Assembly (NCBI GenBank): GCA_003225465.1
Contig: QIAH01000347.1
Coordinates: 1-38,077, forward strand
Length of the DNA stretch: 38,077 nt
Origin: Acidobacteriota bacterium
GTDB taxonomy: Bacteria; Acidobacteriota; Terriglobia; Terriglobales; Acidobacteriaceae
Reading direction: 5' to 3'
The position numbers and the translations under genes are program-made. The notes below the pieces were generated by a model that did no database searches, was not told where the DNA came from, and saw only the letters and a program-made list of their open reading frames with translations. This document shows, piece by piece, positions 1 to 38,077 of this stretch (positions within the stretch are counted from its first letter, which is position 1; every line of letters begins with the position of its first letter).

Positions 1-472
1 CGTTGCCCTCCTCCAGGAAAATCTTGCGCGCGCGCTCACCAGCCGCCAGCGCCTGGTCGCAACGTCCAAGAAGCAATAGCGGCTGGATGGAGCCACTGAG
101 GGTGCGGGCCAGTTCTGCCTGGTCATCGACCGCTTCGAATAGCGCCGCGGCTTGTTCATGCAGTTCGATGGCTGTAGCATGATGGTCCAGAGCGTACTGA
201 GCATTTGCTTTAGCGCGCAGGCTCCTGGCCAGCGAAGTACGGTCACCGAGCACTTCCGCGACCTCAATCGCGATGTCTGCCGAGCGCTCTGCCCGGTGGG
301 TGTCGACCCGAACCTCCTGCCAGACTCGCTCTGTAAGGAGGCGTACAATTTGGGCCCACTCAGCTTGCGGATGCTGCGCGACCAACTGCTTCCTGCTTCG
401 CGCATCTTTAAGCGCGAGCAGGCGGCCGATCAGTGCGTCCACTTCGGTTTGTTGAGCGGGTTGCACGCCCAT
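1..472 (-). CDS. TPR-repeat protein, 5' part only (C-terminus beyond left edge); possibly a TPR-CHAT protein
   Basis: The ATG at 472-470 overlaps the stop of the sigma factor gene by one base (TGATG), so translation is probably coupled. The 157 visible residues begin MGVQPAQQTEVDALIGRLLA and are nearly all helical. Alanine-rich helix pairs (for example LARSLRAKANAQYAL and ALAAGERARKIF) have the spacing of degenerate TPRs. There is no signal peptide, so it is probably cytoplasmic. The opening pattern (LLALKDARSRKQLVAQHP, then repeated helix pairs) is like the N-termini of bacterial TPR-CHAT proteins, but no CHAT domain is visible because the reading frame leaves the window at base 1. It is the last visible gene of the peptide-transporter/sigma operon. 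The TPR assignment is fairly secure; the CHAT idea is inference from the second sigma module at 9627-14481. Confidence 0.75.
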   Translation of the reverse strand, partial: MGVQPAQQTEVDALIGRLLALKDARSRKQLVAQHPQAEWAQIVRLLTERVWQEVRVDTHRAERSADIAIEVAEVLGDRTSLARSLRAKANAQYALDHHATAIELHEQAAALFEAVDDQAELARTLSGSIQPLLLLGRCDQALAAGERARKIFLEEGN

Positions 473-1059
473 CAGAACCCTTTCATCTCCAGGTGCTTGC
501 GCAAGCGAGCCAGACAGCGGCCGCGAATGAATCCGATCGAGCCCGTGGCCAGCCCCAGTTCACTGGCAATTTCTGCGTAGGGCCGGACGGGGCTCTCAAA
601 AAAAAGCATGTGAATCATGCGCCCACAGCGTGCCGGCATCTGGGTAATGGCATCACGCAGGGCCTGTTCGTCCTCAAGTTGGACGAGCATCTCTTCGGGA
701 AGCGCCGCTGTGTCTTGGGCGTTTTCCGCGTCTTCGGGATCAAGCTCTGTGAGGCAGCTGGCAGCACGCTGGTAGCGCAGGCATTGGTGGTAGCAGGTTT
801 TCATTAACCATTTCGGCAATGCCCGGTGCTCGCGCAGTTGCGACAGGTTCGAGAGCAGATTCACGCACACTGCCTGAAAAATGTCTCGCGCATCCTGGTG
901 CATACCGAGCCGAACCGGGACCGAATAGATGAGGTTCTTGTACTTGTCAATCAGCGCAGACCAGGCTTCGGGGTCGCCGTCCAAACAGCCTTTGATCAGC
1001 TGCTCATCCGTCCGTGCCGGAGCCCGTTCCAGCTTTCGTCGTGCCGCCGTTCCCGTCAT
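472..1059 (-). CDS. ECF-type RNA polymerase sigma factor coupled to a peptide ABC transporter
   Basis: The protein has 195 residues, a normal ECF length. Sigma region 2 spans about residues 18-100 (DEQLIKGCLDGDPEAWSALI onward, with the helix QDARDIFQAVCVNLL where DDxxQEvFl is usual). Region 4 spans about 133-192 (MPARCGRMIHMLFF, then YAEIASELGLATGSIGFIRG as helix-turn-helix). It would direct RNA polymerase to a dedicated set of promoters. The ATG at 1059-1057 overlaps the stop of the substrate-binding protein gene by 4 bp (ATGA), and its own stop overlaps the start of the TPR gene. No anti-sigma gene is adjacent, unlike the second sigma gene at 13885-14481. Either the TPR protein or the transporter may take over the control role; that is inference. 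Confidence 0.88.
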   Translation of the reverse strand: MTGTAARRKLERAPARTDEQLIKGCLDGDPEAWSALIDKYKNLIYSVPVRLGMHQDARDIFQAVCVNLLSNLSQLREHRALPKWLMKTCYHQCLRYQRAASCLTELDPEDAENAQDTAALPEEMLVQLEDEQALRDAITQMPARCGRMIHMLFFESPVRPYAEIASELGLATGSIGFIRGRCLARLRKHLEMKGF

Positions 1060-2828
1060 CGCGCCGCCGCGCTCTCGATTGGGGTGCGAATGTAGAGCTC
1101 ATCGGCGTTCCACAGCGTGTAGGGATCCAAAACAGCGGGATGGAAATTACCCACGCGAGGGTTCGCAACCGCAAGAATATTGGGTGTCGCCAGAAAGATG
1201 AAAGGAAGATGCTCGGCAATCAGCTGCTGCACGCGATCGTAGAGCTGCTTTCGCTTTCCGTAGTCGAGAGTGATCATCTGCTGCTGCATGAGCTGATCGA
1301 TTTCGCGTTCCCATGGGCTGGCGGGCTCCGTTTCGTGCAGATGCCACAGGTGCGATGTGCCGCTCGTGGTCCAGACATTCATTTCCGGATTAGGGTCGGC
1401 GTCGCCGCCGCCCAGGGCCATAATCGCGGCCTCGTAGTCGAAGCTCTGGAAGACGCGATCGATGACTGCGCGGAATTCCAGGGGGACCACGTGCACCTGC
1501 ATGCCGAGATGAGAGAGGTCGTCCTGTATCAGCGTGGCCATCTTCATGCGCTGCGTGTTGGAAGAACTGGTGATAATCGAGAACTCGACCGGCTTCCCTG
1601 ACGAATCCAACAATTGCCCGGCCTGATTCCACGAAAAACTTGCGGACTTCAGCAGCTGGCGCGCTGCATCAACAGAACGCTGCGGATGAGGAATGGCGGT
1701 GTTGACCCACTGCTTGTTGCCAGGTCCCACGTTCCCCCACAAAGGGGCGCCGCGGGTTCCGTAGACCAGGCGGACAATCGAATCGCGGTCGATGGCCGCG
1801 GAAACGGCCTGCCTGAATTTCAATTCGCGAAACCATTGCTGCTTCTGCGCGACCGCATCCAGCTTCTTCGACCTAAGGTCGTTCTGGTTGAAAACCAGGA
1901 AGTTGTACTCGAGGCTGGGCCCCATGTCGGCCAGCTGCGCGCGCATACGATCACGCTCGCGCGCCAGCAGATTGTAGTTGTCCGAACTCAACCGGCTGAT
2001 CATGCTGCTCTCGCCCGCTTCGAAGCGCATGACCTGCGCGTCTTCGCTGCCCACAAAAAGGAAGGTGAGCTCGTCCAGGTAGGGCAGCCGCTCGTTCTGG
2101 CTGTCTACTTTCCAATAATAAGGATTGCGCTCCAAGACCACGCGCTGCCCGGGCACGTATTGCTTCAAACGAAAAGGCCCCAGCCCGGCGATCTCGCTCG
2201 CCGCTGTGTTCAATGACCATGCCTGCACGAACTTCCCTTCTCGATAAGATTTTTCGAGGAGATGCTTCGGCAACATCGCCAGGCCGTCGAATAATCTTTC
2301 GGCAGCGGCGTAGGGCCGCGGCAAGATGAAGCGAACTGTGTACTGATCCACTTTTGTGACGGTGAGCGGTTTTCCGTCGATGATCAGCAGGTCGCGCTGC
2401 GGCGAATCCACGTTTTCGTCCATGTACACGGCGAACGAAAAGACCACGTCGTCGGCATCGAAAGGATGGCCGTCCGAAAATCGGATGCCCTTCCGCAATT
2501 GCAGGGTAAACATCCTGCCGTCCGGGGATGTTTTCCACGACTTCGCCAGCGCAGGCTCAGTCTGTTGAGACGCGCGGTTGATGTCGATCAAGTCCGCCAT
2601 CATGCGCCCGATCACTTCACGCGAAACCGTATCTGTTGCGATCACTGGGTTGAGAGTCTTGGGCTCGGCGCGGCCACCAATGGTCAGATTTCCGCCGTAG
2701 TGTCCGGAAACCTGTCCCGCGCGCTCCAGTTCTTCTCCCGGATTTGGTTTTTCCGGAGACGGTCCTGCAGCCATGCAAACACCGGCAAGCAGGCACACCA
2801 GTAGGGTTAGGCGAGCGATTGCTTTCAT
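1056..2828 (-). CDS. ABC transporter substrate-binding protein, family 5 (peptide/nickel type)
   Basis: The 590-residue protein captures its ligand, probably a peptide or other small molecule, outside the inner membrane and hands it to the two permeases encoded just upstream. The N-terminus MKAIARLTLLVCLLAGVCMA is a Sec signal peptide; a lipid-modified Cys is possible but the lipobox is poor. Family 5 hallmarks are present: GGNLTIGGRAEPKTLNP near the mature N-terminus, FTLQLRKGIRFSDGHPFDAD (the family signature region), GPFRLKQYVPGQRVVLERNP, and FRQAVSAAIDRDSIV. The reading frame is open further upstream to 3011, but the ATG at 2828 has the Shine-Dalgarno sequence GGGGAG and begins the signal peptide, so I chose it. 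The ligand cannot be told from sequence. The 3' end overlaps the sigma factor gene by 4 bp. Confidence 0.93.
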   Translation of the reverse strand: MKAIARLTLLVCLLAGVCMAAGPSPEKPNPGEELERAGQVSGHYGGNLTIGGRAEPKTLNPVIATDTVSREVIGRMMADLIDINRASQQTEPALAKSWKTSPDGRMFTLQLRKGIRFSDGHPFDADDVVFSFAVYMDENVDSPQRDLLIIDGKPLTVTKVDQYTVRFILPRPYAAAERLFDGLAMLPKHLLEKSYREGKFVQAWSLNTAASEIAGLGPFRLKQYVPGQRVVLERNPYYWKVDSQNERLPYLDELTFLFVGSEDAQVMRFEAGESSMISRLSSDNYNLLARERDRMRAQLADMGPSLEYNFLVFNQNDLRSKKLDAVAQKQQWFRELKFRQAVSAAIDRDSIVRLVYGTRGAPLWGNVGPGNKQWVNTAIPHPQRSVDAARQLLKSASFSWNQAGQLLDSSGKPVEFSIITSSSNTQRMKMATLIQDDLSHLGMQVHVVPLEFRAVIDRVFQSFDYEAAIMALGGGDADPNPEMNVWTTSGTSHLWHLHETEPASPWEREIDQLMQQQMITLDYGKRKQLYDRVQQLIAEHLPFIFLATPNILAVANPRVGNFHPAVLDPYTLWNADELYIRTPIESAAAR

Positions 2829-2857
2829 GATCTCCCCATCCCCACAGAACTGAATTT

Positions 2858-3871
2858 CTAGGTTGAACGAAATTCTAACCGGGAATGCAGAGTGTCCGCG
2901 AGAATGCTGTAGATTACGGAAGTAACGACCATCGCTGCCGCCGGTGCGAGCAACCAGGCATAGGACACCAGCACACTGTATTGTTGCAGCGTGCTGAGCA
3001 TGTTGCCCCAACTCGCGACCGGCTCATTCACGCCCAGCCCAAAGAACGACAGAGTCACTTCGGCTGCAATGTAGCGCGGTACGAGGAGCGCCGCCTGGGT
3101 CAGCAGCAGGCCGAGTACTTCGGGAAGGATGTGCCGCCACATCAGGTAGACGTCGGAGCCGCCAAAACTCCGTGCTGCCAGAACATAGTTCCGCGATCGC
3201 GCACTCAGAACAATTCCTCGCACCAACCGGGCAGGACGCGCCCACCCAATCAGCCCAATGACACAGGTCAGCAAGAGGAAGGTCCGGGCAGGGCTCAAAT
3301 GGAGCGGCAGAAATGCGCGCACTCCAAGCAGGAAGTAGAGCCAGGGCAGGGAAAGAAACAGCTCGGTCGCGCCCATCAACGACTCGTCCGTCAACCGGCC
3401 GTAGTAGCCTGCGACGATGCCAAAAATTGATCCTGCCAGGAGTGCGAGAAGAGTTGCCGCGATCCCCGCTGCCACTGAGATCTGGCCGCCTGAGAGAACT
3501 CGGGAAAACTCATCCCGGCCAAACCCATCGGTGCCGAGAAGCGCAATTCTCGCCGGCTCGTCGACGCCGAACAAATGCCACTTCGCCTCGAAAATTCCCA
3601 ACAATTTGTAGGCTGGCCCACCTGTCAAAAAATGGACTGGAAAGGACTGACGCTTATTTTCGAAATATCCGTCTGGTCCGGCACTCCAGCGATAGACGAA
3701 CGGCCGTAGATGCCAACTGGAAGCGTCCACGAAATGAAGCCGCGTAGGCGGCGCGTAGGGCAGGTCACGATCCTGCGCGCCTGGATCACACGGGGCCACG
3801 AAGCCTGCCAGCAGCAACGTAAGGTGCAGCCCAACCAGCGCGACAATCAAGCTGGCGGTCTTAGCGCGCAT
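2858..3871 (-). CDS. Peptide-type ABC transporter permease, DppC/OppC family
   Basis: This inner-membrane permease of 337 residues pairs with the DppB-like permease immediately upstream. It has one N-terminal membrane segment (ASLIVALVGLHLTLLLAGFV), then a long external loop of about 80 residues, then the family motif LGTDGFGRD (about 112-120) and five further hydrophobic segments. The cytoplasmic EAA-type loop (YVLAARSFGGSD, followed by RHILPE) contacts the ATPases. I chose the ATG at 3871, with AGGAG six bases upstream, over the in-frame start at 3901. This leaves an 11-bp overlap with the preceding permease gene. The 29-bp gap to the binding-protein gene is the widest in the operon. Confidence 0.92.
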   Translation of the reverse strand: MRAKTASLIVALVGLHLTLLLAGFVAPCDPGAQDRDLPYAPPTRLHFVDASSWHLRPFVYRWSAGPDGYFENKRQSFPVHFLTGGPAYKLLGIFEAKWHLFGVDEPARIALLGTDGFGRDEFSRVLSGGQISVAAGIAATLLALLAGSIFGIVAGYYGRLTDESLMGATELFLSLPWLYFLLGVRAFLPLHLSPARTFLLLTCVIGLIGWARPARLVRGIVLSARSRNYVLAARSFGGSDVYLMWRHILPEVLGLLLTQAALLVPRYIAAEVTLSFFGLGVNEPVASWGNMLSTLQQYSVLVSYAWLLAPAAAMVVTSVIYSILADTLHSRLEFRST

Positions 3872-4838
3872 CGAGGGCTCCTGTTCGAATGCGCGGATCA
3901 CAGGCGAGCAGCATGATGTCGGCGACCAGATTTCCTCCCACCATGAAAAGGGCCGACAACATGATTCCGCCGATCACCAGGTAAAAGTCCCGGGAAAGCG
4001 TGGCATCTAGGATGAGAGGCCCCAGGCCCGGCCAGCCACATATGACCTCGACCAGTAACGATCCACTCAGCAATCCCGCCAGGGAAAAGCCCAAAAGCGA
4101 GATCGCGGGACTGGCTGCCACCGGCAACACGTGTCGGAAGAGCAAGCGCATGCGGCCGATCCCGAGACCGCGCGCCGCTTGCACAAATGGCGTGTCCAAG
4201 ACTTCCAAGACGCTGGCGCGTAGATGCCGCACAATGATGGCACTCTCGCCCAACGTAAGAATGATGGTGGGCAGCAGCATGCGGCTGGCGATCTCCTGCA
4301 GTCGCGCCCACTGCGAGAGCCCTTCGTCATCCATCGACGTCATGCCGCCGACCGGCAATACTCGCCAGCGCACTACAATCGCGAGCAAGGCCACCGCGAT
4401 CACGACTTCTGGAATGGAAACCAGCAAGGAACTCGCGACGCGGACGCTCTTGTCCAGCATGCGGCCGCTCCGCGCCGCCGCCCACACGCCTAATGGAATC
4501 GAGACCAACCAGGTCAGAAGCATCCCTGTTGTGGCCAGCAGTAGGGTGTTCTTGGCTCTGCTCCACAATAGCGGCGCTACCGGAGCGTTATAGGCAATCG
4601 AGTATCCGAAATCCGCATGCAGCGCTGATCTTAGCCAGCGTCCGTAGCGCACAACCAGAGACTGGTCCAATCCGTAGCGTGAGCGCAGCGAGGAGATTGT
4701 TTCCGGGGAAATTTGCGGATTGAGCCGCATCTCATCAAAAAAGCTGCCGGGCGCCATCTCCGTGAACAGGAAGCAGAGAATCGAGACTCCGACCAGCAGA
4801 AATGCGGCACGAATCAATCTGCGGCCAAGATAGCTCAT
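3861..4838 (-). CDS. Peptide-type ABC transporter permease, DppB/OppB family
   Basis: The 325-residue inner-membrane protein opens MSYLGRRLIRAAFLLVGVSI, the classic DppB/OppB start of one membrane segment after a short basic stretch. It continues with the family loop YGLDQSLVVRYGRWL (about 55-69) and LHADFGYS (73-80), then five more membrane segments. The EAA loop VQAARGLGIG (219-228) followed by RHVLP is the ATPase contact. It forms the translocation path with the DppC-like permease. Its start overlaps the end of the upstream ATPase gene by 4 bp, and its end overlaps the next permease gene by 11 bp, which supports a single transcript and coupled translation. Confidence 0.93.
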   Translation of the reverse strand: MSYLGRRLIRAAFLLVGVSILCFLFTEMAPGSFFDEMRLNPQISPETISSLRSRYGLDQSLVVRYGRWLRSALHADFGYSIAYNAPVAPLLWSRAKNTLLLATTGMLLTWLVSIPLGVWAAARSGRMLDKSVRVASSLLVSIPEVVIAVALLAIVVRWRVLPVGGMTSMDDEGLSQWARLQEIASRMLLPTIILTLGESAIIVRHLRASVLEVLDTPFVQAARGLGIGRMRLLFRHVLPVAASPAISLLGFSLAGLLSGSLLVEVICGWPGLGPLILDATLSRDFYLVIGGIMLSALFMVGGNLVADIMLLACDPRIRTGALDAR

Positions 4839-5680
4839 GCGGAAGCTCCGGACGCTAAATCAAACTTGGACTCCGCCGCTCTCGCCGAGGCCAAGAGCCT
4901 TTGCGTTTGCGCATGCTTTGGATCGGCAATGACCTGCTGCGTCGCTCCCATCTCCACAATTCGGCCATCCGACATGACCGAGAGCACATCTGCCATGCGT
5001 GCCACCAGCGTCAGATCATGCGAGATCAGGAGGTAGGCCATGGAGTGGGCGGACTGCAGATCGAGCAGCAGGTTGGCAATCTGCGCCTGGGTGGACAAAT
5101 CCAGGCTCGACAGCGCCTCATCGAGAACCAGCATTTTCGGTCGCGTGCTTAGCGCTCGAGCAATCGCGAGTCTTTGTTGCTGACCGCCGCTGAATTCCAG
5201 GACCGGCCGCTTCAGCCATTCGGCAGGCAGCCCAACTTCCCTCATTACTGCCGTCGCGATGTCTCGACGCTCCGAGCGGCTCGCGCCCTGGATTTGCAGA
5301 GGTTCTTCAATGACCTCGGCCGCCGAAAACCGGGGATTCATCGAGGTTTCAGCATCCTGGAAAATCATCTGGATGTTCGACCGGATGGGAAGCAGATCGC
5401 GTGAGTTGAGCCTTGCGATATCCGTTCCATCGAGCCAGATTTCTCCCGAGTCCGGCCGCTCCAGGCGAGCTACACATCGAGCCACGGTGGACTTGCCCGC
5501 ACCCGAAGCTCCGACCAATGCCAGCGTCTGTCCGGCGTGAATCTCAAAATCGACGTCGCACACCGCTGTCACTGCCACGCTTTTCCCCCACTCTCTGCCG
5601 CGAACGTAGTGCTTCGACAGCTTCTGCACGTGTAGCAGTGGATGGCCTTGCCGTTCGGAGCCTGGGAAGTTACTCGCCAT
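4835..5680 (-). CDS. Peptide-type ABC transporter ATP-binding protein, DppF/OppF-like
   Basis: This 281-residue ATPase powers the importer with its DppD-like partner. Visible motifs are Walker A GASGAGKST (57-65), Q-loop Gln108, signature FSGGQ (163-167), Walker B MLVLDE (183-188) with the catalytic Glu, and the switch His at about 221. The phrase MIFQDAETSMNPR is characteristic of the OppF/DppF side. It lacks the C-terminal cysteine-rich extension present in the partner ATPase and ends soon after the core domain, so it is at the short end for the family. It overlaps the upstream ATPase gene by 11 bp and the downstream permease gene by 4 bp. Confidence 0.93.
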   Translation of the reverse strand: MASNFPGSERQGHPLLHVQKLSKHYVRGREWGKSVAVTAVCDVDFEIHAGQTLALVGASGAGKSTVARCVARLERPDSGEIWLDGTDIARLNSRDLLPIRSNIQMIFQDAETSMNPRFSAAEVIEEPLQIQGASRSERRDIATAVMREVGLPAEWLKRPVLEFSGGQQQRLAIARALSTRPKMLVLDEALSSLDLSTQAQIANLLLDLQSAHSMAYLLISHDLTLVARMADVLSVMSDGRIVEMGATQQVIADPKHAQTQRLLASARAAESKFDLASGASA

Positions 5681-6662
5681 ACTTGAAGCAGTTCACGAAT
5701 CGGCTGGGTTCGGGTGCGACGTCCTCCGGACACCGGAGCGCGCACACCTCCATCCGTTCCGCACAGCGGGGTTCAAAGCTACATCCGATCGAAACCGCTG
5801 TTGGATCGGGCGATTCTCCCTCGATCCTCGGAAAGTGCTCTCTTGTGCTCGGTCCTGCAACCATGGAGGATCGCACGAGTGCCACCAAGGCCCGAGTATA
5901 AGGATGAAGAGGCCGCGCAAACACTTCTGCGGAGTTCCCTAGCTCTACAATGCGTCCCGCATACATCAAGGCAACGCGGTCGGCGAATGTCGCGCAAAGA
6001 GTGGGGTCATGAGTGATGATTGCGATCGCGGTGCCGTGTCGTTCGCGTAATTTCGATAGGAGGCCAACAATTTCGGAGCGCAGGAGACCATCCAATTTGC
6101 TGGTTGGCTCGTCTGCGATCAGAAGCGCGGGCCGGCACGCGACCGACTGTGCAATCACAACTCGCTGACGTTGCCCACCGCTGAGTTGATGAGGATATGC
6201 GTCATAAATAGTGGTGGGCTGCTCAAACCCAACCTCACGCAGCAACTCGCAGACACGCTCCCTGCGCTCCGTCGATGTCGACGGCACATGTGCTCGCAGA
6301 ACTTCTCCAACCTGGTTTCCCACGCACATGACGGGATTAAGCGAGAGCGCTGGCTGCTGCGAAACCCATGAAATCTCCCGTCCGCGAATTGTCCTCAGTT
6401 CCGATTCTGGAAAGCGAAGCAGGTCGCGCCCGTGCCAGAGAACTTCTCCAGCTACGATCCTGGCGTGCGCGGGCAGCAATCCCAGGATGGCGTGTGCCAG
6501 CGTACTTTTTCCGCACCCTGATTCACCCAGAATTCCAAGAATTTCGCTGCGTCGAATTTCCAGGCGGATGCCGTTCAGGGCACGCACGTCATCTCCCTTA
6601 GACGGACAATACGTAACGCTCAACCCGCGAATTTGGAGAAAGCTATCCCCTGAGATCTGCAA
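5670..6662 (-). CDS. Peptide-type ABC transporter ATP-binding protein, DppD/OppD-like; first gene of the operon
   Basis: The 330-residue ATPase has Walker A GESGCGKST (46-54), Q-loop WVSQQP, signature LSGGQ (160-164), Walker B LLIADEP (180-186) and switch His218. The C-terminal oligopeptide-transporter extension is complete, with Cys at 294, 300, 307, 311 and 325 in the CxFxPRC arrangement that binds an iron-sulfur cluster in characterised OppD/DppD proteins. The D-loop reads SKLD where TALD or TSALD is usual. The start is TTG at 6662 with GGGGATG upstream; no ATG or GTG fits the frame. As first gene of a run of seven overlapping or closely spaced genes, it sets the order D-F-B-C-A-sigma-TPR, unlike the common A-B-C-D-F order. 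Confidence 0.92.
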   Translation of the reverse strand: MQISGDSFLQIRGLSVTYCPSKGDDVRALNGIRLEIRRSEILGILGESGCGKSTLAHAILGLLPAHARIVAGEVLWHGRDLLRFPESELRTIRGREISWVSQQPALSLNPVMCVGNQVGEVLRAHVPSTSTERRERVCELLREVGFEQPTTIYDAYPHQLSGGQRQRVVIAQSVACRPALLIADEPTSKLDGLLRSEIVGLLSKLRERHGTAIAIITHDPTLCATFADRVALMYAGRIVELGNSAEVFARPLHPYTRALVALVRSSMVAGPSTREHFPRIEGESPDPTAVSIGCSFEPRCAERMEVCALRCPEDVAPEPSRFVNCFKYGE

Positions 6663-7182
6663 TGCCGATTCATCCCCAATGGCTAAATCTTACGCAACTC
6701 TTCGCGCGGAGCAATTATCGAGAGAGGGACAAAGGTCCATGGACTTTAGGTTCACAGTGGCTTGATATCGCTGCGGGCGGAGCCAAACAGCCTCCGAACT
6801 CTGCACTCGGGTCGACGCGACCTACGGCGGTAACGCTGGAGCGAAGGTCGCCATTCACGATGCTACTGACTGAGATCGCTGGTGTGGGTTAAGGTCGCGT
6901 AAATTTCCTGCATGAAGTCACGCTCAGAAGGAACAGTTCCAGGAGCGAACCATGACCTCAGCACACGCGGTTTTTCCTGCCGTCCGCCACAACCGCGTAG
7001 GTAATCGACTCGCTCGACCACGGTTAGCGACTGAATTTCGGAGAATATTTTGACGGTTGTGTTGCGCGACTCAACACTGAATCAACTGTAGTAGCTCCAT
7101 GTTCAAAAGTCGCCCACGTTCACGGCGGTTCGAGGGAGCCATCCCGCGGTTTTTCGCGCAAGAGCGGGCGCCAAGCATCCAC
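6663..7182. other. 520-bp intergenic region without a convincing gene
   Basis: This stretch lies between the start of the leftward transporter operon and the end of the leftward acetyltransferase gene, so it should contain the operon promoter. A weak -10-like TAAGAT lies about 40 bases upstream of the TTG start on the minus strand, but its -35 partner is poor. Open frames here are short, with arginine-rich or low-complexity translations. I see no RNA gene and no clear terminator. Confidence 0.5.
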
Positions 7183-8223
7183 TCACTGGCGAACGGATCG
7201 CACGAGGCGGCGAAGTCTGGCATCCAACCCAATACGGCCAAGCATGTCCGTGAACTTGGTGAGGGCAAATCCGAGTCCGGCAACAAAGGACACGATCGCC
7301 ACATTGCGCAAAGTCTTCCGAAAGATATAGACGTCGGCGCGATCGAGACGACGGGTAGAGAAGAATTCTTTATGTTGTCCCCCGCCACTGGAAAAATCGA
7401 AAAGCCGAAATCTCCGCTCAGCGAAAATCTCTTGCAACGCATATTGTTGCAAGAGAACGCCGGGCGAGTACGTGGCAAAGGCGGGATCGTAACCAGATGT
7501 TTCATGAAAGAGCGTTTGAGGAGTTGCCAGGCAATACAGGTACGCGACCGGTTTTTCTTTCACTATTAAGAGATATCCGCGGACATTCCCATTCGATGCC
7601 AACTCCATCATTTCTTTGAAGAACAATGGGTCATCGGGAATGCCGTTCCGCAAAACTTTTTCCTGGAATGAACCGAGTTCCACTTTTCTGGCCAGGTCGT
7701 AGAACTCTTTCATCTCCTCAGCCGACCTACACTGTCGATAGGTGATCTCACCGGCGCAAGCTTTACTGAGTTTCTTAGCCTTAGTCTTGTATACCCATCT
7801 GCTCTTGCTGGAGAACCGATTCCAGTACGTCTCGTAGCTGTCCTCGATGTCGACCACAAAGTTTGTGAACCTGCGTGTGTAGCCGAATACATGATCTCCA
7901 AAACTTAACCGGGCAAGATGATTTTCTACCGGACAGGCCGGATAGAGAACAACATCGACGCCTGCCGGCAAAGTGTCGAAGTCATGAACGAGAGGAGGCC
8001 GGTCTGCAGCACCATACTGGCAAGAGATGGCTTTAAAATCCACCGGGAACCGGTTCAGACCACCACTCTCAAAGCGCAACCGGATCGAGTTTCTTCGACC
8101 AGAACGCAACAAGGCGGCAGGGGATGGCGCAACGATGTGAGGCGTCGCAGGCGGTGTAGCACTTGCGCTGGAAAATGTAACTGGCGCACTTGGGGGAGGG
8201 GCATTCTGTCTTCGGGCCCGCAC
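7183..8223 (-). CDS. GNAT-fold acyltransferase, FemAB/CelD-BcsL-like (Acetyltransf_6)
   Basis: The 346-residue protein matches the BioF2-like acetyltransferase family found with exopolysaccharide and lipid-linked pathways. The domain spans about residues 138-285. It includes a basic segment typical of the family (RFSSKSRWVYKTKAKKLS), a central strand-turn GNVRGYLLIVKEKPVAYLYC, and the closing LFDFSSGGGQHKEFF motif. The first 60 residues are rich in Ala, Pro and Ser. A hydrophobic stretch near the C-terminus (VAIVSFVAGLGFALTKF) suggests membrane association. A TTG at 8229 is in frame, but AGGAG sits six bases from the GTG at 8223, so I chose the GTG. Substrate unknown. It is transcribed alone, leftward. 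Confidence 0.75.
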   Translation of the reverse strand: MRARRQNAPPPSAPVTFSSASATPPATPHIVAPSPAALLRSGRRNSIRLRFESGGLNRFPVDFKAISCQYGAADRPPLVHDFDTLPAGVDVVLYPACPVENHLARLSFGDHVFGYTRRFTNFVVDIEDSYETYWNRFSSKSRWVYKTKAKKLSKACAGEITYRQCRSAEEMKEFYDLARKVELGSFQEKVLRNGIPDDPLFFKEMMELASNGNVRGYLLIVKEKPVAYLYCLATPQTLFHETSGYDPAFATYSPGVLLQQYALQEIFAERRFRLFDFSSGGGQHKEFFSTRRLDRADVYIFRKTLRNVAIVSFVAGLGFALTKFTDMLGRIGLDARLRRLVRSVRQ

Positions 8224-8973
8224 TGCCAACTCCTAAGATAAGCCCTCTTTGCTAGTGCAAGACGGGCCGAGCGATAGTACTGCAACGTGCGTCTTCGGGT
8301 ACTTGCTAAGGTTATGTAGTATTTGGATATGACCACCCGATGCTTCGTCCGGGAGGGGAAAGGATCGTCGGGAGTTCCGAGACATCGGCACTTCCAACAT
8401 CTGGAGCTTCGCCCACGCAAACGAACGGGCAAATGCGCTCTGAAAGATTGGACCAAAAGATAGCCTTGATGCAACGACAAAACGCAGACTCGTTCGAGAA
8501 GGAATCTGCTGATTCGTGCTTGCCTGGCCAGAAGGTGCTAACTAAAGATGTAGCACATATTCGCCGGCAATGCTGTCAATCTGCATGGGTATCTGACTGG
8601 CTTGGGTTCGCAGGTGCGCCTAAATGGTGGAAAACATTGCACTTGCGCGACCTCGTTTTGATGAGGTCAGCCGTAAATTTGAGCCCTACTAGAAATGCGG
8701 CAACTAACACAACCGTGAACAAAAACATTGCTGCCAGCCCTCATCACGGTACTTTTATCCTGAGTTTGACGTAACCAGAGCGGGGGGCAATCGGGCACTC
8801 ACCTGAGATTCGACTGATGCGGGGGCCGCACGAAAACCCGCAAGATCAATGTGATTTCAAGCAGCCCATGCTCGGTAGCGCCCTTAAGTAGCCGCGAAAA
8901 GATACCCGCTGCGCGATGCCATGAGCAGGCGGCGAACTTCCGACGTTGTGGTGGAATCTGCAAGCACATAATC
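8224..8973. other. 750-bp gene-poor region between two divergent genes
   Basis: This region separates the leftward acetyltransferase from the rightward HAD gene and probably contains both promoters. A 144-codon plus-strand frame at 8340-8774 and a minus-strand frame at 8055-8480 have no recognisable domain and unlikely composition, so I do not call them. The only candidate I keep is the small membrane peptide at 8576-8728. Confidence 0.5.
8576..8728 (-). CDS. Possible small membrane peptide of 50 residues
   Basis: The ATG at 8728 has GAGGG 9-10 bases upstream. The translation opens MFLFTVVLVAAFLVGLKFTA, a single hydrophobic helix, followed by a short basic tail (KTRSRK) and a polar end. This is the form of a single-pass small membrane protein. 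It lies upstream of the acetyltransferase on the same strand, about 350 bases away. No family is recognised, and a chance frame cannot be excluded. Confidence 0.3.
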   Translation of the reverse strand: MFLFTVVLVAAFLVGLKFTADLIKTRSRKCNVFHHLGAPANPSQSDTHAD

Positions 8974-9636
8974 ATGACTCATATCCGTTGCAGTGCTCTG
9001 CTGTTCGATATGGATGGAGTGCTCATCGACTCGACGCCGGCGGTAGCGCGGGTTTGGAGCCGATGGGCGCGGGCCCACGGTTTCCCGCCGGAGGAAGTCG
9101 TGGCCAAGGCACATGGACGCCCAAGCATCACGACCGTGCGTGAATACTTGCCCGACGCAGATCACGAAGCCGAGAACCGAATTGTGGAACGGAGCGAGAT
9201 CGAGGATCTCGAAGGCGTCGTGCCGCTGCCGGGTGCTCGCGAGTTGCTCGATCATCTGCCCAGAAACAGGTGGACGATCGTAACTTCGTCGACGCGACCA
9301 TTAGCCGAGGCCCGCTTGCGTGCCGCCGGTCTATCTATCCACGAAAAGCTCATCACCTCGAGTGACATCACCAACGGCAAGCCGCATCCGGAGCCCTATC
9401 TGAAAGCCGCGAGCATGCTGGGATATCCAGCTGCCGAGTGCGTGGTAGTGGAAGACGTGGCCGCCGGCATTGAGGCGGGCCGGGCAGCAGGCGCGAGAGT
9501 AATCGCTTTTCCGACGACCTGTAACGTGTCCGCACTGAAAGCAGCAGGCGCAAACTGGGTGCTCAGAAATTGCAGCGATATCAAAGTCGCTCAGCACGAA
9601 CCGGACCTCACACTAGATTTGCGGGATCATTCTTGA
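8974..9636 (+). CDS. HAD-superfamily phosphatase, sugar-/glycerol-phosphatase-like (subfamily IA)
   Basis: The 220-residue protein shows all four HAD motifs: FDMDGVLIDS (11-20) with nucleophile Asp12 and acid/base Asp14; TIVTSSTRP (101-109) with the motif II Ser/Thr; NGKPHPEPY (134-142) with Lys136; and VVVEDVAAGIEAGRAAGA with Glu160/Asp161. The layout, with a helical cap between motifs I and II, matches beta-phosphoglucomutase/DOG-type sugar phosphatases and bacterial glycerol-phosphate phosphatases. The exact substrate is not evident. I chose the ATG at 8974, where homology to motif I begins 10 residues later; the frame is open upstream to 8851 with no family resemblance. The 3' end overlaps the convergent TPR-CHAT gene by 10 bp. 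Confidence 0.88.
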   Translation: MTHIRCSALLFDMDGVLIDSTPAVARVWSRWARAHGFPPEEVVAKAHGRPSITTVREYLPDADHEAENRIVERSEIEDLEGVVPLPGARELLDHLPRNRWTIVTSSTRPLAEARLRAAGLSIHEKLITSSDITNGKPHPEPYLKAASMLGYPAAECVVVEDVAAGIEAGRAAGARVIAFPTTCNVSALKAAGANWVLRNCSDIKVAQHEPDLTLDLRDHS

Positions 9637-12158
9637 GAAGAGGGACCATGCTTGCCGGCTTGCGCAACTCTGACATTCGCTGTTGATCCGACCCGTGATC
9701 CGACGTAGAGCTGAAATGGCGCCCAATAAAAAGGATTGTGAAACGCACTCCCATGGAGAAGCGCTAGTTTTGCGGTACGCAAGGCTGCGTCCGGAGATCG
9801 ACCTTGCTCGATCTCTTCGTAGAATTTTCCCATGAGCTGTTCGGTGGAGGCATCGGTTGCCTCCCAAAGCGCGGCAATCACATGGTGCGCTCCGGCGCGC
9901 AGGAATGCCCAGGAAAGTCCAACCAGTCCTTCGCCCGAGTACGCCCGCTCTCCTGCACCGTAACACGAGGAAATAGTGACCAGTTGTGCCCGCAAGGGTC
10001 GCCGAACGATATCGCGCGCGTACAACTTGAACGAATCGTCTTCGGAGCTGCTTTTTGACAATACGATGGCCGAGTCCAGAGGGCTCAACCGGCTCGCCGT
10101 TCCATGCGCTACGAAGTGGATATAGGCAAACTGTCCCGGATCGCTGGAGAAGTAGGCGGCCGGCGTCGCTTGATTGCGGGCGAGAATCTCGCGCTCGTTC
10201 GGTGAGAAGTGAGCAGCTACGCTATCCATCTGCGCCGCGGCCTTAGGCAGTTCGGGGTATCGGTCGTTCGGCGCGATGCTGTTCCCGATGAGAAGCAACT
10301 TGCGTGTGCGTTTGACTGTACTTCCGGATGAAGATGCACGGAGTAATCGCAACGAACTTGCGTTTGCGATGGTGGCATCTTCGATCCAATAATGCAGTTT
10401 CGATTCTGACACGAGCAGGGTTTCGAAATTCAGGTTATTCAGACTTCCGTCTGGAATGATGTAGACGTTCGCGTTTTGCGGAAGAAATTCACGGGCGGGG
10501 GCGATCAATGTGTCATAGAGATAGCGGCCGTCGCGGTCCGCCGAGTCTAGAACGACCTGTGGTCCGCCGAGCGCCTTGCGATAGCGCTGCACGGCGGCAT
10601 CAATTTCGGAGCCGAAAGGAAGAGGATACAAGCTCGTTTTCTTCGGAGTAATAGCCCACAGATACGACTGCTTCTCGCCCAGCCAGTAAAACAGGATAAC
10701 CCCGCGGACCCGCTGTGCTACGTCCGTGGGATTTGGCACTGTCGATGACGCCATGCTGCCGGAGGGAATTCCCTTTGTCGGTCCCTGTAAGCCATCCGCC
10801 AAGGTTCGGGCGCGGCTGTAATCGGCGCAGCGGAGGGCCTCGTCCGGCTTGCCGCGTGCCACCAGGAAATGGATGTAGTCGTCATAGATGTGCGAGGCGT
10901 TGTTCGAAAAAGGAAGCTTGGCGTCATTGCGTTGCAGCGATGAACGTGCTGCTTCGAACGTGGCCAGCGCCGCGCGGTACGCGCGGTCGGCATCCTCTGG
11001 GCGCTGCTCGTCATCGTAGAGACGGGCCAGTGCGTGTTCGGATCTCCACTTCAGTGAGGCATTAACATGATTGTCGTGCTCCACCTCGTGGAATATGCGC
11101 TCCGCTTCGGCCACGTCGTGAAATCGAGCGGCAACCAAACCCTTGACGAGAAGAGGGTAGAGTTCGTCCAATCGGTTGTTGTCGGCTCGAGCGATGGCAA
11201 TGGCGTCGTCGGAATACTTGCTAGCCTGAGCCACTGCTCCACTCCCGACCGACACAAGTGCGAGCGCGCGTAAGGCGTTGTAGATATCTTCCCTGCCGCC
11301 AATCTTGGTAGCAAGATCAAGCGCCATGAGGTACGACTGTTTCGCGCGTCCAAAGTCACCACGTCGTGCGTAGACGTACCCGGCATTGGTGATCCATGAC
11401 AACTCGCCAATGATTCTTCCCATTTCACCGGCGCGCCTCGCGGCTTCGAGTGACAACTCCAGGGACCGCTCAGAGTCGCCTAGGTTGTAATAGGCCCAGC
11501 CCAAGTTGCCGAGAGCCGTTTGTGCTTCGCCATTGGCGCCCAGGGCGGTGGACGCCTGGTATGCGGCATCGGTCCAATCGATGGCTTCATCAAAGTGTTG
11601 CGCTTGTAGCGACGCCAGGCCCAGATTGAGAAGGGCAGTGACTTCCAGAAAACGATCATTGTGGGCGCGAGCGAATTGCAACGATCGCTCGAAGTAATTC
11701 CTCGCAGAATCAACCTGACCACGCTGAATGGCGAGAATGCCTTGGGCTCGAATTACGTCTCCGCAGGTTGCTTCAAGGGAAATTTGGCACGCCTCTATTG
11801 CTTGTCCAAGTTTTGCCTCCGCTGCGGGGAAATCGTGAAGTCTCGCGCGCGCGGTGCCCTCCAGCGCAAGGACCTCGAGCCAGGATTGTCTGTCCTCAGG
11901 ACGATCCGGCGGAGAACTGAGAAGCGTCAGCACTTGCTGATACATGCCTCGCCATAAGAGCGATTGGGCTTCCAGAATTCTGAACTTCCAAGACCATTGG
12001 GAATTGGAGTTTCGCAGTCGCTGGTATTCGCGATCAGCTTCTTCCTGACTCAGTTTAAGATCGCCACGGAGAAAGGCCTTGTAAGCGTGGCCAAAAGCGA
12101 CCTGCGGGTTCTCCTGCCGACGACAGGCGATCCCGCAGGTGATGATGAGGAGCAACAA
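9627..12158 (-). CDS. TPR-CHAT protein (caspase-like cysteine protease with N-terminal TPR array)
   Basis: From the TTG at 12158 the protein has 843 residues. A hydrophobic N-terminus ending in Cys (LLLLIITCGIAC) suggests a membrane anchor or lipoprotein. TPR-like helix pairs fill about residues 30-480 (for example ALGNLGWAYYNLGDSERSLE). The CHAT domain lies roughly from 520 to 825. Its predicted catalytic pair is intact: His685 in FVAHGTA and Cys732 in ISSCYGAG, followed by AYSGEGLVGLSWAFLRAGA and ALWEATD. CHAT proteins are clan CD cysteine peptidases related to caspases and separase. It is the last gene of the sigma/anti-sigma operon. The start is uncertain: no ATG exists, the TTG lacks a clear ribosome site, and the frame stays open to a GTG at 12479 inside the upstream gene. 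Confidence 0.9.
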   Translation of the reverse strand: MLLLIITCGIACRRQENPQVAFGHAYKAFLRGDLKLSQEEADREYQRLRNSNSQWSWKFRILEAQSLLWRGMYQQVLTLLSSPPDRPEDRQSWLEVLALEGTARARLHDFPAAEAKLGQAIEACQISLEATCGDVIRAQGILAIQRGQVDSARNYFERSLQFARAHNDRFLEVTALLNLGLASLQAQHFDEAIDWTDAAYQASTALGANGEAQTALGNLGWAYYNLGDSERSLELSLEAARRAGEMGRIIGELSWITNAGYVYARRGDFGRAKQSYLMALDLATKIGGREDIYNALRALALVSVGSGAVAQASKYSDDAIAIARADNNRLDELYPLLVKGLVAARFHDVAEAERIFHEVEHDNHVNASLKWRSEHALARLYDDEQRPEDADRAYRAALATFEAARSSLQRNDAKLPFSNNASHIYDDYIHFLVARGKPDEALRCADYSRARTLADGLQGPTKGIPSGSMASSTVPNPTDVAQRVRGVILFYWLGEKQSYLWAITPKKTSLYPLPFGSEIDAAVQRYRKALGGPQVVLDSADRDGRYLYDTLIAPAREFLPQNANVYIIPDGSLNNLNFETLLVSESKLHYWIEDATIANASSLRLLRASSSGSTVKRTRKLLLIGNSIAPNDRYPELPKAAAQMDSVAAHFSPNEREILARNQATPAAYFSSDPGQFAYIHFVAHGTASRLSPLDSAIVLSKSSSEDDSFKLYARDIVRRPLRAQLVTISSCYGAGERAYSGEGLVGLSWAFLRAGAHHVIAALWEATDASTEQLMGKFYEEIEQGRSPDAALRTAKLALLHGSAFHNPFYWAPFQLYVGSRVGSTANVRVAQAGKHGPSSQE

Positions 12159-12169
12159 GAAAGAAAGAC

Positions 12170-13138
12170 TTAGGGTGAGGTCTGACCGTTGGTCTTCGAC
12201 TGCCCAACCTTGACGCTGCCACTTCCCACGCAGCCCAATTCCATGTTGAGCATGGTTACTTCGAAGTAATTGCTCATCGAAGACGGCTGGTGGTGTCCAT
12301 TGTGCGGTTCCGGGTTTGGACGCCGGAATTCGTTCGCGGCTGTTGCCGCTTCGAGGCCCACCTCGACCTCGCCGAACGACACAGCTCCAAAGTCCCGAAG
12401 CACCAATACGTTTTCGATGATCTCCAGGCCGGGTATCTGTTTCTCGTGTTCGACTTTGATGCTTTTGACCAACGAACACGTAATTTTCTTTTCTCCCTCA
12501 CGGTTGGGAAGCCGGTCGATTTCCCCAAGCCTGTTATCGTACTGCTTCTTAACCGCTTCCGGAAGGAATCCGCAGTTGGCTATACGGTCAACTCGTTTGC
12601 GTGTATCGCGCAGGAAGTCCATGTTGGTCAAATACGATTGGTCCCCTGTTGGCTTGTCTCCACAAACATTAAGGTCGAGAGTAACGGTGATCGGAAAGCC
12701 ACAGAGTCTCAGGTTCACGAACTGCGTGCCAAGAAACGTTACACGTGGCACGTGGCCGTGCTCGTCTCGTGTATGCTCGGTCGAAACTTGCGAGACCACG
12801 CGATCGGCAGTAAGGATCTCGAAAACGTTCAGCCCTTCCATGACCGAGGTCGATAGCGTTACCCATGCCTTGTGTTTAAGGCTCTCCCCACCGGATACTC
12901 GAGTGAATCCATTTCTGAAGTAAACGAGCCCCTCGATGCTGACATCTTCGAGAAACCGGGTGAGATGGCCGCCTCGTTCATTCTTAAGTGCGACCCGGGC
13001 ATGTTTCTCAATTCTCTGCTCGATCGGGGTCTTTAATTCTCCGCTGAGCACATGGGCTTCCGCGTGGAACTGGTGCGTATATATCACGTTGTTGGTTGTG
13101 TTTTTTGCTGCGTTCGACGTTACGGACGGTGTCGCCAT
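12170..13138 (-). CDS. Protein of unknown function in the sigma/anti-sigma/CHAT operon
   Basis: The 322-residue protein has no signal peptide and no membrane segment. I recognise no named domain. The central part looks like a compact beta-rich domain (LEDVSIEGLVYFRNGFTRV, WVTLSTSVMEGLNVFEILTA, VTFLGTQFVNLRLCGFPITV). A His/Asn/Pro-rich linker near residue 280 (PEPHNGHHQPSS) leads to a C-terminal strand and a flexible Gly/Ser/Thr tail. The ATG at 13138 follows GGGGTGA at good spacing; an in-frame start at 13201 would overlap the anti-sigma gene by 41 bp. It begins 22 bp after the anti-sigma gene and ends 11 bp before the assigned protease start. That position makes it a candidate substrate, regulator or effector of the CHAT protease, which is inference only. 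Confidence 0.8.
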   Translation of the reverse strand: MATPSVTSNAAKNTTNNVIYTHQFHAEAHVLSGELKTPIEQRIEKHARVALKNERGGHLTRFLEDVSIEGLVYFRNGFTRVSGGESLKHKAWVTLSTSVMEGLNVFEILTADRVVSQVSTEHTRDEHGHVPRVTFLGTQFVNLRLCGFPITVTLDLNVCGDKPTGDQSYLTNMDFLRDTRKRVDRIANCGFLPEAVKKQYDNRLGEIDRLPNREGEKKITCSLVKSIKVEHEKQIPGLEIIENVLVLRDFGAVSFGEVEVGLEAATAANEFRRPNPEPHNGHHQPSSMSNYFEVTMLNMELGCVGSGSVKVGQSKTNGQTSP

Positions 13139-13160
13139 ATTATTCACCCCACTGTGTGAG

Positions 13161-13832
13161 CTATTGCTGAAGTTGCAGTTCAAACGAAGTTCGACCGACA
13201 TCTCTGGTTTCGCCGGATGAGGTAATTCCGTGGACCGCTAAGGTATAGGTGCCCGATTCCCGATTGCTGTCCGGAACCCGCACGGGCCACTGGTCCTGAC
13301 CGGAGTTGGCCGGAAAATCAAGCGACCATTCTAGCTTTCCGGCTGGGTTATACAAGTCTGTCTTGTAGCGGGCGTAGGAGCTTTCAGGGGGGATTCTGAC
13401 AAACAAAAGGAAACCTTTGCCGGACGGCACAGTGATGACGGGTCCCCCCGCCCCCCAGGTGCCTACATTCACAGAAGCCCAAGGCATCACCTGCGGGCTG
13501 TGTAATAAGGTCTGCATCTTCGGGTAAGTAACCAGGTTCTGATAGGCCACGATGGCAATCAGCGCTGCCATGACCGGCACGGCGAACGTTGGACGCAGCC
13601 AGGAAAGCCAGGTCTCGCGGCCGTGAGCCGTCTTTTCCACGAGTACCGGACCAGCGGACCGGGAGAGCACATTCTTGCTCTGCTCGACCAGCATGGCGGC
13701 TGCGCGCACGTCGAGCGCACAGTCCAGACAATCGAAAAGGTGCTCTTCAAACTGATCGAGTTGCTCGGGGTCCAACTCGTTCAGCAAGTACCTCTCGGTT
13801 GCCTTCAGACGCACTGCGTCGCTGTGGTCCAT
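13161..13832 (-). CDS. Membrane anti-sigma factor with zinc-binding (zf-HC2/ZAS) domain
   Basis: The 223-residue protein begins MDHSDAVRLKATERYLLNEL. It carries the anti-sigma zinc motif H31-x3-C35-x2-C38 in EEHLFDCLDC, followed by a linker and one membrane segment at about 81-103 (PTFAVPVMAALIAIVAYQNL). The rest, about 105-223, is a predicted extracytoplasmic beta-sandwich (VITVPSGKGFLLFVRIP, GTYTLAVHGI). ZAS proteins hold their cognate ECF sigma factor inactive at the membrane until a signal arrives. The ATG at 13832 has GGGGAG upstream; the longer frame to 13928 overlaps the sigma gene and shows no conserved sequence. It lies 52 bp after the sigma gene and is probably its specific inhibitor. 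Confidence 0.87.
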   Translation of the reverse strand: MDHSDAVRLKATERYLLNELDPEQLDQFEEHLFDCLDCALDVRAAAMLVEQSKNVLSRSAGPVLVEKTAHGRETWLSWLRPTFAVPVMAALIAIVAYQNLVTYPKMQTLLHSPQVMPWASVNVGTWGAGGPVITVPSGKGFLLFVRIPPESSYARYKTDLYNPAGKLEWSLDFPANSGQDQWPVRVPDSNRESGTYTLAVHGITSSGETRDVGRTSFELQLQQ

Positions 13833-13884
13833 CTGGACTGCTCCCCCTCTTACAACAAGTAGTGAAAGCGGAGCGGAAATCGTT

Positions 13885-14481
13885 TCATACCTTACCGGCG
13901 GCCGTGACGCCGGGCGGCCTGCGCTCAATATTCTTTAGATACAGTGATTTAAAGGACTGCTTGGCGCGATGCAGCAGCACGCGCAAGTAGTCCCGATCGA
14001 CGCCGAAATCCCGGCAGACGTCATCTTTATCGCGCTCTTCCAAAAACACCTCGCGGAGAATGCGCCGATCCCGCTCGGGCATTTCGTCCAGAATTTCACG
14101 GACTTTCTCTTCCATCTGCTTGGCGGCGACTGCACCGAGCACATCCATTACCGGATCGGGCAACTCGTTCTGAGGCTCGTCGTCAAGTGAGTCGGAGCGG
14201 GAAGAAGACCGGTAATGTTCGAGCAAAACATTGTTGCAGATCGAGTTTACGAAGGCGCCCAGCCTTTCCGGTTGGCGGATTCCACCCGGACTCCGCAGCG
14301 CAGCGAATACCCGCACGAAGGTTTCCTGGCGAACATCCTCGATGGCCTGGGGGGAGCGCAGACGCGCTCTCAGTTTGAGCTGGATCAGTTCGCTGAAATA
14401 GGCAACAAAATGCTCCTGCGTCCGGAAGTCCCCGGAACGTAGACGCTCCACGTAGGGTGCATCAAACGCCTGAAATTGCAA
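13885..14481 (-). CDS. ECF-type sigma factor, first gene of the CHAT operon
   Basis: The 198-residue protein contains region 2 at about 22-92 (FVAYFSELIQLKLRARLRSP, then AIEDVRQETFVRVFAAL, the core-binding and -10 recognition helices) and region 4 at about 128-185 (LDEMPERDRRILREVFLEER, then DDVCRDFGVDRDYLRVLLHR as helix-turn-helix). The start is TTG at 14481 with GAGG seven bases upstream. The adjacent zinc-binding anti-sigma gene indicates membrane-signal control. Transcription runs leftward through anti-sigma, unknown protein and TPR-CHAT protease. ECF genes commonly activate their own promoter; I could not assign a clear ECF promoter upstream. Confidence 0.9.
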   Translation of the reverse strand: MQFQAFDAPYVERLRSGDFRTQEHFVAYFSELIQLKLRARLRSPQAIEDVRQETFVRVFAALRSPGGIRQPERLGAFVNSICNNVLLEHYRSSSRSDSLDDEPQNELPDPVMDVLGAVAAKQMEEKVREILDEMPERDRRILREVFLEERDKDDVCRDFGVDRDYLRVLLHRAKQSFKSLYLKNIERRPPGVTAAGKV

Positions 14482-14579
14482 GAGCTTGCCTCGCGGGATG
14501 CAGGAGTGCGAAATATCTTACACCGAAAGCAGGCATCTCCCGAATTTGGCATATAGGCGCGCTATGGCAGAAGAGAGGA

Positions 14580-14601
14580 CGATCGGGGTCGGCACCGATC
14601 G
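14580..14601. repeat. 22-bp inverted repeat between divergent regulator genes
   Basis: CGATCGG at 14580-14586 and CCGATCG at 14595-14601 are perfect complements around an 8-base spacer. The repeat lies between the leftward ECF sigma gene and the rightward region 4 protein. No T tract follows on either strand, so it is more likely a protein-binding site than a terminator. Confidence 0.4.
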
Positions 14602-14680
14602 CGCGAACCAATCCGGAAAGCTCCACGAAACATTTCTTGCGAATCTATGAAACGAAAAGCAGGCGCGCTGCACGATTCCT

Positions 14681-14953
14681 GTGAACCGGATGATCATGAC
14701 GATTCGCGGCCAGCAAAGAAGACAGAGGTATTCGGCATCTGGGACCTTTCTCCAACCAGACGAAGGTCCCGACCGATTGTTTCAGCTGACCATGCTCCGG
14801 GCCTTGTTACTTCCACCTCGATCACGCGACGTGTTTGTCCTCACCGAGATGCATGGATACACACTGCCCGAGGTCGCCAGGGCTTTAGGAATGAGCAAGG
14901 ACGCAGTAAAGAAGCACTTGCGGCGGGCACAGCGCGAAGTACAAGGCGTGTAA
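14681..14953 (+). CDS. Stand-alone sigma-70 region 4 protein (possible remnant)
   Basis: The 90-residue product carries a full sigma region 4: LFQLTMLRALLLPPRSRDVF (33-52) then TLPEVARALGMSKDAVKKHL (61-80) as helix-turn-helix. Sigma region 2 is absent. The first 30 residues are basic and show no domain. The start could be GTG 14681 or the ATGs at 14690 and 14696; none has a convincing ribosome site, and the frame is closed at 14648-14650. A different frame from the ATG at 14647 gives a plausible soluble N-terminus for about 35 residues, so a frameshifted longer protein is possible. It is either a small DNA-binding regulator or the tail of a decayed ECF gene. A T-rich run follows the stop at about 14971. 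Confidence 0.6.
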   Translation: MNRMIMTIRGQQRRQRYSASGTFLQPDEGPDRLFQLTMLRALLLPPRSRDVFVLTEMHGYTLPEVARALGMSKDAVKKHLRRAQREVQGV

Positions 14954-15026
14954 ACCCCGTGCTCGCCGCTTTTTTATTTTCAGGTTTCCCGAGGCACCCT
15001 TGCACTTCGGGGGGAGGGCAGGGTAC

Positions 15027-15365
15027 TTACGGCACGCCGGGATCACGACGCGGTCTCGGCGTGCTACGGGAAAATCGCCTCGACTTTCGCTGCATCCGCT
15101 TCTGGACCTGCGTGACCAAGTGACTCACCTGCACGCCTCGAGCCCGCACCTTGGTTCCACTTTCCATCATTGAAGCCAGCAGGGCTTCGCCGTCGCCATC
15201 CACGAAAGTCACTCCGGCCAAGTCCAGCAATAGCTTCTTATTTCCTGCGCTCGACACCAGTTTCGTCCAGCCACGTTCTGCCTCGACCGTCCACGGCCGA
15301 CACAGCCGTCCTTCCAGAACGAAGGTAAGCGAACTCTGTGCTTCTTTAGTTGTGACCTTCAACAT
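15027..15365 (-). CDS. STAS-domain protein (anti-anti-sigma-like)
   Basis: The 112-residue product is essentially one STAS domain: LTFVLEGRLCRPWTVEAERG as the opening strand and helix, KKLLLDLAGVTFVDGDGEAL as the core strand and loop, and VRARGVQVSHLVTQVQKRMQ as the last helix. In SpoIIAA-type antagonists the loop carries a phosphorylated serine in D-S-S-G; here it reads D-G-D-G, so the usual phospho-switch residue is missing. I chose the ATG at 15365, where STAS similarity begins; the frame is open to 15443. The C-terminus ends in a basic tail. It is divergent from the sigma-54 activator gene and convergent with the region 4 protein gene. Confidence 0.75.
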   Translation of the reverse strand: MLKVTTKEAQSSLTFVLEGRLCRPWTVEAERGWTKLVSSAGNKKLLLDLAGVTFVDGDGEALLASMMESGTKVRARGVQVSHLVTQVQKRMQRKSRRFSRSTPRPRRDPGVP

Positions 15366-15517
15366 TGCTGGACGACCGAATCGTGATTCGGAGAGCACTG
15401 TGATGGCCCATGTGGGCTTTTGTATAACAATCACGTAAACCACTGAAAATGTGGGGCAATCTGGTCCGCAGCTGGCAATGGACCGACGGTTCGGTACAAC
15501 GAAGCGCAGTATCGGTG

Positions 15518-15546
15518 TCGATAATTCGACAGCGTCAAGTTATACT
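15518..15546 (+). promoter_or_regulatory. Candidate sigma-70 promoter of the sigma-54 activator gene
   Basis: A -35 element TCGATA (15518-15523, 4/6) and a -10 element TATACT (15541-15546, 5/6) are separated by 17 bp and precede the activator start by about 70 bases. A half-site TGATCCG (15546-15552) overlaps the edge of the -10 element. The same half-site forms the 17-bp palindrome in front of the efflux operon, so autoregulation by the activator is possible. Confidence 0.4.
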
Positions 15547-15616
15547 GATCCGAATCGGTTTGCGCGTAGTGCACTCGGGGCGGTGCACTTGGCGAACCTC
15601 CTCAGGACCACCGCGT

Positions 15617-17686
15617 ATGGCCACGTTCCCCGAACAGTTCTCGTCCAGACCTGAACAGCAGTACGCCACGCTGCTGGAGGTTTCTCAGGCGATCGCGGCC
15701 CACCAGAGCCTCACCGAATTGTTTCAGGATCTGGGCAGGCGCCTGCACACGGTTCTCAATTTCAACTACCTGAGCCTCATTCTCCACGATCCCGTTCACG
15801 AAGTGATGCGCCTGCATACGCTGCACTTCGACGGCGTCATGACCATCCAGCCGGGCATGGAATTCGGGATGGAGGACTCTCCGTCGGCCGAAGTATGGCG
15901 TACACAAGCGCCGCTTACGATCGCTGACGCCGAACTCGAAACCCGCTTTCGCCGTGCCACCAAGACGCTCCACGACAATGGCCTGCGATCGTTCTGCAGC
16001 CTGCCGCTTACCACCGCTCGGCGCAAGCTCGGCACCATGAACCTGGGTAGTTCGACTGTGAATGCCTATCAGAATTCCGCGCTGAACGTGCTTCAGCTGG
16101 TCGCTTCCCAGGTAGCAGTTGCGGTCGAGAACGCCCTGAATTATGAAGACGCGCAGGCGTTCCAGCAGCAGGTCATTCGAGAGAGAGACCGCCTGAAGCT
16201 GTTGCTCGACGTCAACAACGCAGTCGTCTCGAACCTTGCACTATCGGAGCTGTTCCGCGCTATTCCCGGCAGCGTGCGCAACGCGATGCAGTGCGACGCC
16301 GCATGCCTTTCCTTGCCCGATCGCGATCAGGCGCAACTTCGAGTCTATGGCTTGGATTTTCCCGCAGGAAAGGGATTCATGCAGGATCAGATGGTGCTGC
16401 CCATGGTGGGCACGAGTCCTGGCACGGCGTTTCGCACGCGCAAGCCATTGCGGTTCGGCACCGCGCCGAAGTCGCTCGCGCCGGTCGCGCTCAGAGTGAA
16501 TGCAGAAGAGGGTTTCGAGTCGGGCTGCTTCCTTCCCATCATGCGCGGCAACCGTGCGCTCGGGGTCCTACACCTGCTCGATCGGCACAAGAATGCATTT
16601 TCTGAGGAGGACGTCGATTTTCTGCGGCAAGTCGCGAGCCAGGTGGCAATCGCGCTCGAAAACGCGCTCGAATTCAGCGAACTCAGCGAGTCGAAAGATC
16701 GGCTGGCCGAAGAAGGGCTTTATCTTCGCGACGAGATCCGCACCGAACACCATTTCGAAGACATCCTCGGCAATAGCAGCGGGCTCCGGCAGGTGCTGCG
16801 GCAGGTTGAGACGGTCGCTCCCAACGAGACCACCGTACTTATTCAAGGAGAGACCGGCACCGGGAAGGAACTGGTCGCGCGGGCCATTCATGGATTGAGT
16901 ACGCGGCGCGACAATATTTTCGTGAAGCTGAATTGCGCCGCCATCCCGCTCGGACTACTCGAAAGCGAATTATTCGGTCATGAGCGCGGCGCCTTCACGG
17001 GAGCCATCAGCCGCAAAGTTGGACGCTTCGAAATCGCTCACAAGGGCACGCTGTTTCTCGACGAGGTGGGCGACATCCCGCTCGAACTGCAGCCCAAGCT
17101 TCTGCGCGTTCTACAAGAGCAGGAATTCGAGCGCCTGGGCAGCACGCGCTCCATCCGAACGGATGTACGTCTGGTAGGTGCTACCAATCGTGACCTCGGC
17201 AAAATGGTCGAGCAAGGACAATTCCGCGCCGACCTCTACTACCGCCTGAACGTTTTCCCCATTCATATCCCTCCGTTGCGCGAGCGCCGTGACGACATTC
17301 CAATTCTCATTCGCTACTTCGTCGACAAATATGCCAAGACGATGAATCGCAAGATTGATCGCATCCCGGAATCGGTGATGGATGCACTCACTCGCTATGC
17401 CTGGCCCGGAAACATTCGCGAGCTGCAAAATTTCATTGAGCGTGCCGTAATTCTCTCTGAGGGCTCATCTTTGCGGCCGCCCCTCGCGGAATTGCGCGAG
17501 ACCAAATCGAAGAACTCTGCCGGCGCCACCTTGAAAGAAGTAGAAAGAAAGCACGTGTTGCAAGTGCTACGCGATACCGACTGGGTGTTTGGTGGTCCTG
17601 ATGGAGCGGCGGCACGCCTTGGAATGCCACGCACCACTCTCATCTATCGAATGCGCAGCCTCGGCATTCGGCGGCCGACGGACTGA
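15617..17686 (+). CDS. Sigma-54-dependent transcriptional activator (GAF-GAF-AAA+-Fis), FhlA-like
   Basis: The 689-residue protein has two GAF sensory domains at about 15-175 and 195-350, a coiled linker, the AAA+ activator domain at about 382-615, and a C-terminal Fis-type helix-turn-helix at about 640-685 (GAAARLGMPRTTLIYRM). Key motifs are intact: Walker A GETGTGKE (411-418), the sigma-54 contact loop GAFTGA (458-463), and Walker B TLFLDEVGD (478-486). It should hydrolyse ATP to remodel the sigma-54 holoenzyme at -24/-12 promoters in response to a ligand in the GAF domains. I chose the ATG at 15617, with AGGA upstream; the frame is open to 15449 without family resemblance. The next downstream genes are an RND pump preceded by a sigma-54 promoter, its probable target. 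Confidence 0.93.
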   Translation: MATFPEQFSSRPEQQYATLLEVSQAIAAHQSLTELFQDLGRRLHTVLNFNYLSLILHDPVHEVMRLHTLHFDGVMTIQPGMEFGMEDSPSAEVWRTQAPLTIADAELETRFRRATKTLHDNGLRSFCSLPLTTARRKLGTMNLGSSTVNAYQNSALNVLQLVASQVAVAVENALNYEDAQAFQQQVIRERDRLKLLLDVNNAVVSNLALSELFRAIPGSVRNAMQCDAACLSLPDRDQAQLRVYGLDFPAGKGFMQDQMVLPMVGTSPGTAFRTRKPLRFGTAPKSLAPVALRVNAEEGFESGCFLPIMRGNRALGVLHLLDRHKNAFSEEDVDFLRQVASQVAIALENALEFSELSESKDRLAEEGLYLRDEIRTEHHFEDILGNSSGLRQVLRQVETVAPNETTVLIQGETGTGKELVARAIHGLSTRRDNIFVKLNCAAIPLGLLESELFGHERGAFTGAISRKVGRFEIAHKGTLFLDEVGDIPLELQPKLLRVLQEQEFERLGSTRSIRTDVRLVGATNRDLGKMVEQGQFRADLYYRLNVFPIHIPPLRERRDDIPILIRYFVDKYAKTMNRKIDRIPESVMDALTRYAWPGNIRELQNFIERAVILSEGSSLRPPLAELRETKSKNSAGATLKEVERKHVLQVLRDTDWVFGGPDGAAARLGMPRTTLIYRMRSLGIRRPTD

Positions 17687-17741
17687 CACCCTAATCTGAA
17701 GCTGTCGATCTGCGTCGAATATTAGACACCCAGCAATCCTA

Positions 17742-17758
17742 TTGATCCGCCGGATCAA
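17742..17758. promoter_or_regulatory. 17-bp palindrome, candidate activator binding site (UAS)
   Basis: TTGATCCG and CGGATCAA are perfect complements around a single central C (17750). The centre lies about 100 bp upstream of the predicted sigma-54 transcription start, the usual place for an enhancer-binding activator. The half-site TGATCCG recurs in front of the activator's own gene at 15546-15552. Weak terminator function for the activator gene is an alternative, but no T tract follows. Confidence 0.5.
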
Positions 17759-17823
17759 AAACACTCTGCTTCCTAAGTGCTTCAGACATCATCGAATAGC
17801 GTATTGCACGTCATCATCGCCGA

Positions 17824-17839
17824 CTGGCAATGCCGTTGC
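17824..17839 (+). promoter_or_regulatory. Sigma-54 (-24/-12) promoter of the RND efflux operon
   Basis: The sequence TGGCAA-N5-TTGC (17825-17839), preceded by C, matches the consensus TGGCAC-N5-TTGC at nine of ten positions with exact spacing. The GG and GC pairs are 12 bases apart. Transcription would begin near 17851, about 100 bases before the first efflux gene. The adjacent upstream gene encodes a sigma-54 activator. Confidence 0.7.
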
Positions 17840-17952
17840 GGTGTCCCTTCGGGGTAGTGTCTGAAGCGTCGAACAACTGTGGGGTAATTGGGACTGTTGA
17901 CGGGACCTTGGCTCGCCTGGGCTTCGCCGTCAATTCATAAGAAGAGAGCATC

Positions 17953-20900
17953 ATGTGGATTGTTAAGTTAGCCCTGCGACGGCCGTACACCTTCACCGTA
18001 CTGGCCCTGCTGATTCTGATTCTGGGCCCGATTGTCATTTTACGGACGCCCACCGATGTCTTCCCCGAGATCAATATCCCGGTCGTCAGCATCGTCTGGA
18101 ACTATACGGGACTCTCGTCGGAGGATATGGGCAACCGGATCACATCGGTGACGGAACGTGCGCTGACGACGCTCGTAGATGACATTGAACACATCGAGTC
18201 CCAGTCGCTGAATGGGATCGCCGTCGTCAAGGTATTTTTCCAGCCGCACGCCAACATTGAGAAGGCGATTGCCCAGGTCACGGCGATTTCACAGACCCAG
18301 CTTCGGCAATTGCCACCGGGCACTACGCCGCCGTTGGTCATCACCTACAGTGCTTCGACGGTTCCGATTCTCCAGCTGGCGCTCTCGGGCCACGAACTCT
18401 CGGAGCAGCAACTGTTCGATTCGGGCGTTAATTTCATCCGCACGCGCTTGATCACAGTGCCGGGTGCAGCCATCCCTTATCCCTACGGCGGAAAGCAGCG
18501 CCAGGTGCAGGTGGACTTGAACACGACCGCCCTGCAGTCCAAGGGACTCTCTCCGCTCGATGTGGTGAACGCGGTCAGCGCGCAAAATCTGATTTTGCCC
18601 GCCGGTACCACGAAAATCGGCCCCCTGGAATATGACGTCGACATGAATGCCAGTCCGCAGAGTGTCGCGGAGCTGAACAATCTGCCGATCAAGAACGTGG
18701 GCAGCAACACCATCTACATTCGCGATGTTGCGCACGTCCGCGACGGTTTCCCACCGCAGACCAATATCGCGCGCGTCAATGGACAGCGCGCCGTACTTTT
18801 AACCGTACAAAAGGCCGGAAACGCTTCCACACTCGATATCATTTCGGGCATCAAGGGACTTCTGCCCCAGATTCAGCAGACCCTGCCCGCCGATCTCAAC
18901 ATCCGGCTGCTGGCTGACCAGTCTTTGTTCGTGCGCGGCGCCATTCAGGGTGTGCTTCGTGAAGCCATCATCGCGGCCTGCCTGACCGGATTGATGATCC
19001 TGATCTTCCTGGGAAGCTGGCGCAGCACGGTGATCATCGCGGTCTCGATCCCTCTCTCGATTCTGACCTCGATCATCTGCCTCAGCGCCCTGGGCGAAAC
19101 CATCAACATTATGACGCTGGGCGGTCTGGCGCTGGCGGTGGGAATTCTGGTCGACGACGCCACCGTGGAAATTGAAAACATCAACCGCAATCTGGCGATG
19201 GGCAAGGAAGTCGAACACGGGATTCTCGATGGCGCCCAGCAGATTGCGGTGCCCGCCTTCGTCTCCACGCTATCGATTTGCATCGTGTTTGTCCCGATGT
19301 TCTTCCTCTCGGGCGTCGCGCGATATCTGTTCGTCCCGCTTGCGGAAGCCGTCTGCTTCGCCATGCTGGCGTCTTATTTTTTGTCGCGAACCGTGGTGCC
19401 CACCATGGCGAAATACCTGCTGCGCGGGCATGAGGCCGAAGCCGGGCACGCGTCGGGGGACAAGCGAAATCTATTCGTTCGCTTGCAATTTCGGTTTGAA
19501 GAAGGCTTCGAACGTTTTCGCGAGCGCTATCACCTTTTATTGGAGCGGTGCCTTCATCATCAGCGGCTCTTTCTGATAGGGTTCTTCGCTGCTTGCGTGG
19601 TGTCGCTTGCGTTCCTGATCCCGTGGCTTGGGCAGGACTTTTTCCCCACTGTCGATAGCGGCCAATTCAAACTCCACCTGCGGGCCCGCACCGGCACGCG
19701 CATTGAAGAGACCGCGCGCCTCTGCGACCTGGTCGAGCAATCGATTCGCGAGCAGATTCCCGCCGATGAAGTCTCGAGCATCATCGACAACATCGGCTTG
19801 CCTTACAGCGGCATCAACCTGAGTTACAGCACTTCGGCGCCCGTGGGGCCCGCCGATGCGGACATCCTGGTGAGTCTCTCAGACCACCATCACTCGACCG
19901 ACAAGTATGTTCACGATTTGCGCATCCGGTTGGCTGACGAATTCCCGAGTGTGACGTTTTCTTTTCTTCCGGCCGACATTGTCAGCCAGATTCTGAACTT
20001 CGGCCTGCCCTCTCCGATCGACATCCAGATCGTGGGAGCCAACCTGGAAGCGAACCGCCAGTTCGCCGACCGACTGCTGCAACAGATCCGTTACGTGCCC
20101 GGCACGGTGGATTTGCGCATTCAGCAACCGTTCGATCAGCCCAAGCTCCATGTGAACGTGGATCGCACGAAGGCCGGCCAGATCGGGTTCACCGAGCGTG
20201 ACGTTGCTAGTAATCTGCTTATTTCGCTGAGCGGAAGTTTTCAGACTTCTCCCACATTTTGGTTGAACCCCAAAAACGGCGTCAGTTATGCGATCGCAAC
20301 GCAGACTCCGCAATACCGCCTTGACTCGTTACAGCAACTGCAGAATATTCCCGTGACGGGCGCAAGTGGAGCGCCGTCGCAAATCCTGGGCAGTCTGGCG
20401 GCGATCAATCGCGGAGTTGGTCTGGGGGTGGTCTCGCACTACGATATCCAGCCGGTCATCGACATCTACGGTTCCGTGCAGGGCCGCGATCTCGGCGGGG
20501 TCGCGCGCGATATGAACAAGGTGATCGACGCCAGCCGCAAAGATTTGCCTCGCGGAACGCAGTTGGTGGTTCGTGGGCAGATTCGCACCATGCGTTCTTC
20601 TTATGTGGGCCTGCTGGGCGGATTGGTGTTCTCGATCCTGCTGGTGTACCTGCTGATCGTCGTGAACTTCCAGTCCTGGCTCGATCCCTTCATCATCATT
20701 TCGGCTCTGCCGGCCGCGCTCGCGGGGATTGCATGGTTCCTGTTCGTTACGCGCACGACTCTCAGCGTGCCCGCCCTTACGGGGTCGATCATGTGTATGG
20801 GCGTGGCCACGGCGAACAGCATTCTGGTGGTGAGCTTTGCCAAGGAACAGCTGGCGGAGGGCAAGGATGCTTTGTCGGCCGCGCTGGAAGCAGGTTTCAC

Positions 20901-21120
20901 GCGCTTCCGCCCCGTCCTCATGACCGCGATGGCGATGATGATCGGCATGGTCCCCATGGCCATGGGTCTGGGCGAAGGTGGCGAGCAGAACGCTCCGCTG
21001 GGACGCGCTGTGATCGGAGGCCTCTTGCTGGCAACCGTTTCAACGCTGTTCTTCGTACCCACGTTCTTCAGCCTGCTGCACGGACGCAGGGCGAAGTCCG
21101 GGGAAGCTCAAAATGACTAA
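17953..21120 (+). CDS. RND efflux transporter, inner-membrane permease subunit (AcrB/MexB superfamily)
   Basis: The 1055-residue protein has the full length of an RND pump. It has an N-terminal membrane helix (LALRRPYTFTVLALLILILG), a first periplasmic domain, a helix block at about 335-490, a second periplasmic domain, and a last helix block at about 870-1045. The proton-relay pair Asp401-Asp402 sits in GILVDDATVEIENINRN, as in hydrophobe/amphiphile pumps. It exports unknown compounds from the periplasm or inner membrane using proton-motive force. The ATG at 17953 follows AGAAGAGAG. It is the first gene of a three-gene operon with adaptor and outer-membrane channel, probably under sigma-54 control. 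Confidence 0.95.
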   Translation: MWIVKLALRRPYTFTVLALLILILGPIVILRTPTDVFPEINIPVVSIVWNYTGLSSEDMGNRITSVTERALTTLVDDIEHIESQSLNGIAVVKVFFQPHANIEKAIAQVTAISQTQLRQLPPGTTPPLVITYSASTVPILQLALSGHELSEQQLFDSGVNFIRTRLITVPGAAIPYPYGGKQRQVQVDLNTTALQSKGLSPLDVVNAVSAQNLILPAGTTKIGPLEYDVDMNASPQSVAELNNLPIKNVGSNTIYIRDVAHVRDGFPPQTNIARVNGQRAVLLTVQKAGNASTLDIISGIKGLLPQIQQTLPADLNIRLLADQSLFVRGAIQGVLREAIIAACLTGLMILIFLGSWRSTVIIAVSIPLSILTSIICLSALGETINIMTLGGLALAVGILVDDATVEIENINRNLAMGKEVEHGILDGAQQIAVPAFVSTLSICIVFVPMFFLSGVARYLFVPLAEAVCFAMLASYFLSRTVVPTMAKYLLRGHEAEAGHASGDKRNLFVRLQFRFEEGFERFRERYHLLLERCLHHQRLFLIGFFAACVVSLAFLIPWLGQDFFPTVDSGQFKLHLRARTGTRIEETARLCDLVEQSIREQIPADEVSSIIDNIGLPYSGINLSYSTSAPVGPADADILVSLSDHHHSTDKYVHDLRIRLADEFPSVTFSFLPADIVSQILNFGLPSPIDIQIVGANLEANRQFADRLLQQIRYVPGTVDLRIQQPFDQPKLHVNVDRTKAGQIGFTERDVASNLLISLSGSFQTSPTFWLNPKNGVSYAIATQTPQYRLDSLQQLQNIPVTGASGAPSQILGSLAAINRGVGLGVVSHYDIQPVIDIYGSVQGRDLGGVARDMNKVIDASRKDLPRGTQLVVRGQIRTMRSSYVGLLGGLVFSILLVYLLIVVNFQSWLDPFIIISALPAALAGIAWFLFVTRTTLSVPALTGSIMCMGVATANSILVVSFAKEQLAEGKDALSAALEAGFTRFRPVLMTAMAMMIGMVPMAMGLGEGGEQNAPLGRAVIGGLLLATVSTLFFVPTFFSLLHGRRAKSGEAQND

Positions 21121-21158
21121 ATATTTCAGTTCCTTCGTATGGTTTTGGGGAGTCTAAG

Positions 21159-22397
21159 ATGCAAGTGGAACAGGAAGAAAACGTGGAAACGACAGTCGCG
21201 ACGCGAAATTTGCCCGGTGGACAACAAACTCCGCCACTCCGATCCCAGCGCCGCCGGGGCTGGGTAATCGCGTTGGTCGCGTTTCTGATTGTTGCCGCCG
21301 TGGTAATTTCAGGCATTGTCCCCAGGGTGAGGGCACGAGCGACGCTGCGCAACGAGACGAATCAACTTGCTGTGCCCAGCGTCGTGGTCGCACAACCCAA
21401 AAAGTCCGCCCCTGGCCAGGAAGTCATTCTCCCGGCTAACGTGCAGGCCTTCAAAGATGCTCCTATCTATGCGCGCACGAACGGCTACCTGAAACGCTGG
21501 TACGTGGACATCGGCGCGCGCGTAAAGACGGGGCAGTTGCTCGCGGAAATCGACACTCCGGAAGTCGATCAGCAGCTTCGCCAGGCACGCGCCGATCTCA
21601 GCACAGCCGAAGCGAACATGCATCTTTCGGAAATTACCTCGACTCGCTACCAGGGCTTGCTGAAGAGCGACTCTGTCTCGCAGCAGGAAGCCGACAATGC
21701 CAATGGCGATTTTGCAGCCAAGAAGGCCATTGTCCAGTCATCGCAGGCGAATCTCCGCCGTCTGGAAGAACTCACGTCCTTTCAGAAAATCTACGCGCCC
21801 TTTGATGGCGTGATCACCGCCCGTAACACGGATGTCGGACAGTTGATTGATTCCGGCAGCGCGGGCGGTCCGAAGAGCGAACTGTTCCACATGGCCCAGC
21901 CCGGAAAGTTGCGCGTCTACGTGAATGTTCCCCAGGTGTACTCGCAACTGGCGAAACCTGGACTGAAGGCAGATTTAACGCTGGCGGAATTCCCGGGACG
22001 CCGCTTCGAAGGTACGTTGATACGAACGGCGGATGCCATCGATTTTGCGACCCGCACATTGCTGGTCGAGATCGAAGTCAACAATCCCTCCGGCGAGTTG
22101 CTGTCGGGTGCCTATGCCGAGGTCCATCTCAAGCTGCCGGGCAACATTGCCACGTTTACGATTCCGGTGAACACGCTGTTGTTCCGTGCTGAAGGTTTGC
22201 GAGTCGCGGTGGTGAAGGATGGGAAAGCCAACCTGGTGCCTGTGACCCTGGGCCGCGATTTTGGGAGCGAGGTCGAGGTTCTCACCGGCTTGAATGGCGA
22301 CGAGAACCTCATCGTGAACCCGCCCGATTCGATCGTCTCGGGCCAGTCCGTGCGTCTCGCCCAGAATGCTGCGGGGCCCAAGGGAGGAACGCAGTGA
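21159..22397 (+). CDS. RND efflux periplasmic adaptor (membrane fusion protein)
   Basis: The 412-residue protein links the inner-membrane pump to the outer-membrane channel. It begins with a cytoplasmic tail and one membrane anchor at about 34-54 (WVIALVAFLIVAAVVISGIV). Then come the split lipoyl/barrel-sandwich domain (VQAFKDAPIYARTNGYLKRW and KIYAPFDGVITARNTDVGQL), an alpha-hairpin between them (QQLRQARADLSTAEANMHLS onward), and beta-barrel and membrane-proximal domains. The ATG at 21159 has GGGGAG seven bases upstream, 38 bp after the pump gene. Its stop overlaps the GTG start of the channel gene by 4 bp. Confidence 0.94.
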   Translation: MQVEQEENVETTVATRNLPGGQQTPPLRSQRRRGWVIALVAFLIVAAVVISGIVPRVRARATLRNETNQLAVPSVVVAQPKKSAPGQEVILPANVQAFKDAPIYARTNGYLKRWYVDIGARVKTGQLLAEIDTPEVDQQLRQARADLSTAEANMHLSEITSTRYQGLLKSDSVSQQEADNANGDFAAKKAIVQSSQANLRRLEELTSFQKIYAPFDGVITARNTDVGQLIDSGSAGGPKSELFHMAQPGKLRVYVNVPQVYSQLAKPGLKADLTLAEFPGRRFEGTLIRTADAIDFATRTLLVEIEVNNPSGELLSGAYAEVHLKLPGNIATFTIPVNTLLFRAEGLRVAVVKDGKANLVPVTLGRDFGSEVEVLTGLNGDENLIVNPPDSIVSGQSVRLAQNAAGPKGGTQ

Positions 22398-23887
22398 GGC
22401 TGAAGAAGGTTCTCTGGAGCGCGGGCGGGTTGCGCGCCCGGATCGTTCTGTTCGGTCTCGGACTGCTTGTGCTTAGTGGTTGCACGGTAGGACCACGCTA
22501 TGCGAGGCCGACAACGCCCGCCCCGCCGCAATTCAAGGAACTGCCTCCGAATTGGAAACCCGCGGAACCCAGTGATCAGCTCGCGAAAGGAAACTGGTGG
22601 GAGATTTTTCAGGACCCTCAATTGAATGCGCTGGAGCAGCAGATCAACGTTTCGAATCAGACCCTGAAAGCTGCGCAGGCGCAATTTGAACAAGCGCGCG
22701 CCGCCGTGCGCATCAATCGCTCTTTCCAGTACCCAACCGTGACGGGAGGAGTAAGCGCCACCCGCAACCACGTGTCGGTCAATCGCCCGAATGGCCGTCT
22801 CGCGCCCACCAATAATTACACCGACCTTCAGCTTCCCGTGGATGCATCCTACGAAGCCGATGTCTGGGGGCGCGTGCGGCGCACGGTAGAAGCGGCTCGC
22901 GCCAGCGCTCAGGCTACTGCCGCGGATGTCGAGAGCGTGAGCCTCAGCCTTCACGCCGAACTTGCCTCCGACTACTTCCAGTTGCGCGCCCTCGATGCCG
23001 AAGAACAGTTGCTGAACTCGACAGTCGCAGCCTACGAAAAAGCGCTCGAGCTGACTCAGAACCGCTTCAGCGGGGGGGTCGCATCGCAGGTCGACGTCGC
23101 CCAGGCCCAAACGCAGCTCGAGACTACACGCGCGCAGGCGATCGACGTTGGTGTTCAGCGCGCACAGTTCGAGCATGCGATCGCGGTGCTCACCGGTAAG
23201 GCGCCCTCGACCTTGACGCTCGCCTCCGCGCCGTTGACGAGTACACCTCCTGTGATCCCGACCGGGCTGCCTTCGGATTTGCTGGAACGCCGTCCAGATA
23301 TCGCTGCCACCGAGCGCCGGATGGCGGCTGCCAATGCAGAGATCGGCGTGGCCAAAGCCGCTTACTATCCAACGATTACTCTCAGCGGGACCGGTGGCTT
23401 CGAAGGAAGTTCCATCACGAACTGGTTCAACGGTCCCAGCGGGTTTGTTGCGGCTGGAGTGTCTGCCATCGGAACCGTCTTCGACGCGGGCCGACGCCGC
23501 GCCGTTACCGATCAGGCCAAGGCCGCCTACAATCAGTCGGTCGCCAATTACCAGGAGACGGTGTTAACGGCGTTTCAGGATGTCGAAGACAACCTTGCAG
23601 CGTTGCGCATTCTCGAACAAGAGGCCACCACCGAGAATGCAGCCGTAACCGCCGCGGAACATTCCCTGGCCCTCTCGAACAACCGCTACAAGGGCGGAGT
23701 CACCACCTATCTCGAGGTCATCACCGCGCAGAGCGTCGCGCTGTCAGATGAGCGCGTTGCCGTCCAGATCGCAGGTCGACGCATGACTGCTGCCGTCCTG
23801 CTGATCAAGGCCCTTGGCGGAGGGTGGACGACGTCGACTCTCCCTGTTGTACAGAAAGACGGGCCTGCTTCGAATAACGGACAGTAG
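22394..23887 (+). CDS. RND efflux outer-membrane factor, NodT-family lipoprotein
   Basis: The 497-residue protein starts at GTG 22394 with GGAGG seven bases upstream. Its signal peptide ends in the lipobox LSGC (27-30), and the mature start CTVGPRYARP is typical of NodT/OprM-type channels. Two outer-membrane-efflux repeats follow; WWEIFQDPQLNALEQQ opens the first and LPSDLLERRPDIAATERRMA marks the second. Trimers form an outer-membrane channel and periplasmic tunnel for the adjacent RND pump. Transcription stops before the hairpin repeat at 23922-24036. Confidence 0.95.
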   Translation: MRLKKVLWSAGGLRARIVLFGLGLLVLSGCTVGPRYARPTTPAPPQFKELPPNWKPAEPSDQLAKGNWWEIFQDPQLNALEQQINVSNQTLKAAQAQFEQARAAVRINRSFQYPTVTGGVSATRNHVSVNRPNGRLAPTNNYTDLQLPVDASYEADVWGRVRRTVEAARASAQATAADVESVSLSLHAELASDYFQLRALDAEEQLLNSTVAAYEKALELTQNRFSGGVASQVDVAQAQTQLETTRAQAIDVGVQRAQFEHAIAVLTGKAPSTLTLASAPLTSTPPVIPTGLPSDLLERRPDIAATERRMAAANAEIGVAKAAYYPTITLSGTGGFEGSSITNWFNGPSGFVAAGVSAIGTVFDAGRRRAVTDQAKAAYNQSVANYQETVLTAFQDVEDNLAALRILEQEATTENAAVTAAEHSLALSNNRYKGGVTTYLEVITAQSVALSDERVAVQIAGRRMTAAVLLIKALGGGWTTSTLPVVQKDGPASNNGQ

Positions 23888-23921
23888 CCTTCCAGGTGTC
23901 AGGTCTCAGGTTTTGGATCCG

Positions 23922-24036
23922 TTCACCACAGAGCCACAGAGACACAGAGTCACAGAGAAAATCAAAAAACATGGCTCCCTTCTCGAATCATTGATTCGTT
24001 TTGCCTTTCTCTGTGCCTCTGTGTCTCTGTGGTGAA
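23922..24036. repeat. Hairpin-forming repeat built from NCACAGAG octamers
   Basis: The left arm (23922-23960) reads TTCAC followed by four octamers of the form NCACAGAG (first base A or C, last copy T), ending in AAA. The right arm (24006-24036) is its reverse complement with three octamers. The arms are therefore the same apart from one octamer and a few substitutions, and could form a stem of about 30 bp. The 45-base loop contains a smaller perfect palindrome, CGAATCA-T-TGATTCG (23984-23998). The element lies between the efflux operon and glpD and is probably a dispersed, non-coding repeat that could also end transcription. Confidence 0.75.
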
Positions 24037-24150
24037 GGACAACTCTCAGCTCTGTTTTGTAACTGAATTTCTAACATTTGAGGCCTGACCCCTGGGACCT
24101 GGTTTCTGCCCCTCGACGCGTGCAAGACGTTCGCAGTAATCTACCCGCAC

Positions 24151-25788
24151 ATGAAGACCCGCTCCGATGCCCTCCATGAGATCAAATCGCGCACCTTCGA
24201 CGTTTGCGTGATCGGAGCGGGAGCGACCGGAGCGGGCTGTGCTCTCGACGCGCAATTGCGCGGCTTGCGCACTGCATTGATCGATGCCGGAGATTTCGCT
24301 TCAGGTAGCTCGAGCGCTTCCACCAAACTCGCGCATGGGGGAGTGCGCTACCTGCAACAGGCCTTCGCCGAGTTCGATTTTGGCCAGTTGAAGGTGGTGC
24401 GTCAAGCTCTGCAAGAGCGCATTCTGATGCTCGAGAACGCTCCGCACCTGGCCCATGCGCGCGAATTTGTCGTGCCCTGCTTCAGTCGATTTCATGTGCT
24501 GTATTACGGCCTCGGTCTGAAGCTTTATGACTGGTTCGCGGGCAAGGCGACGCTCGGCGCCAGTCGTTTTCTCTCGCGAAAGCAGGCTCTGCAGTTCCCT
24601 CTTCACCGCGATCACCTCGCTGGCGCAGTCACATATCTCGACGGTCAGTTCGATGACACGCGCTATGGCATTACGTTGGTCAAAACCTTTGCCGATGTTG
24701 GCGGAGAGGTCGCCAACTATCTTAAAGTGGTTGCCTTCGAAAACGGCAACGATGAAAAACTGAGCTCCGCGATCGTCGAAGACTGCCTCAGCAATCATTC
24801 ATTGAAGGTGCGTGCGCGGGTATTCGTCAATGCGACCGGCCCTTACTCCGATGACCTTCGGTTGCTAGCCAGGCCGAATGTCGCAAGCAGGCTCGTTCTC
24901 AGCAAAGGCGTTCACATTCTATTGCCGCTCGACGACGGAACCAGGAGCGCGATGCTAATTCCGAAAACAGAGGATGGACGCGTGATCTTTGCTATTCCAT
25001 GGCTCGGCCGCTTGCTGGTGGGGACCACGGATCAGGAGGTGGCGCGAGATCAGGAAATGCTGGTGAGCCGTGAGGAAGCCGAATATCTCCTTCGCCACCT
25101 CAATCGCTACACCGCGCGCACTTATCGTGTAGAGGAAATTGTCAGTGCCTTTGCGGGTGTTCGACCGCTGGTTCGTTCGAAGCACGCACATGAGACCAAG
25201 AATCTTATTCGGGAACACGAGGTCGAAGTCGATAACGGCAGCGGCCTAATCAGTATTCTGGGAGGAAAGTGGACCACGTATCGTGCAATGGCGGAGGACA
25301 CCATCAACGTGGTGCAGGACGTGCTCGGCGTCGGCCTTCAGGCGACATCTACGCGTCACCATCGTTTGGCCGGCGCCCAGGGCTACACACCGGATCAGTG
25401 GAAGTTGCTGGCGAGCAAATATGGCCTTGCTGAGACCGCGGCCCGCCATCTTTCGGAAAAATTTGGCGGCGAGGCGTTCGCAGTGCTGGCCATCATTGAC
25501 GAGAACCCGGAATTGAAGTTGCCTCTGGTTTCGGGTGCGTCTCCGATTCGGGCTGAAGTAGTCTATTGCGCTCGCCGCGAAATGGCGGTCACGATCGAAG
25601 ATGTGCTGGCGCGTCGCATCGGCTTGCAGTTCTTCAGTTGGAAATTGGCGATGGAAGCGGCTCCTGTGGTGGCGCAACTCGTGGCACGAGAAACGGGTTG
25701 GACCGAACAGCAGAAGCAGCAGGCGATTCACGAGTACGTCAGTAAGATCGAGCGTTCACTTGAAGCGATCGGACTTCGCAGAGACTGA
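24151..25788 (+). CDS. glpD: Glycerol-3-phosphate dehydrogenase, FAD-dependent (respiratory)
   Basis: The 545-residue flavoprotein oxidises glycerol 3-phosphate to dihydroxyacetone phosphate at the inner membrane, passing electrons to quinone. The N-terminal Rossmann motif is IGAGATGAG (21-29), followed by [20 protein letters not shown], the glpD signature around the [23 protein letters not shown] and [15 protein letters not shown] lie in the substrate region, and [18 protein letters not shown] is the second family signature near residue 370. The C-terminal helical domain is complete. The ATG at 24151 has no clear Shine-Dalgarno, but the protein aligns from there. It opens a glpD-glpK-glpF cluster. 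Confidence 0.95.
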
Positions 25789-25832
25789 ACCGGGTTTGCG
25801 TTTCAGCCGACAGGATCGGGAAAGGCGGTCTT

Positions 25833-27332
25833 TTGGCAAGCTATCTGGGCGCGATTGACCAAGGCACCACCAGCACGCGGTTCATCATTTTTGATCACTC
25901 GGGACGCATCGTCGCGAGCGAGCAACGCGAGCACGAGCAGATTTATCCCAAGCCGGGCTGGGTGGAACACGATCCCGAGGAGATCTGGCGGCGCACTCAG
26001 GAGGTCGTCGCCGGAGCGCTCGAGCAGCGGGCACTGCGCGCATCAGACCTGGCCGCTGTGGGCATCACCAATCAAAGAGAAACCACCATCCTGTGGGATC
26101 GCAAGACCGGCAAGCCTGCCTATAATGCGATCGTTTGGCAGGACACGCGCGTTGCTGGCGCGGTGGCGGAATTCGCCAAGCAGGGTGGCCAGGATCGTTT
26201 TCGCGCGCAGACCGGGCTGCCGCTAACCACGTATTTCAGCGGGTTCAAAATTCATTGGCTGCTCGATGACATTCCTGACCTCCGCGCGCGGGCCGAGGCC
26301 GGAGACCTGCTGTTTGGCAACGTGGACACGTATCTTGTCTGGCAGCTTACCGGAGGTCCGAAGGGCGGCATTCACATCACGGATGTCACCAACGCCAGCC
26401 GGACACAACTGATGAACCTCGAAACGCTGGACTGGGACACGGAAATCCTTTCGGCATTTCGAATTCCCCGTGCCATGTTGCCCAGTATTCGTTCGAGCAG
26501 CGAAGTCTATGGCACCGCCACAGAAAGCGGGCTAAAGGGCGTGACCATCGCCGGCATTCTCGGGGATCAGCAGGCCGCACTAGTAGGGCAGACCTGCTTC
26601 CAGCCTGGCGAAGCGAAGAATACTTACGGCACAGGTTGCTTCTTGCTGATGAATGTCGGGGAGCGGCCTGTGCCCTCCAAGCACGGGCTGTTGACCACGG
26701 TCGCCTACCGGTTCGGCGACCAGCCTGTCGTCTATGCGCTGGAAGGCAGCATCGCCATCACGGGAGCGCTCGTGCAATGGTTGCGTGACAATCTTGGCCT
26801 CATTGAAAGCAGTGGCGATATCGAGGCTCTGGCAATTTCAGTGACCGACAATGGCGGAATTTATTTCGTGCCGGCGTTCTCCGGCCTTTACGCGCCTTAT
26901 TGGAAAGACAACGCCCGGGGTGTGATCGCTGGCCTCACGCGCTATGCCAACAAAGGGCATCTCGCGCGCGCGGTGCTCGAAGCAACCGCATTTCAAACCC
27001 GCGAAGTTCTCGAAGCCATGGAAAAGGACTCCGGCATCGCGCTTCATTCTTTGCGCACCGATGGCGGGATGGTAGAGAACAATCTACTGATGCAATTCCA
27101 AGCCGACATCCTGAACCGGCCGGTAGTGCGACCCACCATCAAAGAGACAACTGCTTTGGGCGCTGGGTACGCGGCAGGTTTGGCCGTGGGCTTCTACAAG
27201 AGCATCGACGATCTGCGCGCCAACTGGTCCGTCGATCACACCTGGCATCCAAACCTGGAATCGCAAAAGCGCGAAGAAATGTACCGGCTCTGGAAGAAAG
27301 CTGTCACGCGATCGTTCGATTGGGTGGATTAA
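25833..27332 (+). CDS. glpK: Glycerol kinase
   Basis: The 499-residue enzyme phosphorylates glycerol with ATP, trapping it in the cell and feeding GlpD. It begins [18 protein letters not shown], the conserved phosphate-binding start of glycerol kinases. [20 protein letters not shown] carries substrate-binding residues, and [14 protein letters not shown] and [18 protein letters not shown] are family signatures. The start is TTG at 25833, giving the usual length; no ATG fits. It lies 44 bp after glpD on the same strand. Confidence 0.96.
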
Positions 27333-27387
27333 GCATCGCTCACCCCGCATTCGGCTCCTCAAAACCTGCCATGGAGGGTGCAAAGGA

Positions 27388-28116
27388 ATGACTTCACCAG
27401 TTCTCGGCGAGTTCATGGGCACGGCGGTTCTGATCCTGCTAGGCAACGGGGCGGTGGCAAACGTGCTTCTCCGGAGATCGAAAGGCGAGGGCGGGGGATG
27501 GATCGTCATCACGGCCGGATGGGCATTTGCCGTGCTATGCGGCGTGCTCACCGCCATTGCGTGCGGCAGCAGTGACGCCCATCTGAATCCGGCGGTCACT
27601 CTTGGGTTTGCGGTGGTAACGGGCAATTTCGCAAAGCTCATCCCGTACACGATTGCGCAAGTGTTGGGAGGCATAACCGGGGCGACGTTGGTATGGGTCC
27701 ATTTCCTGCCGCACTGGAAAGAAACGCCCGACCCGTTGCTGAAACTGCTTTGCTACTCGACCGTTCCCGCCATTCGCAACCTGGCTGCAAACGTGATCAG
27801 TGAAATCATCGGAACTTTCATTCTGGTCTTCGTGGTCGGAGCGATTTTCTCGCGTGCAGTTTCTGCGGCCGGACCGGCGCCGGGTCTCGGCCCTTACCTG
27901 GTCGCGTGCCTGGTCTGGGGCATCGGACTGTCACTGGGCGGCACGACCGGGTATGCCATCAATCCCGCCCGCGATCTGGGCCCGCGTATCGCGCATACAC
28001 TCCTGCCGATTTCCGGGAAAGGACCTTCGGACTGGAGCTATGCATTCGTTCCCATCATCGGCCCTCTGATCGGCGGAGGGATTGCGGGCTTGGCGATCAA
28101 GGCCCTGCGCTTCTAG
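27388..28116 (+). CDS. glpF: Glycerol uptake facilitator (aquaglyceroporin, MIP family)
   Basis: The 242-residue inner-membrane channel lets glycerol enter by diffusion. Both pore motifs are present: LNPAVTLG (NPA at 67-69) and INPARDLGPR (NPARD at 192-196). The Asp after the second NPA motif and the following Arg are those of glycerol facilitators rather than strict water channels. Six membrane segments are visible. GGAGG lies ten bases before the ATG. It is the last gene of the glpD-glpK-glpF run; the common order places glpF first. It converges on the DUF481 gene with a 30-bp gap. Confidence 0.94.
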   Translation: MTSPVLGEFMGTAVLILLGNGAVANVLLRRSKGEGGGWIVITAGWAFAVLCGVLTAIACGSSDAHLNPAVTLGFAVVTGNFAKLIPYTIAQVLGGITGATLVWVHFLPHWKETPDPLLKLLCYSTVPAIRNLAANVISEIIGTFILVFVVGAIFSRAVSAAGPAPGLGPYLVACLVWGIGLSLGGTTGYAINPARDLGPRIAHTLLPISGKGPSDWSYAFVPIIGPLIGGGIAGLAIKALRF

Positions 28117-28146
28117 CCAGGTTTGCGCGAAATCAAGCTTCCAGCT

Positions 28147-29211
28147 TCAGTGGGTGAACGTGACGTTGAGTCCGGTGGTGAACACAACGTCGTTCTTCTT
28201 CTTTCCCGTCGGCGGATTGGTTACGTACACATCGCCAAACATGTTTTGCCAACCGAGCCATTTATTGATCTTCGTCACGGTGCCAAAGTCAAACGTGGCA
28301 CGATACTCGCTGGCATCGCTGAAGTCGGGGAAGAAGTAAGCCTTTTGCGTGATGACGGTCGAGCCGTGCAACTTATGCATGAATTCGTCGCCAATCTGTG
28401 CAGCAGCGAAGTTGTGGATCAAGTGCGGCAAGGGCGCAAGTTGAGTGTAGTTTTCACGCGTGTAAACGATGCCGCCCAGGAAATCGAGCGTGGTGTTGGC
28501 CGTCTTGATCGCATGCAAGCCGAGACCACCGCCAAATACCGAGCGCAGGTTCAAGTCCTGGAGAGCGTCCGTGAAGAAGTCAGCGTTCACAAAGGCAAAC
28601 AGCCGTGGCGCGATGTCGTGATCGTAACGGGCCCCGCCCTTGTTCGTATTCGCGGTGACCCGCGTGCCCGCAGGCGCTAGGCCATTCGTCGAATACACCG
28701 AGCCCTCATACAAGCTCAGCTTGTCATGCAGTCCAGTGCGCGTGCCGGTGAATGCCATGGCAAGATTCTTGGTTTCGCTGTTTCCCGCGGTAAGACCGAA
28801 GCCGACGTTCACCCCTCCTTCCCAGCCTTCCAGGTAACCAGGATGCTGCAAGTTCTCCCACGCCGTTTGTTCCGCGTCGCTGCGCATAACCACAATCGAG
28901 TCCTTGGCCACCTCCACGTTCCCGGAGGCTTTGGTCGACACCTCGATCTTCCCGTCGCTGCTGGAAACAGGGCCGACCACCGTCTTGCCTTCTTTGAGCG
29001 CGACATGCAGCGGTTGCTCCGATTTGATGTCCTGAATGGCCGGCCACTGCACGGTTACTTCGCCGGCAAATTCAGTCTTCATGACGAGCGACTTGTCGTC
29101 GGACGTCTCGATGGTGCCCGTCAGACGATCGCCATTCTTCAAAACGATCTGATCAGCAAATAAAGGAGAGCACAGAGCAAGGATCAGCGGCAGAACCCTC
29201 ATGGTACGCAA
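28147..29211 (-). CDS. DUF481-family outer-membrane beta-barrel protein
   Basis: The 354-residue protein has a signal peptide (MRTMRVLPLILALCSPLFAD). A short N-terminal module follows, with QIVLKNGDRLTGTIETSDDK and VVGPVSSSDGKIEVSTK as repeated small beta units. From about residue 130 it is a DUF481 (YdiY-like) barrel: VNVGFGLTAGNSETKNLAMA opens it, and alternating strands continue to the C-terminal VVFTTGLNVTFTH, with Phe near the end as in outer-membrane proteins. Function of the family is unknown. The TTG at 29211 sits five bases after GGAGG; the ATG at 29202 is an alternative three codons later. Confidence 0.85.
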   Translation of the reverse strand: MRTMRVLPLILALCSPLFADQIVLKNGDRLTGTIETSDDKSLVMKTEFAGEVTVQWPAIQDIKSEQPLHVALKEGKTVVGPVSSSDGKIEVSTKASGNVEVAKDSIVVMRSDAEQTAWENLQHPGYLEGWEGGVNVGFGLTAGNSETKNLAMAFTGTRTGLHDKLSLYEGSVYSTNGLAPAGTRVTANTNKGGARYDHDIAPRLFAFVNADFFTDALQDLNLRSVFGGGLGLHAIKTANTTLDFLGGIVYTRENYTQLAPLPHLIHNFAAAQIGDEFMHKLHGSTVITQKAYFFPDFSDASEYRATFDFGTVTKINKWLGWQNMFGDVYVTNPPTGKKKNDVVFTTGLNVTFTH

Positions 29212-29423
29212 GGCTTCCTCCAGAACAAGAAATTGGGCCCGTTGTATTCGACTCCAAAAACGTGTAGTCAGAGAGAAACGGTAATCAGAATGGCGGGCGG
29301 CCCGGGAAAAGAGGGCTAACTGAAAAGTACACCATCCGGCAGCGTTTGATACTTCAAGCGAGGTATTCAGCTGCGGATGGAATAAGCACAGCGGTTTAGC
29401 CTGAGATCAGCAGGTGAATTGAT

Positions 29424-29456
29424 CGTCCCGACTGGCTGCAATTCGGCGACGGGACG
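29424..29456. terminator. Inverted repeat downstream of tatA, possible terminator
   Basis: CGTCCCG (29424-29430) and CGGGACG (29450-29456) form a perfect 7-bp stem, 13 bases past the end of the leftward tatA gene. No run of T follows on the minus strand, so it is not a classic intrinsic terminator. Confidence 0.3.
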
Positions 29457-29469
29457 TATTCGATTGATA

Positions 29470-29676
29470 CTAGCTCTTGACGTCCGGGTTCGAAGTGTTC
29501 GGAGTACTCGGAGTCTTCGACGCCTCGGCCGAATGGTCCTTCATGCCTTCCTTCAGCGAGCGAATGCCCTCGCCGAGGCCCTTTCCAAGTTCAGGCAACT
29601 TTTTGGGACCAAAGACAAGAAGAGCAATGAAAAAGATGACCAGCAGGTGCATCGGTTGAAATAGACCTTCAAACAT
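29470..29676 (-). CDS. tatA: Twin-arginine translocase subunit, TatA/E family
   Basis: The 68-residue protein has one N-terminal membrane helix (about 8-23), the conserved FGPKKLPELGKGLGEG hinge and amphipathic helix, and a polar Ser/Thr/Pro tail. TatA oligomers form the passage for folded proteins carrying twin-arginine signals. The ATG at 29676 follows GGAGG. No tatB or tatC gene is near, so it may be one of several copies in the genome. Confidence 0.93.
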   Translation of the reverse strand: MFEGLFQPMHLLVIFFIALLVFGPKKLPELGKGLGEGIRSLKEGMKDHSAEASKTPSTPNTSNPDVKS

Positions 29677-29701
29677 AAAACCTCCAAATCTTAACCTTTT
29701 A

Positions 29702-29730
29702 ACGTTACCGGAGGCTGACTATTCCGTCAA
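29702..29730 (-). promoter_or_regulatory. Candidate sigma-70 promoter for tatA
   Basis: On the minus strand, TTGACG (29730-29725, 5/6 to the -35 consensus) and TAACGT (29707-29702, matching the three most conserved -10 positions) are separated by 17 bp. The predicted start lies about 20 bases before the tatA ATG. Confidence 0.45.
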
Positions 29731-29913
29731 CGACGCTCGACACACTCCATTTACATTGATTTTACAAAGACTTGCATTACTTCCGTCCCTCGCCCAGGCC
29801 ACATGGGCAGGTATATCGGCTATTACCTCGGTGACCTACCGGGGATTACCTCCGCGGTCTATGTTTGGGAAAACGTGCAGCCCCCTCCTCCTGCGCGCCA
29901 AAGGAGTCGTGTC

Positions 29914-31386
29914 GTGAAGCGTTCTGGCTTGGTCCTGCACATTTCGTTTCTGCTCCTCGTAGCCGCGCTCGGGCAAGCCTTCGCGGAATGGCCGAAGCCT
30001 CAGCCAATCGACCGCACTCAACTGATGGCATGGATCACCGGCGGAATCTCGAATGCGCGGCTCAGCCGATTAGTTTCCGAACGAGGAGTGGCATTCGCGC
30101 CCTCGGCAACCGACGAAAAACAATTGCGCGTCGCCGGTGCGGATGGACAGCTTCTGAAGACGTTGCGAGCAAGCCACCCATCGGTGAGCGGCAAGAGTTC
30201 TCCCTGTTCTCCGGCTTTAGCCAAAGCGGCAGAGTTTGCGCATGAGAAGAAATATGACGCAGCCGCCGAGCAACTGGTCAATGTTCTTCGCTCGGATCAA
30301 GACAATGCAAGTCTGCATTTCGCGCTGGGACAGATATTGCTCGGGCACGAGCAATGGGACGACGCGCTTGAGCAGTTCACAGAATCGGCGCGCCTGATGC
30401 CGAGCTTTCCGGAGCCCCACAACCGGCTCGCCTACATTTTCTATCGATCGGAAGATGCGGAAAGCGCTATCGCCGAAGCTCGGACCTCTCTGAGCATGGA
30501 CCCGGGCAATGCCGAGGCATACCGCCAGCTTGGGCTAGGGCTCTATGGCACCGGTAAGAACTATGCCGCTCTTCACGCGTACGAGGAGTCGCTCGTACGG
30601 GAGCCAGAGAATGCCGATGTCTACTACGACATCGGCATCGTGCACCGGGATATGGGAGATCTGCGCGGCGCGGCTGTCGCTTACCGCCACGCGTTGCGCA
30701 TCAAGCCGGATTTCTGGGAAGCCCACAGCAACCTGGGCGTCGTGCTGCATGAGCTCGGCAAACTGGACGAAGCCATTGCCGAATATCGCGAAGCCAAGCG
30801 GCTAGCGCCGGAGGAATCCTCGATCCGTAATAACCTGGGCAACACCTATTGCGACATTGGAAACTACGATGCCGCAATCGCCGAATTTCATGACCTGGAT
30901 CGCATGGATGCCGGATGGGAAGGCGGACACGCTTGCCTCGCCCAGGCCTTCATGGCGAAAAAGGACTATGCGGACGCGGTTTCCGAATTGCGCAAGGCGG
31001 TCTTGCAGAATCCCACCGGACCCTCAGAACATCGCGTCCTTGGCCAAGTCCTGCTCCTCGACGACAAGCCAGAAGAGGCTCTCAAGGAACTGCGAGCTGC
31101 CGTTTCGTTGAGCCCGGATTCAGCGCTGGCCCATCATTACCTGGCTACCGCGCTGTTCGAATTGCAGTCGTTCGAGGAAGCCGAAAAGGAATTTCGTGAG
31201 GCAGTGCGGCTTGATCCTACCGCGCAGAACCACTACTCGCTGGCAGCGTGCCTGATTGCGATGGGCCGCAATGATCAGGCGTTGGCGGAATTGGAAAACG
31301 CCTCGCGCCTCGATCCTTCGCAAACTCTCTACCGCGCACGAAAAGAAGAGTTGATGAAGTTGATGGGGCAGCCAGGCCGTCAGTAA
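29914..31386 (+). CDS. Exported TPR-repeat protein with an acidobacterial N-terminal helical module
   Basis: The 490-residue protein starts at GTG 29914, with AAGGAG seven bases upstream. The signal peptide SGLVLHISFLLLVAALGQAF ends in an AFA-type cleavage site. Residues about 30-85 form a module (TQLMAWITGGISNARLSRLV, then a second helix pair) resembling short segments in other acidobacterial TPR and kinase proteins. About nine TPRs follow from residue 105 to the end, with regular 34-residue spacing (for example AEAYRQLGLGLYGTGKNYAA, FWEAHSNLGVVLHELGKLDE). It is likely a periplasmic scaffold for protein complexes; partner unknown. The frame is open upstream to 29803 without signal-peptide character. 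Confidence 0.85.
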   Translation: MKRSGLVLHISFLLLVAALGQAFAEWPKPQPIDRTQLMAWITGGISNARLSRLVSERGVAFAPSATDEKQLRVAGADGQLLKTLRASHPSVSGKSSPCSPALAKAAEFAHEKKYDAAAEQLVNVLRSDQDNASLHFALGQILLGHEQWDDALEQFTESARLMPSFPEPHNRLAYIFYRSEDAESAIAEARTSLSMDPGNAEAYRQLGLGLYGTGKNYAALHAYEESLVREPENADVYYDIGIVHRDMGDLRGAAVAYRHALRIKPDFWEAHSNLGVVLHELGKLDEAIAEYREAKRLAPEESSIRNNLGNTYCDIGNYDAAIAEFHDLDRMDAGWEGGHACLAQAFMAKKDYADAVSELRKAVLQNPTGPSEHRVLGQVLLLDDKPEEALKELRAAVSLSPDSALAHHYLATALFELQSFEEAEKEFREAVRLDPTAQNHYSLAACLIAMGRNDQALAELENASRLDPSQTLYRARKEELMKLMGQPGRQ

Positions 31387-31562
31387 CGTCGAGCGTTTGA
31401 GTGCTCCTGCGTGGTGCCGATGCGCAGTTTGGCACTACCCCTTGTACTAACGGACGCGGTTGGGATGCACTCCCGTTCGTCGATGTTTCCGACCGAGCCT
31501 CCTAGAATGAGATTTATAAGCATATCCGCTGGCCTATTCAGCGCCGCTCGCAGGGAGACACC

Positions 31563-32207
31563 ATGAATTTTATGTCAGGTCAGTCCAATGGCTCCGGGGC
31601 CGCCGTTCGCACTGCGCTGGCGCCCACGACAGAAACCCGCCGCACTGTCCCGTCCGCACGTACTCCGGCTGCGACAGCCGCGGCAGCGCCTGGCGCGAAG
31701 CCGGTCGGCTATGGTCTTCCCTGCGCGAAATGCCGGAAGTACTATGCGGCCAGCCTGAGTGCCTGCCCCGTCTGCAAGTCGACGGAACGTGTATCTCCGG
31801 CCGCGGCTCTCCCGTGCCCCGCGGCTACCGAGACGCACACGGAAGGCCTGGACGAGGAAAGAGCACGCCTGCTGCGGGAGTTCAAGGCGAAGCTGTATGC
31901 GAGCAGTGCGCAGATTCACTCCACGAATCATGCCTGTGCCAATACGAAGAACGGCGACAAAACGCACGACGAAGCCGCCATCTGCTGGACTTGCCACCAG
32001 CGGTTACAAGCGCGAGTGGATGTTCTGGAAGCAGCCCTGCACATGGATCTGAAGGAGGCAGCGCAGGTGATTTACGACGCGGTGTGGGCCGATACTTCAG
32101 ATTCCACGAAGACCTATCAGAATGCCGCGCGAGCGCTGCTGGGAGAGTTGCGCAAGCGCGCTGGATTGTCGCTGGTTCTGGGACGCATGCAACCATTGGC
32201 GCACTAG
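31563..32207 (+). CDS. Zinc-ribbon protein of unknown function
   Basis: The 214-residue protein has a low-complexity Ala/Pro/Thr start of about 45 residues, then a zinc ribbon with Cys54-x2-Cys57 and Cys68-x2-Cys71 (LPCAKCRKYYAASLSACPVC). A second Cys/His set follows (His123/Cys125, then Cys141-x2-Cys144-His145 in CWTCHQR). A helical C-terminus with heptad-like leucines completes it. No signal peptide is present. GGGAG precedes the ATG. I recognise no named family; metal binding is inferred from Cys spacing. It stands alone between a TPR gene and a convergent gene. Confidence 0.75.
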   Translation: MNFMSGQSNGSGAAVRTALAPTTETRRTVPSARTPAATAAAAPGAKPVGYGLPCAKCRKYYAASLSACPVCKSTERVSPAAALPCPAATETHTEGLDEERARLLREFKAKLYASSAQIHSTNHACANTKNGDKTHDEAAICWTCHQRLQARVDVLEAALHMDLKEAAQVIYDAVWADTSDSTKTYQNAARALLGELRKRAGLSLVLGRMQPLAH

Positions 32208-32244
32208 ATGGGCTTGCCTGAAAACCGCACAGGGGGCAGGCCTT

Positions 32245-32973
32245 TCAGAATCCAAATCGCATTCGCCCAAAAGCGCCGGGGACATGGAAATTCGGCTGCG
32301 GCGTATGGGTTGGCTGCCAGGCGTAGTAGCCTCGAGGTTCTTCCCTTCCCTCCACCCGAAAGAAATTCACCCGCCAGACCGAACTCGGATGAAACTTTGT
32401 CGTCAGAGCCTTCATGGGGATGGCCAGTTCTGCATCCCAGGTATGCGTCTTCTCATCTAACGTCGCGGACCGTTTCATGCCGCTCTTGAGATCGGGCTTG
32501 GCGCCGGGCGAAATGTCGAGATCGATCCAGAGACCGTTCGGGCTCACCTCGAATTCTTTGTAGGCATGGGGAGCGGACGGATCGGGCTGTAGGAAGGCCT
32601 CGGCGACATCGCGCTCCCAGAGATGATCACGCCGCCCATTTGGATCCGCATCTGTAAACACATGAAGCCCACGATAGCGGCACTCAAAACGTAGGTATAA
32701 CGTGTCTTTCGACCATAGGGCGCGAACCCGAGTTTCGCGGTCGGGCGCAGGGTTTTTGCCTTGCCAGTCGGAACAAAACGTAATCGGCGGCGCCGTCTTC
32801 CATTCGGGAGCAGGTGCGGCCGCATTCAGGACAACATCGTGATCCACGGGAGCGGCAAGAATCTCCGCCCACGGATTGGCGCAGGAAGGAACACTGGTTT
32901 GTTGGCTCATCATAGGGGCAATACACGATAGCAGGATCAATGCGGCCGCGAATCTATGGGCATATGCGAGCAA
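32245..32973 (-). CDS. Secreted CBM9-like carbohydrate-binding protein
   Basis: The 242-residue protein has an N-terminal signal segment (AHRFAAALILLSCIAPMMSQ). It could be a lipoprotein through LLSC. The rest resembles the family 9 carbohydrate-binding domain found in secreted acidobacterial proteins: RVRALWSKDTLYLRFECR, then LWERDVAEAFLQPD, YKEFEVSPNGLWIDLDIS, TWDAELAIPMKAL and VWRVNFFRVEG. These are the standard conserved strands. No catalytic domain is attached. The start is TTG at 32973, the only codon that leaves a signal peptide. It converges on the zinc-ribbon gene with a 37-bp gap. Confidence 0.8.
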   Translation of the reverse strand: MLAYAHRFAAALILLSCIAPMMSQQTSVPSCANPWAEILAAPVDHDVVLNAAAPAPEWKTAPPITFCSDWQGKNPAPDRETRVRALWSKDTLYLRFECRYRGLHVFTDADPNGRRDHLWERDVAEAFLQPDPSAPHAYKEFEVSPNGLWIDLDISPGAKPDLKSGMKRSATLDEKTHTWDAELAIPMKALTTKFHPSSVWRVNFFRVEGREEPRGYYAWQPTHTPQPNFHVPGAFGRMRFGF

Positions 32974-33131
32974 TGGAAATCAGTCGTCCGTCGTTAGTCA
33001 TTAGTCATCAGTCGCAACCAAGGTCTGGTATTTGCTGGCGACTGAAGCCTGCCGACTGATCTTGGCAGGAAACTTGGTTTGACCGCAAGCTTTGGATAGC
33101 TGTCGTTCGGGTGCGGCCCTAGACTTCTCTC

Positions 33132-34262
33132 ATGACGACCATGAATGCGATACTCAACCTGGAGAGCGAGATCAATATGACGCCGGGGCCGCGCAACACG
33201 CAGAACAAATGGTGGGACGCGGTTCTGGCGCGAGACGCCACCCACGACGGCGAATTCTTCTTCGCGGTTTCGACCACCGGAGTGTACTGCCGTCCGTCCT
33301 GCCCGGCCAAGCGCCCTCGGCGCGAAAACGTAACTTTCTTCCGCCATCCGGATGAAGCCGAAAAAGCTGGGTTCCGTGCTTGCCTGCGCTGTAAGCCCAA
33401 GTCGGCGGCGGGAAATCCGCAGACTGCGACCGTGAAGGAGATGTGCCGCTACATCGAGCAGCACCTCGACGAACCCGTCACCCTGGAAAGGCTGGCTGAA
33501 GCCTTCGGTCAAAGTCCCTTTCATTTGCAGAGGACCTTCAAGAAGGCACTCGGAATCACGCCGCGGGCTTACGCAGATTCCTGCCGCATGGGATTGCTGA
33601 AACGCAACCTGCAGTCGGGACGGAGCGTGACCCATGCGCTTTACGACGCCGGGTACAGTTCGAGCAGCCGCCTGTACGAACGCACCGCGTCGCAATTGGG
33701 CATGACGCCTGACAAGTATAGGCGAGGGGCGATTGCAACGAACATTCGCTACACCTGCACAGATTCTCCTCTTGGACGCATGTTGGTGGCGGCGACCGAG
33801 AAAGGCATTTGCGCGATTCAGTTCGGGGATCGTGACGAGGAACTGGTCGAAGGCCTGAAGCGCGAATTCCCATTCGCCATTCGTAAGCGCGATGACGAGA
33901 CGATGCGCGCGTGGACCGAGGCCATACTGCGACAAATATCGGGCCATAAGCTCAATCGCTCGCTGCCCCTTGATATCCAGGCGACGGCGTTCCAAAAACG
34001 GGTCTGGACTCACCTGCAGTCTCTGCCGTTCGGAACCACGCAGTCCTATGGAGAGGTCGCCAAGGCGATCGGTCAGCCGAGCGCGGCCCGGGCGGTGGCT
34101 CGCGCCTGTGCCTCGAACCGGATCGCGGTTGCCATTCCCTGCCATCGAGTTGTTCGGGAAGACGGCGAGATGGGCGGATATCGGTGGGGAGTAGAGCGGA
34201 AGAGGGCTTTGCTGCAGATGGAGCAGCAAGGCTCTGAGCGTCGGACCTCCTCTGCGCATTGA
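33132..34262 (+). CDS. ada: Ada: methylphosphotriester/O6-methylguanine-DNA methyltransferase and AraC-type regulator
   Basis: The 376-residue protein has the complete Ada layout. The N-terminal zinc domain contains Cys53, Cys57, Cys84 and Cys87 (GVYCRPSCPAKRP and FRACLRCKP), the first being the methylphosphotriester acceptor. An AraC helix-turn-helix follows at about 100-198 (VTLERLAEAFGQSPFHLQRT). The C-terminal O6-methylguanine transferase has Cys337 in the IPCHRV active site. It repairs alkylated DNA and, once methylated, activates adaptive-response genes. The ATG at 33132 has no strong ribosome site; an internal ATG at 33177 would still keep all domains. No alkA or alkB lies nearby. Confidence 0.95.
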   Translation: MTTMNAILNLESEINMTPGPRNTQNKWWDAVLARDATHDGEFFFAVSTTGVYCRPSCPAKRPRRENVTFFRHPDEAEKAGFRACLRCKPKSAAGNPQTATVKEMCRYIEQHLDEPVTLERLAEAFGQSPFHLQRTFKKALGITPRAYADSCRMGLLKRNLQSGRSVTHALYDAGYSSSSRLYERTASQLGMTPDKYRRGAIATNIRYTCTDSPLGRMLVAATEKGICAIQFGDRDEELVEGLKREFPFAIRKRDDETMRAWTEAILRQISGHKLNRSLPLDIQATAFQKRVWTHLQSLPFGTTQSYGEVAKAIGQPSAARAVARACASNRIAVAIPCHRVVREDGEMGGYRWGVERKRALLQMEQQGSERRTSSAH

Positions 34263-34296
34263 TTTTGAAAGGGAAGCATCAGGAGAGGGGAACTCC

Positions 34297-34368
34297 AGGA
34301 CTTGTCATTCCGAGCACTCTAGGACTTGTCATCCCGAGCACTCTAAGGTTTGTCATTCCGAACACTCT
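34297..34368 (+). repeat. Three tandem copies of a 24-nt repeat
   Basis: Units at 34297-34320, 34321-34344 and 34345-34368 share the core TTGTCATTCCGAGCACTCT, with one substitution in the second and several in the third. They lie between ada and the left end of the IS element. The core is like dispersed repeats seen between genes in acidobacterial genomes. Confidence 0.8.
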
Positions 34369-34370
34369 AA

Positions 34371-35522
34371 GGAACCTCTGAAGAACTCTCCAATCCACAG
34401 GCTGAGCGGGTAAGGTGTAAGTCGAGGTGAAAAGGCGAGTGCGACAACAAACTCTGGCGACGCAGACGGGGTTCGAGAAGTACGGGCGGAAGACGAAGCG
34501 GGAGCGTTTTCTCGAAGAGATGGAACAGATCGTGCCGTGGGCGGAGTTACAGGCGCTGATCGAACCGCACTATCCGAAGGGAGAGAACGGACGGCCTCCG
34601 GTGGGCATGAGCATCATGCTGCGGGTGTACCTTCTGCAGCAGTGGTTCAATCTGAGCGATCCGGGGGCGGAGGATGCGCTGTATGAATCGCCGGTGCTGC
34701 GGCGCTTTGTGGGAATCGATCTGGGGCGGGCGCCGGTGCCGGACGAGAGCACCATCCTCGGGTTCCGTCACCTGCTGGAGAAGCACGAACTGGGTGGGGC
34801 GATGCTGAACGCGGTGAACCAATATCTGGAGAGCCGGGGCATCCGCATCACCACCGGGACGATCGTGGATGCGACCATTATTCATGCGCCCTCGTCGACC
34901 AAGAACCGGAACGGGGAGCGGGACCCAGAGATGCACCAGACGCGCAAGGGAAAGCAGTGGTACTTCGGGCTGAAGGCACACATCGGAGTGGACTCCAAGC
35001 AAGGCCATGTTCATTCGTTGTGCACGTCGGCGGCTTCGGTGGGGGACAAGCATATGCTGCCGGATCTGTTGCACGGCGAGGAGCGCAAGGTGTGGGGCGA
35101 CGGTGGATATCAAGGACAGGGAGAAGCCATCCGGCAGGCGGCGCCGCGAGCGCAGGATATGACCAGCCGGAGAGTGCACTACAAGAACTTTGTGGACGAG
35201 TTACAAAAAGCCAAGAACCGGGTGAAGGCCAGAGTGCGAGCGAAGGTGGAACATCCGTTTCGGATTCTGAAGCGCATCTTCGGTTTCGAGAAGGTGAGAT
35301 ACCGAGGGATTCAGAAGAACCATCATCGGCTGTGCGCCAGCTTTGCGCTGGTGAACCTGTATCTGCACCGCAAACGGCTGACGGTGGCGAGGGCGTAGTG
35401 TCTCTGAGAGCCGCGTGAATGGCGGGTCCCGATAAGATCGCAAGCAATACAGGGGAATTCGTGGCCTGTGCAGGTCTGGAATTCCCGCCGTCTTCAAAAT
35501 TGATGGTTGCTCAGAGGTTCCC
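34371..35522 (+). mobile_element. IS5-family insertion sequence, intact, 1152 bp
   Basis: The element is bounded by imperfect terminal inverted repeats. The left end begins GGAACCTCTGAAGAAC, and the right end (35507-35522) is the complement of GGAACCTCTGAGCAAC, agreeing at 16 of the first 20 positions. Flanking bases TAA on the left and TAG on the right suggest a 3-bp target, though they are not identical. It carries one transposase gene reading rightward. A hairpin, GGGAATTC (35453-35460) with GAATTCCC (35479-35486), follows the gene. Insertion lies directly against the 24-nt repeats between ada and the GH20 gene. Confidence 0.82.
34427..35398 (+). CDS. IS5-family DDE transposase
   Basis: The 323-residue enzyme appears complete. 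The N-terminal DNA-binding region (PPVGMSIMLRVYLLQQWFNL) precedes the DDE core: Asp148 in IVDATIIHAP, Asp225 in VWGDGGYQG, and Glu275 in VRAKVEHPFRILK, the IS5-type Y/R-E-K region. It catalyses cutting and joining of the element ends. The GTG at 34427 is the likely start. No frameshift or stop interrupts the frame, so the element may still be mobile. Confidence 0.93.
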   Translation: MKRRVRQQTLATQTGFEKYGRKTKRERFLEEMEQIVPWAELQALIEPHYPKGENGRPPVGMSIMLRVYLLQQWFNLSDPGAEDALYESPVLRRFVGIDLGRAPVPDESTILGFRHLLEKHELGGAMLNAVNQYLESRGIRITTGTIVDATIIHAPSSTKNRNGERDPEMHQTRKGKQWYFGLKAHIGVDSKQGHVHSLCTSAASVGDKHMLPDLLHGEERKVWGDGGYQGQGEAIRQAAPRAQDMTSRRVHYKNFVDELQKAKNRVKARVRAKVEHPFRILKRIFGFEKVRYRGIQKNHHRLCASFALVNLYLHRKRLTVARA

Positions 35523-35861
35523 TAGGTGCATGATAATGCAAATGTTACTAGATCAATGCGCGACGTCGTGACAATACGCTCTCTGGATTATCCGAACCCA
35601 TTGCATCGGCGGTTGCCGTCAAAAACGGGCTAACCGCGCGCTGCATATGGAGTAATTTCGCTATAAACGCCAATTATTATGATCGGTTAAACGCATACTG
35701 ATTGGGCAATGGGACCGTCTCCACCACTCCACTTGCAGATTACATTTCTGGACGCCAGGGAGATGCGCAAGGTGCAACCGCGCTCGACGCATATCCGTTG
35801 AACTTCAGCGGTCAGCGTGTTGAGGACATGAAACAAACTCCGCACTGAAATGAAGGGGCCC
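35523..35861. other. Intergenic region upstream of the GH20 gene
   Basis: About 340 bp between the IS right end and the hexosaminidase start. It has a local A+T-rich part at about 35640-35700 that may hold the promoter, but I could not assign -35 and -10 elements with confidence. No open frame of note and no RNA gene is seen. Confidence 0.45.
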
Positions 35862-37925
35862 ATGAGTCGTCAAGCGCTGCTTGTAATCATCCTCGCAGTC
35901 CTCTCGGCATGGTCCGTTGCGCTGAGTGACGAAACGTCCACTCCGGCGGAATTCGTCAACACACTCATGCCGCAACCATCGCAGCTTGCCGCACAGGCGG
36001 GCCGGCTCATCATCACCTCGTCCTTTACCGCGACCGCAGATCACTTCCGCGACCCGCGCCTTGACGCGGCCGTCACACGTGTTCTTGATCGCCTCAGAGT
36101 GCACACGGCCATCGCAATCGCCCCAATCTTGGCCAGTAGCACCCCTGCAACTCTCATCGTCAGCGTCGGCGGCTCAGGAGAAAAGATCCAGACCGTAAGC
36201 GAGGACGAGTCTTACTCGCTGGACGTGACCCCTTCTGGCGCGCACCTGCATTCTGCAACGGTTGTCGGAGCCATGCGCGGCCTGGAAACTCTGCTGCAGC
36301 TGATCCAGTCCGACGCCACCGGCTATTTTGTTCCCAGCATTTCGATACGCGATACACCGCGCTTCCGCTGGCGTGGCCTTTTGATCGACTGCGGACGCCA
36401 CTTCATGCCGGTCGACGTTCTCAAGCGGACCCTCGACGGGATGGCCTCGGTGAAGCTCAACGTCTTCCACTGGCACCTCAGCGAAGATCAGGGGTTTCGC
36501 ATGGAAAGCAAAGCTTTCCCCAAGCTGGCCGGGTTGGGCTCCGACGGTCTCTTCTATACGCAGGAACAGGCGCGCGAGATCGTCACCTACGCGCATGACC
36601 GCGGCATCCGCGTAGTTCCCGAATTCGACATGCCGGGTCACAGCAGTTCCTGGTTTGTAGGGTATCCCGATCTCGCTAGCGGCCCCGGTCCATTCCATAT
36701 CGAACGCGAGTTCGGCGTTTTCGATCCGGTCATGGACCCCACCCGCGAGAGCACCTACAAGTTTCTCGACACTTTCATCGGCGAGATGGCGGCAGTCTTC
36801 CCTGACCACTTCCTGCATATTGGAGGCGACGAGAACAACGGCGTTGAGTGGAACGCCAACCCGCGCATCCAGCATTTTATGCGTGAGCACAAACTCAAAG
36901 ATGCTGCCGCGCTGCAAAACTATTTCAACCAGCGTCTTTTCAAACTTCTTGAGAAGCACGGGAAGGACATGATCGGTTGGGATGAGATTCTAACTCCCGA
37001 CCTGCCTGGGGGGGTTGTGGTCCAGAGTTGGCGCGGCTTCGACTCACTCGCCGCCGGAGCCAAGAACGGATACCGGGGCATCCTCTCCGCCGGCTATTAT
37101 TTGAATCACAAAAATACCGCCGAAATGCACTACGCGGTCGATCCTTTGCCCGCAGCGAGTACCCTGAACACTGACCAGCAGGCGCGGATTCTCGGTGGAG
37201 AAGCTTGCATGTGGACGGAGCAGACCAGCCCGCAAACTCTCGATTCGCGCCTTTGGCCGCGAGCGGCGGCGATCGCCGAACGGCTCTGGTCTCCACGGAC
37301 TGTGGATAGCGTAGACGACATGTATCGCCGCCTGGCGGCTGAGTCGCTGCGTCTCGAAGGCTTTGGTCTTACGCACATTTCTCAAGAAGGAGTAAGTCTG
37401 CGCAGATTTGCCGGTACGGAGCAGATTGGTCCGCTGCAAATCTTTGCCTCCGTTCTCGAACCGGTGAGCTTCGACGAGCAAGCATCCATGCAACATCCAA
37501 ATGCGCTCACGCCGCTCAATCAACTCGCGGACGCTCTTCCGCCCGACCCGCCATCACGGCACAATTTTGAAGTGCTCGTGCGGTCCTACTTGCAAGATCC
37601 CCGAACCAGAAAGCACGAAGAAGCCAACCTCGTCGCCGGCTTCAACTCCTGGATTGCGATAGAGCCTGCAATTCTGCAAATGATGAGCGCCTCGCCCCAA
37701 CTCGCTCAAGCCGAGCCTCGGGCCCCTCAGTTGGCCGAACTCGGTACAACGGGGATCGAGGCGGTTTGGTATCTTTCCTCTGGACTGCCGGCAGCCGCTG
37801 GCTGGAAAACCGAAAAACTCGCCCTCATAGATACCGCCGAAAAAACACAAGCGCTGGTTCGCTTCACGGTGATCAAACCCTTGCGCGATCTGGTCAATGC
37901 AGTCTCTGAGCCAACAGCCAAGTAA
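35862..37925 (+). CDS. Secreted beta-N-acetylhexosaminidase, glycoside hydrolase family 20
   Basis: The 687-residue enzyme removes terminal N-acetylglucosamine or N-acetylgalactosamine residues, probably from chitin or peptidoglycan-derived sugars. It has a signal peptide (SRQALLVIILAVLSAWSVAL), an N-terminal GH20b domain at about 35-165, and a GH20 barrel from about 168. FRWRGLLIDCGRHFMP opens the barrel, and the catalytic pair Asp323-Glu324 sits in HIGGDENNG. Tryptophans of the sugar pocket are seen in WSPRT and ACMWTEQ. The C-terminal 150 residues are an extra helical region. I chose the ATG at 35862 over 35850 because the signal peptide begins there. Confidence 0.93.
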   Translation: MSRQALLVIILAVLSAWSVALSDETSTPAEFVNTLMPQPSQLAAQAGRLIITSSFTATADHFRDPRLDAAVTRVLDRLRVHTAIAIAPILASSTPATLIVSVGGSGEKIQTVSEDESYSLDVTPSGAHLHSATVVGAMRGLETLLQLIQSDATGYFVPSISIRDTPRFRWRGLLIDCGRHFMPVDVLKRTLDGMASVKLNVFHWHLSEDQGFRMESKAFPKLAGLGSDGLFYTQEQAREIVTYAHDRGIRVVPEFDMPGHSSSWFVGYPDLASGPGPFHIEREFGVFDPVMDPTRESTYKFLDTFIGEMAAVFPDHFLHIGGDENNGVEWNANPRIQHFMREHKLKDAAALQNYFNQRLFKLLEKHGKDMIGWDEILTPDLPGGVVVQSWRGFDSLAAGAKNGYRGILSAGYYLNHKNTAEMHYAVDPLPAASTLNTDQQARILGGEACMWTEQTSPQTLDSRLWPRAAAIAERLWSPRTVDSVDDMYRRLAAESLRLEGFGLTHISQEGVSLRRFAGTEQIGPLQIFASVLEPVSFDEQASMQHPNALTPLNQLADALPPDPPSRHNFEVLVRSYLQDPRTRKHEEANLVAGFNSWIAIEPAILQMMSASPQLAQAEPRAPQLAELGTTGIEAVWYLSSGLPAAAGWKTEKLALIDTAEKTQALVRFTVIKPLRDLVNAVSEPTAK

Positions 37926-37962
37926 CTTCAACTGGAAGAAGTGAATTTGGGAAGAAGATGAA

Positions 37963-38077
37963 ATGCCGAAACGAAGCGTGGCAAAGAGGCGCACAATCAA
38001 CGTTCCAGGATTGCTTCTATTTCTGACTCTTGCAGTTGGTGGCGTTCTGGCAGACGGCACCGTCGTTGCCCAAACAA
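37963..38077 (+). CDS. Exported protein, 5' end only (cut by right edge)
   Basis: Only 38 residues are visible. They form a basic start (MPKRSVAKRRTINVPG), a hydrophobic core (LLLFLTLAVGGVLA) and the beginning of the mature protein (DGTVVAQ), so a Sec signal peptide is likely. The ATG at 37963 follows GGGAAGAAG and comes 37 bp after the GH20 gene on the same strand, so co-transcription is likely. Function cannot be told. Confidence 0.65.
   Translation, partial: MPKRSVAKRRTINVPGLLLFLTLAVGGVLADGTVVAQT

Follow-up and report, generated by a model that had tools for sequence, protein, structure and literature searches.

The four minus-strand genes described here are a real module that is conserved in soil Acidobacteria. 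They encode an ECF sigma factor, an anti-sigma factor of the zinc-finger membrane type, a protein of 322 aa and a TPR-CHAT protein, and lie in a window of 38,077 nucleotides, the whole stretch of DNA analysed, from an Acidobacteriota bacterium (contig QIAH01000347.1; Table 1). The original prediction of four leftward genes of these kinds is borne out, with family matches, and CHAT proved to be linked to the sigma/anti-sigma pair in related genomes, a linkage whose absence would have refuted the original prediction: in 75 of 81 loci, far above chance, the sigma gene is followed by the anti-sigma, 322-aa and CHAT genes. The explanation that we prefer, held at a little short of even confidence, is that CHAT would act as site-1 protease, cutting the anti-sigma factor outside the membrane and freeing the sigma factor, the whole forming one envelope signalling unit.

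Distribution and parts of the module

Genomes were scanned with family profiles; a scan with a single window protein alone gave no matches. Across 249 genomes of the order the genes of the unit are jointly present or absent, the anti-sigma and 322-aa genes co-occurring in 86 (89 and 87 matches, respectively), and the distribution is patchy, with the unit in 87 of the 249. The complete four-gene unit also occurs in five further families of the phylum, and flanking genes differ among carriers. Terracidiphilus gabretensis S55, Granulicella sp. S190 and Edaphobacter lichenicola are among the cultured carriers. Four genomes carry the anti-sigma, 322-aa and CHAT genes with no adjoining sigma gene, and CHAT is missing from the unit in one genome (G117). 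No match indicating plasmid carriage was found, nor was any published description of this operon in the open-access literature, coverage of which was incomplete.

Table 1. Features of the sigma/anti-sigma/322-aa/TPR-CHAT locus in the window
Feature	Position	Strand	Evidence
ECF sigma factor gene, 198 aa, TTG start	13885..14481	-	TIGR02937 (E 7e-14), above cut-off; TTG here in 52 relatives
Anti-sigma gene, 223 aa: cytosolic ZAS domain, membrane/stalk helix 75-111, periplasmic Ig-like domain (predicted)	13161..13832	-	PF13490; alignment of 70 relatives; structure model; Ig/FN3-like PDB matches
Gene of 322-aa beta-rich protein, putative divergent choice_anch_P relative, without signal peptide	12170..13138	-	NF040603 matches in 53/63 relatives; model
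TPR-CHAT gene, probably 950 aa from GTG 12479 (843-aa reading from TTG 12158)	9627..12479	-	PF12770 (E 1e-53); comparative start evidence
Probable out-of-phase (-1) overlap of TPR-CHAT gene with 3' part of 322-aa gene	12170..12479	-	Stop-codon depletion
TPR-CHAT hydrophobic segment, lipobox-like end LSLSFLLLLIITCGIAC	12123..12173	-	Alignment of 80 CHAT N-termini
Catalytic His codon: His792 of 950 = His685 of 843	10104..10106	-	Kept in 79/79
Catalytic Cys codon: Cys839 of 950 = Cys732 of 843	9963..9965	-	Kept in 79/79
TGTAAGAT, weak variant of extended -10-like element TGnTATACT, upstream of sigma gene	14515..14522	-	Element conserved in relatives; window copy not exact

The sigma factor is of ECF type, with regions 2 and 4, scoring 51.7 bits against TIGR02937 (cut-off 42.9), while the Pfam models of region 2 and region 4 score slightly under cut-off. 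Upstream of its gene an exact TGnTATACT is present in 39 of 74 relatives, compared with 3.1 in shuffles, and this common element looks like a housekeeping sigma70-like extended -10 promoter. An ECF-type autoregulatory promoter was considered and rejected, no ECF-type motif being found and the sigma70-like element standing there instead. By its sequence the inhibitor belongs to the usual ZAS membrane anti-sigma factors and is a putative sigma binder: zf-HC2 matches at 24.4 bits (cut-off 22.2), and the HX3CX2C zinc motif is present, with E29, H31, F33, C35 and C38 invariant in the aligned relatives. The ZAS motif and one membrane segment noted originally are thus confirmed, the segment being the membrane/stalk helix of the structure model (pLDDT 86.9), and the Ig/FN3-like matches are to its predicted periplasmic part.

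TPR and CHAT are the sole domains found in the fourth protein. The His/Cys dyad, intact in 79 of 79, is also kept in most CHAT copies from outside the family, and these intact catalytic residues support a working protease. The residue numbers first given for the dyad, His685 and Cys732, are exact if translation begins at the downstream TTG and become His792 and Cys839 if it begins at the upstream GTG. In 77 of 80 CHAT proteins hydropathy predicts a membrane/lipobox segment at the N-terminus, a feature that the original prediction did not mention, and the N side of this segment is the more positive one in 69 of 80. TPR-CHAT is for these reasons predicted to face the periplasm, and it is probably outside the inner membrane, either periplasmic or membrane-anchored. 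An anti-phage defence system was also considered, and rejected on finding that known defence proteins are matched by generic TPR alone.

The 322-aa protein had been called unknown, which stands in part: 53 of 63 family members match NCBIfam choice_anch_P (NF040603; best E 2.2e-12), and the window copy matches weakly, with E 0.0079 and 16.2 bits, under the 27-bit cut-off. Its structure model (pLDDT 90.6) is beta-rich, with a low-confidence loop at 265-289 that is absent in many relatives. The exported, anchored form that defines choice_anch_P is not seen in it; no export signal was found, and the aligned relatives have no hydrophobic N-terminus. A fold search of the PDB with the model gave no match, and a gasdermin or porin fold was rejected, with no significant structural match. 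No relation of the family to anything like Csx30 was found in the searches made, choice_anch_P being the sole family match.

The overlap and the start of the CHAT gene

Comparative evidence indicates that CHAT probably starts at GTG 12479, 310 nt inside the 322-aa gene. Over the last 70 codons of that gene the -1 frame contains 3 stops where 163 are expected (58 genomes), the +1 control being clean, and with one genome per genus there are 2 stops against 56 expected; upstream of the internal start, -1-frame stops climb towards expectation. ATG is found at the internal start 37 times compared with 11.8 expected, and the overlap runs to about 200–300 nt. We give little credence to the alternative that CHAT starts at TTG 12158 and that codon usage has incidentally kept the overlap open. 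That codon exists, the internal start shows no excess of Shine-Dalgarno sequences (24 vs 19.7), synonymous change is not slowed in the overlap, third positions changing equally fast inside and outside it, and 22 of 79 loci have no long overlap; but this would not account for the stop depletion, its decay upstream or the ATG excess, nor for the many genomes that have no ATG, GTG or TTG near the CHAT hydrophobic segment. Because of those genomes a programmed -1 frameshift fusing the 322-aa protein to CHAT was considered, but it is not the first choice, since there is variation in the codons that precede the stop and strong preference for ATG at the internal start. A CTG start at the C-terminal Cys codon was rejected, that codon being absent in 7 overlapping genomes and the openness reaching far upstream, as was amino-acid-level constraint on the CHAT tail, since synonymous third positions are not slowed. 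In hydrophilicity and positive charge the tail slightly exceeds expectation.

Mechanism and its alternatives

Co-divergence, in figures freed in part only from shared ancestry, was partial between the periplasmic domain of the anti-sigma factor and CHAT (0.34 by distances, 0.42 on the fixed tree), 0.44 and 0.43 by the same two measures between sigma and the anti-sigma zinc domain, 0.54 (fixed tree) between sigma and CHAT, 0.46 (distances) between the 322-aa core and TPR, and about 0 between the two halves of the anti-sigma factor; the 322-aa protein and the CHAT domain showed none (-0.28 and 0.06 by distances, 0.05 and -0.02 on the fixed tree). Cleavage of the anti-sigma factor by CHAT, one of the options in the original prediction, fits the predicted topology and this co-divergence. 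Through its cytosolic zinc domain the anti-sigma factor would tether the ECF sigma factor to the inner membrane, its Ig-like domain being exposed to the periplasm, and TPR-CHAT would be anchored by the N-terminal segment, with both TPR and CHAT on the periplasmic side. An envelope signal, read via the TPR scaffold, would lead CHAT to make the site-1 cut in the anti-sigma factor, as DegS makes the site-1 cut in RseA, outside the membrane; general intramembrane and cytosolic proteases would complete the degradation, and sigma would be free. Gene overlap would couple production of the 322-aa protein to that of CHAT, and its most likely role is to regulate the TPR part or dock to it. The model does not explain how a protein lacking an export signal would meet a periplasmic TPR, and the sigma-CHAT value counts against the model because direct contact cannot explain it, as do the four genomes with no adjoining sigma gene and the one lacking CHAT.

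An alternative explanation, which we consider rather unlikely, is that CHAT is the output, a periplasmic executor that remodels the envelope or kills, with sigma and an uncut anti-sigma factor setting its production or its partners. ECF sigma factors frequently control adjacent genes, CHAT is the last gene of the operon, and the unit is patchy in the manner of accessory systems. This would not account for a housekeeping-like upstream element in place of an ECF-type motif or for the co-divergence of CHAT with the outside domain of the anti-sigma factor, and the matches to defence proteins through TPR alone lend it no help. It is less probable still that TPR-CHAT serves as a sensor scaffold and binds the anti-sigma factor uncut, with catalysis directed at some other substrate such as itself. 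Co-divergence reports association, not cleavage, and a TPR region is a binding scaffold, but the conservation of His and Cys within and beyond the family argues that catalysis is needed. Similarly improbable is a cytosolic Craspase-like chain, in which CHAT would cut the 322-aa protein and so release or tune sigma. The neighbourhood is similar to that of Csx29, Csx30 and sigma (PMC10028731, PMC9729208), translation of the 322-aa gene is interlocked with that of CHAT, and the 322-aa core co-diverges with TPR; against this are the outward predicted topology of CHAT, the dedicated ZAS anti-sigma factor, the lack of co-divergence between the 322-aa protein and the CHAT domain, and a low-confidence loop in the 322-aa model that many relatives are missing.

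Relation to known systems and significance

Craspase, or CASP, consists of Cas7-11, the TPR-CHAT protein Csx29, Csx30 and a sigma factor (PMC10028731, PMC9729208), and the present operon likewise encodes a TPR-CHAT protease with a His/Cys dyad alongside an ECF-type sigma factor and an inhibitor of it. It differs in that the inhibitor is a ZAS membrane anti-sigma factor rather than Csx30, that CHAT is predicted to have an N-terminal membrane segment whereas the Craspase TPR-CHAT is soluble and cytosolic, and that an extra choice_anch_P-like gene overlaps CHAT. No CRISPR array was found within the window and no cas-like protein among the scanned ORFs around the operon. Judged on its sequence, the operon is outside Craspase and type III-E, in which an array with Cas7-11, a Csx30 role and a soluble, cytosolic TPR-CHAT go together. 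The Craspase-like arrangement originally proposed, with the 322-aa protein as Csx30, is not supported in that form, given a TPR-CHAT predicted to be periplasmic or membrane-anchored, a 322-aa protein with no export signal, a ZAS anti-sigma factor as inhibitor and no Csx30-like relation found.

Also related is the regulated proteolysis of DegS, RseA and RpoE (described in PMC10028731), with its membrane anti-sigma factor that has a periplasmic domain and a first cutter acting outside, as is predicted here; the differences are a CHAT cysteine protease instead of the trypsin-like PDZ serine protease DegS, and a protease encoded within the sigma operon. ECF54 sigma factors likewise have conserved CHAT neighbours, or subtilase or carboxypeptidase ones, with proteolytic control suggested, but by that description have no anti-sigma factor (PMC8999054), whereas 75 of 81 loci here have a ZAS anti-sigma factor. 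The cell-division and heterocyst protein HetF of Anabaena is a membrane protein that combines CHAT and TPR with one membrane segment (PMC8406250). Its domain order is different, and it has no sigma factor operon. The CalpL-CalpT-CalpS proteins of type III CRISPR use a cytosolic Lon-SAVED protease, switched by cyclic oligoadenylate, which has no CHAT domain. They resemble the present unit in that protease, anti-sigma and sigma are encoded together (CalpL is covered in PMC11417357), and differ in having Lon-SAVED in the cytosol in place of CHAT.

Stated in full, and in that form only tentatively, the unit would be an envelope-facing, CRISPR-free functional counterpart of Craspase across Acidobacteriota. 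In it a periplasmic TPR-CHAT protease of caspase fold would cut a membrane anti-sigma factor to turn on an ECF sigma factor, and a choice_anch_P-like regulator, to which an out-of-phase gene overlap of 200–300 nt ties the protease, would license it by way of the TPR scaffold. The long conserved overlap is itself a rare and well-replicated case in which an open second frame is selected for and the selection leaves a measurable signature. If the proposed mechanism is true, CHAT proteases switch sigma factors outside CRISPR, and Craspase would be one case of a wider logic; membrane-anchored CHAT proteins would have their first substrate class, and regulated proteolysis a new type of site-1 protease, a cysteine protease encoded with its anti-sigma factor. 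The carriers include cultivable soil bacteria, which makes the question directly testable.

Conservation of the four-gene unit

The four leftward genes of the original prediction were confirmed on the minus strand at the positions first assigned to them, as were the zinc motif and single membrane segment of the anti-sigma factor. Linkage of the CHAT gene with the sigma/anti-sigma pair proved conserved across related genomes, with the order sigma, anti-sigma, 322-residue gene, CHAT kept in 75 of 81 loci (80 fetched regions plus the window). The unit is real and conserved.

Features of the window
Feature	Position	Strand	Remarks
ECF sigma gene	13885-14481	-	
Anti-sigma gene	13161-13832	-	HX3CX2C zinc motif, one membrane helix
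322-residue protein gene	12170-13138	-	
TPR-CHAT gene	3' end 9627; start GTG 12479 (950 aa) or TTG 12158	-	
Out-of-phase overlap of CHAT with end of 322-residue gene	12170-12479	-	about 300 nt; frame kept open in related loci
90-residue ORF, divergent from operon	14681-14953	+	sigma region 4 fragment (PF08281, E 1e-11); putative orphan or broken ECF gene adjoining the ECF operon
Second sigma region 2 match	760-954	-	about 13 kb from operon
24-nt unit, three copies	34292-34369		directly before transposase ORF
IS5-like transposase ORF	34427-35398		

With the 322-residue protein as query, 87 of the 249 genomes of the order (Terriglobales) matched, and with the anti-sigma factor 89, 86 being common to both searches. 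Among the four discordant genomes, G236 had all four genes once searched with profiles, two gave weak matches to the zinc finger only, and in G191 both the ECF sigma factor and the membrane protein ahead of the 322-residue gene and CHAT are different ones, the sigma pair having been naturally swapped. There (locus L232, 7909-13443) the sigma factor is of PF07638 and the membrane protein has 366 residues with TPR repeats. The six exceptions to the gene order were G191, G117, which lacks CHAT (a TPR protein near its locus is not a CHAT protein), and four genomes of one genus (L105, L107, L109 and L110), in which the other three genes are kept in rearranged order with no adjacent sigma gene. In a named genome collection, 80 loci agreed (Acidobacteriaceae, Terracidiphilus, Granulicella, Edaphobacter, Sulfotelmatobacter and others). 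Of 396 genomes sampled across the phylum, 24 matched, eight of them outside the window's family, with the complete unit in five other families. Flanking genes differed, the commonest flank family occurring in 11 of 77 loci; since order persists while flanks vary, the unit has been kept together despite changing surroundings. A search for it on plasmids did not find it.

TTG is the start codon of the sigma gene in the window (14481) and in 52 relatives, against GTG in 13 and ATG in 2, as if low translation were favored. About 45 nt upstream, TGnTATACT occurs in 39 of 74 relatives (3.1 in shuffles), the window carrying a variant; it resembles an extended -10 element of the housekeeping sigma factor, and a search for an ECF-type promoter motif found none.

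An open frame across two genes

In 57 of 79 loci (20 genera), at least the last 60 codons of the 322-residue gene are also spanned, in the -1 frame, by the CHAT reading frame. Over the last 70 codons in 58 overlapping genomes, this frame holds 3 stops against 163 expected under synonymous shuffling, while stops in the other frame, as control, match expectation; with one genome per genus the counts were 2 against 56.0, and 75 against 64.7 in the control. The shortage of stops tapers off beyond 80-100 codons, where the conserved CSLV motif carries an ATG or GTG in frame (37 of 52 have ATG, 11.8 expected; 47 have ATG or GTG, 33.8 expected), and the window counterpart is the GTG giving a CHAT of 950 residues. 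Neither slowing of third-position change in the overlap nor a Shine-Dalgarno excess at the internal start was seen, so the frame must stay open with its start while the residues are nearly free. Selection keeps the overlap open in these loci, its residues not being conserved. In hydrophilicity and positive charge, the CHAT tail it encodes slightly exceeds expectation. The long overlap is missing in some lineages and in the outgroups. It is read most economically as coupling the translation of the 322-residue protein to that of a membrane-anchored CHAT.

Topology and co-divergence

His and Cys were present in all 79 CHAT sequences aligning at the dyad, and both motifs recur in most out-of-family copies, which speaks for an active enzyme; the predicted numbering, His685/Cys732, is correct for CHAT read from the TTG. 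The TPR region is immediately preceded by a strong hydrophobic segment in 77 of 80 CHAT proteins, with a Cys near its end in 61 and a strict lipobox in 32, and out-of-family copies begin with ordinary lipoprotein-like signal sequences. In 69 of 80 the segment has more positive charge on its N side than on its C side; the positive-inside rule then predicts a periplasmic location for TPR and CHAT. As modeled, the anti-sigma factor comprises a zinc domain in the cytosol, a long membrane/stalk helix and an Ig-like domain, a layout that would place its C-terminal domain on CHAT's side of the membrane. A second CHAT gene in the same genome (L001, contig C338, 73-2874) is followed by a 207-residue protein that contains a zinc-like EHLGSSCPEC motif and matches nothing in Pfam; the pair may be a further case of CHAT next to an anti-sigma-like protein.

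Co-divergence was analyzed by partial correlations of pairwise distances (71 genomes) and on a fixed tree (119 branches). Sigma against zinc domain, a contact expected in such pairs, gave 0.44 and 0.43, respectively. The anti-sigma periplasmic domain gave 0.34 and 0.42 with CHAT, 0.23 and 0.04 with TPR, and -0.03 and 0.01 with its own zinc domain; the 322-residue core gave 0.46 and 0.15 with TPR. On the fixed tree, however, sigma against CHAT also reached 0.54. A link between CHAT and the outside domain appears in both analyses; that between the 322-residue core and TPR is weaker. All these values are correlations from which shared ancestry is only partly removed.

The 322-residue protein had no Pfam match; 53 of 63 relatives matched NCBIfam choice_anch_P (best E 2e-12), the window copy weakly. 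Its predicted fold is confident (pLDDT 90.6), with many long strands and no significant match in PDB, and its conserved C-terminus is NGxTxP. Aligned relatives lack a hydrophobic N-terminus, and therefore by sequence the protein is predicted to stay cytosolic, which is the main point left unexplained.

A possible envelope switch

The original prediction was that a CRISPR-free version of Craspase may exist, in which CHAT cuts the anti-sigma factor or the 322-residue protein or is the induced executor. The proposed mechanism would resemble the protease-to-sigma step of Craspase (PMC10028731, PMC9729208), but the unit is not Craspase, because the window holds no CRISPR array, no Csx30-type inhibitor was found for the unit, the anti-sigma factor is a membrane protein and CHAT is of exported type. 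ECF54 sigma factors also have CHAT neighbors but are described as lacking the anti-sigma factor present here (PMC8999054), and HetF is a precedent for a membrane-located CHAT protein (PMC8406250). The unit is apparently undescribed in the literature searched. The analysis shows the linkage, the residues, the topology by sequence and the overlap, and from these we infer the cleavage, the signal and the component roles. The mechanism as a whole is tentative, slightly short of an even chance: the unit would be an envelope switch working similarly to DegS-RseA, in which CHAT would be the first protease to cut the anti-sigma factor, from outside, and the 322-residue protein, co-produced with CHAT, may be its regulator.

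Follow-up and report, generated by a model that had tools for sequence, protein, structure and literature searches.

The activator gene and the efflux operon

The window (the whole 38,077-nt stretch of DNA analyzed here, from a 6.1 Mb draft genome of 590 contigs) carries a sigma-54 activator gene followed, on the same strand, by the three genes of a tripartite efflux pump. This is the gene context given in the initial annotation, which described a sigma-54 activator with an intact GAFTGA loop before a putative promoter and the genes of an RND efflux pump after it, and both neighbors are confirmed. The activator (15617-17686, forward strand) has a GAF-GAF-AAA+-Fis HTH organization based on Pfam matches to GAF/GAF_2 (two stretches), Sigma54_activat (1.9e-71), and HTH_8 (3e-06). 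Its reading frame is open from 15449, although the true start is probably the ATG at 15617 (giving 689 amino acids), because homologs align only from approximately residue 57-70 of the longer ORF. In the translation, the GAFTGA sigma-54 contact loop lies at 16988-17005 (forward), Walker A (GETGTGKE) and Walker B (LFLDEVGD) are intact, and the Fis-type HTH (17594-17653, forward) has the recognition helix MPRTTLIYRM, which is specific to a six-member clade (see below). The protein thus has the parts that define a one-component GAF-type enhancer-binding protein (the AAA+ Sigma54_activat domain, GAFTGA, and Walker A/B), as well as a Fis-type HTH together with a predicted dyad binding site (UAS) in the range ∼80-150 bp upstream of the transcription start. 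The GAF domains suggest a small-molecule inducer. There are more than 30 activator-like matches in the genome, which encodes rpoN on another contig, C492 (Sigma54_DBD, 1.6e-60).

The pump genes are all on the forward strand in the order RND-MFP-OMF, with the permease (17953-21120; ACR_tran, PF00873, 6.6e-207) first, then the periplasmic adaptor (MFP/HlyD, 21159-22397; TIGR01730, above cutoff) and the outer-membrane channel (NodT/OEP, 22394-23887; TIGR01845, above cutoff). The permease fits the broad ACR_tran family. It scores 550.6 and 448.9 bits against the HAE1 multidrug RND models NF033617/NF000282 (cutoff 1250) and 421.8 bits against the CusA/CzcA heavy-metal RND model TIGR00914 (cutoff 701), and is therefore not assigned to either substrate class. 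The proton relay of an HAE1 permease is present only in part: the DD of TM4 is there, but TM10 has Ala (GVATANSI) where AcrB/MdtB-type pumps have Lys. Ala or Ser occupies this position (GVATANSI/GVATSNSI) in 42 of 43 related permeases, so the mode of proton relay may be a different one in this RND subgroup.

A −24/−12 element ahead of the pump

The gap between the end of the activator gene (17686) and the start of the permease gene (17953) contains TGGCAATGCCGTTGC at 17825-17839 (forward), which matches TGGCAC-N5-TTGC at nine of 10 positions, with the correct GG-N10-GC spacing and a nonconsensus A and T after TGGCA. The element had been proposed as TGGCAA-N5-TTGC, a nine-of-ten match with exact spacing, and the sequence, its coordinates, and its spacing all agree. 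Counting from the −12 C at 17839, transcription is predicted to start at 17851 (forward).

Judged by itself, such a motif would be weak and quite ordinary. With up to two mismatches to the sigma-54 consensus, the window has 38 matches, when 45 are expected, and five sites on its two strands have no more than one mismatch. The bare −24/−12 motif has a chance of ∼2% of falling in the activator-pump interval on the pump strand. Scored with a sigma-54 weight matrix (hand-made, as is the joint UAS and promoter score used below), TGGCAATGCCGTTGC reaches 12.5, and ∼2% of shuffled 350-nt post-activator regions reach 12. The case for this promoter rests on the comparison with related genomes.

Pairing of the promoter with a predicted activator site in related genomes

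Upstream of the element, at 17713-17728 (forward), is CGTCGAATATTAGACA, the predicted UAS of the pump promoter. It is an imperfect site, with 10 of 12 positions matching TGTCGA-N4-TCGACA, and it lies 112 bp ahead of TGGCAATGCCGTTGC. Sites of the type NGTCGA-N4-T(C/A)GACN occur 112-125 bp ahead of −24/−12 elements before the orthologous pumps of three other genera (G314, G364, and G420), whose permeases are 77-80% identical to that of the window. In G314, TGTCGATAGATCGACT is followed after 112 bp by TGGTAAGGGAGTTGC; in G364, CGTCGAAGCATCGACA is followed after 125 bp by TGGAAGAATGGATGC; and in G420, CGTCGACCACTAGACG is followed after 124 bp by TGGTACGTCAAATGC. Conservation in relatives had been named beforehand as a check on the promoter, and the −24/−12 element is kept in all three. 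The activator gene, which is in tandem with the pump in the window, is convergent and located after the pump operon in G314 and G364, and is divergent and ∼3 kb from the pump in G420.

The same combination of UAS and −24/−12 element precedes aldo/keto reductase genes or operons (at 120 bp in G314, 123 in G364, 112 in G420, and 123 in G340) and the STAS-like gene of G159 (111 bp). Overall, the UAS-promoter distances fall into two groups, near 112 and near 123 bp, that differ by one helical turn, in line with DNA looping. At loci L225, L226, L104, and L100, the aldo/keto reductase gene adjoins an activator of the window's clade and, in G314, G364, G420, and G340, has a UAS and a sigma-54 site of its own.

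For each pair, the joint UAS and promoter score was reached by none of 300 dinucleotide shuffles. The exact composite pattern has seven matches in eight genomes, including all four orthologous pumps, compared with one match for the reversed control. When the upstream regions of 42 related permease genes were ranked, the orthologous pumps and a second G420 pump were at the top, and 31 of the 42 regions have no comparable UAS/promoter signal. It should be noted that the window, G314, and G340 supplied the initial UAS consensus; the more independent tests of it are G364, G420, G159, and a perfect copy at 15516 (see below). Genome-wide, sites with up to one mismatch to the UAS are not enriched (five, compared with 11 matches to the reversed pattern). 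A dedicated local regulator would be consistent with this, but the count adds no support.

Two other candidate targets in the same genome were rejected. The aldo/keto reductase ortholog (contig C236) has neither a UAS nor a sigma-54 site upstream, and a second pump (C408; permease 72-74% identical, activator gene convergent) has a poor −24/−12 element (8.4, at −241) and no UAS, and so appears not to belong to this regulon. Separately, the related pumps of loci L131, L132, and L133, which have no adjacent activator gene, are preceded by TGGCAT(A/C)CGGGCTGCA at approximately −99 to −195, so that sigma-54 control by an activator encoded elsewhere is possible for them.

A second predicted activator site beside a STAS-like gene

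A perfect site, TGTCGATAATTCGACA (15516-15531; 12 of 12 positions of TGTCGA-N4-TCGACA), lies in the gap that separates the activator gene from a divergent gene for a small STAS-like protein (15027-15365, reverse strand; a subthreshold STAS_2 match, E = 0.0027). The 6.1 Mb genome has only two exact copies of the perfect site, each beside an activator gene. The STAS-like protein resembles MLRIT... proteins encoded after the promoter in related loci, and in relatives a STAS-like gene often comes first downstream of the sigma-54 site, at a comparable distance. The STAS-like gene is a probable second target of the activator. A weak candidate −24/−12 element for it, GGGCCATCACAGTGC (15395-15409, reverse), is located 122 bp from the perfect site and 44 nt ahead of the STAS ATG (15365). 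This element retains the GG and GC and is otherwise poor; because its matrix score is only 4.8, it makes control of the STAS-like gene just plausible.

The other perfect copy is on contig C517 (locus L139), where TGTCGANNNNTCGACA and TGGCAAATGCAGTGC (together at ∼2369-2484) are 101 bp apart between a paralogous activator gene and a gene for a predicted secreted/outer-membrane-like protein. When scored at a spacing of 105-128 bp this pair is not significant (seven of 300 shuffles), the promoter being at 101 bp instead. This may be a second regulon built in the same way, and cross-talk between the two is possible.

The activator family across the class

We surveyed activator homologs from the same class at 82 nonredundant loci with a readable next gene. 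Efflux-type genes come directly after the activator in 34 of them, as RND-MFP-OMF or as OMF-MFP-MFS (EmrB type), the OMF often having an N-terminal STAS-like stretch. Strong sigma-54-like sites (matrix score ≥9) occur at 18 of the 34 efflux loci versus eight of the 48 others (p = 0.0007), the latter made up of two of 22 loci with other next genes and six of 26 with opposite-strand next genes. At the efflux loci, 18 sites are on the coding strand versus four on the opposite strand (p = 0.0006); Fisher p for the site comparisons ranges from 0.0006 to 0.001. In the f5-family group (five loci with a 70%-identical pump), the 330-nt gap after the activator stop has largely diverged except for two conserved islands, the UAS (a CGTCAATATTTTGACGTCAA dyad) and the −24/−12 element (TTGGAA-N5-CATGCC), ∼122 bp apart.

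As a side observation, the TolC-like channel of L105 (5696-7321) and the first post-activator genes of L113 and L116 have ∼100 STAS-like residues at the N terminus. This stretch precedes an apparent signal peptide in one frame, and could be a true fusion or reflect an internal start.

The window activator and those of G314, G364, G420, G340, and G159 form a clade (support 100/100) with clade-specific HTH residues. The recognition helix is (M/V/I)PRTTLIY(K/R)MR in the members with a complete C terminus (the G340 copy ends at a contig edge). The helix MPRTTLIY pairs with TGTCGANNNNTCGACA (GTCGA) sites, KRTTLQS with TGCCGATATTTCGGCA sites, and KRTTLFY with CGTCAATATTTTGACG sites. Because a change of helix from one clade to another goes with a change of site, each activator appears tied to the dyads of its own locus, which argues for the neighboring activator, rather than a distant one, acting at the window.

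A predicted sigma-54 switch and its alternatives

Taken together, the sequence evidence makes it very probable that the locus is a one-component sigma-54 switch in which the neighboring GAF-GAF activator turns on the RND-MFP-OMF operon. That the adjacent activator controls the pump through sigma-54, as first suggested, is strongly supported by the promoter and UAS conserved in orthologs with rearranged gene order. The wiring looks like an inducible detoxification switch and not a chance match, because UAS and promoter are kept beside the same pump even where the activator gene has moved.

Enhancer-binding proteins act as UAS-bound hexamers that loop to the sigma-54 polymerase and open the promoter by ATP hydrolysis. 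What the sequence shows here is the parts, their spacing, and their conservation; from these we infer the binding and activation steps, the inducer, the start of transcription, and the substrate of the pump. The activator, as a dimer and later a hexamer, would bind the TGTCGA-N4-TCGACA-type sites at 17713-17728 and 15516-15531, and its GAF domains would sense a small molecule. Through DNA looping it would contact the sigma-54 RNA polymerase waiting at TGGCAATGCCGTTGC, ATP hydrolysis via the GAFTGA loop would open the promoter, and the operon would then be transcribed from ∼17851. The site at 15516-15531 probably has a further role in regulating the divergent STAS-like gene, the activator itself, or both. 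The co-controlled aldo/keto reductase in relatives may hint, if faintly, that the inducers are reactive carbonyls, quinones, or other xenobiotics.

The −24/−12 match could instead be coincidental, in which case a sigma-70-type promoter, or read-through from the activator gene, would drive the pump. The motif is not rare, given the five window sites with at most one mismatch, and no terminator was found in 17500-18000, so none between the activator and permease genes. However, no sigma-70-like promoter was found in the same interval, and read-through cannot explain the UAS and −24/−12 pairs at orthologous pumps that do not have the activator gene in front of them, making this reading highly improbable. 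Scarcely more credible is that the promoter is real but another sigma-54 activator drives the pump, while the neighbor controls the STAS-like gene or itself. The genome offers many candidates, with its more than 30 activator-like matches; the perfect site is on the STAS/activator side, whereas the pump site is imperfect; and a perfect site of this type is also found beside the C517 paralog. Against this, activators of the window's clade are always near the pump in G314, G364, G420, and G340, and the pump (or reductase-pump) promoters of these relatives carry the clade's site.

The initial annotation had also placed operators around the promoter. The repeats do exist, but they are not conserved in relatives; the activator most likely acts instead through the conserved site at 17713-17728, together with the perfect copy at 15516-15531. 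A perfect 17-nt palindrome, TTGATCCGcCGGATCAA (17742-17758), lies 67 bp ahead of the −24 element and is unique in the genome, and the arms of a 10-nt inverted repeat, GCTTCAGACA (17779-17788, forward) and TGTCTGAAGC (17858-17867, forward), flank the −24/−12 element. We considered the palindrome as the main activator site, given its classic distance (approximately −101), and rejected it, as it is absent from every orthologous promoter; a repression loop formed by the GCTTCAGACA inverted repeat was rejected for lack of conservation in the same promoters. That these repeats are extra operators, serving a second regulator or a promoter-enclosing repressor loop, is unlikely, if less so than the two readings above: The orthologous promoters have no counterpart, and by our own estimate a 10-nt inverted pair is expected ∼0.035 times in 270 nt, which is only mildly unusual.

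Comparison with known systems

In Aromatoleum aromaticum EbN1, the predicted sigma-54-dependent activator EtpR is required for expression of a neighboring efflux cluster, which has sigma-54 binding motifs and is effector-induced; EtpR also controls a catabolic cluster and responds to a growth substrate (PMC4630880). This is the nearest precedent that we found. It shares with the window a predicted sigma-54 activator and neighboring efflux genes, but the catabolic cluster is its own, none being seen at the window. The sensor domain of EtpR is probably also different from GAF.

The best NCBIfam match of the activator is to the FhlA family (NF011958; residues 239-742), with which it shares GAF, AAA+, and Fis HTH, although its score of 570.6 bits stays below the cutoff (830) and the genes that it would control form an efflux operon. 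Another GAF-regulated one-component sigma-54 activator that adjoins its target operon is NorR (NF003451); here the score is 369.3 bits against a cutoff of 476, and the window target is not a nitric oxide reductase. AcrR, MexR, and MexT resemble the window activator in being local regulators encoded beside the pump operon that they control. They work at sigma-70 promoters, however, either by repression or as activators of the LysR type, whereas the window would use ATP-dependent sigma-54 activation. In Myxococcus xanthus, CorSR provides a sigma-54 activator for metal-detoxification genes, but it is a two-component, copper-responsive system and its target is not an RND drug-type pump (PMC3707914). 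Acidobacteria go unmentioned in the main text of a sigma-54 regulon survey from 2025 (PMC12316311), and we found nothing relevant on sigma-54-controlled efflux in Acidobacteria in the open-access literature. The initial description of sigma-54 pump control as uncommon is partly right: The machinery is ordinary and the wiring is unusual for drug-type pumps, but it is recurrent in the class, at 34 of the 82 loci, and EtpR is a precedent.

Implications for efflux control

The usual picture of drug-type efflux is one of repressor control and transcription from sigma-70 promoters. With modest confidence, we favor the view that an Acidobacteriota-like class has a large family of GAF-type sigma-54 activators, apparently not described before, whose dedicated task is inducible tripartite efflux (of the RND or the OMF-MFP-MFS kind), and that the window shows one of its branches. 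In this family, recognition helix and enhancer would have coevolved clade by clade, STAS-like and aldo/keto reductase partners would be co-regulated, and toxic compounds would be exported largely through ATP-driven responses that depend on sigma-54, rather than under repressor-based control. Such GAF-sensing wiring may yield pumps that are tightly silent yet strongly inducible. Each activator-UAS pair with known spacing would be a ready reporter for natural inducers, and the matched differences in recognition helix and enhancer sequence would amount to a directly testable specificity code.
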